In this document: in pieces, positions 1-64,000 of the stretch | How the letters are laid out: each line of letters begins with the position of its first letter | Numbering within the stretch: the stretch's first letter is position 1 | The notes under the pieces: generated by a model | What the model saw: the letters and a program-made list of their open reading frames with translations, nothing else | The model's database searches: none | Told to the model about the DNA's origin: nothing | Assembly (NCBI RefSeq): GCF_000711195.1 | Contig: NZ_JOMR01000001.1 | Location: forward strand, 1,054,001-1,118,000 | Source: Thiomicrospira pelophila DSM 1534 | GTDB taxonomy: Bacteria > Pseudomonadota > Gammaproteobacteria > Thiomicrospirales > Thiomicrospiraceae | Reading direction: 5' to 3' | DNA length: 64,000 nucleotides | Made by a program: the position numbers and the translations under genes

Positions 1-356
1 TCGTTAATGGCATCGAGTTCCGCTACTGATTGCATGTGTTCTTTGATTAAATACTCAACCGCTTTTACGTCGTGGTTGGTGGTGCGTTCTATTTCTTTAA
101 CACGTTGCGCCATGTCTAAACTGAACTCGTTAACCAATTTAAGCAAATGTTGGGTAGCTTGTTCGCTGAATTTTGGCACCTCAGGAATGCCAGGGTGATT
201 GGATAGCATTTGTAACCAGGCAACTTCAACTCTTACGCGGTTTTTAATTAACCCAAATTCGCTAAAAATGGCTTTTAAGTCGTTAAGACGTGCGCCATAG
301 CGACCGTCAACAGGTGAGATAGCAGTGAGTTCAGAAAGCATGAGAGAGTCAGACAT
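1..356 (-). CDS. purB: Adenylosuccinate lyase, N-terminal part (runs off the window start)
   Basis: Reading the minus strand from the ATG at 356 gives an open frame to base 1 that closely matches the N-terminus of E. coli PurB, including TAISPVDGRYG, the FSEFGLIKNRVRVEVAWLQ stretch and IERTTNHDVKAVEYLIKEH. About 118 residues are visible; the catalytic residues lie beyond the edge. The family cleaves adenylosuccinate to AMP and SAICAR to AICAR in purine synthesis. A Shine-Dalgarno AAGGAA sits just upstream of the start (362-367). The gene diverges from acnB. Identification is firm; only the fragment is seen. Confidence 0.93.
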   Translation of the reverse strand, partial: MSDSLMLSELTAISPVDGRYGARLNDLKAIFSEFGLIKNRVRVEVAWLQMLSNHPGIPEVPKFSEQATQHLLKLVNEFSLDMAQRVKEIERTTNHDVKAVEYLIKEHMQSVAELDAIN

Positions 357-447
357 AATAATTTCCTTAAAACGAATTCTGGGCCAGTCAAATTGAGCTT
401 ATTGCACATAAGCTTTGTAGATGCTGCGAGCCTTAAATAATCAAACG

Positions 448-456
448 TGATATTAT
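448..456 (+). promoter_or_regulatory. Candidate extended -10 promoter for acnB
   Basis: TG-A-TATTAT lies about 39 bases before the acnB start. No good -35 hexamer is visible 16-18 bases upstream, so this would be an extended -10 type promoter. Inferred by eye only. Confidence 0.3.
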
Positions 457-494
457 ATCGCAATTAGACGAACTAAATTAGGGAGCATGATTTT

Positions 495-3071
495 ATGTTA
501 AAAGCTTATCGACAACACGAAGCGGAGCGCGCTGAACAGGGCATTCCACCATTACCACTGGATGCGAAACAAACAGCTGATTTGATTGAGCTGTTAAAAA
601 ACCCGCAGTCTGAAGAGGTTGAAGCTTTGGTCGAGCTTTTAACGCATCGTGTGCCACCTGGGGTGGATGAAGCGGCTTATGTTAAGGCTAGTTTTTTGGC
701 CGATGTGGCTTCCGAGAAAGTCAACGTTTCAGCTATTCCGGCGACAAAAGCCGCTTTTTTGTTGGGCACGATGCTGGGTGGTTACAATGTTCAACCGCTA
801 ATTGAGTTGTTGGATAGCCAAAATACAGGGGTGGCGGAAGCCGCGATGAAAGCCTTGTCTAAAACTATGCTAGTTTATGATGCGTACCATGATGTATTGG
901 AAAAAGCCAATACTAGCCAGTATGCTAAGCAGGTCATTGACGCTTGGGCAGACGCGAAGTGGTTTACCGACAAGCAGAAGATGCCTGAGAAAATTACCGT
1001 GACGGTATTTAAAGTGGATGGTGAGACGAATACAGATGATTTGTCTCCTGCTACAGCCGCTTGGTCTCGTCCGGATATTCCTTTGCACGCCAAAGAAATG
1101 TTGGCCTCAAAAATGCAAGATGTGCCTCAAACAATTGAGACTTTAAAAGCCAAGGGTCATCCAGTGGCTTATGTTGGTGATGTGGTTGGTACGGGCTCGT
1201 CGCGTAAATCGGCCATGAATTCAGTCATGTGGTTTTTTGGCAATGATATTCCTTATGTACCTAATAAACGCCAAGGTGGTGTGGTATTGGGTGGCAAAAT
1301 TGCGCCAATTTTCTTTAACACAGCGGAAGACTCAGGCTCGTTACCGATTGAGTGTGATGTATCTGCCATGAATATGGGCGATGTGATTCATATTTATCCG
1401 TATGAAGGCAAAATCACCAATGAAGCAGGGGATGTTTTAACTCAATTTAAATTAGACCCAATTACCATGCCCGACGAAGTACGAGCGGGCGGTCGAGTCC
1501 CTTTAATTATTGGACGTGACTTAACCGATAAAACGCGCCGTGCGCTAGAACTGGCACCCAGTGAGCACTTCATTCGCCCAATGGATGAAGATAAACAAAC
1601 CCATGGTTTCACACTGGCTCAAAAAATGGTCGGTCAAGCTTGTGGTGTCGATGGCGTGCGCCCGGGGGTATATTGTGAACCGCATATGGCAACCGTGGGG
1701 TCTCAAGATACGACTGGTGCGATGACACGAGATGAAATGAAAGAGTTGGCTTGCTTAGGTTTTAGCGCCGACTTTGTACTTCAGTCTTTCTGCCATACGG
1801 CGGCTTATCCCAAGCCGGTCGATATTAAATTGCAACACAGTTTGCCTGAATTTATTACCAGTCGTGGCGGCGTATCTTTGCGTCCGGGTGATGGCGTAAT
1901 CCATTCTTGGTTAAATCGCATGCTATTGCCGGATACAGTAGGAACGGGTGGTGATTCACATACACGTTTCCCTATCGGGATTTCATTCCCGGCGGGTTCA
2001 GGCCTAGTGGCGTTTGGCGCAACCTTGGGTGTTATGCCGTTGAATATGCCGGAGTCGGTGTTAGTGCGTTTTAAAGGTCAAATGCAGCCTGGCGTGACCT
2101 TACGTGACTTGGTAAATGCGATTCCGTATCAAGCGATTCAGCAAGGTTTGTTGACGGTTGAAAAGAAAGGCAAAAAGAATGTCTTTAATGGTCGCGTGTT
2201 AGAAATTGAAGGCTTACCGGATTTAAAAGTAGAGCAGGCGTTTGAGTTGTCCGATGCATCGGCGGAACGTTCGGCGAATGGTTGTGTGGTTAAGTTAGGT
2301 GAAGCATCGATTATTGAATTCTTGAAGTCCAATATCCGTTTGATTGAATGGATGGTGGAAAATGGATATGAAGACGCGCGTACCTTGTTGCGTCGTCGTG
2401 ATGAAATGCAAAAGTGGATTGATACCCCTGTCTTGTTAGAAGCGGATGCCGATGCTCAGTATGCCGAAGTCATCGAGATTGACCTTAATCAGATTAAAGA
2501 ACCTATCGTTGCTTGTCCAAACGATCCAGATGATGTCAAGCTGTTGTCTGAAGTTGCGGGTGAGAAAATTGACGAAGTATTTATTGGCTCATGTATGACC
2601 AATATTGGTCATTACCGCGCCGCTGGTAAGGTGTTAGAAACGTTAAATGGCGTGGTGCCAACACGTTTATGGATCGCGCCTCCGACTAAAATGGATGAGC
2701 GTCAATTAATCGAAGAGGGCTACTACAGTACTTTTGGTCGAGCTGGTGCACGAACTGAAATGCCGGGTTGTTCGTTGTGCATGGGTAACCAGGCGCGTGT
2801 AGCGGACGGTTCGACGGTATTCTCAACCTCAACACGTAACTTCCCCAACCGTTTAGGTAATGGCGCGAATGTGTATTTAGGTTCGGCTGAGTTGGCGGCG
2901 GTGATTGCCGCGACCGGACAAATCCCAACACCAGAAGAATATTTGGCGGCGGTGAGTCGATTAAATACCATGGCGGATGATGTGTATCGTTATTTGCAAT
3001 TTGATGAAATGGCGGATTATGAGATTAAGTCGCCTAAAAACTTATCCGAAATTGGCGTGGCCGTTGGCTGA
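495..3071 (+). CDS. acnB: Bifunctional aconitate hydratase 2 / 2-methylisocitrate dehydratase
   Basis: The 858-residue product is close to the 865 of E. coli AcnB and shows the AcnB domain order: N-terminal HEAT-like helical domain ([16 protein letters not shown]), a swivelling domain, then the catalytic domains. The three [4Fe-4S] ligands are visible as C700 ([15 protein letters not shown]) and C759/C762 ([13 protein letters not shown]). It interconverts citrate and isocitrate in the TCA cycle. A GGGAG ribosome site (481-485) precedes the start. It is monocistronic: purB diverges upstream and a strong bidirectional terminator follows. Confidence 0.97.
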
Positions 3072-3081
3072 TAATACAACC

Positions 3082-3093
3082 ACCAGGCCTGGT
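3082..3093. repeat. Dispersed palindrome ACCAGGCCTGGT, copy 1
   Basis: Exact 12-mer, extended by flanking bases to a perfect 20-bp palindrome (3078-3097). It lies between the acnB stop and its terminator hairpin. Confidence 0.95.
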
Positions 3094-3100
3094 GGTTGAT

Positions 3101-3143
3101 AAAAAAAGCCCGCTATTATTGATTAATAGCGGGCTTTTTTTTA
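3101..3143. terminator. Bidirectional intrinsic terminator between acnB and the SQR-like gene
   Basis: Stem AGCCCGCTATTA (3107-3118) pairs perfectly with TAATAGCGGGCT (3124-3135) over a 5-base loop. A run of A precedes and a run of T follows, so it can end transcripts from both convergent genes. Confidence 0.93.
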
Positions 3144-3193
3144 TCTAAAATTTACTTGAGTTTGAATTTTAGATTGCTTGAGTTAATGCGTTA

Positions 3194-4318
3194 TTAACGG
3201 TAGCTGCGCAAATACCACCATTCAAAAAAGCGTTTAGCATAATGCATTAAACGGCAGGGCGGCAGCATCAAAGTGCCCTTTTCGGTGCGACGAATTAACA
3301 GGCCGTGAGTAAGTGTGTCCACAATACAGACTAACTCATGTTTAATTTTTTGCTTTTTCCCCGTTTGCTTAATGTCGGCGACCAGATTGTGTGCCGCGAC
3401 TTTGGCTTGTATGTCAGCCGCATGAGCTTGCTTAGGTTGCCAATCTGGCCCCTCGAAACTACCTGCATCCCCAGCGACATAGGTTTTGTCAAAGCCTTTG
3501 ACTTGGGCAAATTCATCGGCAACAATCATGTCGCCAGCCGACTTAGGTAAATCGGTGTTTTCTAACCAAGCTGGGCCAGTCATGCCGGGCATGAATAATA
3601 TTAAGTCGGCCTGAAACTCACCACCTTCGGTTTGGACTTTGTTGGCTTCAAATCCGACCATTTTATGTCCTAAATGAGTTTCAATATTCTTTTTAGCCAT
3701 CATGATTTGCATTTTCGCTGGCACTTTAGCACCTAAGCGTTTGCCCGGTTCTGGAGCCGGATTAAAGAAAATGATTTTGAATTTATCACGGCGTCCTTGC
3801 TGGCGAAGTAAGGTGTCGATACCGAATAAAAACTCGAACATGGGGCCACCACGCATGGCGGCTGGTTCGTTAGGGTTGCCCCCAAATCCGATTGCGATTG
3901 TGCCGGATTCCATGGCTTCAAGTTGGTCACGGATTTTTTCGACAGCTGGGATGCCTTCGCAAGGGGTGATGGCATGTTCAATACCAGGCAATTTTTTAAT
4001 AAAACGCCCACCGCTGGCAATGATTAAACCATCATTTGAGAATTCACCTCTATCGGTAACGACGGTGCGTCCACCGTCTTTGATGGATTCAACTTGAGAT
4101 TGAACAAACTCAACACGTTGTCGGTTGAAGAAGTTATGCAGGTCAACTTTAAGGTCGTCGGGTTGACGGATTTTTGACGGCACCCAGATTAAACTGGGCA
4201 GATAGATCAAATTTTGGTTGGGTGAGAATACTTGAATGGTAACGTCTTTAAGCTGTTTTCGAACTTGTTTAATAGCGGTTAAAGCCGCAAACCCGGTGCC
4301 TAGAATCGCAATCTTCAT
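3194..4318 (-). CDS. Sulfide:quinone oxidoreductase-like FAD flavoprotein
   Basis: A 374-residue pyridine-nucleotide-disulfide oxidoreductase fold: N-terminal dinucleotide-binding GTGFAA (residues 7-12), a middle segment with ASGG (101-104) and a third FAD contact YVAGDAGSF (280-288). The layout and the aromatic/basic C-terminus (FFEWWYLRSYR) resemble SQR or flavocytochrome-c sulfide dehydrogenase relatives, which oxidise sulfide and pass electrons to quinone at the membrane. Cysteines are at 120, 331 and 355; C120 and C331 are the best candidates for the redox pair, and no third cysteine is present near residue 160 as in classical type I SQR. Substrate is inferred; a type II NADH dehydrogenase-like role is less likely. 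Confidence 0.65.
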   Translation of the reverse strand: MKIAILGTGFAALTAIKQVRKQLKDVTIQVFSPNQNLIYLPSLIWVPSKIRQPDDLKVDLHNFFNRQRVEFVQSQVESIKDGGRTVVTDRGEFSNDGLIIASGGRFIKKLPGIEHAITPCEGIPAVEKIRDQLEAMESGTIAIGFGGNPNEPAAMRGGPMFEFLFGIDTLLRQQGRRDKFKIIFFNPAPEPGKRLGAKVPAKMQIMMAKKNIETHLGHKMVGFEANKVQTEGGEFQADLILFMPGMTGPAWLENTDLPKSAGDMIVADEFAQVKGFDKTYVAGDAGSFEGPDWQPKQAHAADIQAKVAAHNLVADIKQTGKKQKIKHELVCIVDTLTHGLLIRRTEKGTLMLPPCRLMHYAKRFFEWWYLRSYR

Positions 4319-4428
4319 AGTTTTTCCTTACCTAATGCGCAAAATATTCAAGTTATCATAGCAAACTTTTTGTGCTTTTATAAAGTGATGATTTCGCGCT
4401 GTTTTGGCTGGCGGTGAATTTCAACGAA

Positions 4429-4887
4429 TTAGCTTTTTGCATCCACTCTTGCTTTCATCACTAGTTTGCGTATTTTGCGTGCTGGGGTGCCTATGCACGG
4501 CATATGTAAATCAGTTGGGAAAAAGATGATAAACATACCTCTTTTAACATGAATCATTTGGCCAGCGACTTGGTAAAGTGCAAAATCTTTTTCTTCGTTA
4601 TAAGCCTGTACTGGTGTTTGATTGACGAGTGGTTGGACGCCCATGTATTCATCACCAGCTAAGATAACTTGTACGTCAATATATTGGCGATGGGCTTCGT
4701 AAAGTGAACCATCACTGGGTTGGGTTTCGTATTCATCAATAATTGCGTCCAGTTGGTCGCTGACATGGTGGCGACCAATCTCAAGCTTATTAAAGTCCAT
4801 TCCACTAGAAATATAATCCAAGGCCTGATCAATAGCTGGGTGTAGCCCTTTATATAAGTGGGCATTTTCAAGACGATCAAAAATCAT
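4429..4887 (-). CDS. YhcH/YjgK/YiaL family protein
   Basis: The 152-residue product matches the small YhcH/YjgK/YiaL (DUF386) beta-sandwich family across its length. The family signature is visible as EAHRQYIDVQ near the middle and FFPTDLHMPC towards the C-terminus; the His, Glu and Asp residues there form a metal-binding pocket in known structures. Characterised relatives act on sugars such as sialic acid anomers, but the substrate cannot be read here. It lies 110 bases upstream of the SQR-like gene in the same orientation and may be co-transcribed with it. Confidence 0.8.
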   Translation of the reverse strand: MIFDRLENAHLYKGLHPAIDQALDYISSGMDFNKLEIGRHHVSDQLDAIIDEYETQPSDGSLYEAHRQYIDVQVILAGDEYMGVQPLVNQTPVQAYNEEKDFALYQVAGQMIHVKRGMFIIFFPTDLHMPCIGTPARKIRKLVMKARVDAKS

Positions 4888-5090
4888 AAAAGCTCGCTTT
4901 TTCCTAAAAAGATTAATCAGCCTATTTTACGCGAGCTGACTTTAGATAAAGATAAATATTTGCGTTCATTACAAGGTTTTTTGGTTAAGGATGACCTTCG
5001 TTTAAACGGGGCTTGTGGTAAACTTGGCGTTTTAACGGTTGTTGGTGCTTAAATGCACTATTCACGTGACCTGAATTGAATAGCGATGTT

Positions 5091-5438
5091 ATGAAAATAA
5101 AACATGTTTTATGGTTAGTGCCAGGCCTGGTACTTGTATTATCGGGTTGTGCGCAAGTAAGCGTTAATCCTTTATCTGAAGCGAATGAAGAATACGAGTT
5201 GGTTCAGACTCGCAGTGAGCCACCTAAGAATTTTGAAAGCCGAGCGTTGCGTAAGCAAGCTGAAGCCTTGTGTCCAACAGGCTATGAATATTTATTGCGC
5301 TACGCACATAAGTCGGCTGAATTTGTTGAAAATCATGCGGCTTGTGCTGTCGGTGAAGATTGCCGTTATGAATTAAAGTGGCGTATTCGTTGCGGTGATA
5401 TTCCGCGAGAACCGTTTTCTTTGTTTGGCAAAACCTAA
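5091..5438 (+). CDS. Small putative outer-membrane lipoprotein
   Basis: The chosen ATG gives a 115-residue protein with a clear lipoprotein signal: MKIKHVLWLVPGLVLVLSGC, lipobox LSGC with C20 as the lipidated residue. A TTG 15 bases upstream is possible but would lengthen the signal without reason. The mature part has several cysteines (CPTGYEY, AACAVGEDC, IRCGD) that could form disulfides. I do not recognise the family. The signal-peptide codons for Val-Pro-Gly-Leu-Val overlap a one-mismatch copy of the dispersed palindrome. Confidence 0.7.
   Translation: MKIKHVLWLVPGLVLVLSGCAQVSVNPLSEANEEYELVQTRSEPPKNFESRALRKQAEALCPTGYEYLLRYAHKSAEFVENHAACAVGEDCRYELKWRIRCGDIPREPFSLFGKT
5120..5131. repeat. 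Dispersed palindrome, variant GCCAGGCCTGGT
   Basis: One mismatch (position 1, A to G) to the 12-mer consensus; inside the lipoprotein signal sequence. Confidence 0.75.
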
Positions 5439-5499
5439 TAAATGCGTTTGAGTCAAATGAATAGATTGGCTCAATTAGCGAGTTATACCAGGAGAGTTT

Positions 5500-5952
5500 A
5501 TGAGTTCAAGGCCTTTGGTTGTACAGGAAAACAGTGAAATAGGTATTAGTTTTACGTTATGTTTAGCTGATGAGACGCCCATTGATCAAACTGAGCCGGG
5601 TGAGGTTTATCGCTTTAGAATTGGTGAGGGCAGTTTACTGGCTAATCTTGAAAGTTTGTTAATCGGTTTAGAGGTTGGCACGCAGGCTAAATTTTTTGTG
5701 CCACCTGAAGATGGGTTTGGCTTTCCTGACCCAGCTAATGTCTATACCATGCAACGCGCAGAGTTTCCGGATGACATGGCCTTAAAAGTCGGCGATGTAG
5801 TGGGATTTGATACGCCCACTGGTGATGAAGTGCCAGGTACAGTGGTAAGTATGCAAGAGGATGATGTGACCGTGGATTTTAATCATCCTTTAGCCGGCCA
5901 AACCTTTATTTTTGATGTGAAGATTGAAGCAGTTTACGATTCGGTCTCTTGA
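5500..5952 (+). CDS. slpA: FKBP-type peptidyl-prolyl isomerase, SlpA type
   Basis: The 150-residue product matches the SlpA/FkpB group: an FKBP core interrupted by an insert-in-flap chaperone domain (VPPEDGFGFPDP, then VGDVVGFDTPTGDEVPGTVV) and the closing FNHPLAGQTFIFDVKI. It would act as a cytoplasmic proline isomerase and holdase. A good AGGAGAG ribosome site precedes the ATG. In many gammaproteobacteria this gene sits beside lspA and ispH; neither is here. Its 3' end overlaps the convergent PP0621-like gene by 19 bases. Confidence 0.9.
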   Translation: MSSRPLVVQENSEIGISFTLCLADETPIDQTEPGEVYRFRIGEGSLLANLESLLIGLEVGTQAKFFVPPEDGFGFPDPANVYTMQRAEFPDDMALKVGDVVGFDTPTGDEVPGTVVSMQEDDVTVDFNHPLAGQTFIFDVKIEAVYDSVS

Positions 5953-6230
5953 GTTTCGGCTTGTTTCGATTCTGATGTTTCGTTAGGGTTAAGCTTAGGA
6001 CCGGCTTTCATATGACCTTCGCTACAGTAGGTGTGCGTGCCATCAAAGTAGGCTTCAGATTGCGGTAAATGTATACCACAACGGGCGCAGCGCACCATGA
6101 GTTGGCTATCGAGGGGTTCGGTTTTCGACGGTTTTTGGGTTTTTTCCCGAGCCTCGATAATGAGGTTAAGGATTAATCGAATCAAAAAATAAATGAGTAG
6201 AACAAACGCTAAAAATAGAACAGCTTGCAT
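5934..6230 (-). CDS. PP0621-like small membrane protein with a Cys-rich zinc-finger-like motif
   Basis: One N-terminal membrane helix (VLFLAFVLLIYFLIRLILNL) is followed by a short linker and MVRCARCGIHLPQSEAYF...YCSEGH, a CxxC plus C/H arrangement like the PP0621 family of gammaproteobacteria. The 98-residue start at 6230 is preferred because AAGG lies about 10 bases upstream; an ATG at 6269 would add 13 residues. The tail is acidic and low complexity. Function unknown; metal binding is inferred from the cysteine spacing. Confidence 0.65.
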   Translation of the reverse strand: MQAVLFLAFVLLIYFLIRLILNLIIEAREKTQKPSKTEPLDSQLMVRCARCGIHLPQSEAYFDGTHTYCSEGHMKAGPKLNPNETSESKQAETQETES

Positions 6231-6354
6231 ACAAAGTGAGCCTTTAATAGGGTACATGGATGCAAGCATTGTCTGAAATATTTACAATAAAAGCAATTTT
6301 TAATCTGAGGCCATGTCCGGCCTTTGCCATTGTTGGTTGGAGTTGAAACACACA

Positions 6355-7524
6355 ATGAATTTACATGAGTATCAGGCTAAGCTCCTGTTTAAACAAGCTG
6401 GAATTGCAGTGCCGCAAGGTGTAGTGGTTGATGATCTGTCACAGGTGTTGGATGCGGTTAACCAGCTACCAAGTCAAGGCTGGGTGGTGAAAGCTCAAAT
6501 TCACGCTGGCGCACGTGGTAAAGCCGGTGGCGTTAAACTGGTTAAAACGGTCGCGGAAGCGGAGCAGGCTGCAAAAGCCTTGCTGGGTTCAAGCTTAGCA
6601 ACGATTCAAACGGCCGGTAAAGCTTTGCCGATTAACAAATTATTGATTGAGCAAACGCTCGATATTCAACAAGAACTCTATTTGAGCTTGGTGGTAGATC
6701 GAGTCGAAAAAGCCCATCGGTTTGTGGTTTCTGCGGCTGGCGGGATGGACATTGAAGAAGTCGCCGACACTCAGCCGGAAAAAATTATCTGCTTGGATGT
6801 GAATCCTTTATTGGGTGTAATGCCTTATCAAGCGCGAGAAATTGGGTTTGCACTAGGGTTAACCGGTGACGCCTTCAAGCAACTGGGTTCTATTTTAAAG
6901 CGTTTGTATCAGTTAGCACTGGATAAGGATTTTGCCCAGGTTGAAATTAATCCGTTGGTTTTAACCGCTGATAATCAGTTGATCGCGCTAGATGCGAAGG
7001 TTAATATCGATCCAAATGCGCTTTACCGACAACCAGGCCTGGTGGAATGGCGCGATATTAGTCAAGAAGATGAACGTGAAGCACAAGCTTCTCAGTTTCA
7101 GCTTAACTATATTGCATTAGATGGCAATATCGGCTGTATGGTAAATGGCGCCGGCTTGGCCATGGCGACCATGGACTTAATTCAACTCAATGGCGGTCAA
7201 CCGGCTAACTTTTTGGATGTAGGTGGCGGCACCACGCCTGAGCGTGTTTCCGAAGCCTTTAAGTTGATTTTGTCGTCTTCAGAAGTCAAAGCTATTTTAG
7301 TTAATATTTTTGGTGGCATCGTACGTTGTGATTTAATTGCTGAGGGCATTATTCAGGCCGTTAAAGAAGTTGGGCTATCTATTCCAGTGGTAGTGCGATT
7401 AGAAGGTACCAATGTAGAGTTAGGGCGTGAAAAATTAGCGCAAAGTGGTTTAAGTATTATTAGCGCCAATGACTTGGCGAGTGCCGCGCGTAAAGTGGTT
7501 GAAGTGGCAGGAGAAAGCGCATGA
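6355..7524 (+). CDS. sucC: Succinyl-CoA synthetase, beta subunit (ADP-forming)
   Basis: From the ATG at 6355 the product is 389 residues, one more than E. coli SucC, beginning [12 protein letters not shown]. The ATP-grasp domain is followed by the CoA-ligase domain with [13 protein letters not shown] and [15 protein letters not shown]. The subunit binds nucleotide and succinate in the TCA cycle. A frame extension upstream to 6313 lacks family homology. GGAG at 6339-6342 is the likely ribosome site. The stop overlaps the sucD ATG, so the two are translationally coupled. Confidence 0.96.
7032..7043. repeat. Dispersed palindrome ACCAGGCCTGGT, copy 2
   Basis: Exact 12-mer inside sucC, encoding Pro-Gly-Leu-Val between the ATP-grasp and ligase domains. 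Confidence 0.95.
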
Positions 7525-8396
7525 GTATTTTAATTAATAAACACACCCGCGTTATCTGCCAAGGTTTTACCGGTAAACAAGGGAGCTTCCATTCAGAACA
7601 AGCGATCGCTTATGGCACTAAAATGGTGGGTGGTGTGACTCCCGGCAAAGGCGGGCAAACGCATTTAGGTTTACCTGTGTTTAACACCGTTAAAGACGCG
7701 GTCAAACAAACGGGTGCAGAAGCCAGTATGATTTATGTGCCACCGGCTTTTGCAGCGGATTCCATTATTGAAGCAATTGACGCTGGTATTAAAGTGATCA
7801 CCTGCATTACCGAAGGTATTCCGGTTAACGATATGTTAAAGGTTCGTGCCGTGTTGGAGGCGTCTGATAGCTATTTAATCGGTCCAAATTGCCCTGGCTT
7901 GATTACGCCGGGTGAGTGCAAAATTGGCATAATGCCGGGTCATATTCACCTGCCGGGCAAAGTGGGTGTGGTTTCTCGCTCTGGCACTTTAACTTATGAA
8001 GCCGTGCATCAAACCACCCAAAATGGTTTAGGCCAGTCAACTTGTGTGGGCATCGGCGGTGATCCAATTCATGGTATGAGCTTTATTGACTGCTTGAGTT
8101 TGTTTGAGCAAGATCCTCAAACCGAAGGCATTATTATGGTAGGCGAAATTGGTGGTCAAGCTGAGGAAGATGCGGCTGAATTTATTCAGGCGCATGTGAC
8201 CAAACCTGTGGTGGCTTACATTGCAGGCGTGACGGCTCCACCTGGAAAGCGTATGGGGCATGCTGGGGCGATTGTCAGCGGTGGCAAAGGCACAGCAGAA
8301 GCCAAGTTCGCCGCTTTAGAGACGGCAGGAGTCACGGTGGTACGCACACCAACCGAAATGGGATCGGCACTTTTTGAACGACTAAACAAGGCTTAA
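7521..8396 (+). CDS. sucD: Succinyl-CoA synthetase, alpha subunit
   Basis: The 291-residue product begins [21 protein letters not shown], carries the CoA-binding Rossmann segment and the catalytic histidine loop [20 protein letters not shown] with H247 as the phosphorylated residue. With SucC it interconverts succinyl-CoA and succinate with ADP phosphorylation. It overlaps sucC by 4 bases (ATGA) and is followed after 15 bases by nadE, suggesting one transcript. Confidence 0.96.
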
Positions 8397-8411
8397 GGTC
8401 TAGGGGGAAAC

Positions 8412-10043
8412 ATGTCGCACACGATCCAAATTGTCATGGCTCAAATTGATCCATTAGTTGGCGATATTTCTGGCAATGTGGAACGCATGGTTCGGGCGGC
8501 GAATCAGGCTAAACAAGACCATAATGCCGACCTGGTCGTGTTTCCCGAAATGAGTTTGTTAGGTTACCCGCCTGAAGATTTATTATTAAGGCATGGCTTG
8601 TATCCACAAATTCAGGAAGCGCTAAACTCGCTATGTGATCAAGTAAAAGATATCGCGATGGTGGTGGGTTATCCTATGATCGATGCGCTGGGTGAACGTT
8701 TTAATATGGCGGCTTGGATTAGCGAAGGCATGATCCAAGCCAGCTATATGAAACAGCATTTACCAAACTACAATGTATTTGATGAACAGCGTTATTTTGC
8801 CGCTGGAAGTAAACCCTGTGTGGTGGGTTTTAAAGGCGTGCAGTTTGGCTTAGTCATCTGTGAAGATATTTGGAAACCAGGCCCGGCTTTACAGACGGCT
8901 CAAGCCGGCGCTGAAGTCATTATTAACATTAATGCTTCTCCCTTCCACACTGAAAAATACCAAGACCGATTAGCCGTGGTGCGTCGTCGTATTGATGAAG
9001 TTAAACTGCCAGTTGTTTACGTCAACCAAGTGGGTGGTCAGGACGAACTGGTGTTTGATGGTGGTTCGTTTGCCATGTCGGCAGAAGGTTCAGTTCAAGT
9101 ACAAGCGCCGGAGTTTACGAATGCGTTAACCCTCGTGCAGTTGGTAAAAAACCAAGGTAAAGTTGAGGTTTTAGCCGGTTCGCAGGCACCGCTTTACCAA
9201 GGTGAAGCACGTATATATGAAGCGATCAAGTTGGGCATTCGTGACTATGTACACAAAAATGGATTTAAGGGTGTGTTATTGGGTTTATCCGGTGGAATTG
9301 ATTCTGCGTTAACCTTGGCCTTAGCGGTCGATGCATTAGGCGCGGATCAAGTTGAAGCTATCATGATGCCATTTCGCTATACGGCTCAAATTAGTATTGA
9401 AGATGCCCAAGCCCAAGCGGAAACCATGCGTGTCAAATATGACAATATGCCGATCGAGTCAATTTATAGTGGGTTTGAAGCGAGTTTGGCTGAACGATTT
9501 GAGGGTTATGAGGTGGATCTTACTGAAGAAAATTTGCAAGCACGTATTCGTGGAACCTTGTTAATGGCTTTGTCGAACAAGCTTGGCAAGTTAGTGTTGG
9601 CCACCAGTAACAAAAGCGAATCGGCGGTGGGATACAGTACGCTTTATGGTGATATGGTGGGGGGATTTTCACCGCTTAAAGATGTGCCTAAAACGTTGGT
9701 GTATCGTTTAGCGGAATATCGGAATCAATTAAACAAAGTCATTCCGAAACGTGTGATTACGCGTCCGCCATCGGCTGAGCTGAGACCAGATCAAGTCGAC
9801 CAGGATTCCTTGCCAGATTACGATGTGTTGGATGCGATTATTAAAGCCTATGTTGAACAAGATAATACACCGGCTGAAATCGTTGCATCGGAGATCGCGG
9901 AAGCGGAAGTCGTTTACCGAGTGGTAGGTCTAATCAATCGCAGTGAATACAAACGTCGTCAGGCGGCGCCGGGCGTACGAATTTCGTTGCGCGCTTTTGG
10001 ACGCGACCGACGTTACCCGATCACCAGCGGTTATAGCGAATAA
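8412..10043 (+). CDS. nadE: Glutamine-dependent NAD+ synthetase
   Basis: A two-domain protein of 543 residues. The N-terminal nitrilase-type glutaminase domain shows its triad as E46 (FPEMSLLGYPPEDLL), K114 (YMKQHLPNY) and C150 (LVICEDIWKPG). The C-terminal NAD synthase domain has the PP-loop SGGIDS at 293-298 and LATSNKSESAVGYSTLYGD. It amidates nicotinic acid adenine dinucleotide to NAD with glutamine. Its TAA stop touches a copy of the dispersed palindrome, and the next gene starts 10 bases on. Confidence 0.96.
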   Translation: MSHTIQIVMAQIDPLVGDISGNVERMVRAANQAKQDHNADLVVFPEMSLLGYPPEDLLLRHGLYPQIQEALNSLCDQVKDIAMVVGYPMIDALGERFNMAAWISEGMIQASYMKQHLPNYNVFDEQRYFAAGSKPCVVGFKGVQFGLVICEDIWKPGPALQTAQAGAEVIININASPFHTEKYQDRLAVVRRRIDEVKLPVVYVNQVGGQDELVFDGGSFAMSAEGSVQVQAPEFTNALTLVQLVKNQGKVEVLAGSQAPLYQGEARIYEAIKLGIRDYVHKNGFKGVLLGLSGGIDSALTLALAVDALGADQVEAIMMPFRYTAQISIEDAQAQAETMRVKYDNMPIESIYSGFEASLAERFEGYEVDLTEENLQARIRGTLLMALSNKLGKLVLATSNKSESAVGYSTLYGDMVGGFSPLKDVPKTLVYRLAEYRNQLNKVIPKRVITRPPSAELRPDQVDQDSLPDYDVLDAIIKAYVEQDNTPAEIVASEIAEAEVVYRVVGLINRSEYKRRQAAPGVRISLRAFGRDRRYPITSGYSE

Positions 10044-10054
10044 CCAGGCCTGGT
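10043..10054. repeat. Dispersed palindrome ACCAGGCCTGGT, copy 3 (stop/start junction)
   Basis: Exact 12-mer whose first base is the last base of the nadE stop and whose last two bases are the first two of the GTG start of the following gene. Confidence 0.95.
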
Positions 10055-10565
10055 GGTGACCTTGAAGCGAATTATTATTGAAGACCCCGTGCATATTGAG
10101 GTGTCAGTTAAAATTCAAACACTGAAGGTATGGCGTGGACACCGTGTCAAAAAAACCTATCCAATCAGCACGGCTTTAAAAGGCACCGGTCAAGCGAAAG
10201 CCTCCAATCAAACTCCTCTAGGTAAACATGTGATTCGAGCTAAAATTGGCGATGGCCTGCCGGTTAATAGCGTGTTTGTCGCGCGCCGGCCAACTGGTGA
10301 AATTTATTCTGATGAGCTGGTTAAATCAAACCCGAACCGCGATTGGATTTTGACCCGAATTCTTTGGTTAAGTGGCTGCGAAAAAGGGCGCAATCGTTTG
10401 GGTAACGTTGATACGATGCAACGTTATATTTATATTCATGGCACGCCTGACTCTGAACCTATGGGCCAGCCTTTGTCGCATGGCTGTGTGCGTATGCGAA
10501 ATCAAGATATGCTTGAACTGTTTGACCTTGTCTCAGTGGGTACGCGAGTGAACATTCATTTATGA
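10053..10565 (+). CDS. L,D-transpeptidase (YkuD-fold) family protein without signal peptide
   Basis: The 170-residue product has a complete YkuD catalytic motif: YIHGTPDSEPMGQPLSHGCVRM, with H and nucleophile C145, and an N-terminal beta-rich part (TPLGKHVIRAKIGDG). Family members form or remodel 3-3 or Lpp crosslinks in peptidoglycan. No signal peptide or membrane helix is visible, as in some short YkuD-like proteins, so its location is uncertain. The start is GTG at 10053, with a second in-frame GTG at 10056. It lies upstream of two peptide-type permease genes and overlaps the first by 4 bases, suggesting a cell-wall recycling operon. Confidence 0.82.
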   Translation: MVTLKRIIIEDPVHIEVSVKIQTLKVWRGHRVKKTYPISTALKGTGQAKASNQTPLGKHVIRAKIGDGLPVNSVFVARRPTGEIYSDELVKSNPNRDWILTRILWLSGCEKGRNRLGNVDTMQRYIYIHGTPDSEPMGQPLSHGCVRMRNQDMLELFDLVSVGTRVNIHL

Positions 10566-11485
10566 TTAATTATTTGTTGCGACTCGGTTTATCTCTCGTG
10601 TTTATCACTTGGGTGGTGAGCAGTCTGGTTTTCTTACTTATCCATCTGGTTCCGGGTGATCCCGTTTCTGTCATGCTGGGCGACTGGGCAAGCCCAGCCG
10701 ATGAGCAGGCGTTACGCCATCAATTAGGTTTGGATCAACCGCTTTGGCAGCAGTATATTCATTATTTTATGGGCTTGCTGCAGTTTGATTTAGGCACTTC
10801 GTTATTCTTTCAACAACCAGTATCGGATCTTGTTTTAGAGCGGCTACCTATGACGGCCTATTTAGCTGTCATGGCCATGCTGATTGCGGTGTTAATCGCT
10901 TTCCCGTTAGGGATGTGGGCCGCCTTAAAATCTGGGCGATGGCCAGATTACGCTTCGATGACGGTGGCTTTAGTCGGGGTGTCTATCCCTAACTTTTGGT
11001 TGGGCCCGATGTTGATTTTATTGTTTTCAATCAGCTTAGCTTGGTTACCGGTCAGTGGCGCGGATCAACCTTGGGCTTGGGTGTTACCGGCTGTTACCTT
11101 AGGTACGGCGTTGGCCGCCATTCTAGCTCGGATGTTACGCGCTTCATTGTTGGAAATTTTCCATGAAGATTATATTCGTACCGCCAGAGCGAAAGGCTTA
11201 TCCAATACAAGAGTGTATGGCCTGCATGCTTTGCGTAACGCATTGTTACCGGTGGTGACGATTATGGGGTTACAGCTGGGGACTTTATTAGGTGGCGCGG
11301 TTATTACCGAAGTAGTATTTGATTGGCCTGGTTTAGGTCAACTGTTGGTTGACTCGATTCAGCGGCGTGACTATCCGGTAGTTCAAGCCTGTATTTTAAT
11401 TATTAGTGTGGCCTATATTACGGTTAACGCCCTGACAGAATTAGTTTACGCATGGTTAGACCCAAGAATTAGACTGGCAAAATGA
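10562..11485 (+). CDS. ABC transporter permease, dipeptide/oligopeptide (DppB/OppB) type
   Basis: A 307-residue protein with about six hydrophobic segments. It starts with the LLRLGLSLVFITWVVSSLVFLL helix and the LVPGDPVSVMLG motif typical of DppB-like subunits, and carries the EAA-type cytoplasmic loop (YIRTARAKGLSNTRVYGLHALRNALLP) and the ending ITEVVFDWPGLGQLLVDSIQRRDYPVVQ. It would form the inner-membrane channel with the following permease. ATPase and binding-protein genes are not adjacent. Peptide or muropeptide uptake is inferred from its neighbours. Confidence 0.87.
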   Translation: MINYLLRLGLSLVFITWVVSSLVFLLIHLVPGDPVSVMLGDWASPADEQALRHQLGLDQPLWQQYIHYFMGLLQFDLGTSLFFQQPVSDLVLERLPMTAYLAVMAMLIAVLIAFPLGMWAALKSGRWPDYASMTVALVGVSIPNFWLGPMLILLFSISLAWLPVSGADQPWAWVLPAVTLGTALAAILARMLRASLLEIFHEDYIRTARAKGLSNTRVYGLHALRNALLPVVTIMGLQLGTLLGGAVITEVVFDWPGLGQLLVDSIQRRDYPVVQACILIISVAYITVNALTELVYAWLDPRIRLAK

Positions 11486-11510
11486 TGACTAATAGAATGG
11501 AATATTTTCA

Positions 11511-12311
11511 ATGAAGTGGTTGAGTTTGCTGATCGTAATAGCTTGGTTTGCAATGGCTTTCGGCGCCTTTTTGGTCGGGGAGTCTGCGAACCTAGTAGAT
11601 TTGACTAAATTGCTGGCGGTTCCCGATTGGCAGAGTTGGTTGGGTTATGACGAGTTAGGTCGGCCTTTATTTGAGCGTTTATTACTTGGCGCACAAACCT
11701 CTTTGTTTGTGGCGTTGGGTGTGGTGGTTTTTTCAGCCTTGATAGGCACAAGTATTGGTATTTACAGCGGTTTTATGGGCGGTTGGGTCGATCGTATTAT
11801 TACCAAAGTGATTGATGTGTTTTTGGCTTTTCCAGGCTTGCTGCTTGCGATTGGTCTGGCTGCGGTATTAGGCCCAGGCATTGAGAATGTGATTTTTGCT
11901 TTAGTAGCCGTGGGCTGGGTAGGCTATGCGCGTTTGGCGCGCGCTCAAACTTTGAGTTTACGCCATCGAGAACATATTCAAGCCGCGCGTGCATTGGGTG
12001 TCAATCAGCCGGTGATTCTATACCGACATTTGTTGCCGCTGATTATCGCACCACTGGGCGTTGAAGCTACGTTTGGCTTTGCCGGCGCGGTGATTGCAGA
12101 GGCGGGCTTATCATTTTTAGGGTTAGGTGTTCAGCCACCGGATGCGTCTTGGGGAAATATGATTCGTGAAGGCACGCGTTATTTGTTGGTGGCACCGCAT
12201 TTGGTAATAGTGCCCGGTGTGGCTCTTATGCTGGTGGTATTAGCGATTAATGTATTGGGTGATCGTTGGCGAGATCGCTTGGATGTTAAACAAAATTCGC
12301 CGCACCTATAA
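11511..12311 (+). CDS. ABC transporter permease, dipeptide/oligopeptide (DppC/OppC) type
   Basis: The 266-residue product matches the DppC/OppC subunit: DELGRPLFERLLLGAQTSL after the first helix, the EAA loop RALGVNQPVILYRHLLPLIIAPL, and the hallmark AEAGLSFLGLGVQPPDASWGNMI. It should pair with the preceding permease, 25 bases upstream. No ATPase gene follows: the next gene is nagZ. Because nagZ and an L,D-transpeptidase-fold gene flank the pair, I infer a role in taking up or recycling cell-wall peptides. Confidence 0.87.
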   Translation: MKWLSLLIVIAWFAMAFGAFLVGESANLVDLTKLLAVPDWQSWLGYDELGRPLFERLLLGAQTSLFVALGVVVFSALIGTSIGIYSGFMGGWVDRIITKVIDVFLAFPGLLLAIGLAAVLGPGIENVIFALVAVGWVGYARLARAQTLSLRHREHIQAARALGVNQPVILYRHLLPLIIAPLGVEATFGFAGAVIAEAGLSFLGLGVQPPDASWGNMIREGTRYLLVAPHLVIVPGVALMLVVLAINVLGDRWRDRLDVKQNSPHL

Positions 12312-12313
12312 GC

Positions 12314-12325
12314 ACCAGGCCTGGT
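12314..12325. repeat. Dispersed palindrome ACCAGGCCTGGT, copy 4
   Basis: Exact 12-mer in the 29-base gap between the permease stop and nagZ, ending two bases before the nagZ ribosome-binding site. Confidence 0.95.
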
Positions 12326-12340
12326 ATAAGGAATCTATTT

Positions 12341-13411
12341 ATGTTGAAAGTTCAAGGTAAAGCCATGTCGCTAGGTAGTGTGATGATTGGCATTAGCGGT
12401 TTACAATTAACCGCTCAAGAAAGAGATTGGTTACTTAATCCAATGGTTGCTGGCGTTATTTTATTTAGCCGCAATTTTGAGTCTCCCGAGCAACTAAAAT
12501 CCTTGTGCGATGAGGTGCACGCGTTGCGCCACCCTAAACTTCTGATTGCCGTTGATCATGAAGGCGGACGGGTTCAGCGTTTTCGTCAAGGATTTACGCG
12601 TTTGCCTTCTATGCGGGTTTTGGGTCAGCTCTACCAACGTTCTTCTGAACAAGCACTAAAAAAAGCGCATGAGCTGGGCTGGTTGTTAGCGACTGAGTTA
12701 CTCGCTTGTGGCGTAGATTTCAGTTTTGCTCCAGTTGTTGACTTAGATTATGGTGAAAGCCATGTGATCGGCGATCGTGCTTTTTCGGCTGATCCGGTTA
12801 TTACTGGAAAGTTGGCGCTGCAAGTCAGTTTAGGTATGCGTGAAGCGGGGATGGCCTCGGTAGCCAAGCACTTTCCCGGTCATGGTTATGTCAAAGCGGA
12901 TACACATGAGGAAATTGCGATTGATGAGCGTCATTGGCCGCAAATAGAACAACAAGATCTACAACCTTTCTTGAGCTTGATGTCTCATGGTTTAGAGGCG
13001 GTTATGCCGGCTCATGTACGTTATCCTAATGTGGATGATTTGCCTGTTGGTTTCTCGCATTATTGGCTGCAAAAGATTTTACGTGAAGAGTGTCATTTTG
13101 ATGGAGCGATCATTAGCGATGACCTGGGAATGCATGCGGCGGTTGTTTATGGGTCAGTGGTTGAACGCGTCAATCTGGCGTTACAAGCGGGTTGTGATTT
13201 GGTCTTGGTATGCAATGAGTTGGATCAAATACCAGATGTGTTAGCACAAGGCGTTCAACGTACCTGCCCGTTATCCCACGCGCGTTTAATTCGACTTCAC
13301 GGGCGCGCTCAGATTTCGTTTGATCGTTTGCATTATGAACCTCTTTGGCAAGCCACAGCTAAAAATATTAATCATCTTAGTGAGCAGGCTTTACAGGCCG
13401 CTTTAATTTAG
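12341..13411 (+). CDS. nagZ: Beta-N-acetylhexosaminidase (murein recycling)
   Basis: The 356-residue GH3 enzyme shows DHEGGRVQRFRQGFTRLP, AKHFPGHGYVKADTHE (the His/Asp catalytic pair) and the nucleophile loop IISDDLGMHAAV (D260/D261). NagZ removes GlcNAc from anhydro-muropeptides in the cytoplasm. AAGGAA at 12328-12333 seven bases before the ATG supports this start over the internal ATG at 12365, although the family usually starts near the latter. It is the last gene of the putative recycling operon and converges on murB 7 bases away. Confidence 0.95.
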   Translation: MLKVQGKAMSLGSVMIGISGLQLTAQERDWLLNPMVAGVILFSRNFESPEQLKSLCDEVHALRHPKLLIAVDHEGGRVQRFRQGFTRLPSMRVLGQLYQRSSEQALKKAHELGWLLATELLACGVDFSFAPVVDLDYGESHVIGDRAFSADPVITGKLALQVSLGMREAGMASVAKHFPGHGYVKADTHEEIAIDERHWPQIEQQDLQPFLSLMSHGLEAVMPAHVRYPNVDDLPVGFSHYWLQKILREECHFDGAIISDDLGMHAAVVYGSVVERVNLALQAGCDLVLVCNELDQIPDVLAQGVQRTCPLSHARLIRLHGRAQISFDRLHYEPLWQATAKNINHLSEQALQAALI

Positions 13412-13418
13412 TCGAATA

Positions 13419-14441
13419 TTACAGAATATTCACTTCTGGCTCGAGGTGGATGCCGAATTTGTGCATGACTTCGTCTTGCACCATCTGAGAGAGTTCAACA
13501 AGTTCTTTGCCAGTCGCGCCGCCTAAATTAACTAATACTAATGCATGCTTATCAGATACAGCCGCACGGCCATGGTTAAGTTTATGCGCACCGGATTGTT
13601 CAATTAACCAAGCAGCGGGTATCTTGTATTGACCATCCAGCATTTTATGGTTCGGAATTTCGCCATGTTCTTGCTGTATTTGCTCAAAGTATTCAGCGGA
13701 GACAATTGGGTTTTCAAAAAAACTGCCGGCATTTCCGAATAATTTGGGGTCTGGCAAACGTTCTTGGCGTAAGGTGACTACTGCATTAAATACATCTAGT
13801 GGCGTGATACTACTTAAGTTTTGGGCTTGAAGGTAGTTCTTTAGCGGTTCATATACAAGGTTGGCCTGACCGGCATGTAATTTTCTTAAACGAAAGGTTA
13901 CTCTATGAACAAGTAGGCGGTTTGTGAATTGGCGTTTGAAGATACTGGTACGATAACCAAACTCACAGTCGGCATTGCGAAACTCAATACGATGACCATC
14001 ATATAGGTTTAAGGCTTGAATACGGGTGATGGTGTCGCGGGCTTCTGTCCCATAAGCACCAATGTTTTGTACTGGCGCAGCCCCCACTGTTCCAGGAATA
14101 TAAGCTAGGTTTTCGAGACCCCACCAATTTTGTTTGACAGTGTACTCAACCAATTGATGCCAGTTCATGCCTGCGCCAACTGATAGCCAAATGCCTTCAT
14201 GGTCCTCTTTCACGACTTTTATTTTATTAAAGCTACAGCGAACAATGACACCTTCAATATCGTGCGTAAATAAAATATTGCTGCCATCTCCCATGATCGT
14301 CCAAGGCATGGAAGCCAGTTTTAAATCTGAGCGCAGAACCGGAATATCGCTTTGTTTACTGACCTCAACGTAATAACGCGTTTTAGTTGCAATATTGAAT
14401 GTATTGAGATGAGTAATCGGATAATTGGCTTGAATGTGCAT
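13419..14441 (-). CDS. murB: UDP-N-acetylenolpyruvoylglucosamine reductase
   Basis: The 340-residue flavoenzyme is of the E. coli type (342 residues). Visible are the FAD-binding GDGSNILF, the LAYIPGTVGAAPVQNIGAYG segment, the catalytic Ser region GNAGSFFENPIVS, and the C-terminal KIPAAWLIEQSGAHKLNHGRAAVSDKHALVLVN. It reduces UDP-GlcNAc-enolpyruvate to UDP-MurNAc in peptidoglycan synthesis. It stands alone, converging with nagZ and diverging from the symporter gene. Confidence 0.96.
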   Translation of the reverse strand: MHIQANYPITHLNTFNIATKTRYYVEVSKQSDIPVLRSDLKLASMPWTIMGDGSNILFTHDIEGVIVRCSFNKIKVVKEDHEGIWLSVGAGMNWHQLVEYTVKQNWWGLENLAYIPGTVGAAPVQNIGAYGTEARDTITRIQALNLYDGHRIEFRNADCEFGYRTSIFKRQFTNRLLVHRVTFRLRKLHAGQANLVYEPLKNYLQAQNLSSITPLDVFNAVVTLRQERLPDPKLFGNAGSFFENPIVSAEYFEQIQQEHGEIPNHKMLDGQYKIPAAWLIEQSGAHKLNHGRAAVSDKHALVLVNLGGATGKELVELSQMVQDEVMHKFGIHLEPEVNIL

Positions 14442-14502
14442 AGTTTTTGCTTAGTTTGCTATAATTTTTAAAATTTAAGAGAAGTCTTTAACGCCCATTG
14501 TG

Positions 14503-14533
14503 AGCTAACTTTTTCAATTGGGTTAGCTTTTTT
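14503..14533 (+). terminator. Terminator-like hairpin in the leader of the symporter gene
   Basis: AGCTAAC (14503-14509) pairs with GTTAGCT (14522-14528), followed by a run of six T. A TATAAT box at 14460-14465 would start a transcript of about 60 nt ending here, while the symporter ATG is at 14589. No coding region of either strand ends here, so it may be an attenuator or the end of a small RNA. Confidence 0.5.
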
Positions 14534-14588
14534 GCCAAAACGTGATGTCGTTACAGAGCGAGCAGGCCCAAATTATAAAGGAAAACGC

Positions 14589-16041
14589 ATGAGTCTTTTA
14601 AAACTTTCGACACAATCTTGGTCATCCCAGACCGTGTTTATTATGGCCGCCGTCGGCTCAGCGGTGGGTTTGGGTAATATTTGGAAGTTTCCTTATATTG
14701 CGGGTGACAATGGTGGCGGGGCGTTTGTACTTGTTTATTTGGCATGTATTTTAATTATCGGGTTACCGATTTTATTATCTGAAATCGCGTTGGGGCGCAC
14801 CGGCCAAGCAAATCCAGTGCAGGCGATGGCTAATGTGGCTCATGAAAGTGATGCATCACGTGTTTGGTCGGGTTTGGGTTTCAACGGCGTGTTGGCGGGG
14901 TTATTGATTTTGTCGTTTTACACGGTGATCGCCGGTATTGCGGTGGCGTATTTTGTCACCAGTGTGCAAGGGGTGTTTGTTGATATAACTAGCCAGCAAG
15001 CGCAAGACTTGTTTGAGGCAAAAGTCGCGAGTCCTTGGGAATTATTGTTTTGGCATAGCTTGGTAACGCTGTTTACGATTGTGATTGTTTCAAAAGGTAT
15101 CCGTAGCGGATTAGAGAAAGCGATCAATTTTATGATGCCAGGCTTATTGATTATATTGTTGGTGTTGTTAGCTTATGCGACCACTACCGGTTTTTTTGGA
15201 CAAAGCGTGGCGTTTATGTTTACGCCAGATTTCTCTAAGCTTAGTTGGGAAGCGGTATTAATCGCACTTGGGCATGCTTTTTTTACGCTCAGTATTGGGT
15301 TAGGCACCATGATGGCTTATGGCGCTTATGTAAATCAGAATATGTCGATTGTTAAAGCCAGTGTTTGGATTGTGGTAATGGATACACTGATTGCGCTTAT
15401 GGCAGGCCTGGTGATTTTTTCGGTCGTCTTTGCGAATGACTTGGCGCCAGGAGCTGGGCCTGGGTTGTTATTCCAAACCCTGCCCATTGCGTTTGGTCAG
15501 ATGGTAGGCGGCTGGTTTTTTGGTAGCTTGTTCTTTTTACTTGTTGTGATGGCGGCTTTAAGTTCGGCAATTTCATTGATCGAACCGGCTGTCAGCTGGT
15601 TTGAACAGAATTGGGGGATATTCGCGCCGAAAATCGGCCTGGATCTTGGGTGCAATTGCTTGGTTGATCGGCCTGGGTACGGTACTATCCTTTAATTACT
15701 GGGAAAACATTAAAGTATTAGGTGACCGTAACTTTTTTGCCTCGGTGGATTTTTTAACCTCCAGTATCATGTTACCGCTAGGTGGATTATTGATAGGCGT
15801 ATTTGTAGCTTGGACGATGCGTGCTGATTTAAAAACACAACAAATTGATTTGCAGGGTTGGGTGATGGCTTTATTTAACTTTAGTCTGCGTTATGTCACC
15901 CCTTTCGCTATTATTTTGGTGTTTGCCTATAATTTGAGTCAAACTTATATTGTGCCTATCATGCTAATCAGTATTGCGGTCTATGTGATTTACGTGGTGA
16001 GGTTGCTTAGAGTTAAGCGTTTAAAGGCAAGAGAGGTTTAG
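14589..16041 (+). pseudogene. Sodium-dependent (NSS/SNF family) transporter, interrupted by a +1 frameshift
   Basis: From the ATG at 14589 (AAAGGA upstream at 14578) the frame encodes an NSS transporter with the family start WSSQTVFIMAAVGSAVGLGNIWKFPY, which carries the Na+/substrate site in TM1. The frame is lost after AVSWFEQNWG and ends at 15695. The rest (YSRRKSAWILGAIAWLIGLG onward, about three helices) continues in the next frame to 16041. Removing one G from GGGGG at 15613-15617 restores a single 483-residue protein. Everything else looks intact, so this is a recent mutation, a phase-variable tract or a sequencing error. The likely substrate class is an amino acid, unproven. Confidence 0.85.
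15401..15412. repeat. Dispersed palindrome, degenerate copy GGCAGGCCTGGT
   Basis: Two mismatches to the consensus but the 8-bp core CAGGCCTG is intact; inside the symporter, encoding Ala-Gly-Leu-Val. May be coincidental. Confidence 0.45.
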
Positions 16042-16049
16042 TTTAATGT

Positions 16050-16081
16050 GTTATGCCGACTATATAACTAGTCGGCATAAC
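16050..16081. terminator. Perfect 13-bp stem hairpin between convergent genes
   Basis: GTTATGCCGACTA (16050-16062) pairs with TAGTCGGCATAAC (16069-16081) over a 6-base loop. It lies just after the symporter stop and just beyond the 3' end of the convergent cyclic-nucleotide-fold gene. No T run follows on either strand, so it may end or protect transcripts rather than be a classical intrinsic terminator. Confidence 0.65.
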
Positions 16082-16091
16082 CTATCAGCTA

Positions 16092-16568
16092 TTACATATA
16101 CTGGTTAGTGACAAAGCGGTTCATTTCCATAAAACGAGTATTTAAATCGCGCTGCAATTTATGGGATGCTCGAACAATTGCCCGCATCACATTATAAACC
16201 GCGTGCGGCTGGGTTGTAATCAAGCCTTCAAAATCGCTACGGTTTAAAATAATGACTTCACTATCTTTGCGACTTCTTAATGTCATCGAGTGAGGCTCTC
16301 CATCTATAAAACTCAATTCGCCAGCGAGAGAACCGGCCGTTAAGGTCGCCATAATGGTCTCATCTTTAGCACCTAAGTTTTTAATGACATCAATTTTTCC
16401 AGATACTACAACGTATAACTGCTCATCAGAATCGCCTTCCTTGAATAAGATATCTTCTTTTTGTAGGTTTCTTTTTTTACTAATATCTAATAGAGCTTTG
16501 CATTCTGATTCCGATAAGTCAGCGCCTAAGACCGACTGTGAAAGTGTTAAGATGTCGTTTGAACTCAT
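16092..16568 (-). CDS. Cyclic nucleotide-binding-fold protein without a DNA-binding domain
   Basis: A 158-residue protein that is essentially one cNMP-binding beta-barrel: KKRNLQKEDILFKEGDSDEQLYVVVSGKIDVI, then the phosphate-binding cassette region GSLAGELSFIDGEPHSMTLRS. The cassette's usual Pro-Arg-Ala/Ser phosphate contact reads Pro-His-Ser, so ordinary cAMP binding is doubtful. There is no helix-turn-helix, unlike Crp. It lies 49 bases after the small membrane gene in the dapE transcript direction. Role unknown; a ligand-sensing partner protein is a guess. Confidence 0.75.
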   Translation of the reverse strand: MSSNDILTLSQSVLGADLSESECKALLDISKKRNLQKEDILFKEGDSDEQLYVVVSGKIDVIKNLGAKDETIMATLTAGSLAGELSFIDGEPHSMTLRSRKDSEVIILNRSDFEGLITTQPHAVYNVMRAIVRASHKLQRDLNTRFMEMNRFVTNQYM

Positions 16569-16617
16569 TTTTATTCCTTACTAGTTGCGTAGGTATTAAA
16601 TAACAAATAGGTACTGA

Positions 16618-16848
16618 TTAGCGGAGAATTTCGACGGGAAATAAGGCGTCAAAAACAAAGCCTAAACCGTATACAAATATAAAAATCAGTATGAATACGA
16701 TCAGAATAGAAAAAGCTTGTTTATTTTCAATAAACTTTTTTCGCCATTGCTCGCCTTTAATCAGCGGCCATACCAACCAGACAAAAAATACCGCCGCACC
16801 TATTTGAAGTCCAATTAGTAGATATTCAAGCCAGATAGGGAGTTCCAT
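16618..16848 (-). CDS. Small two-helix membrane protein of unknown function
   Basis: The 76-residue product has two strongly hydrophobic segments (LEYLLIGLQIGAAVFFVWLVW and FSILIVFILIFIFVYGLGFVF) joined by a basic loop (KGEQWRKKFIENKQ). Its start is two bases after the dapE stop, consistent with co-translation. I do not recognise a family. That it is real rests on the tight operon spacing and coherent membrane topology. Confidence 0.65.
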   Translation of the reverse strand: MELPIWLEYLLIGLQIGAAVFFVWLVWPLIKGEQWRKKFIENKQAFSILIVFILIFIFVYGLGFVFDALFPVEILR

Positions 16849-16850
16849 AT

Positions 16851-17990
16851 TTACGCCTTTGGTATGAGTAAATTAATCATTATTTGATAGTAGATATCTG
16901 TTAATAAATCTAGATCTTTAACACTAACACATTCGTTGACCTTGTGAATAGTGTCGTTTAAAGGTCCAAACTCAATTACTTGTGCGCCAGTCGGTGCTAT
17001 AAAGCGACCATCCGAAGTACCCCCGCCTGTTGATAGGTCTGGACGGTAATTCATGATTTTTTGAATCGCATCAGATGTCGCTTGTATCAGTTGACCTTCT
17101 GCAGGCGTTACAAATGGCAATCCTGATAGGTTCCAGTCAAGCTGGTAGTCTAGGTTAAATGGCGCTAAACAATCCACCACGCCTTGTTTTAATGACTCAG
17201 GGGTATGTTCGGTAGAAAAACGGAAGTTGAACATGACTTCTATTTCACCCGGGATTACGTTAGTGGCGCCTGTGCCTGACTGTACGTTAGATATTTGTAG
17301 GGAAGTAGGTGGGAAGTAATCATTTCCTTGATCCCATTCAATTCCAGTTAATGCGGCTAAAGCGGGTAACGCTTTATGTATTGGATTGTCCGCTAGCTGT
17401 GGGTAGGCAATATGCCCTTGTATGCCTTTAATAGTTAACTTGGCGTTTAATGATCCGCGACGACCATTTTTAATTGAGTCACCCAGCTTAATATCACTTG
17501 AGGGTTCACCGACTAGGCAATAGTCGATTTTTTCATTACGATCTTCAAGTGTTTTGATTACTTTTATCGTACCGTCAATTGCTGGCCCTTCTTCATCACT
17601 GGTGATTAAAAAGCCGATTGAGCCTTTGTGATGAGGGTGGTCATTAATAAACCGTTCGGTCGCAATCATAAAACAAGCAATACTGCTTTTCATGTCTGCC
17701 GCGCCGCGTGCATATAGCATTCCCTGATCAATTTCAGCTGAAAAGGGCGGGTGTTTCCATTTATCAAGTGGTCCCGTTGGCACTACATCTGTATGGCCTG
17801 CAAATACGAGCAATGGGCCACTTTCACCTTTGCGCGCCCAAAGATTGCTGACATCACCGAATGGCATGGGTTCGCAGTTAAAGCCGAGCGGTTTAAGAAA
17901 GTCGGTAATTAAGTTTTGACATCCTTTATCGTCAGGTGTAACGGAGTCAATGCGGAGTAGGGTTTGGGCTAGATCTATGGTGGCGCTCAT
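16851..17990 (-). CDS. dapE: Succinyl-diaminopimelate desuccinylase
   Basis: The 379-residue M20 metallopeptidase-family enzyme carries [17 protein letters not shown] (metal ligand His/Asp), [10 protein letters not shown], the catalytic [12 protein letters not shown] and the late [23 protein letters not shown]. It hydrolyses N-succinyl-LL-diaminopimelate to LL-DAP and succinate, using two zinc ions. It overlaps yffB by 4 bases; the same yffB-dapE pairing is known from enterobacteria. Confidence 0.96.
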
Positions 17991-18322
17991 AATTTTTGAT
18001 ATTCTTCCAGTTTGAAGCCGATCAACACCGTTTGGTCAAGTTGAAGAACCGGGCGTTTAATTAAGGTCGGGTACTGTGTTAGCAGGTCTAAATCTTTATT
18101 TTCAATCGCCAATTTTTCGTCGTCCGAAAGCTGTTTCCAGCTAGTGCTGCGTTTATTAATTAAATTTGAGTAGTCGGTATAGGTTAACCAAGACTGAATG
18201 GATTGGGTGGTTAAGCCATCTTTGCGAAAGTCATGGAGCTGGAAGTTGTGACCAGCAGACTCTAAATATTTTCGTGCCTTGCGAACAGTGTCGCAATTTG
18301 AAATGCCATACAGAATCATCAT
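17987..18322 (-). CDS. yffB: ArsC/Spx-like thioredoxin-fold protein, YffB type
   Basis: The 111-residue product begins [21 protein letters not shown], with a single N-terminal redox-type C10 instead of a CxxC, and ends with [14 protein letters not shown], as in YffB/YfgD relatives of ArsC. Its function in known organisms is not settled; glutathione-dependent thiol reductase activity has been proposed from structure. It is coupled to dapE by a 4-base overlap. Confidence 0.85.
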
Positions 18323-18358
18323 GTTTAGAGTTTTCCAGAAAAGGGTTTATAGTTTGAG

Positions 18359-18381
18359 TTTAACCCTGATATTGGGTTAAA
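18359..18381. promoter_or_regulatory. Inverted repeat upstream of yffB (candidate operator)
   Basis: TTTAACCC (18359-18366) and GGGTTAAA (18374-18381) form an 8-7-8 inverted repeat about 37 bases upstream of the yffB start. A possible minus-strand -10 (TATAAA, 18346-18351) lies between it and the gene. An operator for the yffB-dapE transcript is an inference; it could also be a simple hairpin. Confidence 0.3.
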
Positions 18382-18383
18382 TC

Positions 18384-18409
18384 AAAAAAGGCGCTAAAAA
18401 GCGCCTTTT
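18384..18409 (-). terminator. Intrinsic terminator of dapD
   Basis: Stem AAAAGGCGCT/AGCGCCTTTT over an AAAA loop (18386-18409). On the minus strand it ends in a T run and lies 9 bases after the dapD stop. Confidence 0.92.
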
Positions 18410-18417
18410 CGAAGTGT

Positions 18418-19245
18418 TTAAATATCGCGTAATAATTCGTTAATGCCGACTTTACCAAGTGTTTTGGCATCGACTTTTTTCACAATGACTGCGCAGTATA
18501 GGCTATAGGTACCATCTTTTGATGGAAGGTTGCCGGATACTACAACTGAGCCAGCCGGTACACGACCATAATGGATTTCGCCAGTTTCGCGATCATAAAT
18601 CCGTGTTGATTGTCCGATATAAACACCCATTGAGATAACGGAACCTTCTTCAACAATCACGCCTTCTACGACTTCAGAGCGCGCTCCGATAAAACAGTTG
18701 TCTTCGATAATAGTTGGCGCAGCTTGTAATGGTTCAAGTACGCCACCAATACCAACACCACCCGATAAGTGAACATTTTTACCAATTTGCGCACAAGATC
18801 CTACTGTTACCCAGGTATCCACCATCGTGCCGGAGTCGACATAGGCACCGATGTTGACATAAGACGGCATTAAAACCGTGCTAGGCGCAATATAAGAACC
18901 GTGACGTGCCATAGCTGGTGGAACAACACGAACACCAGCGGCTTCAAAGTCGGCCTGTGAATAGTCAGCAAACTTAGATGGCACTTTGTCAAAGTAACGT
19001 GTTTCAGACGAATTCATCACAATGTTATCTTGTGTACGGAAAGATAGTAGTACGGCCTTTTTTAACCATTCGTTAACCGTCCATTTGCCGACTGATTGAC
19101 GTTCAGCCACACGCATTTGACCACTGTCTAATAGATGTAAGCTTTCTTGAATGGCACGCTTGGTTTCAGCGTCAACATTTTTTGGCGTGATTTCGGCACG
19201 GCGTTCAAACGCCGCTTCAATAATTTGCTGTAGATCCGCAGACAT
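18418..19245 (-). CDS. dapD: 2,3,4,5-tetrahydropyridine-2,6-dicarboxylate N-succinyltransferase
   Basis: At 275 residues (274 in E. coli) it has the helical N-terminal domain ([21 protein letters not shown]) and a left-handed beta-helix of hexapeptide repeats ([57 protein letters not shown]). It transfers succinyl from succinyl-CoA in the lysine/DAP pathway, the step whose product is later processed by DapE encoded 0.4 kb downstream. A terminator separates it from yffB-dapE, so the two units are transcribed separately. Confidence 0.97.
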
Positions 19246-19338
19246 ATTTTTAGTTTCCGTTTTCCGTTTACTTAATTAAAATACAATTGACGAATTATAA
19301 CATTTTTGATTTATGGCCTAAAGAAAAAAGGAGTTAGT

Positions 19339-19713
19339 GTGGCAAAAGTAGTCGGCTTCGACCATGTCAGTATTTTGGTGAAAGATGCGCAGGCGAGTTT
19401 AGCGTTTTATCAAGATTTATTGGGTTTAAGTTGCTTAGATCGACCCAATTTAGGTTTTGATGGTTATTGGTTAGACTTAGGTGTTGGTCAGAGTTTGCAT
19501 ATTATGCAGTTGCCAAATCCTTGTGAAGAAACCGTTCGTCCTGAGCATGGTGGACGAGATCAGCATTTTGCGTTAAGAGTGGATAGTATTGATGAATTTA
19601 TTGCAATGCTTGATGAGCATAACATGTCTTATACGTCCAGTCGGTCAGGGCGAAAGGCCGTATTTTTAAGAGATTTGGATCACAACGCTATTGAGCTTTT
19701 TGAAGTCGGTTGA
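19339..19713 (+). CDS. VOC (glyoxalase/bleomycin-resistance fold) family protein
   Basis: A GTG at 19339, preceded by AAAGGAG, gives 124 residues. The sequence follows the vicinal-oxygen-chelate fold: FDHVSILVKDAQASLAFYQDLLGL at the start, HFALRVDSIDEFIAML in the middle and FLRDLDHNAIELFEV at the end, with metal-ligand candidates in the first His, the central His and the last Glu. Substrate unknown. It converges on glnD 12 bases away. Confidence 0.82.
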   Translation: MAKVVGFDHVSILVKDAQASLAFYQDLLGLSCLDRPNLGFDGYWLDLGVGQSLHIMQLPNPCEETVRPEHGGRDQHFALRVDSIDEFIAMLDEHNMSYTSSRSGRKAVFLRDLDHNAIELFEVG

Positions 19714-19725
19714 GCCAGGCTGTTT

Positions 19726-22344
19726 TTAGGATTCAATATAGGTCATTAAGATTTGCGTGAGCTGTTGTTGGCGTTCAATGGGGATGGCTTCGTTGTGTGT
19801 GGTGCTTATGAGGAATGTATCTTCGGCTTTTTCGCCGACGGTATTAATTTTGGCATCGTGCATGCGGATTTCACAATCCCTAAAGGCTTGACCTACACGG
19901 GAAAGCAGGCCTGGTATGTCCTTTGTCACGATTGTGATTTCAGTGAGTTTTTTACTTAAATCTTGAAACTGCACTTGAGTGGGTGTTTTAAAGTGACGGA
20001 TTCTACGCTCTTTGGTGTGGTTTACCATTGGCTTAATAGGCGGGTGGTCGACTAGATTGTGTTCCAGTTTTAGTTTAATTTGATTGAGCAGTTCTGGATC
20101 TTCGATCGCGACTTGATCCCTGTCTAAAAAGTAGACTAAAACTAGAGTCATATTTTCGCGAGTTGAGTAGACCTTAGCTTCTACGATGTTTAAGTTTAAG
20201 TTATCAAGCGTTTGGGTGATTTGAGCGAATAAGAAGTCTCGGTTAGGCATATAAATCATTAGTTCAGACGCACCACGATGGGTTTTGCCGGTAATGGATA
20301 TAACCATCTCTTCGAGAGGGGTTTGATACAGCTGTTGCGTGATGCGACTGATTTCCAGCGGAGTTTGGCGATTAAAAAACTCAGTCTTTTTAAAACTGTT
20401 CCATAAGGCTTGGTAATCACTGGCATTAAGCGCATTTTTGGCTAGGATTTCGCGCGCTTTTTCTTGATGAAGTAAGGCTTTTTTGGTTTTGTCTTTTGGG
20501 ATTTCTAAGGCTTTATCGAGCGCATTGGAGGTTTCGTTAAACAGCTCTAAAAAAAGTGCGTTTTTCCAATCATTCCACACATCATCGGAAGTGGAGCAAA
20601 CATCGGCAACCGTCAGAAGGTACAAGTAATTCAAGCGATTTTGGTCGCCAACTAATCGAGAAAACTCCAAAATTACATTGGGGTCACTTAAATCCTTACG
20701 CTGTGCCACGCTTGAAAACTCAAGATGATGCCGAACTAGCCAAGCGACCAGTTTGGTATCGTTATCGGATAAGTTATGCGCTTTGCAAAATTGCAATGCG
20801 TCATCAGCCCCCAATACTTCATGAGCACCATTGCGACCTTTTGCAATGTCATGGAATAAACCGGCCAGAAACAGGATCTCGGGTTTGCAAATAGAGCGCG
20901 CAACCTGGTGGGCGGTAGGGAATTCAAACGCATATTCTTTGATGAAAAAACGTCTCAAATACCGAATCACCAAAATAGTATGTTCATCTACAGTGTAGGC
21001 GTGAAAAATATTGAACTGCATGAGGCCAGATATTTTGTGGAAGGCGGGTATGTAGGCTTCTAAAATGCCGTAGCTATGCATGCGTTTTAAGGAGGCGTTT
21101 ACGCCCTTGGGTTGGCGGAATATTTCAATAAATAAAGCTTTGTTAATGGGGTCGTTACGAAACGATTCATCAATTAAATGCAGGTTTTCTCGTAAAAGTC
21201 GAATCGTACGAGCACGGATGCCGGCGATGCTGGGATCATTTTCTACAATAATGAAAAGCTCAAGTAGGGCGCTTGGAAACTGTTGGAAAACATGTTCGGT
21301 TCGGATGTCGAGATATTGGTTAACGAGTTGGAAGCGTTGGTTGATTTTGGTGATTTTTTGAGATTGCTGGGTGAATATTTCTTCATAAAAATGTTGTAGC
21401 AAAATCTCATTGAGTTTGACCACAGCTCGCAAGTTTCGGTAGTAACTATTCATAAACTGCTCAACGGCTAGCTTTTCGCTGGTGTCTTGATAGTTAAATG
21501 TTTCCGCAACTTGCTGTTGGTTATCGAATAACAAGCGGTCTTCGCGACGGTTTTTTAGACGGTGCAGTATGAAGCGTACTCGGCTTAAGAACTTATAGGC
21601 TGCATCTAACTCCCGGTATTCATCCGGTGTTATAAATTGTTTTTGAACCAGTTGGTGAATTGAGGTGGCATTAAAGTGCCGCTTGGCGACCCAGAAAATG
21701 GTTTGTATGTCACGTAAGCCCCCAGGGCTTTCTTTAATGTTGGGCTCAAGTTGATAAACGGTGTCGTGGAAACGCTTGTGGCGTTGCTCTTGTTCACTAA
21801 GCTTGGCTTCAAAGAAAGCTTGGCTGGGCCAAAAACTGTCAGACTTCCAAATGGTTTGCAGCGCTTCAAACAGTTCATAGTTACCGGTAATCCAGCGTGC
21901 TTCCAATAAATTGGTCGCGGTGGTGATGTCTTCTAAGCCGGCTTGATGGCATTCTTCGACCGTTCGAATAGCATGACCTACCTCAAATCCCATGTCCCAT
22001 AGCAGGGTAATAAAGTGACTGATTTTGTCAGAGTCGCTGAAAGAGGTTTTACATAGAATTAATAAATCGATATCCGAATGAGGGTGAAGTTCGCCACGAC
22101 CATAGCCACCCACTGCGACTAAAGCAAAGTTTTCAGCATCGAAACTATGATGCCAAATCTTCTTTAGAATTTGATCAATAAACACCGAACGCTCTTTAAT
22201 CAATTCAGAAACCGCCGTTCCTTGGTCAAACTGATTGAACTGATGGGCACTAAAGCGCTGAAGCATATCGCGTCCAACCTTAGCCGCAATGTCAGGTTGT
22301 TTAAGTGCGTTGATAAAGTTGGGTAGGTCGGATTGGGTGTGCAT
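19726..22344 (-). CDS. glnD: Bifunctional uridylyltransferase/uridylyl-removing enzyme (PII regulation)
   Basis: The 872-residue sensor has all four expected parts: nucleotidyltransferase with VGGYGRGELHPHSDIDLLIL (the catalytic G-x-D-x-D type motif), the linker, the HD phosphohydrolase with FLAGLFHDIAKGR, and two C-terminal ACT domains (VISITGKTHRGASELMIY and ITIVTKDIPGLLSRVGQAF) that sense glutamine. It uridylylates and deuridylylates PII to control nitrogen metabolism. It follows map after 17 bases, an arrangement shared with E. coli. Confidence 0.96.
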   Translation of the reverse strand: MHTQSDLPNFINALKQPDIAAKVGRDMLQRFSAHQFNQFDQGTAVSELIKERSVFIDQILKKIWHHSFDAENFALVAVGGYGRGELHPHSDIDLLILCKTSFSDSDKISHFITLLWDMGFEVGHAIRTVEECHQAGLEDITTATNLLEARWITGNYELFEALQTIWKSDSFWPSQAFFEAKLSEQEQRHKRFHDTVYQLEPNIKESPGGLRDIQTIFWVAKRHFNATSIHQLVQKQFITPDEYRELDAAYKFLSRVRFILHRLKNRREDRLLFDNQQQVAETFNYQDTSEKLAVEQFMNSYYRNLRAVVKLNEILLQHFYEEIFTQQSQKITKINQRFQLVNQYLDIRTEHVFQQFPSALLELFIIVENDPSIAGIRARTIRLLRENLHLIDESFRNDPINKALFIEIFRQPKGVNASLKRMHSYGILEAYIPAFHKISGLMQFNIFHAYTVDEHTILVIRYLRRFFIKEYAFEFPTAHQVARSICKPEILFLAGLFHDIAKGRNGAHEVLGADDALQFCKAHNLSDNDTKLVAWLVRHHLEFSSVAQRKDLSDPNVILEFSRLVGDQNRLNYLYLLTVADVCSTSDDVWNDWKNALFLELFNETSNALDKALEIPKDKTKKALLHQEKAREILAKNALNASDYQALWNSFKKTEFFNRQTPLEISRITQQLYQTPLEEMVISITGKTHRGASELMIYMPNRDFLFAQITQTLDNLNLNIVEAKVYSTRENMTLVLVYFLDRDQVAIEDPELLNQIKLKLEHNLVDHPPIKPMVNHTKERRIRHFKTPTQVQFQDLSKKLTEITIVTKDIPGLLSRVGQAFRDCEIRMHDAKINTVGEKAEDTFLISTTHNEAIPIERQQQLTQILMTYIES
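19904..19915. repeat. Dispersed palindrome, variant AGCAGGCCTGGT
   Basis: One mismatch (position 2, C to G); inside glnD, encoding Ile-Pro-Gly-Leu-Leu of the last ACT domain. That residue pattern is itself common in ACT domains. Confidence 0.6.
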
Positions 22345-22361
22345 TAAGTAGACCTTTAGCG

Positions 22362-23138
22362 CTATAAAAGAGGTTTCTCACCAGTTCTTAAAGTGAATAC
22401 TTCATAGCCAGTTTCGGTTACAAGTAAGGTATGTTCCCATTGAGCTGATAGCGTGCGGTCTTTAGTCACGACTGTCCAGCCGTCACCTAATAGCTTGACC
22501 TCTGGGCGACCTAGATTAATCATGGGTTCAATGGTAAACGTCATACCAGGCTTTAGTACGACTTGTTTTTGTTCTTGAGAGCTGTAGTGTAGGACCTGAG
22601 GTTCTTCATGAAAATCCGCACCAATACCATGCCCGCAGTATTCTTTTACAACTGAACAATCGTTGGCATGAGCGTGTTGTTCAATTGCAAGCGCGACATC
22701 ATAAAGTGTAGCGCTTGGTTTTACCTGTTGAATGCCTTTCCATAAACACTCATGCGCTATCCGACATAGACGAGAAGCAAAAGGCGCGACTTTGCCAACT
22801 TCAAACATCATGCTGGTGTCACCATGGAACCCATCTTTAATCACAGTGACATCAATATTAATAATGTCACCTTTTTTTAGTTTTTTATCACTGGGGATGC
22901 CATGGCAGACTACTTGGTTAATGGAGGTGCAGATGGACTTCGTAAAGCCATGATAACCCAGGGTGGCCGGAACGGTACCTTGTACTTGAGTCATATAGTC
23001 ATGTGCTTTTTGATTAAGTTCTTCTGTTGTAACGCCAGGCTGTACAAGGGGGGTTAACATTTCAAGCACGTCAGCTGCTAAGCGGCCGGCTACGCGCATT
23101 TTTTCAACTTGTTGTGGGGTTTTTAAGATAATACTCAT
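22362..23138 (-). CDS. map: Methionine aminopeptidase, type I
   Basis: The 258-residue enzyme shows the five metal ligands in context: NIDVTVIKDGFHGDTS (two Asp), CGHGIGADFHEEP (His), FTIEPM (Glu) and QWEHTLLVTE (Glu). It removes N-terminal Met from nascent proteins. It diverges from rpsB, as in E. coli, and leads the map-glnD unit. Confidence 0.97.
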   Translation of the reverse strand: MSIILKTPQQVEKMRVAGRLAADVLEMLTPLVQPGVTTEELNQKAHDYMTQVQGTVPATLGYHGFTKSICTSINQVVCHGIPSDKKLKKGDIINIDVTVIKDGFHGDTSMMFEVGKVAPFASRLCRIAHECLWKGIQQVKPSATLYDVALAIEQHAHANDCSVVKEYCGHGIGADFHEEPQVLHYSSQEQKQVVLKPGMTFTIEPMINLGRPEVKLLGDGWTVVTKDRTLSAQWEHTLLVTETGYEVFTLRTGEKPLL

Positions 23139-23277
23139 AGTTGATTAGGTTTATATCCAGACAGTTATTTTTTACAAAGTCTACCAGATATCTAGCTTCT
23201 GGCTAAAGGCTAAGCAGGGTGATCCTAAGAAATATTTATTAAAAGCCTTGTTTTGATGTTATTTGATGCTGGAAGAC

Positions 23278-23306
23278 TTGAGTGTTTGGGGGTGATATGG
23301 TATAAA
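23278..23306 (+). promoter_or_regulatory. rpsB-tsf promoter
   Basis: TTGAGT (23278-23283), 17-base spacer and TATAAA (23301-23306), with an extended -10 TGG directly before it. Transcription would begin near 23313, giving a leader of about 150 bases. The spacing and match are the best in the window. Confidence 0.75.
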
Positions 23307-23377
23307 TGCCGCGCTTATTTTTAAACGCGTTTTAAAGATAGTGCGACTTTAATTAAAACACACGTTTATCGGAACAT

Positions 23378-23446
23378 AAAACGGGGTGCTAAGTTCAGAT
23401 CGATTGACTTAGTTCGTTTTAGCTGGGTAAACGGAGGCCTAACCCA
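23378..23446 (+). promoter_or_regulatory. Structured 5' leader of rpsB (candidate S2 autoregulatory site)
   Basis: Two hairpins can be drawn. In the first, AAAACG (23378-23383) pairs with CGTTTT (23415-23420) and, inside it, CTAAGT (23389-23394) with ACTTAG (23407-23412). In the second, TGGGT (23424-23428) pairs with ACCCA (23442-23446) just before the ribosome site. S2 is known to repress rpsB-tsf translation in gammaproteobacteria; linking this structure to it is inference. Confidence 0.45.
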
Positions 23447-23461
23447 AAATTGGAGAGAAAC

Positions 23462-24208
23462 ATGGCAAAAGTAACAATGCGTCAAATGCTTGAAGCGGGC
23501 TGTCACTTTGGACACCAAACCCGTTATTGGAACCCTAAAATGGGTCAATATATCTTTGGTGCTCGTAATAAAATTCATATTGTAAACCTTGAAAAAACCC
23601 TTCCTATGTTCAACGATGCATTGAACTTTGCAGGTTCGGTTGTTGCTAATAAGGGCAAGGTTTTATTTGTAGGTACTAAGCGCGCCGCGCGTGATTTAGT
23701 TGCTGAGCAGGCTACTCGTTGTGGTATGCCTTATGTAAACCACCGTTGGTTGGGTGGTATGTTGACTAACTTCAAAACTATTAAGCAGTCTATTAAGCGT
23801 TTGAAAGAGCTTGAAGCCATGCAACAGGATGGTACCTTCGATAAAATCACTAAGCGTGAAGCTCTGACACTAACTCGTGAATTAGAAAAGTTAGAATTGT
23901 CTTTGGGTGGTATTAAAGACATGCGCGCTATGCCTGATGCTATCTTTGTTATCGATACCGGTAATGAAGATATTGCTATTTTGGAAGCGAAAAAGTTAGG
24001 TATTCCGGTTATTGGTGTGGTTGATACTAATAACAACCCAGATGGTGTGGATTATGTTATCCCTGGTAATGATGATGCATTGCGTGCAATCAAACTATAT
24101 TTAGAATCTATGGCTGACACGGTAATGGAGGCGAAAGCTAGCATTACAACCGCTTCTGCAGCGGATGAGTTTGTTGAAGCGGTAGAGACGGAAGAAAAAG
24201 CCGTTTAA
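23462..24208 (+). CDS. rpsB: 30S ribosomal protein S2
   Basis: The 248-residue product starts [27 protein letters not shown] and contains [37 protein letters not shown], the standard bacterial S2 sequence. GGAGAG lies just upstream of the ATG; an upstream in-frame ATG at 23450 is not needed. S2 assembles late on the 30S subunit near the head-body junction. The acidic C-terminal tail is of normal length. tsf follows after 89 bases. Confidence 0.98.
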
Positions 24209-24229
24209 TTAAAGCTTTAAAGCATCATC

Positions 24230-24241
24230 ACCAGGCCTGGT
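24230..24241. repeat. Dispersed palindrome ACCAGGCCTGGT, copy 5
   Basis: Exact 12-mer, first of the pair between rpsB and tsf. Confidence 0.95.
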
Positions 24242-24244
24242 CAT

Positions 24245-24256
24245 ACCAGGCCTGGT
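24245..24256. repeat. Dispersed palindrome ACCAGGCCTGGT, copy 6
   Basis: Exact 12-mer, second of the pair between rpsB and tsf, 3 bases after copy 5. Confidence 0.95.
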
Positions 24257-24297
24257 TGTTTCTAACCAAACAAAGATTATTTTAGAAGGAATTAAAC

Positions 24298-25185
24298 ATG
24301 GCAGTTTCTGCAGCGATGGTAAAAGAATTGCGCGAAAGAACGGGCGCAGGCATGATGGATTGTAAAAAAGCCTTGGATGAAACACAGGGTGACTTGGATG
24401 CAGCAATTGAGTTTTTGCGCGTCAAAGGTATGGCAGGGGCGGATAAAAAAGCCGGTCGTGTTGCTGCTGAAGGCGTAATCGCGATTGCAATTTCGGATGA
24501 TAAGAAAAAAGCGGCGATCGCAGAAGTTAACTGTGAAACGGATTTCGTTGCAAAAGGTGAAGACTTCCAGGCGTTTGCAAATGGTGTGGCTAAAGTGGTA
24601 CTTGAAAAAGGCTTCACAAGTGTTGAAGACCTTGAGAAAGAAACCCTTGAATCGGGCAAAACCATTGATGAAACTCGTCGTGCATTGATCGCTAAAATTG
24701 GTGAAAACATGCAAATTCGTCGTGTTGAAATCGTTGAAACTTCAAGTGGCGAAATTGGTAGCTATCAGCACGGCGAAAAAATTGGTGTTGTGGTTGCGAT
24801 GAATAACGGTGACGAAGCCCTTATTCGCGATGTTGCGATGCATGTTGCCGCGACGAAGCCACAAGCCATTTCAGCTGACGATGTGGATCAAGAAATGCTT
24901 AATAAAGAGCGTGAAATCTTGACTGATCAAGCTAAAGAAAGTGGTAAGCCAATGGAAATCATTGAGAAAATGATTGATGGTCGTATTCGAAAGTATTTAG
25001 AAGAGATTACCTTGTTAGGTCAGCCTTTTGTTAAGGATCCTGACCAGACAGTAGAAAAACTATTGAAAGCAAATGATGCTTCAGTAACACGTTTCATTCG
25101 CCTAGAAGTGGGTGAAGGTATCGAGAAAGAAGTATTAAACTTCGCAGACGAAGTAGCCGCCGCCGCCGCCGCAGCACGAGGTTAA
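24298..25185 (+). CDS. tsf: Elongation factor Ts
   Basis: The 295-residue product has the UBA-like N-terminus with the family signature [19 protein letters not shown], the core [17 protein letters not shown] that contacts EF-Tu, the dimerisation subdomain, and the C-terminal module. It exchanges GDP on EF-Tu. AGAAGGAA upstream is a good ribosome site. The C-terminal Ala-rich tail ([10 protein letters not shown]) is encoded by GCC repeats. Confidence 0.98.
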
Positions 25186-25194
25186 TTGGTCGTG

Positions 25195-25243
25195 AAAACC
25201 ATAATTGCCAGCCGAAGATCGACCTGGTAGTTATGGTTTTTTT
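25195..25243 (+). terminator. Intrinsic terminator after tsf
   Basis: AAAACCATAA with CCAG pairs with CTGG and TTATGGTTTT, with a small internal mismatch, then a run of T. It separates rpsB-tsf from pyrH. Confidence 0.88.
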
Positions 25244-25363
25244 GTGTTTAAAACATAATCATTACTAATGATTTTTTAGAGTTTTTAAAATTGCGTGTAA
25301 TCGACGATTTGGCCGGTAATTTTAAAAGCTTTATAAAGTGTAAAATAGACTAAAGGGTTCGCC

Positions 25364-26083
25364 ATGAAACTAAAGTACTCTCGAATTTTATTGAAATTTA
25401 GCGGCGAAGTCCTAATGGGGAAAGCGGACTTTGGTTGGGATATGTCTGTTTTACAGCAGGTAGCCGAACAAGTTAAAGCGATTCGCGAGCAGGGTGTTGA
25501 GGTCGCTATCGTTGTTGGCGGAGGTAACGTGTTCCGTGGCGGGCAGGTTCAATCCAAGTCAATTCAACGTAGTACTGCTGACCAGATGGGTATGATGGCT
25601 ACGGTTATGAACGGTCTAGCACTGCGAGATGTTTTTGAAAGTATTGGTTTGAAAAGCCGCATTATGAGCGCGAATGCGGTTGAGGGTGTAGCTGAAGGTT
25701 TTAATGCTAACCACGCACAAAAGTGTTTGGCAAGTGGCGAGGTTTTAGTGTTCGCTGGCGGAACGGGAAATCCCTTTTTCACTACTGATACAGCCGCGGC
25801 GCTTCGTGGCATTGAAGTCGGTGCTGATGTTGTGCTTAAAGCAACCAAAGTCGATGGTATTTACGATTCAGATCCGAAGAAGAATCCACAAGCGATTCGA
25901 TTCTCTCAGTTGAGCTACTCAGACGTTATCCAACAGAATTTACAGGTGATGGACTTGGCCGCTTTTGCCTTGTGCCGTGACCATGCAATGCCCATACGCG
26001 TGTTTGATATGTTAAAAGACGGCGCGCTTAATCGAATTTTACTAGGTGAAGATGAAGGCACGCTAGTAACGACAGGAGACTAA
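25364..26083 (+). CDS. pyrH: Uridylate kinase
   Basis: The 239-residue amino-acid-kinase-fold enzyme shows YSRILLKFSGEVLMG, the glycine-rich VVGGGNVFRGG, GGTGNPFFTTDTAAALRG and KATKVDGIYDSDPKKNP. It phosphorylates UMP to UDP. It is separated from tsf by a terminator, so it has its own promoter in the 178-base gap, which I could not pin down. frr follows after two bases. Confidence 0.97.
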   Translation: MKLKYSRILLKFSGEVLMGKADFGWDMSVLQQVAEQVKAIREQGVEVAIVVGGGNVFRGGQVQSKSIQRSTADQMGMMATVMNGLALRDVFESIGLKSRIMSANAVEGVAEGFNANHAQKCLASGEVLVFAGGTGNPFFTTDTAAALRGIEVGADVVLKATKVDGIYDSDPKKNPQAIRFSQLSYSDVIQQNLQVMDLAAFALCRDHAMPIRVFDMLKDGALNRILLGEDEGTLVTTGD

Positions 26084-26085
26084 TC

Positions 26086-26643
26086 ATGTTAAAAGACATT
26101 CGTGATGATGCGAAAAATAGAATGCAAAAGTCACTTGAAACTTTAGAAAGTAACTTTGCAAAAATCCGCACAGGCCGCGCGCATCCAAGTATTTTGGATT
26201 CGGTGATGGTGGATTATTACGGTTCAGATGTACCGATTAGTCAGGTGGCCAATATAAACGTTGAAGATGCGCGTACCTTGACGGTTCAGCCTTGGGAAGC
26301 CCCGATGCTTCAAAAGGTAGAAAAAGCGATTATGATTTCTGATTTGGGTGTTAACCCGGTTGTGCATGGCAATATGATGCGTATCCCAATGCCAATGTTG
26401 ACCGAGGAACGCCGTAAAGAGTTCGCCAAGGTTGCACGAACTGAGGCTGAACATGCGCGTGTCGCAATTCGTAATATTCGTCGAGATGCAAATGGCGATG
26501 TGAAAACTTTGTTAAAAGACAAAGAAATCACAGAAGACGAGGCGCATCGCTCGGATGATGATATTCAAAAGTTAACGGATGAGTTTGTCGGTAAAATCGA
26601 TAAACTACTTGCCGATAAAGAAGCGACATTATTGGAAATATAA
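26086..26643 (+). CDS. frr: Ribosome-recycling factor
   Basis: The 185-residue product is the standard length. It shows the three-helix-bundle sequence with KIRTGRAHPSILDSVMVDYYGSDVPI in the hinge region and RRDANGDVKTLLKDKEITEDEAHRSDDDIQKLTDEFV at the C-terminal helix. With EF-G it splits post-termination ribosomes. It starts two bases after pyrH. The frr-dxr pairing often seen in the class is absent; uppS comes next after a hairpin. Confidence 0.98.
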   Translation: MLKDIRDDAKNRMQKSLETLESNFAKIRTGRAHPSILDSVMVDYYGSDVPISQVANINVEDARTLTVQPWEAPMLQKVEKAIMISDLGVNPVVHGNMMRIPMPMLTEERRKEFAKVARTEAEHARVAIRNIRRDANGDVKTLLKDKEITEDEAHRSDDDIQKLTDEFVGKIDKLLADKEATLLEI

Positions 26644-26686
26644 GTCGAATTTTAGCCCTGAATAAGGCATAATTTCGTCTGCACAT

Positions 26687-26710
26687 ACAACGGCCCTTCT
26701 GGGCCGTTGT
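26687..26710 (+). terminator. Hairpin terminator after frr
   Basis: Perfect 10-bp stem ACAACGGCCC/GGGCCGTTGT with a TTCT loop. Only a weak T-rich stretch follows, so termination may be partial. Confidence 0.7.
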
Positions 26711-26780
26711 CATTCTTTGCCATCAATTTTGGCTTAGCTATACACTATATAGTTTTTAGAACCATATTTTAGGATTGACC

Positions 26781-27509
26781 TTGTCACAGACTGAGCCCTC
26801 ACAACCTGTTCCTCAACATATTGGCATCATTATGGATGGTAACGGTCGTTGGGCAAAAAAACGGTTTTTACCGCGTTATATCGGCCACCAAAAAGGTCGT
26901 AATGCGGTTCGTAAGGTGGTGGCTCATTGTGCCAAACGTGGTGTAAAAGCCTTGACTTTATTTGCTTTCAGTACTGAAAATTGGCGTCGGCCGCAGGATG
27001 AGGTGAGTAAGTTGATGGATTTATTTTTGCAGGCTTTGCAAAAAGAGGTCGGCAAGTTGCACGAAAATAACGTGCGTTTGCGTGTTATCGGCGATCGTGC
27101 GGGTTTCAGTGAAACGATTCAGTCTCATATTCTCCAGGCCGAACAGCTTACTCAGGCCAATACGGGTTTAGCACTTAATATTGCGGCTAACTATGGTGGA
27201 CGTTGGGATGTTCTGGAAGCCATCAAAGCATGGCAGGTTGCCCATCCAAATCAAACACCAGCCGATCTTACCGAAGCTGATTTAGCCCCTTATTTATGTT
27301 TAGCTGAATTGCCAGAGCCAGACCTTTTAATACGCACCGGTGGCGAACAGCGCATAAGCAATTTTTTGATTTGGCAAATGGCTTATGCTGAATTCTATTT
27401 TACCGATACCTTGTGGCCTGATTTTAACGAGGCCAGCCTAGACGAAGCGATTAATTCCTTTGCTCGAAGAGAACGTCGTTTTGGCCAAACCAGTGAGCAA
27501 ATTTCCTAA
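26781..27509 (+). CDS. uppS: Undecaprenyl diphosphate synthase
   Basis: The cis-prenyltransferase signature HIGIIMDGNGRWAKKR with catalytic Asp19 lies near the N-terminus, followed by HCAKRGVKALTLFAFSTENWRRP and the late PDLLIRTGGEQRISNFLIWQMAYAEFYF. The TTG at 26781 has AGGA at 26771-26774 with a 6-base spacer, so I prefer it to the TTG at 26775; the product is 242 residues. It builds the C55 lipid carrier from isopentenyl diphosphate. The stop overlaps the cdsA start (TAATG). Confidence 0.95.
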   Translation: MSQTEPSQPVPQHIGIIMDGNGRWAKKRFLPRYIGHQKGRNAVRKVVAHCAKRGVKALTLFAFSTENWRRPQDEVSKLMDLFLQALQKEVGKLHENNVRLRVIGDRAGFSETIQSHILQAEQLTQANTGLALNIAANYGGRWDVLEAIKAWQVAHPNQTPADLTEADLAPYLCLAELPEPDLLIRTGGEQRISNFLIWQMAYAEFYFTDTLWPDFNEASLDEAINSFARRERRFGQTSEQIS

Positions 27510-28315
27510 TGTTAAAGCAAAGACTGATCACCGCCTTGGTGTTAATTGTGGTTTCTTTATGGGCCTTATTTGGTGCTGAGCCACTTGTTTGGCAATCGGC
27601 GGTTACTTTGATCGCCATGATAGGTGCTTGGGAATGGACGCAGTTTATGCGCCTAGAAAATCGAATAATAAAATTAGCTTTCAGTGCTGTGACGGCTGGA
27701 TTAATTGTTCTGGGTCTAGTATTTGATCTGCAAAATTGGATTGTTTACTTGGCGATGCTTCAGTTACTGATTGTTGTCTATATGGTAACAAGATTTCAAT
27801 TGAGTGAAGGTCAAGTGGGTCTGAGTCATCGCTTGTTTGTGGGCTTAGTTGGATTATTGTTTCTGGTCAGTTTTGCATGGTCACTGATATGGCTAAGAGA
27901 CGCTTATTCGGCTTGGGTTGTTTTATTTAGTATGGCGATGATTTGGGTGATGGACTCAGGCGCTTATTTTGCAGGTCGGCGTTTTGGTCGTCATAAACTC
28001 GCACCCCATGTCAGTCCAGGCAAAACCTGGGAAGGTGTCTTGGGCGGTGTGGTTCTAGTTGGTTTGGTTTCAGTGTTGGTTTGGTTTGAATGGGCGCAAG
28101 CTTTTTACACGCCAGGCCTGGTTGTGTTTGTAGTATTAAGTAGTTTGATTGCTGCATTATCGGTTTATGGTGATTTGTTTGAAAGCCTGCTAAAACGCCA
28201 AGTTAACATAAAAGACAGTGGCAAAATCTTGCCCGGTCATGGCGGGGTACTGGATCGTATTGATAGTTTATTATTGGCATTGCCATTGTTTTGGGTGTTT
28301 TGGTCGTTTACGTGA
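27509..28315 (+). CDS. cdsA: Phosphatidate cytidylyltransferase
   Basis: A 268-residue polytopic membrane protein with several hydrophobic helices and the CdsA signature around DSGAYFAGRRFGRHKLAPHVSPGKTWEG, ending with GHGGVLDRIDSLL. It makes CDP-diacylglycerol for phospholipid synthesis in the inner membrane. It is coupled to uppS by a 1-base overlap, and rseP follows 12 bases on. Confidence 0.96.
   Translation: MLKQRLITALVLIVVSLWALFGAEPLVWQSAVTLIAMIGAWEWTQFMRLENRIIKLAFSAVTAGLIVLGLVFDLQNWIVYLAMLQLLIVVYMVTRFQLSEGQVGLSHRLFVGLVGLLFLVSFAWSLIWLRDAYSAWVVLFSMAMIWVMDSGAYFAGRRFGRHKLAPHVSPGKTWEGVLGGVVLVGLVSVLVWFEWAQAFYTPGLVVFVVLSSLIAALSVYGDLFESLLKRQVNIKDSGKILPGHGGVLDRIDSLLLALPLFWVFWSFT
28111..28122. 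repeat. Dispersed palindrome, variant GCCAGGCCTGGT
   Basis: One mismatch (position 1); inside cdsA, encoding Pro-Gly-Leu-Val in a periplasmic or membrane loop. Confidence 0.75.
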
Positions 28316-28327
28316 GTTTAAACTGAT

Positions 28328-29722
28328 ATGACGATTTTATGGGCGGTGCTGGGCTTTAGTTTACTAATTGGCGTATTGGTGACGATACATGAATGGGGAC
28401 ATTTTGCTGTCGCACGCTTTTTTAACGTCAAAGTATTAACCTTTTCAATCGGATTTGGGCGTGCCATATATAAAAAACAGCGCGGTGAAACTCAATACCA
28501 AATCGGCCTGATTCCACTCGGTGGTTATGTTAAGTTTTTAGATGAGAGAGTTGACTCGGTTGCCGAACATGAAAAGGCGCGGGCTTTTAATCAGCAATCG
28601 GTTTATAAGCGTTTTGCGATCGTTTTGGCCGGCCCCATTATTAACTTAATCTTTGCTTGGTTGCTGTTTGCAGTGATTAATATGATCGGTGTCAGCAATT
28701 TAAAACCGTTATTTGAAACACCAACTAACAATTCACCTTTGGCTTCAGCGATGACAGATTTAGATGGTGACCACCAGGCCTGGTGGTTGGTTGAAGTGGA
28801 CCATCAACCTGTCTCCAGTTGGCCACGCGTGCAACAAGCTGTTTTGCAAGGCTTGGTGCATGATAAAGCCAGCGTAACTTTATCATTGCAACCTTTTGGT
28901 ACTAAAGCCGATGAACAGGTCAACAATCAGCTGGTTGAACTCCCTTTGTCTGGTTTGGATCTTAATAATGTCAAATCGAACTGGTTAGGTGAGTTGGGGT
29001 TTAGGCCAAAACCTCCCAATTTAGCGCCTTTGATTGATGAGGTGTTAGACGGTTCGCCGGCTTTTAAAGCGGGCTTACAGTCAGGGGATCGTATTACTGC
29101 GGTTAATGGCCAAGTCATAAATGATTGGCAAGCTTTAGTCCGCTTTGTGCGCTTGCATCCAAATGAATCACATTTGATCTCCTATCAACGAAACCAAGCT
29201 CAGTATGATGTGATGGTTAGGTTTGAAGGTGTTGAGCAGTCTGGCGAACAAATAGGGCGTTTAGGTGCATCAGTTGACCAAACCCAGCTACAGCAGAGTG
29301 AATATTATGCGATTGAACGTTATGGTGTATTAGGCGCTTTTGAACAAGGCTTGCATCAGTCAGTTAACTTATTAAACATGACCTTGGTGATGTTCAAAAA
29401 AATGCTGTTTGGCGAAGTTGGACTCGCTCATTTGTCGGGGCCTTTAAGCATTGCCGATTTTTCAGGACAAGCCTTGCAGTCTGGTTTTATTAGTTTTTTA
29501 AGCTTGATGGCGCTGTTGAGTTTAAGTTTAGGGGTTTTGAATTTATTGCCTATTCCTATGTTGGATGGTGGGCACTTAATGTATTACTTGGTTGAAATGG
29601 TACGCGGTCGCCCAGTAAGTGAGCGCGTTGAAGAAATTGGTTATCGTATTGGATTGACATTAATCGTCGGTCTAACCATTTTGGCTTTTACGAATGACTT
29701 GGTCAGAATTACAAATGGATAG
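28328..29722 (+). CDS. rseP: Site-2 intramembrane zinc metalloprotease RseP
   Basis: The 464-residue protein has the zinc motif HEWGH (residues 21-25) in the first membrane helix, two PDZ domains (around ALASAMT... and LGELGFRPKPPNLAPLIDEVLDGSPAFKAGLQ), and the third ligand region LPIPMLDGGHLMYY near the C-terminus. It performs the second cut of anti-sigma factor RseA in the envelope stress response. The first PDZ contains an HQAWW insert encoded by an exact copy of the dispersed palindrome. dxr, often found near this position, is absent. Confidence 0.96.
   Translation: MTILWAVLGFSLLIGVLVTIHEWGHFAVARFFNVKVLTFSIGFGRAIYKKQRGETQYQIGLIPLGGYVKFLDERVDSVAEHEKARAFNQQSVYKRFAIVLAGPIINLIFAWLLFAVINMIGVSNLKPLFETPTNNSPLASAMTDLDGDHQAWWLVEVDHQPVSSWPRVQQAVLQGLVHDKASVTLSLQPFGTKADEQVNNQLVELPLSGLDLNNVKSNWLGELGFRPKPPNLAPLIDEVLDGSPAFKAGLQSGDRITAVNGQVINDWQALVRFVRLHPNESHLISYQRNQAQYDVMVRFEGVEQSGEQIGRLGASVDQTQLQQSEYYAIERYGVLGAFEQGLHQSVNLLNMTLVMFKKMLFGEVGLAHLSGPLSIADFSGQALQSGFISFLSLMALLSLSLGVLNLLPIPMLDGGHLMYYLVEMVRGRPVSERVEEIGYRIGLTLIVGLTILAFTNDLVRITNG
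28773..28784. repeat. Dispersed palindrome ACCAGGCCTGGT, copy 7
   Basis: Exact 12-mer, extended to an 18-bp palindrome (28770-28787); inside rseP, encoding His-Gln-Ala-Trp-Trp. Confidence 0.95.
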
Positions 29723-32006
29723 AATGTTGAAGAATTTTTTCAAACCCAAACTTATTATCGGCTTTTTTGTCTTAAGCCTGTCCCAAGCGTTATTGGCAAA
29801 TGAATTTGTGATTACTGATATTGTCGTTGATGGTACCGAGCGAATTGGTTTTGAAACCGTGAATACTTATTTACCCGTGAGTATTGGGGATAGTTTAACG
29901 TCAGAAAAAGAAAGCGAAAGTTTGCGTGCCTTGTATAAAACTGGGTTTTTTAACGATATAGCACTTTATCGTGGCGACAATAATGAGCTGATTATCCAAG
30001 TGACGGAGCGTCCTTCGATCGCGCAAATCGATGTGAAAGGTAATAAACTGATTAAAACTGATGATTTGATGGAAGCCTTAAAGTCACTCGGGATCAGCCA
30101 AGGCAAGATTTACAATGCAATCGAGATGGATCGCGTTAATATCGATTTAAAGCGTCAATATCATAATCAGGGTTATTATGCCGCGGCGATTAAGATTGAA
30201 GCGATTGAATTACCACGTAATCGTGTAGAGCTCAAAATAACCGTTGATGAAGGTCAGCCAGCTAGTATTGAGCGCATAACACTAGTTGGTAACGCAACCT
30301 ATCCTGATGAACGCTTAAAGGCTTTATTTTTATTGTCTGAAAGTGTTTTGATTGGCAATGGTGATAAGTACGCTCGTCCTAAACTCCAGTCTGATCTTGA
30401 AACGTTACGATCCTTTTACATGGATCGGGGGTTTGCTGAGTTTACAATTAATTCTTCACAAGTTTCGTTATCGTCAGACAAAACTAAAGTATTTATTTCG
30501 GCTAGCTTAACTGAGGGGCCACAGTATCGGTTGGACAGCATTAAGTTCAGCGGTACCACACAATTGACTGAAGAGCAGCTGTTTGAGCTTGCCAAGTTGG
30601 AAAGCGGAGACTTGTTTTCACGCAGTGACGTTATTGCAGCCATTACCGCAATTCGAGATCGTTTGAGTGAAGAGGGGTATGCGTTCGCAGAAGTTGAGCC
30701 GCGCACACAAATGGATCCGAAAGCCCAGTTGGTTGACTTAGAGTTTTATATTCAGCCCAAAAGCCGTGTTTATGTTCGTAAGATCGAAGTTGAAGGCAAT
30801 ACACGAACGCGTGATTATGTTTTACGTCGAGAAATGCGTCAGCAAGAAAGCGCACCTTATTCATTGGCTGCGGTGCGCCAGTCAACGACCCGTTTAAACC
30901 GCCTGGGTTACTTTTCAAAAGTTAATATTGATACCCGTCGAGTTTCAGAAGATGAAGTTGACTTAGTGATTGTAGTGGAAGAACAACCCACCGGCTCTTT
31001 TACGGCCGGTGTGGGTTATTCGCAGTTAGATGGTGTGAGCTTTAACCTGGGTATTTCTGAGAAAAACTTTTTGGGTACGGGTAATGAGCTGAATTTGAGT
31101 ATGAACTCCAGTGCGTCTATGAAATCCGCCGACATAGGTTATACCAACCCTTACTTTACTGATGACGGCGTAAGTTTAGGAACTGGCTTTTATTATAGTG
31201 AAATTGATGCGTCAGAATTAAATATTACTGATTATACCTTGGATAAGGTTGGTTTTAGAGTCAATGTGGGTTACCCCACGAGTGAAGAGACTCGACTAAA
31301 TTTCGGCTTAAAAGCAGAAAGCCAGTCTTTGCGATGTTTAACTGCGTTTGATGCTTGTGAACAGCACCTGGCTGAGTTTGATGAAGATAATCAATACTTA
31401 TTGTTTACCACAGGCTGGCGTTATGACTCTCGTAACAGTTTTTACTTTCCATCAAAAGGTCATACCACCAATTTATCAGCCCAAGCGGTGGTGCCGGGCA
31501 CATCTGACATGACGTTTTATAAGGTTTTTGCCGAGGAAAAATGGTACTACCCTTTATCGGATAATTTTAGCTTTAAATTGAGCGGTGGTGTGTCATACGG
31601 TGCGGGTTATGGTGAGATAGAAAAGCTACCATTTTATGAACGTTTCTATGCGGGTGGTATAGGTTCTGTTCGAGGTTTTGATCCTAACTCGCTGGGTGGC
31701 TACTACGAAGATATTAATCGACCACGTGGTGGTGATGCTCGAGTATTAACATCGACTGAAGTCGTATTCCCTATGCCATTAATTGAAGACTCTTCTAATT
31801 TACGCTTAAGTTTGTTTTTTGATGCAGGTAATATCTTCGAAACGCTCGAAGATGTTGAAACCAGTGAGTTCCGTTCAGCAACCGGTTTAGCTTTTGCTTG
31901 GATTACTCCAGTTGGGCCACTTGCCTTTAGTTTTTCAAAACCTGTGCATTATAAAAAAGACGATAAATTACAATCGTTCCAATTTAGTTTAGGTGTGCCG
32001 TTTTAG
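29715..32006 (+). CDS. bamA: Outer-membrane protein assembly factor BamA
   Basis: About 763 residues: a signal peptide (FKPKLIIGFFVLSLSQALLA), five POTRA repeats beginning FVITDIVVDGTERIGFETV, and an Omp85 16-strand barrel with FYAGGIGSVRGFDPNSLG (the conserved RGF lid-lock motif) and a terminal beta-signal ending in Phe. It inserts beta-barrel proteins into the outer membrane. The start may be 29715 or 29724; both overlap or abut the rseP stop. The rseP-bamA-skp-lpx order is the classical gammaproteobacterial one. Confidence 0.96.
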   Translation: MDRMLKNFFKPKLIIGFFVLSLSQALLANEFVITDIVVDGTERIGFETVNTYLPVSIGDSLTSEKESESLRALYKTGFFNDIALYRGDNNELIIQVTERPSIAQIDVKGNKLIKTDDLMEALKSLGISQGKIYNAIEMDRVNIDLKRQYHNQGYYAAAIKIEAIELPRNRVELKITVDEGQPASIERITLVGNATYPDERLKALFLLSESVLIGNGDKYARPKLQSDLETLRSFYMDRGFAEFTINSSQVSLSSDKTKVFISASLTEGPQYRLDSIKFSGTTQLTEEQLFELAKLESGDLFSRSDVIAAITAIRDRLSEEGYAFAEVEPRTQMDPKAQLVDLEFYIQPKSRVYVRKIEVEGNTRTRDYVLRREMRQQESAPYSLAAVRQSTTRLNRLGYFSKVNIDTRRVSEDEVDLVIVVEEQPTGSFTAGVGYSQLDGVSFNLGISEKNFLGTGNELNLSMNSSASMKSADIGYTNPYFTDDGVSLGTGFYYSEIDASELNITDYTLDKVGFRVNVGYPTSEETRLNFGLKAESQSLRCLTAFDACEQHLAEFDEDNQYLLFTTGWRYDSRNSFYFPSKGHTTNLSAQAVVPGTSDMTFYKVFAEEKWYYPLSDNFSFKLSGGVSYGAGYGEIEKLPFYERFYAGGIGSVRGFDPNSLGGYYEDINRPRGGDARVLTSTEVVFPMPLIEDSSNLRLSLFFDAGNIFETLEDVETSEFRSATGLAFAWITPVGPLAFSFSKPVHYKKDDKLQSFQFSLGVPF

Positions 32007-32115
32007 TCAGTCATAAATCGTAAGAAAAAAGATTAATCTCTGTTATCAATGGCTCAGATGGTTTATTATTTATGCGTTTTCTTTCAGCAAAATTCAAAGT
32101 TTAATAAGGTTAAGT

Positions 32116-32649
32116 ATGCTTAAAAAGATTTTAATTTTGGGGCTTGTTTTTATGGCTTCAATCGCGCCCGCCCAAGCCAACGAGCCCATTAAGGTTGGTG
32201 TTGTTAACGTAGGTTTATTATTGGAACAGTCGCCACAAGCTAAAGCCGCCAGTACTGAGTTAGAGCGAGAGTTTGCACCACAGCAAGAAGAGCTGGTGAA
32301 GCTTAATAGTCAACTCGAAAAAGAAAAGAGTGACTTGCAGCGCAACAGCTTAGCTATGAGTGAAGCCCAGCAAGCTTCGAAAGAGCGCGAAATTCAGATG
32401 CTAACGCGTGAAATTCAGCGTAAACGCAATGATGTGCAAGAGTTGTTAAATATTCGTCGCAATGAAGAATTGGCTAAACTGCAAAGCCTTGTGAATTCGG
32501 CAATTCGAGAAGTCGGAACGAGTGAAGCTTATGACTTGATTTTGTATGAAGGTATTGCTTATACCAACAAACGTATAGACTTAACCCAAGCCGTTTTGGA
32601 CTATTTGAGTAAAGATTTCGAAAAGCAAAGTTCTAATTTTAATCGTTAA
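32116..32649 (+). CDS. skp: OmpH/Skp-family periplasmic chaperone
   Basis: The 177-residue product has a signal peptide (LKKILILGLVFMASIAPAQA), the start of the mature body KVGVVNVGLLLEQSPQAKAA, and a long charged coiled-coil (about residues 50-120) that forms the Skp tentacles. It holds unfolded outer-membrane proteins on the way to BamA, encoded just upstream. It sits 11 bases before lpxD. Confidence 0.93.
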   Translation: MLKKILILGLVFMASIAPAQANEPIKVGVVNVGLLLEQSPQAKAASTELEREFAPQQEELVKLNSQLEKEKSDLQRNSLAMSEAQQASKEREIQMLTREIQRKRNDVQELLNIRRNEELAKLQSLVNSAIREVGTSEAYDLILYEGIAYTNKRIDLTQAVLDYLSKDFEKQSSNFNR

Positions 32650-32660
32650 ATAGGTCCAAT

Positions 32661-33725
32661 ATGGCACAAGCTTCTAATAGTCTGACGCTACAAGCGATTG
32701 TCGATTTTTTGACAGAAAAAGGCTTTGAACCGGTGTTGCGCGGAGATGCATCACTAAAAATAAAGCGAATCGAACGTTTGTCGACGGCCAAAATAGAGGA
32801 TATTAGTTTTTTATCGGATGAAAAATACCTTAAAGAACTTTCATCCTCACAAGCATCGGCGGTTTTAGTTCAGCCAAAGCATGCCGATTTATGCACAACA
32901 GCGGCCGTAATCGTCGATAATCCTTATGCTGCTTATGCCTTTATTGCTCAGAAACTATATGCGCCGGTTGAAACGAATGGAATACATCAAAGTGCTGTGG
33001 TAGCTGATTCCGCCCGAATCTCAACTAATGCAACCATTAGCCCAAATGCCGTGATCGGAGAGGGCGTTGTGATTGATGATCACGTCGTTGTCGGCGCGGG
33101 TTGCGTATTGGAATCTGGTGTAAGGCTGGGTAAAAATACGCGTTTAGCTCCGAATGTCACCATTATGAATGATTGCCGGCTAGGTGAAAACTGTATTGTG
33201 GAAGCGGGCAGTGTGATTGGTGGCGACGGCTTTGGCTGGGCCAAGCACCAAGGTCAGTGGGTAAAAATTCCCCAGATTGGTCGTGTCATAATTGGTAATT
33301 GTGTTTCAATCGGCAACAACGTGACGATTGACCGCGGAGCCATTGAGGATACCGTGATTGAAGATAACTGCATTATTGATAATTTGGTTCACATTGCGCA
33401 TAACGTAAAAATTGGCTCAGGTACTGCGATTGCCGGTCAAGTAGGCTTTGCTGGCAGTGCGGTGGTGGGTAAGAATTGTACCTTCGCAGGCCAGTCTGGC
33501 ATGGTTGGACATATCGAATTGACGGATGGTGTGACAATTATGGGGCGTGGTGTGGCGACACATAGCATTCACCAGGCTGGTGTATACAGCGGTTTTCCAG
33601 CCGTCCCTATTGCTGAATGGCAAAAGAATGCGATTTATGCCAAAAATCTGGCCAAATTCTCTGAAAAAATCAAAGGCTTAAATCAACGTTTAAGCAAGTT
33701 AGAAAAAAAATCGAACGAAACCTAA
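32661..33725 (+). CDS. lpxD: UDP-3-O-(3-hydroxyacyl)glucosamine N-acyltransferase
   Basis: The 354-residue enzyme has a uridine-binding N-terminal domain and a left-handed beta-helix of hexapeptide repeats (for example ATISPNAVIGEGVVIDDHVVVGAG). The catalytic His lies in NLVHIAHNVKIG. The C-terminal helix is NEW: SEKIKGLNQRLSKLEKK. It adds the second acyl chain in lipid A synthesis. It is followed by fabZ, lpxA and lpxB in the usual order. Confidence 0.97.
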   Translation: MAQASNSLTLQAIVDFLTEKGFEPVLRGDASLKIKRIERLSTAKIEDISFLSDEKYLKELSSSQASAVLVQPKHADLCTTAAVIVDNPYAAYAFIAQKLYAPVETNGIHQSAVVADSARISTNATISPNAVIGEGVVIDDHVVVGAGCVLESGVRLGKNTRLAPNVTIMNDCRLGENCIVEAGSVIGGDGFGWAKHQGQWVKIPQIGRVIIGNCVSIGNNVTIDRGAIEDTVIEDNCIIDNLVHIAHNVKIGSGTAIAGQVGFAGSAVVGKNCTFAGQSGMVGHIELTDGVTIMGRGVATHSIHQAGVYSGFPAVPIAEWQKNAIYAKNLAKFSEKIKGLNQRLSKLEKKSNET

Positions 33726-33772
33726 ATTTCGTCTCTGGCAAATATAAATAATGTAAATTGGGATCCATACTC

Positions 33773-34210
33773 ATGTTAAACGTCAAAGATATTTTTGAAT
33801 ACTTACCACACCGTTATCCTTTTTTATTGGTTGATCGAGTGACCGAATTTGAGTCAGGTGAATACCTTAAGGCTTATAAAAATGTGACGTTTAATGAGCC
33901 TCAATTTACTGGACACTTTCCTAATAACCCGATTATGCCGGGCGTTATGATTGTTGAAGCCATGGCGCAATGTACCGGAATTCTGGCTTTCAAAACTCAA
34001 GAAGTAAAGCCAGACGGTGACACCATGTATTATTTAGCAGCGGTCGATAATTGTCGTTTTAGGCAGCCAGCGGTTCCAGGTGATCGCTTGGATTTTGAGG
34101 TGCGCACCACGGGTAATAAACGTGGTATTTGGAAGTTTATATGTGAGACACGTATTGATGGGAAAGTGATTGCTTCAGCCGATCTTATGTGTGCAGAAAG
34201 AAAGGTGTAG
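33773..34210 (+). CDS. fabZ: 3-hydroxyacyl-[acyl-carrier-protein] dehydratase
   Basis: From the ATG at 33773 (GGGA a few bases upstream) the 145-residue hot-dog-fold enzyme shows [17 protein letters not shown] and the catalytic [20 protein letters not shown] with H48 and E62. It dehydrates hydroxyacyl-ACPs in fatty-acid synthesis and shares its substrate pool with LpxA and LpxD, its neighbours. An upstream in-frame start at 33758 lacks support. Confidence 0.97.
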
Positions 34211-34214
34211 TAGA

Positions 34215-34985
34215 TTGATTCATTCCACAGCCATTATTGATGAAAGTGCAACAATAGCAGACAACGTCAAAGTCGGAGCATATTGTGTGATTGGTGCTAA
34301 TGTTGTGATTGGTGAGGATTGTGTACTGGAACCTCACGTAGTTATTACTGGACCTACCACCATCGGGCGCGCTAACCATTTTTATCAGTTTTGCTCGATT
34401 GGTGCGGCACCACAAGATAAAAAATATCGCGATGAACCTACCACACTTGTGATTGGGAATGGTAATACCTTCCGAGAAAACGTGACCGTAAACCGGGGCA
34501 CTACGCAAGATCGTGGTGAAACACTAATTGGTGATGATAACTGGATTATGGCGGGTGTACATATTGCACATGATTGTGTAATAGGTAGCCATGCCATTTT
34601 TGCAAACGCGACCGCATTAGCTGGTCACGTAACCGTTAATGACTGGGCTATTTTAGGTGGATATACCTTGGTTCACCAGTTTTGTAATATCGGGGCTCAC
34701 AGTTTTTGCGGTATGGGCAGCGTGATTAATCAAGATGTCCCTGACTATGTCGTAGTTTCAGGAAACTTAGCTCAACCTCGCGGTGTAAACCTAGAAGGTT
34801 TAAAACGTCGTGGTTATGATCGAGATCAGTTAAGTCTAGTAAAAAAATCATATCGTGCCTTGTATCGGAGTGGATTAAAATTGGATGATGCGCTCGCTGA
34901 AATTCAAGCCTTAAATGATGATCGAGGTACATTGGATTCACTAATTCATTTCGTTCAACAGGCTAAGCGCGGTATCGTTCGTTAA
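34215..34985 (+). CDS. lpxA: Acyl-ACP--UDP-N-acetylglucosamine O-acyltransferase
   Basis: I place the start at the TTG 34215, four bases after the fabZ stop, with AAGG about 11 bases upstream, because the family begins with this Met-Ile-His segment; an open frame upstream only overlaps fabZ. The 256-residue product has the beta-helix repeats, HIAHD with the catalytic H119, and the helical end NLEGLKRRGYDRDQLSLVKKSYRALYRSG. It starts lipid A synthesis. Confidence 0.95.
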   Translation: MIHSTAIIDESATIADNVKVGAYCVIGANVVIGEDCVLEPHVVITGPTTIGRANHFYQFCSIGAAPQDKKYRDEPTTLVIGNGNTFRENVTVNRGTTQDRGETLIGDDNWIMAGVHIAHDCVIGSHAIFANATALAGHVTVNDWAILGGYTLVHQFCNIGAHSFCGMGSVINQDVPDYVVVSGNLAQPRGVNLEGLKRRGYDRDQLSLVKKSYRALYRSGLKLDDALAEIQALNDDRGTLDSLIHFVQQAKRGIVR

Positions 34986-34995
34986 GCAAACCCTT

Positions 34996-36153
34996 ATGAA
35001 TGGCATCCAACCACCACCCATTTTTGCATTGGTCGCAGGCGAAAGCTCCGGTGACTTATTAGGAGCGGACTTAATTCGAGGCCTGAAGGTGCGTTATCCT
35101 AATGCGCGTTTTGTCGGGATCGGCGGTTCAAATATGCAAGCGGAGGGTTTAGAAAGTTGGTTTGCAATGGAGCAACTTTCGGTTATGGGCTTGTTTGAAG
35201 TTCTCAAACATTTGCCAAAATTACTTCGCCTTAGAAAACAATTAATCCAAAAACTGCTTGATCTTAAACCACATGCATTTATTGGTATCGACGCACCTGA
35301 CTTTAATTTTTACGTTGAACGCCAGCTTAAGCAAGCAGGTATAAAAGTCATTCACTATGTTGGTCCTTCGGTATGGGCTTGGCGTGAAAACCGACTACAT
35401 AAGATCAAGGAATCGGTGGATGGCGTGTTGGTACTGTTTCCTTTTGAGCCGCCCATCTATGAGCGTTACGACATTCCGGTTAAGTTTGTCGGTCACCCAT
35501 TTGCAGATCAAGTGCCAGCTGAACCCAATGCGGTACAGGCTCGTCAAAACCTTGGTTTACCCTTGGATATGCCAGTTACGGCTTTATTGCCGGGGTCTCG
35601 CATGAGTGAAATAGATCGTATGGCCGATCCATATATTCAAGCGGCCAAAAAACTGGCTTTGATTCATCCCTCTATGCAATTTGTAATTCCATGCGTTCAT
35701 CAACGGGCTCGTGCGCGTATTGAAGAGTCGATTAAGCACTATGGTGCCAAATTGCCCATAAAGCTGGTTGATCAAAAGGCACAAACGGTAATGGAAGCCT
35801 GTGATCAAATGATTGTAACGTCGGGCACCGCGACTTTGCAGGCCGCTTTAATGATGCGCCCGATGGTGATTGCGATTAAGGTTCACCCAATTTCTTACTG
35901 GATTATGAAGCGGCTAGCGATTTCAAAATGGGTTGGCTTGCCTAATATTTTAGCTCAGCAAGATGTCGTGGTCGAATTGATTCAGCATGATGTGACGCCT
36001 GACAAATTGGCTTTAGAGTTAGGGCGTTTAATTTTGGATAAAAGTCGCCGAGAAATCCAGCTAAAAGCGTTTCGAATCCAGCGTAGCGCGCTCAAGCAAG
36101 ATAGTGCTTCACTAGCGGCTCAAGCGATAATTGAATGGGCAGAGCTTAACTAG
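34996..36153 (+). CDS. lpxB: Lipid-A-disaccharide synthase
   Basis: The 385-residue GT19 glycosyltransferase shows the family N-terminus FALVAGESSGDLLGADLIRGLK, YVGPSVWAWRENRLHKIKE and LLPGSRMSEI, with the nucleotide-binding SGTATLQAALMMRPMVI. It joins UDP-diacylglucosamine and lipid X at the inner membrane. The gene starts 10 bases after lpxA, and rnhB starts directly after its stop. Confidence 0.97.
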   Translation: MNGIQPPPIFALVAGESSGDLLGADLIRGLKVRYPNARFVGIGGSNMQAEGLESWFAMEQLSVMGLFEVLKHLPKLLRLRKQLIQKLLDLKPHAFIGIDAPDFNFYVERQLKQAGIKVIHYVGPSVWAWRENRLHKIKESVDGVLVLFPFEPPIYERYDIPVKFVGHPFADQVPAEPNAVQARQNLGLPLDMPVTALLPGSRMSEIDRMADPYIQAAKKLALIHPSMQFVIPCVHQRARARIEESIKHYGAKLPIKLVDQKAQTVMEACDQMIVTSGTATLQAALMMRPMVIAIKVHPISYWIMKRLAISKWVGLPNILAQQDVVVELIQHDVTPDKLALELGRLILDKSRREIQLKAFRIQRSALKQDSASLAAQAIIEWAELN

Positions 36154-36774
36154 ATGCAGCAGACAGGATTATTTGACACGCCTCTAACCACCAGGCCTGG
36201 CGCTATTCGAGTTGGTGTAGACGAGGTCGGACGCGGCCCGTTAGTGGGTGAAGTGGTTGCGGCCGCGGTTATTTTGCCGGCAGACTGTCGCTTGCAATTA
36301 AAAGATTCTAAAAAAATGACGCATGCGCAACGCATCGAGATGGCTGATCGCATTCGTGAGGTGGCCGTTGATTATGCCGTGATTGGCGTTTCAGCCAAAA
36401 CGATTGATGAAATCAATATATTGCAAGCCACCATGCTCGCTATGCGTCAAAGTGTCGAAGCTTTAAATCAGCCGTTTGATGAGGTATTAGTGGATGGCAA
36501 TCGCTGCCCAGATTTACCTTGCGCGTGTCGCGCGATTGTTAAAGGGGATGCATTAATTGCTGAAATCAGTGCCGCTTCGATTTTAGCCAAAGTCTATCGA
36601 GATGAACAAATGATGCAGCTACATGCGCAATATCCAGATTATGGGTTTGATCGTCACAAAGGCTATCCCACAGTTGAACATTTAGCCGCAATTGAGCGTT
36701 ATGGTTTAATTGACGGCTATAGAAGCAGTTTTAAACCAGTTAGACAATGGCTTGAAAAAGATCAAATTAGTTAG
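36154..36774 (+). CDS. rnhB: Ribonuclease HII
   Basis: The 206-residue enzyme has the signature RVGVDEVGRGPLVGEVVAAAV with acidic residues D23 and E24, DGNRCPDL with the third acidic residue, and AEISAASILAKVYRDEQM. It cuts RNA in RNA-DNA hybrids. Its ATG follows the lpxB stop with no gap. A near-exact palindrome copy lies in the unconserved N-terminus and encodes Thr-Arg-Pro-Gly. dnaE and accA do not follow, unlike E. coli; accA lies 9 kb away. Confidence 0.96.
   Translation: MQQTGLFDTPLTTRPGAIRVGVDEVGRGPLVGEVVAAAVILPADCRLQLKDSKKMTHAQRIEMADRIREVAVDYAVIGVSAKTIDEINILQATMLAMRQSVEALNQPFDEVLVDGNRCPDLPCACRAIVKGDALIAEISAASILAKVYRDEQMMQLHAQYPDYGFDRHKGYPTVEHLAAIERYGLIDGYRSSFKPVRQWLEKDQIS
36190..36201. 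repeat. Dispersed palindrome, variant ACCAGGCCTGGC
   Basis: One mismatch (equivalent to the position-1 variant read on the other strand); in the N-terminus of rnhB, the only copy read as Thr-Arg-Pro-Gly. Confidence 0.75.
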
Positions 36775-36856
36775 TTTCTAGACGATTGGTCTTTTTATCT
36801 TTGTAGATTGGTATTAATATAAGGCCATTAAACCCTATTTAAACAGGTGATATCGG

Positions 36857-37840
36857 ATGAGTACAACGCTGGAACAAATTGAAAAGACCGCTAATTTAAG
36901 TAAAAACAATCAGTTAAGTTTGATGGTTTTTCAAGTTCGCTTTCCGCAGCCTAATCAAAGGCCCCCGTCTTATTACGGCATGAATGTATTTAAAGTGCGT
37001 GAAGTGTTGGAAGCCCGCGCTTATCCGGTGTCTGAAATGCCGGATAGTAACCCGTTAATTGAAGGTATGATTGAATTAAGAGGGACTTATCTCCCGGTGA
37101 TTGATTTGCCAAAGTGGATGGGTTTCGATATGACTGATGAAGAGCGTGCAAAGTCAATCATTATCGTGGCCGACTTTAGTCGTAACTTTATTGGTTTGCG
37201 TGTTGCGCATATTCATGGGGTTGAAGAAAAAGAATGGACGGATATTCACCCGGCTGGAAACTACAATGTAGACGTTAACCGTAATCAAATTGTAAACCAC
37301 ACCTACCTCGAAGGCAGTGAAACCCTGTGCTACATTCTAGATATTGAAAAGCTCCTGATTGAAGCCATGCCGGTAATGGCTAAAAAGATATTTTCATCCG
37401 CAAAAGAAGTGGATGCGTCTAAAGTTCAGTTCAGCTCCGCGATGAAACAGCGTCAGATTTTGTTTGCAGAAGACAGTAAGTCAATCCAAAAATACATGAG
37501 CATGGTGTTCGAGCAACTTGGTCTTCGCTCACAAGGCTTTGATAATGGTCGATTAATGTTGGACTACATCGCTAAGCAACCAAATCTAGACGACATCTCG
37601 GTTATTTTTACCGACTTGGAAATGCCGGTGGCTTCGGGCCATACGGTTATTAAAGAGTTGCGTTTAAATCCCAAGACGCGCAACTTGCCGATTATTGTTC
37701 ACACCTCGATGACCAGCGATAATAATAGTCGTGAGGTGATTGAAATGGGTGCAAATTACTTTATTGGTAAGGTGGATACGGATCTGATCGTAAAAACCTT
37801 GCAACAGGCTCAAAAAGATTTTGTTGCCTTAGCAAATTAA
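36857..37840 (+). CDS. cheV: Chemotaxis coupling/response-regulator protein CheV
   Basis: The 327-residue product joins an N-terminal CheW-like domain (YYGMNVFKVREVLEA, then GMIELRGTYLPVIDLPKWMG) to a C-terminal receiver domain (RQILFAEDSKSIQKYM, FTDLEMPVASGHTVI) with D253 as the likely phosphorylation site and K at KVDTD. CheV couples receptors to CheA and tunes the response. It stands alone here, without other chemotaxis genes. Confidence 0.93.
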   Translation: MSTTLEQIEKTANLSKNNQLSLMVFQVRFPQPNQRPPSYYGMNVFKVREVLEARAYPVSEMPDSNPLIEGMIELRGTYLPVIDLPKWMGFDMTDEERAKSIIIVADFSRNFIGLRVAHIHGVEEKEWTDIHPAGNYNVDVNRNQIVNHTYLEGSETLCYILDIEKLLIEAMPVMAKKIFSSAKEVDASKVQFSSAMKQRQILFAEDSKSIQKYMSMVFEQLGLRSQGFDNGRLMLDYIAKQPNLDDISVIFTDLEMPVASGHTVIKELRLNPKTRNLPIIVHTSMTSDNNSREVIEMGANYFIGKVDTDLIVKTLQQAQKDFVALAN

Positions 37841-37864
37841 ACTTGAGCATCTGCATTCTAAGGC

Positions 37865-37876
37865 ACCAGGCCTGGT
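37865..37876. repeat. Dispersed palindrome ACCAGGCCTGGT, copy 8
   Basis: Exact 12-mer, extended to 16 bp (37863-37878), between the cheV stop and the shared terminator. Confidence 0.95.
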
Positions 37877-37924
37877 GCTTTGAATGACTGAGTTAAATAC
37901 GTCTTAAATAGAATTACAGCCAAT

Positions 37925-37955
37925 AAAAAAGCCGTCTGATCAGGACGGCTTTTTT
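37925..37955. terminator. Bidirectional intrinsic terminator between cheV and rpmJ
   Basis: AAAAAAGCCGTC pairs with GACGGCTTTTTT over a 7-base loop; A and T runs serve both strands. Confidence 0.93.
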
Positions 37956-37980
37956 ATTTAAAGCGATGAAACGTTAAAGA

Positions 37981-38106
37981 TTAACGCTGGCGTGCTTTGA
38001 ATTTCGGGTTTGTTTTACAGATCACATACACCTTGCCACGACGACGTACAACTTGACAGTCTTTATGGCGAGTTTTCGCTGATTTCAATGAAGATAAAAT
38101 TTTCAT
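37981..38106 (-). CDS. rpmJ: 50S ribosomal protein L36, zinc-free (C-minus, YkgO-like) form
   Basis: A 41-codon minus-strand gene. The product begins [17 protein letters not shown] and continues [20 protein letters not shown]. It aligns with the alternative L36 typified by E. coli YkgO. Only two of the four zinc ligands of classical L36 remain (C17 and C30), so it should not need zinc. AGGTAAT lies just upstream of the ATG. It is monocistronic and ends at the shared terminator. No obvious Zur operator was seen. Confidence 0.93.
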
Positions 38107-38298
38107 GATAATTACCTAGGTTAATGAGTCTTTCAACTCGGTTCAAATTTGAAACGCGAATTCTACTGACTTGTGGCGAGTTTGTCTAGTATTGAGCGGG
38201 ATTTTGATTGAAATAAAGTGATTATTAGTTATGCTAGTCGCTTTAGCCAGCAGCTTAGGCAAAGTTTTAATTGATTTTAAGGATGTGAAGGGTGCAGA

Positions 38299-40224
38299 TT
38301 GTCGTTGCAAAATAAGGTAGAAGCCTTTTTAAAGGCAGGCGGAGGTTTGGAACAGACGATTGAGGGTTTCGGTGTTCGTGATGCTCAAATAGACATGGCA
38401 CAGCAGATTGCCCAAGCGATTGAAGCCGAGTCTACCTTAATTGCAGAAGCGGGAACCGGCACCGGTAAAACCTTTGCTTATTTAATCCCAGCGCTTCTAT
38501 CCGGCAAAAAAATCATCGTATCGACCGCTACCAAAACCCTTCAACAACAGCTGGTGGATAAAGATTTACCTTTACTGAAAAAAGTATGTGGTTTAAAAGG
38601 TCAGATTGTTTTATTCAAGGGCCGAGAAAACTACCTTTGCAGTCAACGCTTGGCCTTAGCCGAAACCCAAGAGCAGAATAACAAATCGGATTGGCAAAAA
38701 TTATCAGATATTCGAGACTGGTCAGGTAAAACAAAAACCGGTGATTTAGCTGAATGCATTAAGATTGAGGAAAGCGATCCTATTTGGCGAAAAGTTTGCG
38801 CTCGTTTGGAATTCTGTCAGGCGGTTGGTTGCCAGAAAGAGGCTGATTGTTTTTATCCTCAAATGAAACAAAAAGCAACCGACGCCCAAGTTTTAGTGGT
38901 TAATCACCACTTGTTTTGTGCTGATTTAGCCTTGCGTGAACAAGGATTTGGCGAATTACTACCAAATGCGGACGTCACGATATTTGACGAAGCCCATCAG
39001 CTTCCAGATATCGCGGCTCAATTTTTAGGTTTTTCTGTATCGCGCCATCAGCTTGATGAATTAGGTCGGGATATTAAGCAAGCGAAATTGCAAGAGTCAC
39101 CTGAATCCGATGACCTAGTAGATCGGGTTAATTTATTAGCCGAACAGGTCAAATTAGTGAATGAGGCCTTAGGCAAGTGGGAAAAACGTTGGACTTGGCA
39201 GCAGTTATCTAGCACCGATGTGTTTTTAGCCAGTTTAAAACGACTGTTAAATCATTTAGGCGCATTGGCCGATCATTTAAAAGCGTTAGAGGAGCGTGGT
39301 AAATTATTAGCCGCTGTGACCAAGCGCACTCAAGAGATGGAAAAACAACTAAAAGCCTGGCTGGAAACTGAAAAAGAAACTGAGGTGCGTTGGGCGGAGT
39401 CGTCGCAAGCTCGATTTAAGCTTAATATGACGCCGTTAAGTGTGGCTGAGCCGTTTAAACGACAACGTGAGTCCATTGGTGGCGCTTGGATCTTTACTTC
39501 GGCGACACTGAGCGTACGTAATCAATTTGATTATTTTCAACAGCGTTTAGGCTTGTATGATGCTCAAACCGCAGTTTGGCCTAGCCCATTTGATTATGCC
39601 AATCAAGGGGTGGTGTATCATCCGGTTGGTTTACCTGAACCGCGTGATCCTGATTATATTAAAATTTGCTTAAGAGCCGCTTGGCCACTGTTAAAAGCCA
39701 GCCAAGGCCGTGCTTTTTTATTGTTTACCAGTTTTCGTGCGCTGGGTGAGGCGCAAGTGATTTTACAAAAACACTGGTCAGGCCCATTATTAGTTCAAGG
39801 TGAAGCTCCTAAAAATCTATTATTAGAGCGTTTTAAATCCGAAGAGTCCGCGTTATTATTGGGCACTAGTAGTTTTTGGGAAGGGGTGGATGTAAAAGGT
39901 CAAGCATTGCAGTTAGTAATTATTGATCGGATTCCGTTTTCACCGCCGGATGATCCGTTGGTGCAAGCCCGTGAAAGTTATTTAAAGCAAAAAGGTTTGA
40001 ATGGTTTTGCTCACTTCCAGTTACCTGAGGCGGTGATGGCTTTAAAGCAGGGCAGTGGGCGCTTAATCCGCGACCAGACTGATCGAGGCGTGTTAATGCT
40101 ATGTGACCCACGTTTAACCACCAAACGATATGGACAGAGTATTATTGATAGTCTGCCGAATTTTCCTTGGGTGTTTGAGCCACAAAAAGCCTTGGAACTA
40201 TTAAAATCCCAGCAAGATAAATAA
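38299..40224 (+). CDS. yoaA: DinG/YoaA-family ATP-dependent DNA helicase
   Basis: The 641-residue XPD-like superfamily 2 helicase has Walker A AGTGTGKT (51-58), TIFDEAHQLPD as the DEAH box, four cysteines suited to an FeS cluster (C114, C173, C178, C184), and the C-terminal motif VIIDRIPFSPPDDPLVQ and QGSGRLIRDQTDRG. Length matches E. coli YoaA (636) rather than DinG. The start is TTG at 38299, because an in-frame ATG further up is followed at once by a stop. tsaB follows closely, as yeaZ follows yoaA in enterobacteria. Confidence 0.92.
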   Translation: MSLQNKVEAFLKAGGGLEQTIEGFGVRDAQIDMAQQIAQAIEAESTLIAEAGTGTGKTFAYLIPALLSGKKIIVSTATKTLQQQLVDKDLPLLKKVCGLKGQIVLFKGRENYLCSQRLALAETQEQNNKSDWQKLSDIRDWSGKTKTGDLAECIKIEESDPIWRKVCARLEFCQAVGCQKEADCFYPQMKQKATDAQVLVVNHHLFCADLALREQGFGELLPNADVTIFDEAHQLPDIAAQFLGFSVSRHQLDELGRDIKQAKLQESPESDDLVDRVNLLAEQVKLVNEALGKWEKRWTWQQLSSTDVFLASLKRLLNHLGALADHLKALEERGKLLAAVTKRTQEMEKQLKAWLETEKETEVRWAESSQARFKLNMTPLSVAEPFKRQRESIGGAWIFTSATLSVRNQFDYFQQRLGLYDAQTAVWPSPFDYANQGVVYHPVGLPEPRDPDYIKICLRAAWPLLKASQGRAFLLFTSFRALGEAQVILQKHWSGPLLVQGEAPKNLLLERFKSEESALLLGTSSFWEGVDVKGQALQLVIIDRIPFSPPDDPLVQARESYLKQKGLNGFAHFQLPEAVMALKQGSGRLIRDQTDRGVLMLCDPRLTTKRYGQSIIDSLPNFPWVFEPQKALELLKSQQDK

Positions 40225-40252
40225 AAATTTTAAAATCAATGATGAGTAAAAC

Positions 40253-40906
40253 ATGAGTATTGTATTAGCCGTAGAAAGTGCCACAGCCAACTGCGCAGCG
40301 AGTTTAATTGTTGAGGATGAAGTCTATACTTGTGCTGAGTTTGCTCCGCAACAACATGCCCAGCTTATTCTGCCGATGGTCGACAAGGTTATCCAACAGG
40401 CCGGTATTGAGCCAAAACAGATTGATAGTTTGGTGTTTGGTGAGGGGCCGGGTGCGTTTACCGGTTTGAGAATCGCGGCTGGAGTGGTGCAAGGTTTAGC
40501 GTTGGGATGGAATAAGCCGATCTTGCCTATTTCATCTTTAAAAGCTTTAGCCTATCAAGCCTACGAAGCTACCGGTAAAACAACTTGGTGGGTGTGTTTG
40601 GATGCCCGAATGGGTGAAATATACGTTCAGTATTGTGAATTTGATCCACAAGCGGCCAAAATGACCGCTAAACCGGCCGAATTAGTCAAACCTAACGACT
40701 TTAAAGTCTTAAAAGCTGACGTAAATGGTGTGGGTGATATTGGTTCGACTTACCCAGATCTTGTCAAGGATTTTACAAACTGGCTTGATGCCGTACCTCA
40801 AGCCGAAGCCTTGGCAAGACTGGCTTTGAGTGAGTTAAAGCAATCCAAGTATTTAGCTGTTGCTATTCCTCAGCCAGTTTACTTAAGAGCATCGGTAAGT
40901 TCGTGA
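40253..40906 (+). CDS. tsaB: tRNA threonylcarbamoyladenosine biosynthesis protein TsaB
   Basis: The 217-residue ASKHA-fold protein starts MSIVLAVESATANCAASLI and contains VFGEGPGAFTGLRIAAGVVQGLALGW, the TsaB signature. It is a scaffold partner of TsaD and TsaE in forming t6A37 on tRNA and lacks the catalytic metal site of TsaD. It lies 28 bases after the yoaA-like helicase, a conserved pairing. Confidence 0.95.
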   Translation: MSIVLAVESATANCAASLIVEDEVYTCAEFAPQQHAQLILPMVDKVIQQAGIEPKQIDSLVFGEGPGAFTGLRIAAGVVQGLALGWNKPILPISSLKALAYQAYEATGKTTWWVCLDARMGEIYVQYCEFDPQAAKMTAKPAELVKPNDFKVLKADVNGVGDIGSTYPDLVKDFTNWLDAVPQAEALARLALSELKQSKYLAVAIPQPVYLRASVSS

Positions 40907-41020
40907 TTGCCAAAAAAATGTGCAACCGCCAACATCCACTAGACTTTATTGAAGTTTTTGCTAGATTTAAATAGTTCCTAACAATCTTATCCACAGAAAC
41001 TGTGTAAAAAAGGAAGAAGT

Positions 41021-41473
41021 ATGCATAACTATAAAACCATCCTTGTCGCAATCGATTTTTCACAACACAGTGGTCAGGCTTTACAGCGTGCAAAACAGTT
41101 GGCGCAAATTTACGATGCGGATTTAAGCGTGATTCATGTCACTGAAATTCCGACCTATCCAGTTTTAGAAGATATCGCGATTACGGGGATGCCTGGAATT
41201 TGGGATGACGAATTAGGTGATAAGCTTTATAAAGCGGCTCAAAAAAGATTAGAAGGCTTGGCTGAGAAAGAAGGTATTGAGACCTCAGCCTGTCAGGTTA
41301 TAAGTGGTATTCCTCGAGTTGAAGTGATTGCAAAAGCTCAACAAATAAACGCTGATCTAATTGTAATCGGGCGTCGTGGCATTTCTGGGTTACAGCGCCT
41401 AATTGGTTCGACAGCGGATGCAATCTTGCATGAAGCCGCTTGTGATGTGCTGGCTGTTAAAATTGAGGAATAA
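41021..41473 (+). CDS. Universal stress protein, UspA family
   Basis: The 150-residue single-domain protein begins MHNYKTILVAIDFSQHSGQALQRAKQLA and ends with the ATP-binding type motif GRRGISGLQRLIGSTADAILHEAACDVLAVK (G-x2-G-x9-G-S). Nucleotide binding is therefore likely. It precedes the unknown secreted-protein gene by three bases, so both are probably expressed together. Confidence 0.92.
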   Translation: MHNYKTILVAIDFSQHSGQALQRAKQLAQIYDADLSVIHVTEIPTYPVLEDIAITGMPGIWDDELGDKLYKAAQKRLEGLAEKEGIETSACQVISGIPRVEVIAKAQQINADLIVIGRRGISGLQRLIGSTADAILHEAACDVLAVKIEE

Positions 41474-41476
41474 TTT

Positions 41477-42328
41477 ATGAGCTTTTTCAAGCGCCCAAAA
41501 ACTTGGTTATGGGCTTTATCGTTTTTAGTAATGGGGAATGCTTACGCTCAAACCTTTAATGTAGGCGATCGTGTTTTTATCGGTTTTCCATCCACTACCA
41601 TCCGTGATGATGCCTTTATTGTTGGGGAAGTCACGCGTGTATTAGAGTCAGGCGATTATCAGGTCTCTGTAGAGGACTATGTAGAAGGACATGATTATGG
41701 CGCTTTCTGTACCCCAGTGGCGGTCAATTTGCCCGATAAGGAAAGCGAATATGGTGATGGTTGGGAACGCTGGGAAGATACGCGCAAACTTGATCAACCT
41801 AACCTTGAATACATTGTAAAAGCGGAAAATGTGATGGCATATCGCACTGGCCAATACGAATATATAGAGCGCAATAACACTTGGGTGGTTTTTGGGCGCT
41901 GGATGTCGGATGCTCCAATTTTGGCTCCGGAACGCATAGAGCGCGCCAAAAAAACAGCCCAGTCAATTGGCTTGGGTGGAATGGAAGATGCATTTGACCT
42001 GGCCATTGCGCATCGTTTGGCCTTCTATGAAAATGGTTGGGGACGCCCTTATTGGCCTTACGAAACGATTCCGGCATTAAATGGCTTGCTAGATCGTATT
42101 GATGTTTTGTTTAAGCAAGACTCGTCATTAAAGCGTTTGTGGCAACAAAAACCACGTGATCAGAATCAGCTTAAAGCAGATGAGCGCACATATTTCTTAA
42201 TCATTGCCATTGATAAGCTGGTTGAGGATGCTTTCGATCAGTTGTATGAAGACTTAGAAAAAGCCGATCCTGAAGAAGTAAAAGCGTTAACCAAACATCT
42301 TAAAGCTCTGGGGAAACCTAAGATATAA
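41477..42328 (+). CDS. Secreted protein of unknown function
   Basis: The 283-residue product has a signal peptide (TWLWALSFLVMGNAYA, cut before QTFNVGDRV). The first part, FNVGDRVFIGFPSTTIRDDAFIVGEVTRVLESGDYQVSVEDYVEGHDYG, reads like a small beta-barrel (SH3- or Tudor-like), and the rest is largely alpha-helical and acidic/basic mixed, ending KHLKALGKPKI. I do not recognise a family. It is tightly linked to the Usp gene and ends at a strong terminator. Confidence 0.8.
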   Translation: MSFFKRPKTWLWALSFLVMGNAYAQTFNVGDRVFIGFPSTTIRDDAFIVGEVTRVLESGDYQVSVEDYVEGHDYGAFCTPVAVNLPDKESEYGDGWERWEDTRKLDQPNLEYIVKAENVMAYRTGQYEYIERNNTWVVFGRWMSDAPILAPERIERAKKTAQSIGLGGMEDAFDLAIAHRLAFYENGWGRPYWPYETIPALNGLLDRIDVLFKQDSSLKRLWQQKPRDQNQLKADERTYFLIIAIDKLVEDAFDQLYEDLEKADPEEVKALTKHLKALGKPKI

Positions 42329-42355
42329 AAAATGCCAGATTAGCTGGCATTTTTT
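42327..42355. terminator. Bidirectional intrinsic terminator
   Basis: AAAAAATGCCAG pairs with CTGGCATTTTTT over the loop ATTAG. It serves the unknown secreted gene and the convergent cytochrome gene. Confidence 0.93.
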
Positions 42356-42374
42356 ATAAAGCATAGAATGGCTT

Positions 42375-42656
42375 TTAGTTGGGATGTTTATAGTATTTTT
42401 GATTTAGGTACGCGGCCACATCTTCTACTTCATCATCAAACCAACCGACATTCATGTTGTTATTACAAAAACTGACCGCTGCTACGAGTTTTTCGTAAGT
42501 ATCGGTTTTAGTCGGGTTATAGGGTTTGTCGGCATGACAGCGTAAGCAGTTGGCTTCGTCATGCAGGGATTTACCGGCTTCTGGGCTTCCAGCGAAGCTT
42601 GAGTTTGAAATCAGTAGGGTAAGTGATGTGCTAACGAATATGGCGAGTTTCTTCAT
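42375..42656 (-). CDS. Small periplasmic cytochrome c
   Basis: A 93-residue protein with an Sec signal (MKKLAIFVSTSLTLLISNSSFA), one haem-attachment motif CLRCH (C37, C40, H41) and a likely distal Met in NNNMNVGWFDDEVEDVAAYLN, a class I mono-haem layout. It would carry electrons in the periplasm. A role in sulfur oxidation or respiration is plausible but not shown by the context; no oxidase gene is adjacent. Confidence 0.88.
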   Translation of the reverse strand: MKKLAIFVSTSLTLLISNSSFAGSPEAGKSLHDEANCLRCHADKPYNPTKTDTYEKLVAAVSFCNNNMNVGWFDDEVEDVAAYLNQKYYKHPN

Positions 42657-42787
42657 GGTTACGTCCTCTAAGTTATGATGGCTGGGTTATATTACCAATA
42701 AAGCCACGTTTCATTCTAGCGTGTAAATCAACGATCAAATTAAAAATTTATTTATCCACTAAATCAAAAAACTAATAGGGCGGAAGT

Positions 42788-44512
42788 GTGAGCGAAGTTA
42801 CATACATTAAAGGTAAAGATGAAAGTCTCGAAAAATCAATCGAATTCATGCAGGGTATTCTTCGGGCGCAAGGCTTTGAGATTAATCAGGTTAAATGGTT
42901 AAATCCGGTTGATAATATCTTTTCATTACACATTCATGATCAGGTGTGTCCCGGTTTGTTTACGAATGGCAAAGGTGCAAGTCGAAAAGCCACTTTAGCG
43001 AGTGCTTTAGGTGAGTATTTAGAGCGTTTATCAACCAACTACTTCTTTTCAGACTATTATTTGCAAGCCGAACCTTTGGGCGCGGATTGGCTATATTACC
43101 CAACCGAACGCCACTTTGAATTGGTTGATTATAAGTCTTGTCTGAATCCGAAACTTTGGTCGATTTACGACCCGCATAATGAACTGCAAGCCGAGAACCT
43201 ATTAAGTTTTAATGATGATGGCGACCAAATTCGTGCGATTGAAATGCGTCACGCCAAGACGGCGGAAGTTAGTTATTTTCCGATGAATTTATTGAGCAAC
43301 CTTTATGCGAGTAATGGTTTGTCAGCCGGCAACACAATTGAAGAGGCTCGAGTTCAAGGATTGTCTGAGATATTTGAACGCTGGATAAAAAATAAAATTT
43401 TGACCGAAAACTTATGTCTGCCGGAAGTGCCGGATCACGTTTTAAAGGGTTTCCCTTCAATTTATCAATCCCTGACCGCCTTGCGTCAGCAAGGTCTTGA
43501 AGTCTCGGTGCGAGATTCATCGCTTGGCGGCCAATTTCCAGTCATGAATGTGACTTTATTTGATCCAGCGAAAGGGCAGTGCTTTGCTTCATTTGGCGCC
43601 CACCCTATTTTTGAAGTCGCTTTAGAGCGTACTCTTACTGAATCCTTGCAAGGCCGTCATTTAGACTTTTTGGATGGTTTCCAGGTGCCTACATTTGACC
43701 AGCAAGCGGTAGCCGAAGCCGAAAATCTAGAAAATCATTTTATTGATTCTAGTGGTTTAATTAACGCGCGTTTTATTTCAAAACAGGCCGACTTTGAGTT
43801 TGCTGAGTGGAACTGGGATTATCCGACTGATCAACAATGGTCATGGCTAGTAGATTTAGCGGCTAAGCAAGGTTTTGAAGTTTATGTGGCTGATTATGAA
43901 CATTACGGTTTTAAAGCCTGTCGGATTGTGGCACCGGGTATGTCGGAAGTTTACCCGATGGATGAGTTGTTGGTAAAAAACCAAAACGATGGCCGTCGCT
44001 TGCGCCAAGCCATTCAGCGTTTTGTGGATAGCTCTGACGCGAATGAATTGTTGAACTTATTGGACGAGGTGGGCTTTAGTGATCATCAAGGTGTGGCCTC
44101 ATTAATCGGTCTGATGCCGGATGCGGGTCATCTATGGAATGATTTGAAAATTATAGATTTACGCTTCTGGATTGAGTTGGCGGTTCAAGACTATTCGGCG
44201 GCTTATGATTCTTTAGAGGTTTGCAAAGTCTATGTTCATCCAGACAAGCCTATGGCTAAAGTCTATGAGGCCTTTAGTTTCGCATTGGATATCAAACTTG
44301 AAGAATTGATCTGGGATGATTATCGCACCGGTATGGTTCAATTATTTGGTGAGGACTGTGTGCTAAAAGTTGAGCAACACCTAAATCAACAAAAACAAGC
44401 TTGGGATATCCCATTGGGCCATCAAGCCTTTTTAGATAGTCAGCGTCATCAAGCTATGTGGCAGGTTTATGCACGTGCACGCAAGGCAAAACAGGCTTTC
44501 AATCAGCAATAA
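42788..44512 (+). CDS. ycaO: YcaO-domain protein (ribosomal S12 methylthiolation accessory factor type)
   Basis: The 574-residue protein is near the length of E. coli YcaO (586) and colinear by motif: SRKATLASALGEYLERLSTNYFF, GNTIEEARVQGLSEIFERWIKNKI (ATP and Mg binding Glu residues), then a helical C-terminal domain. In E. coli it assists RimO in beta-methylthiolation of S12 Asp. Start is GTG at 42788 with GGCGGA upstream. No peptide-precursor gene is adjacent, so a natural-product role is unlikely. Confidence 0.9.
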   Translation: MSEVTYIKGKDESLEKSIEFMQGILRAQGFEINQVKWLNPVDNIFSLHIHDQVCPGLFTNGKGASRKATLASALGEYLERLSTNYFFSDYYLQAEPLGADWLYYPTERHFELVDYKSCLNPKLWSIYDPHNELQAENLLSFNDDGDQIRAIEMRHAKTAEVSYFPMNLLSNLYASNGLSAGNTIEEARVQGLSEIFERWIKNKILTENLCLPEVPDHVLKGFPSIYQSLTALRQQGLEVSVRDSSLGGQFPVMNVTLFDPAKGQCFASFGAHPIFEVALERTLTESLQGRHLDFLDGFQVPTFDQQAVAEAENLENHFIDSSGLINARFISKQADFEFAEWNWDYPTDQQWSWLVDLAAKQGFEVYVADYEHYGFKACRIVAPGMSEVYPMDELLVKNQNDGRRLRQAIQRFVDSSDANELLNLLDEVGFSDHQGVASLIGLMPDAGHLWNDLKIIDLRFWIELAVQDYSAAYDSLEVCKVYVHPDKPMAKVYEAFSFALDIKLEELIWDDYRTGMVQLFGEDCVLKVEQHLNQQKQAWDIPLGHQAFLDSQRHQAMWQVYARARKAKQAFNQQ

Positions 44513-44539
44513 TTGGTCGTAGCTGGATTAGACTGTAAA

Positions 44540-44551
44540 AGCAGGCCTGGT
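44540..44551. repeat. Dispersed palindrome, variant AGCAGGCCTGGT
   Basis: One mismatch (position 2); left arm of the ycaO/DUF481 hairpin. Confidence 0.75.
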
Positions 44552-44574
44552 GGTTGAGTTAATCACCAGGCCTG
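44542..44574. terminator. Hairpin formed by two palindrome copies between convergent genes
   Basis: CAGGCCTGGTG (44542-44552) pairs with CACCAGGCCTG (44564-44574), an 11-bp stem over an 11-base loop. GTTGTTTT follows on the plus strand and CTTTTAC on the minus strand. Likely a bidirectional terminator for ycaO and the DUF481 gene. Confidence 0.72.
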
Positions 44575-44576
44575 GT
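44565..44576. repeat. Dispersed palindrome ACCAGGCCTGGT, copy 9
   Basis: Exact 12-mer; right arm of the ycaO/DUF481 hairpin. Confidence 0.95.
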
Positions 44577-44580
44577 TGTT

Positions 44581-45324
44581 TTAAAAGCTGTAAATTAAGC
44601 TTAAGTTGGTTTCGGTGTCGGTTTTTTCTGCTGCATCAGCAGGGTTGGAATTGTAGCGATACTTGTAGGATGTGCTAACTGAAAGCTTACTGTTTAGCGC
44701 AACGCGCAAGCTGGAGTTGCTTTCGGTTTTGTATTGTTCGGCACCAGTAAAGTAGGTTAAGTCTTGTACAAATCGAACCTTATCATTAAATTTATGGCTT
44801 AAATCCAACTTAACTCGGCCAGTAGTCTGGTTGAAGTCGTTTTCAGTATCGGTTACATATTCGACTTCTTGATAACCCAAACCGAGTTCAGTGCTTAACC
44901 GGGTTTGTTCCGTTCGGTAAAGTACTTTACCCAAACCGAGAGTTAAGCTTAAATCCTGACTTAAGTCAGCAATTTCATCTTGTTCGCCGCGGGTGTTGGC
45001 AAACGCATAATAGTTTTTGTCTTTGGAAAAATAACGATCAGCTTGCAGCTCTAAAACGTAACGCTCTGAAATTTTAATGTCTTCTTCGGTTTTATTTTCG
45101 ATTTCTAATAGGCTTTTATAATCGGTTTGTTTTTGGCTGTAATTCATTTTTATTCGCGCTAATAAAGATTCAGAATCGACATTACCGGTTTTTTGATTAA
45201 ATCCAGCTTCGCCTGAGCCATGAAAACCCAACTCGTCATTTAGTTCTTCAGCATTAACCCATGCACTATTGAACATCAGAGCGATGTATAAAATGGAAGT
45301 TGGTAAAATTCGCTTTTTAAGCAT
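44581..45324 (-). CDS. DUF481-type outer-membrane beta-barrel protein
   Basis: The 247-residue product has a signal peptide (ILPTSILYIALMFNSAWVNA) followed by alternating amphipathic strands (GFHGSGEAGFNQKTGNVDSESLLARIKMNYSQ) and a C-terminal strand ending in Phe (NLSLIYSF), as expected for BAM substrates. This matches the DUF481 salt-induced/YdiY-like group. Function unknown. It diverges from accA. Confidence 0.8.
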   Translation of the reverse strand: MLKKRILPTSILYIALMFNSAWVNAEELNDELGFHGSGEAGFNQKTGNVDSESLLARIKMNYSQKQTDYKSLLEIENKTEEDIKISERYVLELQADRYFSKDKNYYAFANTRGEQDEIADLSQDLSLTLGLGKVLYRTEQTRLSTELGLGYQEVEYVTDTENDFNQTTGRVKLDLSHKFNDKVRFVQDLTYFTGAEQYKTESNSSLRVALNSKLSVSTSYKYRYNSNPADAAEKTDTETNLSLIYSF

Positions 45325-45412
45325 GAATAACCTTTATCGTTATAAATTGGATTCGACATTATAGCGTTTCGAGATGTTTGATTAAACCCCGCGACTTTAG
45401 GCTTGAATTTTT

Positions 45413-45421
45413 TGGTAGAAT
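45413..45421 (+). promoter_or_regulatory. Candidate extended -10 promoter for accA
   Basis: TG-G-TAGAAT about 38 bases before the accA start; no convincing -35. The same TGG-TAnAAT style is seen before rpsB and thrC. Confidence 0.35.
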
Positions 45422-45458
45422 ACGCCGATATGAGATTTAACCTATTCAGGACAAGATT

Positions 45459-46418
45459 ATGAAATTAGATTTTTTAGATTTTGAACAGCCGATCGCTGAG
45501 CTGGAAGCAAAAATAAACGAGTTACGCCATTTAGAAGGCGGGCAAGATTTTGACCTGTTGCAAGAAATTAGCTCACTTGAAAATAAAAGTCATGCCTTGA
45601 CCGAAAGTATTTTTAAAGGCTTGTCGGATTGGCAAATTTCTCAATTAGCACGTCATCCACAGCGTCCTTATATGTTGGATTACATCGAGCATATTTTTAC
45701 CGAATTCTCAGAGTTGCATGGCGATCGTGCTTTTGCGGACGATGCCGCGATTGTCGGTGGTTTAGCGCGTATTGATGGTCAGGCTGTTATGGTAATTGGT
45801 CAGCAAAAGGGGCGTGATACCAAAGAAAAAATTCGCCGTAATTTTGGTATGCCACGTCCAGAAGGCTATCGTAAAGCTTTGCGTTTAATGAAAATGGCCG
45901 AGCGTTTTAAATTGCCGATTTTGACTTTTATAGATACGCCGGGTGCTTACCCAGGGATTGATGCCGAAGAACGTGGACAAAGTGAAGCGATTGCACGTAA
46001 CTTAATTGAAATGGCTGAATTAAAAGTGCCGATCATTTGCACCGTTATTGGTGAGGGTGGCTCAGGCGGTGCTTTGGCAATTGGCGTAGGTGATGTCACG
46101 ATGATGATGCAATACAGTACCTATTCCGTTATCTCGCCAGAAGGTTGTGCGTCTATTCTATGGAAGAGTGCAGCGAACGCACCGGATGCGGCGGCGGCTT
46201 TGGGTGTGACGGCACCACGTTTACACAGTTTAGGATTGGTGGATGTGATTGTGCAAGAGCCGATTGGCGGCGCACATCGTTATCCTAGAACCGCGGCCGA
46301 TAATTTAAAAGCGGCGATTTTGGAGCAATTGAAAAACTTCAAAAAGCAATCACCAGAACAGTTAGTACAACGACGTTATGACCGCTACATGGGTTATGGT
46401 AATTTCGACGTGGCTTAA
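45459..46418 (+). CDS. accA: Acetyl-CoA carboxylase carboxyltransferase, alpha subunit
   Basis: The 319-residue product equals E. coli AccA in length and shows [70 protein letters not shown] and [15 protein letters not shown]. With AccD it transfers carboxyl from biotin to acetyl-CoA. tilS follows, as in enterobacteria, but after a terminator. Confidence 0.98.
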
Positions 46419-46434
46419 GAGTCACCATACTAAG

Positions 46435-46455
46435 AGCGCCACTGGCGCTTTTTTT
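46435..46455 (+). terminator. Intrinsic terminator after accA
   Basis: AGCGCC/GGCGCT with a 3-base loop and a T run; ends 21 bases before the tilS start, so some read-through into tilS is possible. Confidence 0.88.
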
Positions 46456-46475
46456 GTTTCAGGGCGTTAAAAACC

Positions 46476-47789
46476 ATGCAATCTGCCGAACCTGTTATTC
46501 AAGCCATCGAACGCTTTTACCGATCGCTTCAAGCCTCAAAAGTCTGGGTTGCCTACAGTGGTGGGTTAGATTCACATGTTTTATTGCAGAGTCTGGTCGA
46601 ACTTAAACCCGCTCATGTTGAGCTGGCGGCGATTCATGTGCATCACGGCTTACAGGCCGAGGCGGATAGTTGGGTCATACATTGTCATTCGGTTTGTAAT
46701 GCGCTTCAAGTCCCGCTTCAGGTTGAATATGTTGAAGTGGATAAAAGCCAAAATATCGAATCCGCGGCACGTCAAGCTCGTTATCAAGCGTTTGAAAAAT
46801 GGGTGGAAGAAAACGAGGTGATTTGCACAGGCCATCACCAACGTGATCAAGTGGAAACACTGTTATTAAATTTAATGCGTGGTGCAGGCCTAGAGGGTTT
46901 AAGTGCCATGCCTAAACGACGTGTTTTAGCTAATCAAGCCGATTTAACTAATCACCAGGCCTGGTTGGTTCGGCCCTTGTTAAGTACTAGTTATGAAGCG
47001 GTTCAGAATTACGCCAAGCAATATCATTTGCAATGGGTAGAAGATCCGACCAATCAGCATGTTGAGTATCGGCGCAATTTTATTCGCCATCAGTTATTGC
47101 CAATACTCGACCAGGCCTGGTCGAATCCGCAAGCTAAATTAGCCCAAGCCTGTGCTCATCAAGCGGAAGCGGCTGAGCTGCTGCATGAGCTGGCGCAAAA
47201 TGATTTAGCTGAGATTGAGCATGATACGACTCGATTAAACTGGCATCAGCTGCAGAAGCTTAATTGGTCGCGTCAAAAAAATGCTCTACGTTATTGGTTT
47301 AAACGCTTTCATCAGGTATCCATTGACCAGGCGAGCTTAGATTGGCTGCGCTCTGATGGGTTTAACACTAACCCTGATGCTCAGCCCAAGCGAATGTTGA
47401 AGCAGGCTGAAATTCGTCGTTATCAGAATTGGATTTATCTACTGGATGAATCGACTATCAAGTCACCATTTAGTGTTTTGGTTCAACAAGATTCGGATTG
47501 GCTGAAGCAGGGCATTAAGAAAGTGCCCACGCTCGGTAATGGCATAGCCCAACATTGGTTGGAACCTGGTAATGAAGTTCGGATACGCTCTTTGCGTGAA
47601 GACGATCAAGTGAACCGGGACTCTCTAAAAAAGTGGTTTCAAGCTCAAAAAATCCCACCTTGGCAGCGCCAGAATTGGCCAGTGGTTGAAATTAATTCTC
47701 AACTTGCGGTTGTTATTGGTTATCGTACCTTGGATGGCTTTCAGGCAAAATCTGATGAAAAAGCGCTAAAGTTAGTGGGTTTAAATTGA
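46476..47789 (+). CDS. tilS: tRNA(Ile)-lysidine synthase
   Basis: The 437-residue enzyme has the PP-loop VAYSGGLDSHVLL (SGGLDS 28-33), HHQRDQVETLLLNLMRGAGLEGLSAM and RRNFIRHQLLP, followed by the helical and C-terminal substrate-binding domains. It makes lysidine at position 34 of tRNA-Ile(CAU). Two exact palindrome copies lie 145 bases apart and encode NHQAWLV and DQAWS, inserted in spacer regions next to conserved motifs. Confidence 0.95.
   Translation: MQSAEPVIQAIERFYRSLQASKVWVAYSGGLDSHVLLQSLVELKPAHVELAAIHVHHGLQAEADSWVIHCHSVCNALQVPLQVEYVEVDKSQNIESAARQARYQAFEKWVEENEVICTGHHQRDQVETLLLNLMRGAGLEGLSAMPKRRVLANQADLTNHQAWLVRPLLSTSYEAVQNYAKQYHLQWVEDPTNQHVEYRRNFIRHQLLPILDQAWSNPQAKLAQACAHQAEAAELLHELAQNDLAEIEHDTTRLNWHQLQKLNWSRQKNALRYWFKRFHQVSIDQASLDWLRSDGFNTNPDAQPKRMLKQAEIRRYQNWIYLLDESTIKSPFSVLVQQDSDWLKQGIKKVPTLGNGIAQHWLEPGNEVRIRSLREDDQVNRDSLKKWFQAQKIPPWQRQNWPVVEINSQLAVVIGYRTLDGFQAKSDEKALKLVGLN
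46954..46965. repeat. Dispersed palindrome ACCAGGCCTGGT, copy 10
   Basis: Exact 12-mer inside tilS, encoding His-Gln-Ala-Trp-Leu. Confidence 0.95.
47110..47121. repeat. Dispersed palindrome ACCAGGCCTGGT, copy 11
   Basis: Exact 12-mer, extended to an 18-bp palindrome (47107-47124); inside tilS, encoding Asp-Gln-Ala-Trp-Ser. Confidence 0.95.
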
Positions 47790-47902
47790 AGCCAAGTGGG
47801 TTTTAGGTTAAAATTTGTTTCCATTCTGAGCTCTGAAATCGCCAGTCGTCTTAAAAGGAATAGTTTGGCGAACTTCTCTAAATTTTCTACAAAGTGTGAA
47901 TA

Positions 47903-49525
47903 ATGACTAAATTTATATTCGTAACCGGTGGTGTTGTGTCTTCCTTGGGGAAAGGCATCGCTGCGGCGTCTCTGGGTGCCCTGCTAGAAGCAAGGGGCAT
48001 GAACGTCAGCATGTTGAAGATGGACCCCTATATCAATGTGGATCCAGGCACCATGAGCCCACTCCAACACGGTGAAGTATTTGTCACTGATGATGGTGCT
48101 GAAACGGATCTAGACTTGGGGCATTATGAGCGTTTTGTGCAGAGGCCTTGTGGAAAGCGTAATAGCTTTTCAACCGGTCAGGTTTATGAAACAGTGATTC
48201 GTCGTGAACGTCGTGGCGACTATTTAGGCGGAACGGTACAGGTGATTCCGCATATTACCGATGAAATTAAAGCCCGCATCAAACTAGCTTCCGATGGCTT
48301 CGATGTGACGATTGTCGAAGTCGGTGGCACGGTGGGGGATATCGAATCCTTACCTTTCCTCGAAGCCATCCGTCAAATGGGTGTCGAAGTTGGTCGTGAT
48401 CGTGCGATGTTTATGCATTTAACCTTATTGCCCTATATTGCGGTAGCGGGTGAAGTCAAAACTAAGCCTACTCAACATTCGGTTAAAGAGTTACGTTCTA
48501 TCGGGATTCAGCCAGACGTATTGATTTGTCGTTCCGAAATTCCATTAGGTGAAAGTGATAAACGCAAAATTGCGTTATTTACCAATGTGGAAGAAAAAGC
48601 TGTTATTAGTTCACTGGATGCCAAGTCTATCTACCAAGTGCCGCGTATGTTGCATGAGCAAGGCTTGGATGAGTTGGTGGTTAAAAAACTACAAATGACC
48701 GGTCTTAAACCGATTGATTTATCAGATTGGGATCAGGTGGTTGATGCACAGCTCAATGCCCAGGATGAAGTTAATATTGCAATGGTTGGCAAATATGTGG
48801 ATCTTACCGAAGCTTATAAGTCGGTGATTGAAGCCTTATTGCACGCCGGTATTCACACACGTACACGCGTTAAAATTCATTATATTGACTCAGAAGAGCT
48901 GGAAAAAGCCGGTATTGATCAGCTCAAAAGCATGCACGCCATTTTAGTACCGGGTGGCTTTGGTGAGCGCGGAGTTGAAGGCAAAATTCTAGCCATTCAA
49001 CATGCGCGTGAATCCAAAAAACCTTATTTAGGGATTTGTCTAGGTATGCAAATGGCGGTGGTTGAATATGCACGACATGTCGCCGGTTTAGAAAAAGCTC
49101 ACAGCACAGAACTGAACCCTAATACACCGCATCCAGTCGTAGCTTTGATTACCGAATGGACGGATGAGAAGGGCGATAAAGTCGAGCGCAACGAAACCTC
49201 AGACTTAGGTGGTACCATGCGATTAGGTGGTCAAAACTGCGTGGTTAAAGCCGGCACGAAACTCGCCAGTATTTATGGTAAAGATGTAATTCGTGAACGT
49301 CATCGTCATCGTTATGAAATGAATGACGGGTATATTAGTCGTTTAGAACAAGCAGGCCTGGTGTTTTCAGCACATTCGCAAGATGGGCATTTAGTTGAGT
49401 CCATTGAGATTCCAGATCATCCATGGTTTGTGGCTTGTCAGTTCCACCCTGAATTTACATCCACGCCGCGCAATGGTCATCCGCTGTTTAGCGCCTTTGT
49501 GCAAGCGGCTAAAACAAACAAATAG
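47903..49525 (+). CDS. pyrG: CTP synthase
   Basis: The 540-residue enzyme starts [25 protein letters not shown] (synthetase P-loop) and has the class I glutamine amidotransferase domain with [16 protein letters not shown] (nucleophile C379) and [11 protein letters not shown]. It aminates UTP to CTP. kdsA and eno follow, the pyrG-kdsA-eno-ftsB order known from many proteobacteria. Near the C-terminus it contains a one-mismatch palindrome encoding Ala-Gly-Leu-Val. Confidence 0.98.
49351..49362. repeat. Dispersed palindrome, variant AGCAGGCCTGGT
   Basis: One mismatch (position 2); inside pyrG, encoding Gln-Ala-Gly-Leu-Val, a conserved CTP synthase segment, so this copy may reflect the protein sequence. 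Confidence 0.6.
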
Positions 49526-49539
49526 GTAAAGGAATCAAT

Positions 49540-50376
49540 ATGAAGCTTTGTAATTTTAATGTCGGTATTGATCAGCCGTTTTTCTTGATTGCCGGTCCGT
49601 GCGTAATTGAATCCGAGCAGTTAGCGATAGATACGGCCGGCCAGTTAAAAGAACTCACCGACTCGCTCGGCATTCCGTTTATTTTTAAATCGTCTTACGA
49701 CAAGGCCAACCGTTCGTCCACCGCTAGTTTTCGTGGTTTGGGAATTGATGAAGGTTTGCGTATTCTGCAAAAAGTAAAAGACGAAATTGGTGTACCGGTT
49801 TTAACCGACGTGCATGAAGACACACCTTTAAGTGAAGTTGCATCGGTGGTTGATGTGATGCAAACCCCGGCTTTTTTAGTGCGTCAAACTAACTTTATCC
49901 AAAATGTGTGTCGTCAAGGCATTCCGGTTAATATCAAAAAAGGCCAGTTTCAAGCGCCTTGGGATATGGATCAAGTGGTGGCAAAAGCGCGCGAAGTGGG
50001 TAACGAACAGATTATGGTCTGTGATCGTGGCACCTCATTTGGCTACAATACCCTAGTATCGGATATGCGTGGTTTGGCTTCTATGCGTCAAACTGGTTGT
50101 CCAGTCGTATTTGATGCGACCCACTCAGTCCAGCAACCGGGTGGCCAAGGTTCAACATCGGGTGGTCAGCGTGAATTTGTACCTGTACTAGCACGTGCGG
50201 CGATTGCCGCTGGTGTATCGGGTGTCTTTATGGAAACCCACCCTGATCCGGTTAATGCTAAAAGTGACGGGCCAAACATGTGGCCGTTGCATAATTTAAA
50301 GCCGGTATTAGAGGTGCTAAAAGCGCTGGACGATACGGTTAAAAAACATGGTTTTATTGAAAACGATTTAATGTAA
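49540..50376 (+). CDS. kdsA: 3-deoxy-8-phosphooctulonate synthase (KDO-8-P synthase)
   Basis: The 278-residue TIM-barrel enzyme shows [34 protein letters not shown] and [25 protein letters not shown], all typical of KdsA. It condenses PEP with arabinose-5-phosphate for the LPS inner core. AGGAA precedes the ATG, 14 bases after the pyrG stop, implying co-transcription. Confidence 0.97.
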
Positions 50377-50432
50377 ATAGTCGGATCCTATCCGGCATTT
50401 TGATGCGGTTTATTTGTAAGTTTAATTTTTAA

Positions 50433-51734
<1,302 letters not shown>

Positions 51735-51748
51735 TATAGTAAAGACGG

Positions 51749-52111
51749 ATGAGAGTATTTCTAATCATTCTCGCCGTCTTGCTTTTTTTATCTTTAGCTC
51801 GTCTATTGTCCTCCAATGGGGGATTAGGCGAGGTCTTTTCTTTACAGTCACGTCTAGCTGAGCTCGAAACACAAGTTGAAGAGCGCCAAAATACCAATGC
51901 TTTGCTGAAACAAGAAGTGTTAGATTTACAGTCTGGCGATACCGCACTCGAAACGATTGCCCGTCAACGCTTGGGTATGGTGGCAAAAGATGAGGTATTT
52001 GTTCAGTTGTTAGAACTTAAACCCAGCAATATTGTGGCTCCCTCTCCTGATCAATCAGCAACGCCTGTTCTTGAAAACCCTCAACCCATCAATCGTATTC
52101 ATACCGACTGA
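51749..52111 (+). CDS. ftsB: Cell division protein FtsB (septum initiator)
   Basis: The 120-residue single-pass protein has an N-terminal membrane helix (VFLIILAVLLFLSLARLL), a coiled coil (LQSRLAELETQVEERQNTNALLKQEVLDLQ) and the GDTALETIARQRLGMVAKDEVFVQL motif of FtsB/DivIC. It bridges FtsL and FtsQ at the divisome. It sits after eno as in E. coli, but ispD does not follow. Confidence 0.92.
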   Translation: MRVFLIILAVLLFLSLARLLSSNGGLGEVFSLQSRLAELETQVEERQNTNALLKQEVLDLQSGDTALETIARQRLGMVAKDEVFVQLLELKPSNIVAPSPDQSATPVLENPQPINRIHTD

Positions 52112-52124
52112 GTTCTTTCTAAAA

Positions 52125-52136
52125 ACCAGGCCTGGT
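52125..52136. repeat. Dispersed palindrome ACCAGGCCTGGT, copy 12
   Basis: Exact 12-mer, 13 bases after the ftsB stop, between convergent ftsB and the Smr gene. No T run follows. Confidence 0.95.
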
Positions 52137-52189
52137 GCTTGCGTTCCATTTCTATTTTTACTAAAAGTTAGTTCGAATAATCTCAAAAC

Positions 52190-52714
52190 TTAATGCGCTT
52201 TGAGCAATACATAAACCGCTCCAGTTCCGCCATCCTTTTGTTGTGCGCTGCAAAAGGCCACAATCTGAGGTAAACCTCTAAGAGTTTGATTAACTTGGTT
52301 TTTTAGTACAGGATAGTCTGTATCTGAGTTATAACCCTTGCCATGAATGATTAAAGCAAATCGATATTTGGCTAGATAAGCTTGTTGTATAAACTGTAAT
52401 AAACGTTGTTGCGCAACGTCTTCGGTATCGCCATGTAAATCTAATCGAGCCTGAATGCTGAATTCGCCTTTGCGTAACCGACTTAAATCTTGTAGGCGTA
52501 AGCCTTTTTTATGAAATAACAAGCTTTGGTGCGCGGTCACAGTCTCAACTGACTCAAAGCAGTGAGACTCAATTGGTTCAATATGTGATGCTTTAGGTCG
52601 TTTAGCTTTTAATTTTGGTCGCGGTAAAACGGCTTTTTCAGACGTTTTGATCGGCACCACACCGTCAATTGCTTGCGCAAACAGTAATTTGTCTTCTTCT
52701 GACAGCTTAGACAC
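52190..52714 (-). CDS. Smr-domain protein (SmrA-like)
   Basis: The 174-residue product has a basic linker ([13 protein letters not shown]) and a C-terminal Smr domain with [31 protein letters not shown] and [11 protein letters not shown], the LDLHG and HGKG family motifs. Stand-alone Smr proteins are nucleases acting on RNA or DNA; SmrA versus SmrB assignment is uncertain. It diverges from surE. Confidence 0.85.
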
Positions 52715-52762
52715 TTTATAATCCCTACTAATTCAAATTGTATTTTAAAGGATATAAAAGCT

Positions 52763-53527
52763 ATGCGCATCTTGTTATCGAATGACGATGGCTATCTTGC
52801 GCCGGGTATTCAAACCTTGTTTGATGCGTTAATTAACCATGCATCAGTGGATGACTTGGTTTTAATTGCGCCGGATCGTAATCGCAGCGCAGCCAGCAAC
52901 TCGTTAACTTTGTTGGATCCATTGCGCATTACCCAGCACCAGCCTAAAATCTACAGCGTAAACGGCACACCTACTGATTGCGTACACTTGGGTATAAATG
53001 GGGCTTTGTCGTATCGAGCCGATATGGTGGTGTCTGGTATTAATAATGGCGCGAACATGGGAGACGATGTTTTATATTCGGGAACGGTCGCGGCCGCCAC
53101 AGAAGGCCGGTTTTTAGGTAAGCCTTCGATTGCAATCTCGCTTTGCGGTGAGCAACATTTTGCTAGTGCCGCAAAAATCGTGGTTGATTTGCTAGAAGAC
53201 TTGCATACGCAAGACCTAGATGCCAATACAATTATTAATATCAATGTACCGGATTTACCTTTTGAGCAAATTAAAGGCGTGAAAGTCACGCGCTTAGGTA
53301 AGCGTCACGCTTCTGAAACGGTTGTGAAAGGAGTCGATCCAAGAGGTGGTCAGATGTACTGGATTGGACCAGCGGGCAGTGCGGCAGATGCCGGAGAAGG
53401 TACAGATTTTCATGCAGTCGAATCCGGTTATGTCTCGGTCACGCCATTGCAAATTGATTTAACTCATCACGCCATGTTGAAAACGATGCACCAATGGATT
53501 GATAAAAAATGGCCGAACCCGCACTAG
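52763..53527 (+). CDS. surE: 5'/3'-nucleotidase SurE
   Basis: The 254-residue phosphatase begins [16 protein letters not shown] (D8, D9 metal ligands) and shows [39 protein letters not shown]. It dephosphorylates nucleoside monophosphates. The stop lies inside pcm (19-base overlap), the conserved surE-pcm coupling. truD, usually upstream in E. coli, is missing. Confidence 0.96.
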
Positions 53528-54219
53528 ACTTAACTCAAAAACCTATTTATCCGACAATCGAATTTGAACAGTTTCAAGGAGTAGGTTTGAGTTCTCAGCG
53601 AACGCGAGATCGTTTGATTTCACGCTTAATGACCTTGGGGGTTCATGATGCTGAGGTTTTAAAGGTAATGCGTGTCGTGCCAAGACATTTGTTTGTCGAT
53701 GAAGCTATGGCTGGCCAGTCTTATGAAGATACGGCTTTGCCAGTAGGCTATGGTCAGACCATATCACAGCCTTGGGTAGTGGCCATTATGACAAGTTGGA
53801 TTCGAGCTGGTCGACCCTTGCACAAGGTGCTGGATATTGGTACGGGATCCGGTTATCAAGCGGCTATTTTGTCTTTATTAGCGGATCAAGTCTTTAGTGT
53901 TGAGCGCATTGCACCGTTGCAAATTCGCGCTCAGCAGGTTTTAAAAAAATTAGGTTTAAACAATATTGAGTTTGATATTAGTGATGGCCATTGGGGTTGG
54001 CAACAAAAAGCCCCATTTGATGCAATTTTATGTGCCGCGGCACCGGATAAGCTTCCAGAAAGTTTGCTAGAACAATTAAACGAAGGCGGTCGTTTAGTAT
54101 TGCCGATTGGTAAAGAAGTGCAGGTCTTAAAAGGGTATGAAAAAACCTCGACTGGCGTAAAAGAAAGTTTTTTAGGAGAAGTGATGTTTGTACCATTAAA
54201 AACCGGGGTGGAAGTGTGA
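53509..54219 (+). CDS. pcm: Protein-L-isoaspartate O-methyltransferase
   Basis: The 236-residue SAM-dependent enzyme shows [36 protein letters not shown], the SAM motif [16 protein letters not shown] and LVLPIG. It repairs isoaspartyl residues. It overlaps both surE and the following yqaA-like gene. Confidence 0.95.
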
Positions 54220-54788
54220 GATTGTTTGGGCCTTTATATGATTTAACTTTGCGCTGGTCTAAGCATCCTAAAGCGCCTTGGTATTTAAGTGGGATGAGCT
54301 TTGCTGAGTCGTCATTTTTTCCGATTCCGCCAGATGTGATGTTGATGCCAATGAGTTTGGCCCAACCTAACAAAGCTTTATGTTTTGCTTGGTTAACCAC
54401 AATATTTTCGACTCTAGGCGGATTGTTGGGGTATTTAATCGGCATGTTATTGTTAGAGTCGGTTTGGCCGTTTATTGTGTCGGCTGGCTACGAGCATCAT
54501 TACCACCAAATTGTTGAATTTTTTGATCTTTATGGTGTGTGGATTGTATTTGTGGCGGGCTTTAGCCCTCTGCCTTATAAAATGTTTACGATCAGTGCCG
54601 GCGCGACCGGCATGGCTTTGATACCATTTTTATTAGCTTCGTTGGTTGGTCGTGGCGCACGCTTCTTTTTAGTCGCCTGGTTAATGAAATGGGGCGGTCA
54701 GCGTTATGAACCTTTAATTCGACGTTGGGTTGAATGGCTGGGTTGGGCTTTTGTAGTGTTAGTGATTATGTATATAGTGTTAAGGTAA
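54216..54788 (+). CDS. yqaA: YqaA-like inner-membrane protein of the VTT/DedA superfamily
   Basis: The 190-residue product has four or five hydrophobic segments and the YqaA-like N-terminus WSKHPKAPWYLSGMSFAESSFFPIPPDVMLMPM, and the DedA-like loop FVAGFSPLPYKMFTISAGATGM. Scramblase-type lipid transport is known for the superfamily; the role here is unknown. Start is GTG at 54216, overlapping pcm by 4 bases. In related gammaproteobacteria it also sits between pcm and nlpD. Confidence 0.88.
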   Translation: MRLFGPLYDLTLRWSKHPKAPWYLSGMSFAESSFFPIPPDVMLMPMSLAQPNKALCFAWLTTIFSTLGGLLGYLIGMLLLESVWPFIVSAGYEHHYHQIVEFFDLYGVWIVFVAGFSPLPYKMFTISAGATGMALIPFLLASLVGRGARFFLVAWLMKWGGQRYEPLIRRWVEWLGWAFVVLVIMYIVLR

Positions 54789-54792
54789 AACG

Positions 54793-55470
54793 ATGTTTAG
54801 AGTCTTATTGGTCGCGTTGATTTCCATAAGTTTATTGGGCTGTGGTCAAACAACTCGCAGTTATCTACAACCGGGTCATAATCAAGTTAATCCTTTAAAT
54901 CAAAGTGCCGGTAAGTGTAAATCGGGTCATTATGTGGTGGCGAAAGGGGATACGCTAAGTCAAGTCGCGGTGCGGTGCCAGGTCAGCTTTAATGAGCTGG
55001 CTAAGAAGAATAGTATATTTCCCCCTTATGTCCTCTATCCTGGCCAAGAGTTGAGCCTGCCGAATAAGCAAGCGAAACCGACGTTGTCAGTGCAAAAACC
55101 GAATTGGGTTTGGCCAGTTGAGCACTTTGATAAATTTGATTATGTGAAAGACTCAGCCGGTATTTCTGGCCTAAATATCTATTCGGAAACCGGGAGTTTG
55201 GTTAAAAGTGTTGAGGCTGGTGAAGTTGTGTTTGCAGATAACAGTGTGAGTAATTTCGGTTTAATGGTGATTATTCGACACGAGAACGGCTATTTAACTG
55301 TGTATGCACACAATCAACGTTTACAAGTAAAAGAAGGCCAAATCGTAAAGCGTGGCGAGGTGATTGCCAACCTAGGCCGTTCCGGTTCAACAGAGCTGCC
55401 CAAGTTGTATTTTGAAGCACGGTTGCATGGTCGAAAAGTAGCGGCTGAAGGTTTGTTAGATCAGCCTTAG
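54793..55470 (+). CDS. nlpD: NlpD-like lipoprotein with LysM and degenerate LytM domain
   Basis: The 225-residue product has a lipobox ending LLGC (C17), one LysM repeat (HYVVAKGDTLSQVAVRCQVSFNELAKKN...LYPGQELSLP) and a C-terminal M23-like domain. The zinc motifs are broken: the first HxxxD is replaced by GLNIY, and HxH by YFEA, so it should be an amidase activator like NlpD rather than an endopeptidase. The surE-pcm-nlpD context supports the name. rpoS does not follow. Confidence 0.85.
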   Translation: MFRVLLVALISISLLGCGQTTRSYLQPGHNQVNPLNQSAGKCKSGHYVVAKGDTLSQVAVRCQVSFNELAKKNSIFPPYVLYPGQELSLPNKQAKPTLSVQKPNWVWPVEHFDKFDYVKDSAGISGLNIYSETGSLVKSVEAGEVVFADNSVSNFGLMVIIRHENGYLTVYAHNQRLQVKEGQIVKRGEVIANLGRSGSTELPKLYFEARLHGRKVAAEGLLDQP

Positions 55471-55549
55471 AAAACTTATATTCTCAAGTAGTCTGTGTAG
55501 GGTGTTCTTTTTAAAGTATTTGTTCTTTAACCTAGAGTCGTTTCAAGAC

Positions 55550-55921
55550 TTAATTAAGAATTAAGCCCATGACCACTTCTCGATCTTCGGTAGTTAATAC
55601 GTTATACGTTCGACAGGCTGAAGCGTTGTTCATTACTTCTAAGCTGACACCTTGTTGTGCACATAAACCAAAAATTTCGGCTGAAGGAAATTGCTGCTTT
55701 TCACCCGTACCCAGAATCAGCACTTCGGGAGACAAATCTAAAAGTTGTTGCAAAGTTGCTGATGTTAAGTCGTCTAATTTTTTGACTGGCCAAGCTGGGT
55801 TTAAACTTTGTTGAGTAATAATACAACTGGTCTGATAATCTTGATTATTGATGGTTACCAGGCCTGGTGCATAGTGGTTAATCATGTTGATTTTAGGGTC
55901 GCGATGTTCCGTAAATTTCAT
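55550..55921 (-). CDS. Mth938-like (DUF498/Xcc1710-type) domain protein
   Basis: The 123-residue single-domain protein shows SPEVLILGTGEKQQFPS and ASACRTYNVLTTEDREVVMGLIL, the Mth938/NDUFAF3-like signature. Bacterial members are uncharacterised; the mitochondrial relative helps complex I assembly. The N-terminal APGLVTI segment is encoded over an exact palindrome copy. Confidence 0.85.
   Translation of the reverse strand: MKFTEHRDPKINMINHYAPGLVTINNQDYQTSCIITQQSLNPAWPVKKLDDLTSATLQQLLDLSPEVLILGTGEKQQFPSAEIFGLCAQQGVSLEVMNNASACRTYNVLTTEDREVVMGLILN
55857..55868. repeat. Dispersed palindrome ACCAGGCCTGGT, copy 13
   Basis: Exact 12-mer inside the Mth938-like gene, read on the minus strand as Ala-Pro-Gly-Leu-Val. 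Confidence 0.95.
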
Positions 55922-56076
55922 TAGATGCTTCTTTTAAAAATTAAGTCTCTATTTAATCCTAGTTTTCCCCGAAATTCAATTGACGAATCTAATAGATTCT
56001 GTATCATTTATCGGCTTAATAACGTCATTTTGACCAGCATACTTTTAAACAATCTCGCAATTTTTGCAGCAATCTT

Positions 56077-56090
56077 GAAAAGGCCTTTTC
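56077..56090 (+). promoter_or_regulatory. Ribosome-binding site inside a 14-bp palindrome before the aminotransferase gene
   Basis: GAAAAGGCCTTTTC ends at the base before the GTG start. The likely Shine-Dalgarno AAAAGG is its left arm. It shares the GGCC centre but not the arms of the dispersed 12-mer. Any translational effect is speculative, since only five weak pairs can form in RNA. Confidence 0.4.
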
Positions 56091-57287
56091 GTGACTAGCG
56101 AATTTCAAAGAATCAAACGTTTACCACCTTACGTGTTTAATATTGTGGGCGAGCTAAAAGCCGAAGCCCGTCGTCGAGGCGAAGATATTATTGATTTTGG
56201 AATGGGAAATCCAGACCAGGACACACCAAAACACATCGTCGACAAATTGGTCGAAGTGGTTCAACGTGAAGGCACGCATCGCTACTCAGTTTCACAGGGT
56301 ATTCCACGTTTACGTAAGGCCATTTGTAACTGGTATAAAACGCGTTTTGATGTGGATTTAGATGCCGACAAAGAAGCCGTAGTCACGATTGGTTCAAAAG
56401 AGGGTTTAGCACACTTAGCCTTGGCCACAGTTGAGCAGGGCGATACGGTATTGGTACCAAACCCGGCTTATCCAATTCATCCTTATGGATTTGTGATTGC
56501 GGGCGCAGATATCCGTCATGTTGAAATGTCGCCAAACGTCGACTTCTTTGAGGAGCTGAAAAAAGCCATTCAAGACTCTTGGCCAAAACCCAAAATGCTG
56601 GTGCTCAATTTCCCTGGTAATCCAACCACTCAAACGGTGGATTTAGCTTTTTTTGAGCGCGTGATTGAAATCGCTAAAGAACACAATATTTGGGTTATTC
56701 ACGATTTGGCTTATGCCGACATTGTGTTTGACGGTTATGTTGCACCATCAATTTTGCAGGTAGAAGGGGCTAAGGATATTGCGGTTGAGTTTTACACCCT
56801 ATCTAAAAGCTACAATATGCCGGGTTGGCGGGTTGGCTTTATGGTCGGCAACCCAACCTTGGTCAATGCCCTTAAACGTATGAAATCTTATTTGGATTAT
56901 GGCACTTTTACGCCGATCCAGGTAGCCGCGATTGCCGCTTTAGAAGGGCCACAAGACTGTGTGCAAGAAATCTGTGACATGTATAAAGCGCGTCGTGATG
57001 TGCTTTGCCAAGGTTTGAATGCAATCGGCTGGGAAGTTGACTACCCGAAAGCGACTATGTTTTTATGGGCACCGATTCCAGAAGCTTATCGTGAATTAGG
57101 TTCCATCGAATTTTCGAAAAAACTTTTGATTGAAGCCAAAGTCGCGGTATCACCGGGTGTTGGATTTGGTACTTATGGCGATGGCCATGTACGCTTCAGT
57201 TTAATTGAGAATGAACACCGTACCCGTCAAGCCATTCGGGGAATTCGTGATATGTTCAAAAAAGACGGCTTGATTCAAGGAGTATAG
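56091..57287 (+). CDS. alaC: PLP-dependent aminotransferase, AlaC type
   Basis: The 398-residue fold-type I enzyme begins with the AlaC-like [36 protein letters not shown], has [19 protein letters not shown], and the lysine motif [19 protein letters not shown]. AlaC makes alanine from glutamate and pyruvate. It is followed directly by hom; the alaC-hom-thrC grouping suggests an aspartate-family amino-acid operon. Start is GTG with AAAAGG upstream. Confidence 0.92.
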
Positions 57288-57288
57288 T

Positions 57289-58602
57289 TTGAAGGCATTA
57301 ACACTAGGACTTTTAGGGCTAGGAACGGTTGGAAGTGGTTTAGTTAATATTTTACGTACCAGCTCAACCGAAATTGAACGTCGTTTAGGCAAGCGTTTTG
57401 AGATAGGCTGCATTGCCGTTAGGGATCTGAATCGGCCACGCCGAATTGACACGCAAGACATTCCCTTAACAGATGATCCGTTTGAGGTGGTACAAAACCC
57501 GAATGTTCAAGTAGTGGTTGAACTTATGGGCGGTACAACTTTAGCGCGTGATTTAGTTGAACAAGCCATCAAAAACGGCAAACACATCGTGACCGCGAAC
57601 AAGGCTATGATTGCATTGCATGGTAATGAATTGTTCGAGTTAGCCGAAAAACATCAGGTTCAAATTTACTATGAAGCCTCAGTGGCTGGTGGTATTCCGA
57701 TTATCAAAGCGCTACGTGAGGGTCTAGCCGGCAATCAAGTAGAGTGGTTAGCAGGCATTATCAACGGCACAGGCAATTACATTTTGACGGAAATGAAAAA
57801 GCCCAATGCTGATTTTTCAGCCGTTTTAGAAACGGCTCAAAAATTAGGCTACGCCGAAGCTGATCCGACTTATGATGTCGAAGGTATTGATGCGGCTCAC
57901 AAGTTGACGATCCTAGCCTCGCTGGCCTTCGGCATTGAACTCAGCTATTCGCGGGTTTATACCGAAGGTATTAGTCATATTAGCGCGGATGATGTTCGTT
58001 TCGCTAATTTATTTGGCTATGAAATCAAACATTTAGGTATTGCAAGCCGCGGTGATGATAATGGGTTCTCATTGCGCGTTCACCCGACATTGGTGCCTAA
58101 AAAAGTCTTATTGGCCGATGTGAACGGTGTGATGAATGCGGTTCTGATTCACGGTAATCACGTGGGTTCGACCATGTATTATGGTGCCGGGGCTGGTGGC
58201 GGTGCGACGGCTTCAGCCGTGATGGCCGATTTAATGGATTTGGCGCGTTGCTGGGAAGCACCCTTTGATGCGCATGTTCCTGGTTTGGGTTATCAAGCCG
58301 ATGCGATTTACAAAGACGCCAATATTATGTCGATTGATGATATTGACACGGCTTTTTATGTCCGCTTTATGGTTAAAGATCAGCCGGGTGTTTTAGCACG
58401 TTTGTCACAAACCTTGGCGGATTGCGACATCAGTATCGAGCATTTACACCAAGAACCAATGAGTGATGAGCCTGATTTTGCATTGGTAGTTTTAACCACT
58501 AATGTGGTCAACGAAGGTCAATTTGGTGAAGCCTTAGCCGTGCTAGAAGGTTTGGATGATGTCGAAGGTAAAATTACCAAAATCCGTGTCAGCGATTTTT
58601 GA
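57289..58602 (+). CDS. hom: Homoserine dehydrogenase
   Basis: The 437-residue monofunctional enzyme has the Rossmann motif LGLLGLGTVGSGLVNIL, GKHIVTANKAMIA, the catalytic region AGIINGTGNYILTEM, AEADPTYDVEGIDAAHKLTIL, and a C-terminal ACT domain (MVKDQPGVLARLSQTLADCDISIEHLHQ) for feedback control. It makes homoserine for threonine and methionine. Start is TTG at 57289 with AAGGAG six bases upstream, one base after the alaC stop. Confidence 0.96.
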   Translation: MKALTLGLLGLGTVGSGLVNILRTSSTEIERRLGKRFEIGCIAVRDLNRPRRIDTQDIPLTDDPFEVVQNPNVQVVVELMGGTTLARDLVEQAIKNGKHIVTANKAMIALHGNELFELAEKHQVQIYYEASVAGGIPIIKALREGLAGNQVEWLAGIINGTGNYILTEMKKPNADFSAVLETAQKLGYAEADPTYDVEGIDAAHKLTILASLAFGIELSYSRVYTEGISHISADDVRFANLFGYEIKHLGIASRGDDNGFSLRVHPTLVPKKVLLADVNGVMNAVLIHGNHVGSTMYYGAGAGGGATASAVMADLMDLARCWEAPFDAHVPGLGYQADAIYKDANIMSIDDIDTAFYVRFMVKDQPGVLARLSQTLADCDISIEHLHQEPMSDEPDFALVVLTTNVVNEGQFGEALAVLEGLDDVEGKITKIRVSDF

Positions 58603-58613
58603 GGGATTCAAAC

Positions 58614-59630
58614 ATGTCCAACCAGGCGGTGACCTTATGGATTCCTGGTTTATTAGATCATTTTCAACCTGACCACCAGGCCTGCTGGTCAGGTTCCGCT
58701 TTTCAAACGCTGCTTAATAAAGCCGATGTTTATCCGCTCAAACCCTACAGTTTTATCGAACGTGCTAGTCAACTGTTCCACCAACCACAAACACTTAGTG
58801 CGGCCGCTACTATGGCCTCTGTGGAGTTGACTGATTTCGATCCGCAGGCTTTTTGGTTAAAAGTAGATCCAGTTCAGATGATTCCAGATCGCGATACCTT
58901 GGTCTTGGTTTCGGCTCAAGATCTAGATATTACGCGAGCTGAATCCCAAGCGCTGTTAGATGCGTTTAACCAACATTTTGCTGAAGATGGCGTTAAGCTT
59001 GAGTGGGGTGATAACGACTCTTGGTATATGCGTTTGCCACAAGCCGTAGATATTCAAACCACCGATCTAGCGCAAGCCAATTATCGTAATTTACACGGCC
59101 TTTATCCAAGCGGACATGCTGGGTCTTATTGGCGAACTTTGATGAATGAAGTTCAAATGTTGTTTTATCAGCATCCCGTTAATCTTGCACGGCGTGAACT
59201 TGGCCAAGCTGAAATTAATAGTGTTTGGGTGTGGGGCGAAGGTCAAATTAAGCCAGATAGCATCCAAAGGCGACCACAGGCTAAAATTTGGGGAAACCAT
59301 GCGTACCTAAAAGGTTTAGCGAATTTAACCCAAGCGCAGATTCAGCAAACACCAGCTAGTCACCAGGCCTGGTGCTTAGATAACGCACAACAAGAAGCGC
59401 ATTTTATTACGCTTGATCTAAAGCACCAGCTGGCTTCGAGTGAAGAGACTTCAGATGGTGACTTATTGTTAAGTCTAGAGAAAGATTGGATGCAGGGCTT
59501 GTTGGATGATCTGAAACATGGCCGTATTCATTCTTTATTTATTGATTTAGGCGGCGCGAAAGGCTTTTTAATTGAACCTTCACATCTACGTCGTTTTTGG
59601 CGGCGCTGGCGAAATCCACTCAAATCTTAG
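58614..59630 (+). CDS. RpfE-like (phosphoglycerate mutase-related) protein
   Basis: I place the start at ATG 58614 because GAGGGA lies about 8 bases upstream; this gives 338 residues. The sequence has the pattern of proteobacterial RpfE/cofactor-independent phosphoglycerate mutase-like proteins: WIPGLLDH, NEVQMLFYQHPVN, INSVWVWGEGQ and a C-terminal FWRRWR. Catalytic residues of true iPGM are not evident, and the function is unknown. Two palindrome copies lie within it (DHQACW, SHQAWC). recJ nearby on the opposite strand fits a pairing seen elsewhere. Confidence 0.72.
   Translation: MSNQAVTLWIPGLLDHFQPDHQACWSGSAFQTLLNKADVYPLKPYSFIERASQLFHQPQTLSAAATMASVELTDFDPQAFWLKVDPVQMIPDRDTLVLVSAQDLDITRAESQALLDAFNQHFAEDGVKLEWGDNDSWYMRLPQAVDIQTTDLAQANYRNLHGLYPSGHAGSYWRTLMNEVQMLFYQHPVNLARRELGQAEINSVWVWGEGQIKPDSIQRRPQAKIWGNHAYLKGLANLTQAQIQQTPASHQAWCLDNAQQEAHFITLDLKHQLASSEETSDGDLLLSLEKDWMQGLLDDLKHGRIHSLFIDLGGAKGFLIEPSHLRRFWRRWRNPLKS
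58675..58686. repeat. Dispersed palindrome, variant ACCAGGCCTGCT
   Basis: One mismatch (the position-2 variant on the other strand); inside the RpfE-like gene, encoding His-Gln-Ala-Cys-Trp. Confidence 0.75.
59362..59373. repeat. Dispersed palindrome ACCAGGCCTGGT, copy 14
   Basis: Exact 12-mer extended to 14 bp; inside the RpfE-like gene, encoding His-Gln-Ala-Trp-Cys. Confidence 0.95.
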
Positions 59631-59675
59631 TCTCAAGTGTTTGGATGACATGAATTTAGCGATTGAGCGGGTTTT

Positions 59676-59684
59676 TGGTATAAT
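59676..59684 (+). promoter_or_regulatory. Extended -10 promoter for thrC
   Basis: TG-G-TATAAT, a perfect -10 with the extended TGn element, 53 bases before the thrC start. A weak TTTAGC lies 18 bases upstream. It would let thrC be transcribed apart from hom. Confidence 0.6.
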
Positions 59685-59737
59685 CCGCGCATTATTTTGA
59701 AATCTGGCGAATTCGCCAGCACGCAAGGCAAGAACTC

Positions 59738-61210
59738 ATGAATTTTATAGAAACACGCGGTAACGATGGTCAATTCCCAAAAGAAGTGACGTTTTCACAA
59801 GCTATTTTAAGCCCGATGTCTTCGTTTGGCGGGCTTTATTCGCCCAAAAGCTTACCTCAGCTCGGTTTAGATTTTTTAAAGGCACATTTAAATTCAAACT
59901 ATAAAACGCTAGCGAAAGCGATATTGGCTGAGTTTGAAGTTGATATTGACCAAGCCGTTATTGATCAAGCGCTTGCACTTTATGACCAGTTTGACGACCC
60001 GACTAATCCGGTACCAGTGGTTAAGGTGCGTGATGATTTGTTTGTGAGTGAGCTTTATCACGGCCCAACGCGCGCTTTTAAAGACATGGCGTTACAGCCG
60101 TTTGGCACGGTATTATCGGCGGTTGCGCAAAAGCGTAATGAGAAATTTTTAATTTTAGCCGCTACCAGCGGTGATACCGGGCCAGCCGCGCTGGATACCT
60201 TCCGTAATAAACCCAATGTACAAGTGGTATGTATGTATCCGGACGGTGGCACATCTGACGTTCAGCGTTTGCAGATGGTGACAGAAACCGGTGAAAATTT
60301 AAAAGTCATTGGCATTAAAGGCGATTTCGATGATGCCCAAACTGCACTGAAATCCTTATTAGTATCAACTAGTTTCCGCGATACCCTAAAGCAGCAGGGC
60401 GTGCAGGTTTCGGCGGCGAATTCGGTTAACTTCGGGCGTATTATTTTCCAAACTATTTACCATGTCCACAGCTATTTAGAATTAGTGCGTCTACAAGAAA
60501 TTGGTTTAGGTGACCAGGTTTATCTAGATGTGCCAAGCGGTAACTTTGGAAATGCGTTAGGGGGCTATTACGCTTATAAAATGGGCTTGCCAGTTGCAAA
60601 AATCCTGATCGCGTCTAACCAAAACAATGTACTCACGCAGTTTATTGAGGAAGGTAAATACGATTTAAGGGATAGCGGTGTGATTGCTACGACATCACCG
60701 GCAATGGATATCTTGAAGTCGTCCAATATCGAGCGTATTTTGTTTGATTTATTTGGTGCTGAGCGCACTAAAGAATTAATGCTCGCCTTGGATAAAGATA
60801 AGTTTTATCAACTAACCTCAGATGAGTTGGGGATGGTGCAAACGATTTTTGCAGCGGACTTTTGTACCAACCAGGAAGGTCAAGATTACATTAAACAAGC
60901 CTATGAAGATGGCTATTTGATGGACCCGCATACCGCAACTTGCTTAAAAGTTTACGATACCAAACGTGATCAAAAGCTCAAAACCATTGCTTATTCGACC
61001 GCCGAGTGGACTAAGTTTTCGCCGGTCATTGCCAAAACCTTATTTGGTGGTGAATTGACTTCGGATATTGACGCGCTAAAACGTATTGCTGATAAAGGCC
61101 AAATCCCAATTCCGGCGCAAATTTCACGTTTATTTGATTTGCCAGCCACTCAAGCGAAGGTGATTGATAAACAAAATATCGAAACCGAGATATTGAGTTT
61201 TTTTAAGTAA
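59738..61210 (+). CDS. thrC: Threonine synthase
   Basis: The 490-residue PLP enzyme begins FIETRGNDGQFPKEVTFSQAIL and has the PLP lysine in LYHGPTRAFKDMALQPFG (K115), then LAATSGDTGPAALD, GFVPSGN-type LDVPSGNFGNALGGYYA. It converts phosphohomoserine to threonine. thrB is not in the window between hom and thrC. A terminator follows. Confidence 0.96.
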   Translation: MNFIETRGNDGQFPKEVTFSQAILSPMSSFGGLYSPKSLPQLGLDFLKAHLNSNYKTLAKAILAEFEVDIDQAVIDQALALYDQFDDPTNPVPVVKVRDDLFVSELYHGPTRAFKDMALQPFGTVLSAVAQKRNEKFLILAATSGDTGPAALDTFRNKPNVQVVCMYPDGGTSDVQRLQMVTETGENLKVIGIKGDFDDAQTALKSLLVSTSFRDTLKQQGVQVSAANSVNFGRIIFQTIYHVHSYLELVRLQEIGLGDQVYLDVPSGNFGNALGGYYAYKMGLPVAKILIASNQNNVLTQFIEEGKYDLRDSGVIATTSPAMDILKSSNIERILFDLFGAERTKELMLALDKDKFYQLTSDELGMVQTIFAADFCTNQEGQDYIKQAYEDGYLMDPHTATCLKVYDTKRDQKLKTIAYSTAEWTKFSPVIAKTLFGGELTSDIDALKRIADKGQIPIPAQISRLFDLPATQAKVIDKQNIETEILSFFK

Positions 61211-61235
61211 CTGAATGGGTTATTGGGTCGACTAG

Positions 61236-61270
61236 AACCGCAGGAAAGGTCATTTCTCTGCGGTTTTTTT
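61236..61270 (+). terminator. Intrinsic terminator after thrC
   Basis: AACCGCAG (61236-61243) pairs with CTGCGGTT (61258-61265), followed by a T run. Confidence 0.88.
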
Positions 61271-61302
61271 ATGACTGTTAAAACACACTAAAAAGATTAG
61301 GC

Positions 61303-63066
61303 TTAAACTTTAAAGGCAAATTGTAAACGCAGTTGTAATGAGGTGCGCCCCATATATTGGTTCAAAGTAGGTTGGTAAACACACTCTATCCAATCATTTT
61401 GTTTGTAAGGCAGGGGCTGTTGGCTGTGATCCAGCGCGCCAAAATAAATGGCTTTAACTGGCGAGCGGCTATTTTCCGGTATTAAACGCAAACTCAAATG
61501 GGTTTGGGTTTGGCCAATCTGTTTGATATCCAAGATTTTAAAACGGCCATTAAATTGCGGCTGTGGCCATTCTCGGCCATAGGGTTCGAGTCGTTCCAGT
61601 TCGTCCATTAACTGTGGCGTAAATAGGTGGCCTGCAAGCTCACCGTCGGTTTCAATTAAGGGCGTAGGCGTGGTGTCGCCAAATTGTTGCTGTGCGGCTT
61701 CTTCTAATCCCTGTTGAAAGATGGCAAAGTCGGCGAGATTTATCTGACAGCCCGCCGCACCTTTATGGCCGCCTTTGGCTAAGAATAAGCCAGGATGTTG
61801 CTCCTCGATCCAATTAAACGCCCGAATCAAATCAAACTCCGGCACAATGCCGCGTCCGCTACCCGCCAAGGTACCATCGTTTAAATCGGTCATGGCTACA
61901 CAAGGTAAACCAAACTTTTCACCTACACGCGTGGCCACAATACCTTGAATACCAGCGTTACCTTCTAAGGAAATCGCCAAACTGAAGCGTTTATCATGAT
62001 ACAAGTCATGCGCTTTTTGCATGGCTTGTTGCATTAACCCTTCTTGTTGCTGACGACGTTCTTGGTTATCGGCTTCGAGTTGCTGCAGATGCAACCAGGC
62101 CTGGTCGAGGCTGTCGGCATTTAAAAAATGAAAGGCTTGGGTCACGTCATTGACTCGGCTGGCCGCATTAATACGTGAAGCAACTTGGAAGGCTAAAAAC
62201 TCGGCATTATAAGGACGGTCTGAGTTATTGTTTAACTTACGAAAGGCTTGCCAGGCTGGGTGTTCGAATTGATTTATTTGTTGTAAACCCGCCAATACAA
62301 TGGCCCGATTATTTGGGCTTTTTAAACTCACACTGTCGGCGATAGTTCCCAATGCCACGTGCAAACTGAGGTCTTTTAAAGAGGGGGTATCCCTAGGTAA
62401 CATGCCACGTTTTATGAGCTCGTTACGAACTTGTGTCATGACCAAGAAAATGACAAAACAACCTGCGATGGTTTTGTCGTATTCGCAACCGCTTTGCTGT
62501 GGATTGACAGTGCAAGTAGCACTCGCGGGTGCCCCTTCTGCTGGGATACTATGGTGGTCGGTGACGCATACTTTGATACCGGCTTGTGCCAAACGTTCGA
62601 TACGTGGTTGATCACTCGAACCTTGATCGGCTGAAATGACGAGCTCTACGTTTTGCTCTAAGCCTAAAATCTCATCACACATTTCATCAGTAATGCCGTA
62701 ACCGTTTTTGCGTTCACCGATCAAATGAACAACGCGCGCTGGATTGACATCAAAGTGATCAATCAACGCACGATGGGCGACCCAAGCCGAGGTTACACCA
62801 TCTGTATCGTAATCGGTCGCTAATACAATTAGACCATCTGACTCAATCGCATTGGCAATCAGCTGGGCGGCTTGTTGTGAGTTTTTGAGCTGGTTGGGGT
62901 GTTGTAAGTGCTTGAGCTGGGGCGAAATAATGGCCTCTATTTGCTCGGGCGATTCTAAGCGCTGGGCAACTAAGCGCGCTTGCAGATCCGTTAAGCCCAA
63001 CGCTTTGGCGGCTTCATGGCTGCTCGGGTTTAGCGGGCGTTGTGTAATGCGAGGCGGCTTAAGCAT
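61303..63066 (-). CDS. recJ: Single-stranded-DNA-specific exonuclease RecJ
   Basis: The 587-residue DHH-family nuclease shows TDYDTDGVTSAWVAHRAL (motif I), ISADQGSSDQPRIE and VTDHHSIPAEG (the DHH motif), and the DHHA1 domain with AKGGHKGAAGCQI. It degrades single strands 5' to 3' in recombination and mismatch repair. One exact palindrome copy encodes DQAWLHLQ in a helical linker. The gene converges on thrC. Confidence 0.95.
   Translation of the reverse strand: MLKPPRITQRPLNPSSHEAAKALGLTDLQARLVAQRLESPEQIEAIISPQLKHLQHPNQLKNSQQAAQLIANAIESDGLIVLATDYDTDGVTSAWVAHRALIDHFDVNPARVVHLIGERKNGYGITDEMCDEILGLEQNVELVISADQGSSDQPRIERLAQAGIKVCVTDHHSIPAEGAPASATCTVNPQQSGCEYDKTIAGCFVIFLVMTQVRNELIKRGMLPRDTPSLKDLSLHVALGTIADSVSLKSPNNRAIVLAGLQQINQFEHPAWQAFRKLNNNSDRPYNAEFLAFQVASRINAASRVNDVTQAFHFLNADSLDQAWLHLQQLEADNQERRQQQEGLMQQAMQKAHDLYHDKRFSLAISLEGNAGIQGIVATRVGEKFGLPCVAMTDLNDGTLAGSGRGIVPEFDLIRAFNWIEEQHPGLFLAKGGHKGAAGCQINLADFAIFQQGLEEAAQQQFGDTTPTPLIETDGELAGHLFTPQLMDELERLEPYGREWPQPQFNGRFKILDIKQIGQTQTHLSLRLIPENSRSPVKAIYFGALDHSQQPLPYKQNDWIECVYQPTLNQYMGRTSLQLRLQFAFKV
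62094..62105. repeat. Dispersed palindrome ACCAGGCCTGGT, copy 15
   Basis: Exact 12-mer inside recJ, read on the minus strand as Asp-Gln-Ala-Trp-Leu. Confidence 0.95.
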
Positions 63067-63164
63067 AGGGTGTTATCGGTCATTTGTTAGGGACTGCATT
63101 TTAACAGACCTAACCCAGCGGGCGAACCCTTTTAGGGTTAATCTGTGCTAGTATTATTTATGCA

Positions 63165-63184
63165 TATTTTATTCGAATAAAATA
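63165..63184. promoter_or_regulatory. 20-bp AT-rich perfect palindrome in the recJ/PAS-sensor gap
   Basis: TATTTTATTCGAATAAAATA, centred on TTCGAA, lies 140 bases before the sensor start and 99 bases upstream of recJ. Nearby AACCCT/AGGGTT (63125-63139) makes a small hairpin. It could be a binding site for a dimeric regulator of either divergent gene; no regulator is known. Confidence 0.4.
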
Positions 63185-63323
63185 GATTTTTTCGATGCTT
63201 GGTCCGGAACAAGCTTATCTGGTTATTAGTAATTGTGATAGTAGATTTGTTTGACCCCCATTTTGACTAAGGTTAATATGAATTCACGTTGTATAAAAAA
63301 TTTACTTTAGGCCTTGCCAAAAC

Positions 63324-64000
63324 ATGATCCAGCAACAAACAAAGACGAGTTTGACCCTGCTTAAACACATTATGGAGAATTTTCCAGACGGTGTGTTTAC
63401 TCTCAACAGCGATTTGAAAATTACTTATGTAAATCCTGCTTTTTGTCAGTTGATGGGTTATAAAGAAGCCGATTTGCTGGGCAGTGAGATCACGACGCAC
63501 TTACAGGACTTAAATATTCTGGCGGAATGCCAAGCTGAAATAAATGCAAAAGGCTTTTGTCAGGGTCAAGAAACCATTTTTAAACGCGCTGATGGTGCTT
63601 TTTTGAATATTTCCAAGAATGTTCAAACCCTGGTGGACGAAGAGGGTAAACCTGGATTAATCATCAGCGTGCGTGATTTAACACCTATCCACCAACTCAA
63701 CTCAAAATTGACTCAAACCAGCCAAGAACTTGAACATTACAATCAATATTTATCAGATATTGTGGCTGAGCGCACTCAGATTTTAAATGATCAAATGGCC
63801 GTGCTATCAAGTTATAAAAAAGCCATTGATGTCAGTAGTATGGTCAGCAAATGCGCACTAGATAAACGTTTGATTGAAGTTAACGATTCAATTTGCGAGC
63901 GTTCAGGCTATCAACGCGAGGAGTTAATCGGTCAAGCATGCACATTTTTGTGGAGCCAAGAATCAAAACAGTTGGTTCCCGAAATTACTGAAATGGTTTT
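63324..64000 (+). CDS. PAS-domain signalling protein, N-terminal part (runs off the window end)
   Basis: The frame is open from the ATG at 63324 to the window end, about 225 residues. The first PAS domain (MENFPDGVFTLNSDLKITYVNPAFCQLMGYKEADLLG, ending VRDLTPIHQLNS) is followed by a coiled-coil linker (KLTQTSQELEHYNQYLSDIVAERTQILNDQM) and a second PAS domain (VSKCALDKRLIEVNDSICERSGYQREELIGQ). The output domain, a histidine kinase or GGDEF/EAL module, lies beyond the edge. No membrane segment is seen, so it is probably cytoplasmic. An in-frame stop at 63294 limits the upstream extent. Confidence 0.85.
   Translation, partial: MIQQQTKTSLTLLKHIMENFPDGVFTLNSDLKITYVNPAFCQLMGYKEADLLGSEITTHLQDLNILAECQAEINAKGFCQGQETIFKRADGAFLNISKNVQTLVDEEGKPGLIISVRDLTPIHQLNSKLTQTSQELEHYNQYLSDIVAERTQILNDQMAVLSSYKKAIDVSSMVSKCALDKRLIEVNDSICERSGYQREELIGQACTFLWSQESKQLVPEITEMV

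Follow-up and report, generated by a model that had tools for sequence, protein, structure and literature searches.

The perfect 12-base palindrome ACCAGGCCTGGT occurs in 613 exact copies in the whole genome of the sulfur-oxidising bacterium Thiomicrospira pelophila DSM 1534 (G000; a single contig of 2,108,215 bases, with Thiomicrospira sp. Kmv17 as its nearest named relative at 97% PyrG identity), compared to 0 copies of the reversed control; the ratio of observed to expected copies is about 8370 (first-order Markov expectation). It apparently acts as a DNA signal that forces the amino acids of the frame in which it is read, and perhaps as a 'self' mark for uptake. In our analysis the palindrome would be a family-specific dyad signature, for which an uptake or self-recognition sequence in natural transformation appears the likeliest role, albeit one to which we give slightly less than an even chance. 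The analysis demonstrates how abundant the palindrome is, how its core and flanks are built, that the DNA controls the residues, the on/off and dialect pattern, and the lack of C5 and PF01555-type DNA methyltransferases; we infer that a protein dimer reads the palindrome and that DNA uptake is the process concerned.

Abundance, form and placement of the palindrome

The window, by which we mean the whole 64-kb stretch of DNA that was analysed, contains 15 exact copies of ACCAGGCCTGGT and 8 extra copies of its core, CAGGCCTG; with up to two mismatches to ACCAGGCCTGGT allowed, there are 25 matches vs 1.3 +/- 1.1 in shuffles. Among the one-mismatch copies, 42 of 52 deviate at the four outer positions, and since the mismatches mostly fall there, the core is under constraint. 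Intergenic copies carry a longer and looser dyad (AASCACCAGGCCTGGTGSTT) around the 12-mer, and the flank consensus is AASC...GSTT. Cores are spaced at about one per 2.4 kb, roughly evenly and slightly more regularly than random. The sampled density is also even around the chromosome, except for two stretches that, from reading their protein sequences, we take to be RuBisCO/carboxysome genes (L114) and ribosomal-protein genes (L130): the former has 0 sites, the latter one core copy.

Intergenic sequence is enriched in sites (39 of 108 sites in 14% of the sequence), convergent gaps more so than divergent gaps, and many of the intergenic sites are situated 5-60 nt after stop codons. Some of them probably double as terminators. 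An RNA hairpin or terminator as the main role was considered and rejected, since the arms of intergenic copies covary only modestly and those of coding copies weakly. In the window, the copies between genes or at gene junctions are the following:

3082-3093: exact palindrome in a convergent gap, within an extended inverted repeat that lies close to an A run and resembles a terminator
10043-10054: exact palindrome at a gene junction
12314-12325: exact palindrome, intergenic, directly after a stop codon
24230-24256: two exact palindromes, intergenic, 15 bp start to start
37865-37876: exact palindrome, intergenic
44540-44576: variant and exact copy in a convergent gap, at a distance of 25 bp
52125-52136: exact palindrome between convergent genes

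Seven core pairs lie 15-28 bp apart in the G000 sample, including those at 24230/24245 and 44540/44565 of the window; this exceeds random spacing, under which about 3 are expected below 50 bp.

Coding copies and the residues they impose

Re-read in frame, the exact coding copies in the window encode what the preliminary description had listed: (H/D)QAW in five cases (rseP, tilS twice, the 58599-59630 gene, and recJ) and PGLV in two (sucC and a DUF498/Mth938-like gene). Both tilS copies of ACCAGGCCTGGT are indeed exact (46954-46965 and 47110-47121), 156 bp from start to start with 144 bases between them. For the 58599-59630 gene, described earlier as RpfE-like, the profile search gave only weak matches, all to phosphoglycerate-mutase-like models. 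Near-exact copies in the window are mostly read in the frames PGLV/AGLV/PGLL. The coding features are:

46476-47789, plus strand: tilS (tRNA lysidine synthetase; TIGR02432, E 5e-53), host of two palindromes
46954-46965: exact palindrome, tilS site 1, QAW frame (HQAWL); no TilS row lacking the DNA site has QAW
47110-47121: exact palindrome, tilS site 2, QAW frame (DQAWS); Trp common without the site, Gln-Ala not
28773-28784: exact palindrome, rseP, QAW frame (HQAWW)
59362-59373: exact palindrome, 58599-59630 gene (weak phosphoglycerate-mutase-like matches), HQAWC
58675-58686: one-mismatch copy ACCAGGCCTGCT, 58599-59630 gene, HQACW
62094-62105: exact palindrome, recJ (minus-strand gene), DQAWL
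7032-7043: exact palindrome, sucC, PGLV frame (QPGLV)
55857-55868: exact palindrome, DUF498/Mth938-like gene, APGLV
49351-49362: variant AGCAGGCCTGGT, pyrG (CTP synthase, 540 aa), QAGLV; one synonymous base from the site-free L003
5120-5131: variant GCCAGGCCTGGT, 120-aa ORF, VPGLV
28111-28122: variant GCCAGGCCTGGT, phosphatidate cytidylyltransferase gene, TPGLV
15401-15412: variant GGCAGGCCTGGT, CDS 14532-15695, MAGLV
19904-19915: variant AGCAGGCCTGGT, CDS 19726-22344 (minus strand), IPGLL
36190-36201: variant ACCAGGCCTGGC, CDS 36154-36774, TRPG frame

A bias towards the QAW frame had been read from these copies, but it is gone once frames are tallied, with a simple ORF caller, over 464 kb made up of the window and twenty further stretches of 20 kb. 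This sample holds 114 exact copies, of which 69 lie in genes, 39 are intergenic and 6 overlap gene ends; the 69 coding copies are read as PGLV (35), QAW (24) and TRPG (10), for which a codon-based null gives 53%, 42% and 5%, respectively. The ratio of QAW to PGLV (24:35) agrees with codon usage (0.42:0.53), and QAW is therefore not favoured. The 5 of 7 QAW copies in the window are only marginally unusual given the 464-kb share (p = 0.054); the preference seen there comes from the small number of copies. Neither is there avoidance of Thr-Arg-Pro-Gly, one explanation offered for the bias: TRPG exceeds the codon-usage null, with 10 copies observed vs about 3.5 expected (p = 0.002). In the same sample, the core encodes 38 of 44 QAW, 39 of 42 PGLV and 11 of 13 TRPG peptides, about 90% overall.

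In an alignment of 52 TilS rows, in which some genomes are represented twice, 10 rows have QAW at site 1 (residue 161) and 13 have it at site 2 (residue 213), each of them with CAGGCCTG in the DNA. Site-free homologues that keep QAW were looked for and none was seen at either site among the 52 rows, in line with the earlier proposal that the repeat, not the protein, sets the residues. The sites also occupy tolerant spots, as had been suspected: site 1 lies in a length-variable loop, and at site 2 only the Trp is common, being frequent in relatives without the site while Gln-Ala is not. This frequent Trp provides a TGG foothold for the palindrome. In pyrG, the site is a single synonymous base away from the site-free L003, and near-identical residues are kept. 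For the tilS match of G007 (L093) one in-frame TAA was reported. The residues follow the DNA element, whose three frames yield the QAW, PGLV and TRPG peptides as by-products.

Comparison with relatives at 64-84% DNA identity indicates how sites have been gained. Those at about 44040, 44129 and 49353 of the window have arisen by in-place substitution, while those at 46956 and 43083 are located in length-variable loops with small in-frame indels; a fixed-length inserted unit was not found at the sites when set against site-free relatives. Gain by insertion or conversion had been suggested: insertion is not borne out, as there is no such unit and some sites, e.g. in pyrG, are substitution-only, while conversion, in the form of biased recombination, may still play a part. 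In a 13.6-kb comparison, 6 of 6 core sites are kept in L001, although 8-mers are only 27% identical (p = 0.0004). On our reading, point substitutions or changes inside tolerant loops create the sites, and selection or drive acting on the DNA maintains them.

Two other accounts of the copies have to be weighed at this point. Selection at the protein level, by which QAW and PGLV would be useful motifs on helices or surfaces and would have given rise to the DNA repeat, could call on the Trp common at tilS site 2 without the site and on the pyrG residues that are near-identical without it; we nevertheless find it barely credible, for a single DNA string yields three unrelated peptides, 39 of the 114 exact copies lie between genes, QAW is never seen in those of the 52 TilS rows that lack the DNA site, and TRPG exceeds expectation in spite of needing an AGG codon. 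It is also highly improbable that we are dealing with a mobile or terminator element, be it tiny REP-like palindromes inserted as units or terminators spread by selection. Intergenic copies do group 5-60 nt past stop codons and between convergent genes, some of them with longer arms that covary in part, but 69 of the 114 exact copies are within genes, coding copies show little arm covariation, no constant insertion unit appears against site-free relatives, and several sites are substitution-only. REP/REPIN sequences, too, are short palindromes that number in the hundreds, some of them close to the ends of genes; they are, however, mainly extragenic and inserted as a unit (PMC3116915), whereas our palindrome is mostly genic and has no insertion unit.

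Distribution and dialects across the family

All nine Thiomicrospira genomes (9/9) carry the 12-mer, in 181-688 copies; outside the family, 365 gammaproteobacteria genomes have 0-5 copies. The CAGGCCTG core is bimodal among 63 family genomes, with 236-1173 copies in 32 and 0-74 in the other 31. On a pyrG tree of named relatives this amounts to about 5 motif gains or losses, with motif status judged from local density over about 13 kb. Flanks are species-specific, e.g. A(C/G)CAGGCCTG(G/C)T, ACAGGCCTGT and TTACCAGGCCTGGTAA. Genome G029 has 0 copies of the 12-mer and 1025 of ACCGGCCGGT, a word that reaches at most 15 copies elsewhere in the family: an apparent dialect switch, judging from these counts, with ACCGGCCGGT replacing the main palindrome. 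The flanks of ACCGGCCGGT in G029 are TTA...TAA, followed by A-rich sequence (e.g. L198, L199, L247-L250). A Chi-like role, CCTGGTGG resembling Chi, was rejected: other dialects are without CCTGGTGG while the core stays.

Very high-copy non-palindromic words, e.g. TTAGCTGCCT and GCGGCTTAGA, were encountered in G016 (L147-L150) and G020 (L206-L207); from their sequence, words of this type are probably CRISPR repeats. Viral contigs mostly show scattered single matches and no general enrichment of the palindrome. One predicted prophage-like contig of an isolate, L352 (IMGVR_UViG_2788499856_000001), has six exact copies in 1.6 kb (479-2041), far above host density.

Candidate roles and comparison with known systems

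Methylation-biased repair has been proposed for HIP1 (GCGATCGC) of cyanobacteria (Elhai 2015, PMC4390886). A similar origin, in which mismatch repair is biased by a methyltransferase acting on the internal GGCC, CCWGG or AGGCCT and palindromes arise as a result, seems to us very improbable here. The 12-mer does contain GGCC and two CCWGG sites, and it shares with HIP1 and the alternate HIPs (PMC4390886) the GC-rich palindromic form, the extreme overrepresentation, with copy numbers from the hundreds to upwards of a thousand, both genic and intergenic, the near absence from some relatives, and the alternate palindrome that takes its place in another species. It comes, however, without the C5 or PF01555 methyltransferase that HIPs and alternates usually have (PMC4390886): a C5 methyltransferase (PF00145) was found in 0 of 9 Thiomicrospira genomes, nor was it found in G029 with the alternate palindrome, and no PF01555 match over the cut-off was obtained in G000, G001, G002, G004, G011, G020, G023, G024, G029 and G033. 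Cytosine methylation, Dcm and very-short-patch repair were accordingly discarded, PF00145 being missing throughout the genus, and so were the PF01555 N4/N6 methyltransferases, which are missing from many carriers and whose weak match in G000 is a tRNA uracil methyltransferase. As no cytosine DNA methyltransferase was found in the genome, the HIP1 methylation model does not fit, and cytosine methylation is very unlikely to be the cause. Our palindrome also differs from the 8-base HIP1 in its 12 bases with 18-20-base dyad flanks, which are species-specific, and in being another sequence in another phylum. The cause of HIP1 itself is still debated.

We favour DNA uptake, by analogy with DUS (PMC3630211): the palindrome has dialects, a core/flank structure and a history of switching on and off, and ComEA and ComEC are present. 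The palindrome would be a dyad-symmetric protein site with the invariant core CAGGCCTG, ACCAGGCCTGGT as its main form, and looser flanks; a putative DNA receptor would read it, differences in receptor specificity between species would give the dialects, and lineages losing the reader would lose the sites. ComEA is found in 31 of the 32 motif-rich genomes (the exception is an 82%-complete assembly) vs 23 of the 31 motif-poor ones, an association with p = 0.013 when uncorrected for relatedness, and ComEC in nearly all genomes searched, including the carriers searched. Uptake is weakened as an explanation by two results: neither the ComP_DUS pilin (PF16732) nor PilQ (TIGR02515) was found over the cut-off anywhere in the family, and the competence genes ComEA and ComEC are also present in motif-poor relatives (G030, G032, G034). 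The pili of G000 consist of an MSHA-like type IV cluster (L259, 10574-18160) and a Tad/Flp cluster (L127, 7974-17542), with no PilQ-type secretin over the cut-off; MSHA-like and Tad pili are not known to take up DNA in this group. The literature searched contained no report of natural transformation of these bacteria, and nothing on the 12-mer or on uptake sequences in Thiomicrospira.

The uptake sequences of other bacteria offer the closest parallels to such a role. In DUS and USS, as here, imposed amino acids are a by-product. The DUS of Neisseriaceae come in species dialects with terminator-associated intergenic copies (PMC3630211), and our palindrome resembles both these and the USS of Pasteurellaceae (PMC3630211, PMC1939737): it is an overrepresented word in the range of 10-12 bases, its core and flanks are graded, its dialect differs between species, some of its intergenic copies probably serve as terminator hairpins as well, and its carriers have ComEC and ComEA, although many non-carriers do too. 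The DUS and USS described so far are non-palindromic and orientable (PMC3630211, PMC1939737); ours is a perfect palindrome in a family with no ComP_DUS pilin and no PilQ over the cut-off. If the palindrome does serve uptake or self-recognition, with dialects that can switch and with PilQ and a ComP-type receptor missing from the family, an undescribed DNA receptor for dyad-symmetric sites could be at work, one that has been lost or re-specified several times within this family; we put this forward tentatively.

A close rival to uptake remains: an abundant dimeric protein of the cytoplasm, engaged in nucleoid organisation, segregation or repair, may bind the palindrome, with dialects following changes in this protein. 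We consider this possible without being probable. The dyad symmetry with graded flanks, the roughly even spread at about one core per 2.4 kb, and the lack of the Neisseria-type receptor and PilQ in the family are all in its favour. The known sites of this kind (parS, matS, SlmA, Noc) number tens and are clustered by macrodomain, however, while the sampled density here is even; no candidate protein was found; and the motif was lost several times in relatives, which indicates that it is dispensable.

The palindrome is of the genome-signature kind. In outline it works like HIP1 or DUS, but it is a member of neither class, since neither a cytosine methyltransferase to match it nor the ComP/PilQ machinery was found. 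We know of very few lineages with genomes saturated by one short word. The Thiomicrospira lineage is one of them: its word is long and palindromic, has dialects and is on or off within genera, and a cytosine methyltransferase was not found; given these traits, a reader protein could be sought by gene content in the 32 rich vs the 31 poor genomes. It also presents a case of DNA-level pressure dictating protein sequence, most of the sampled QAW, PGLV and TRPG peptides coming from the site.
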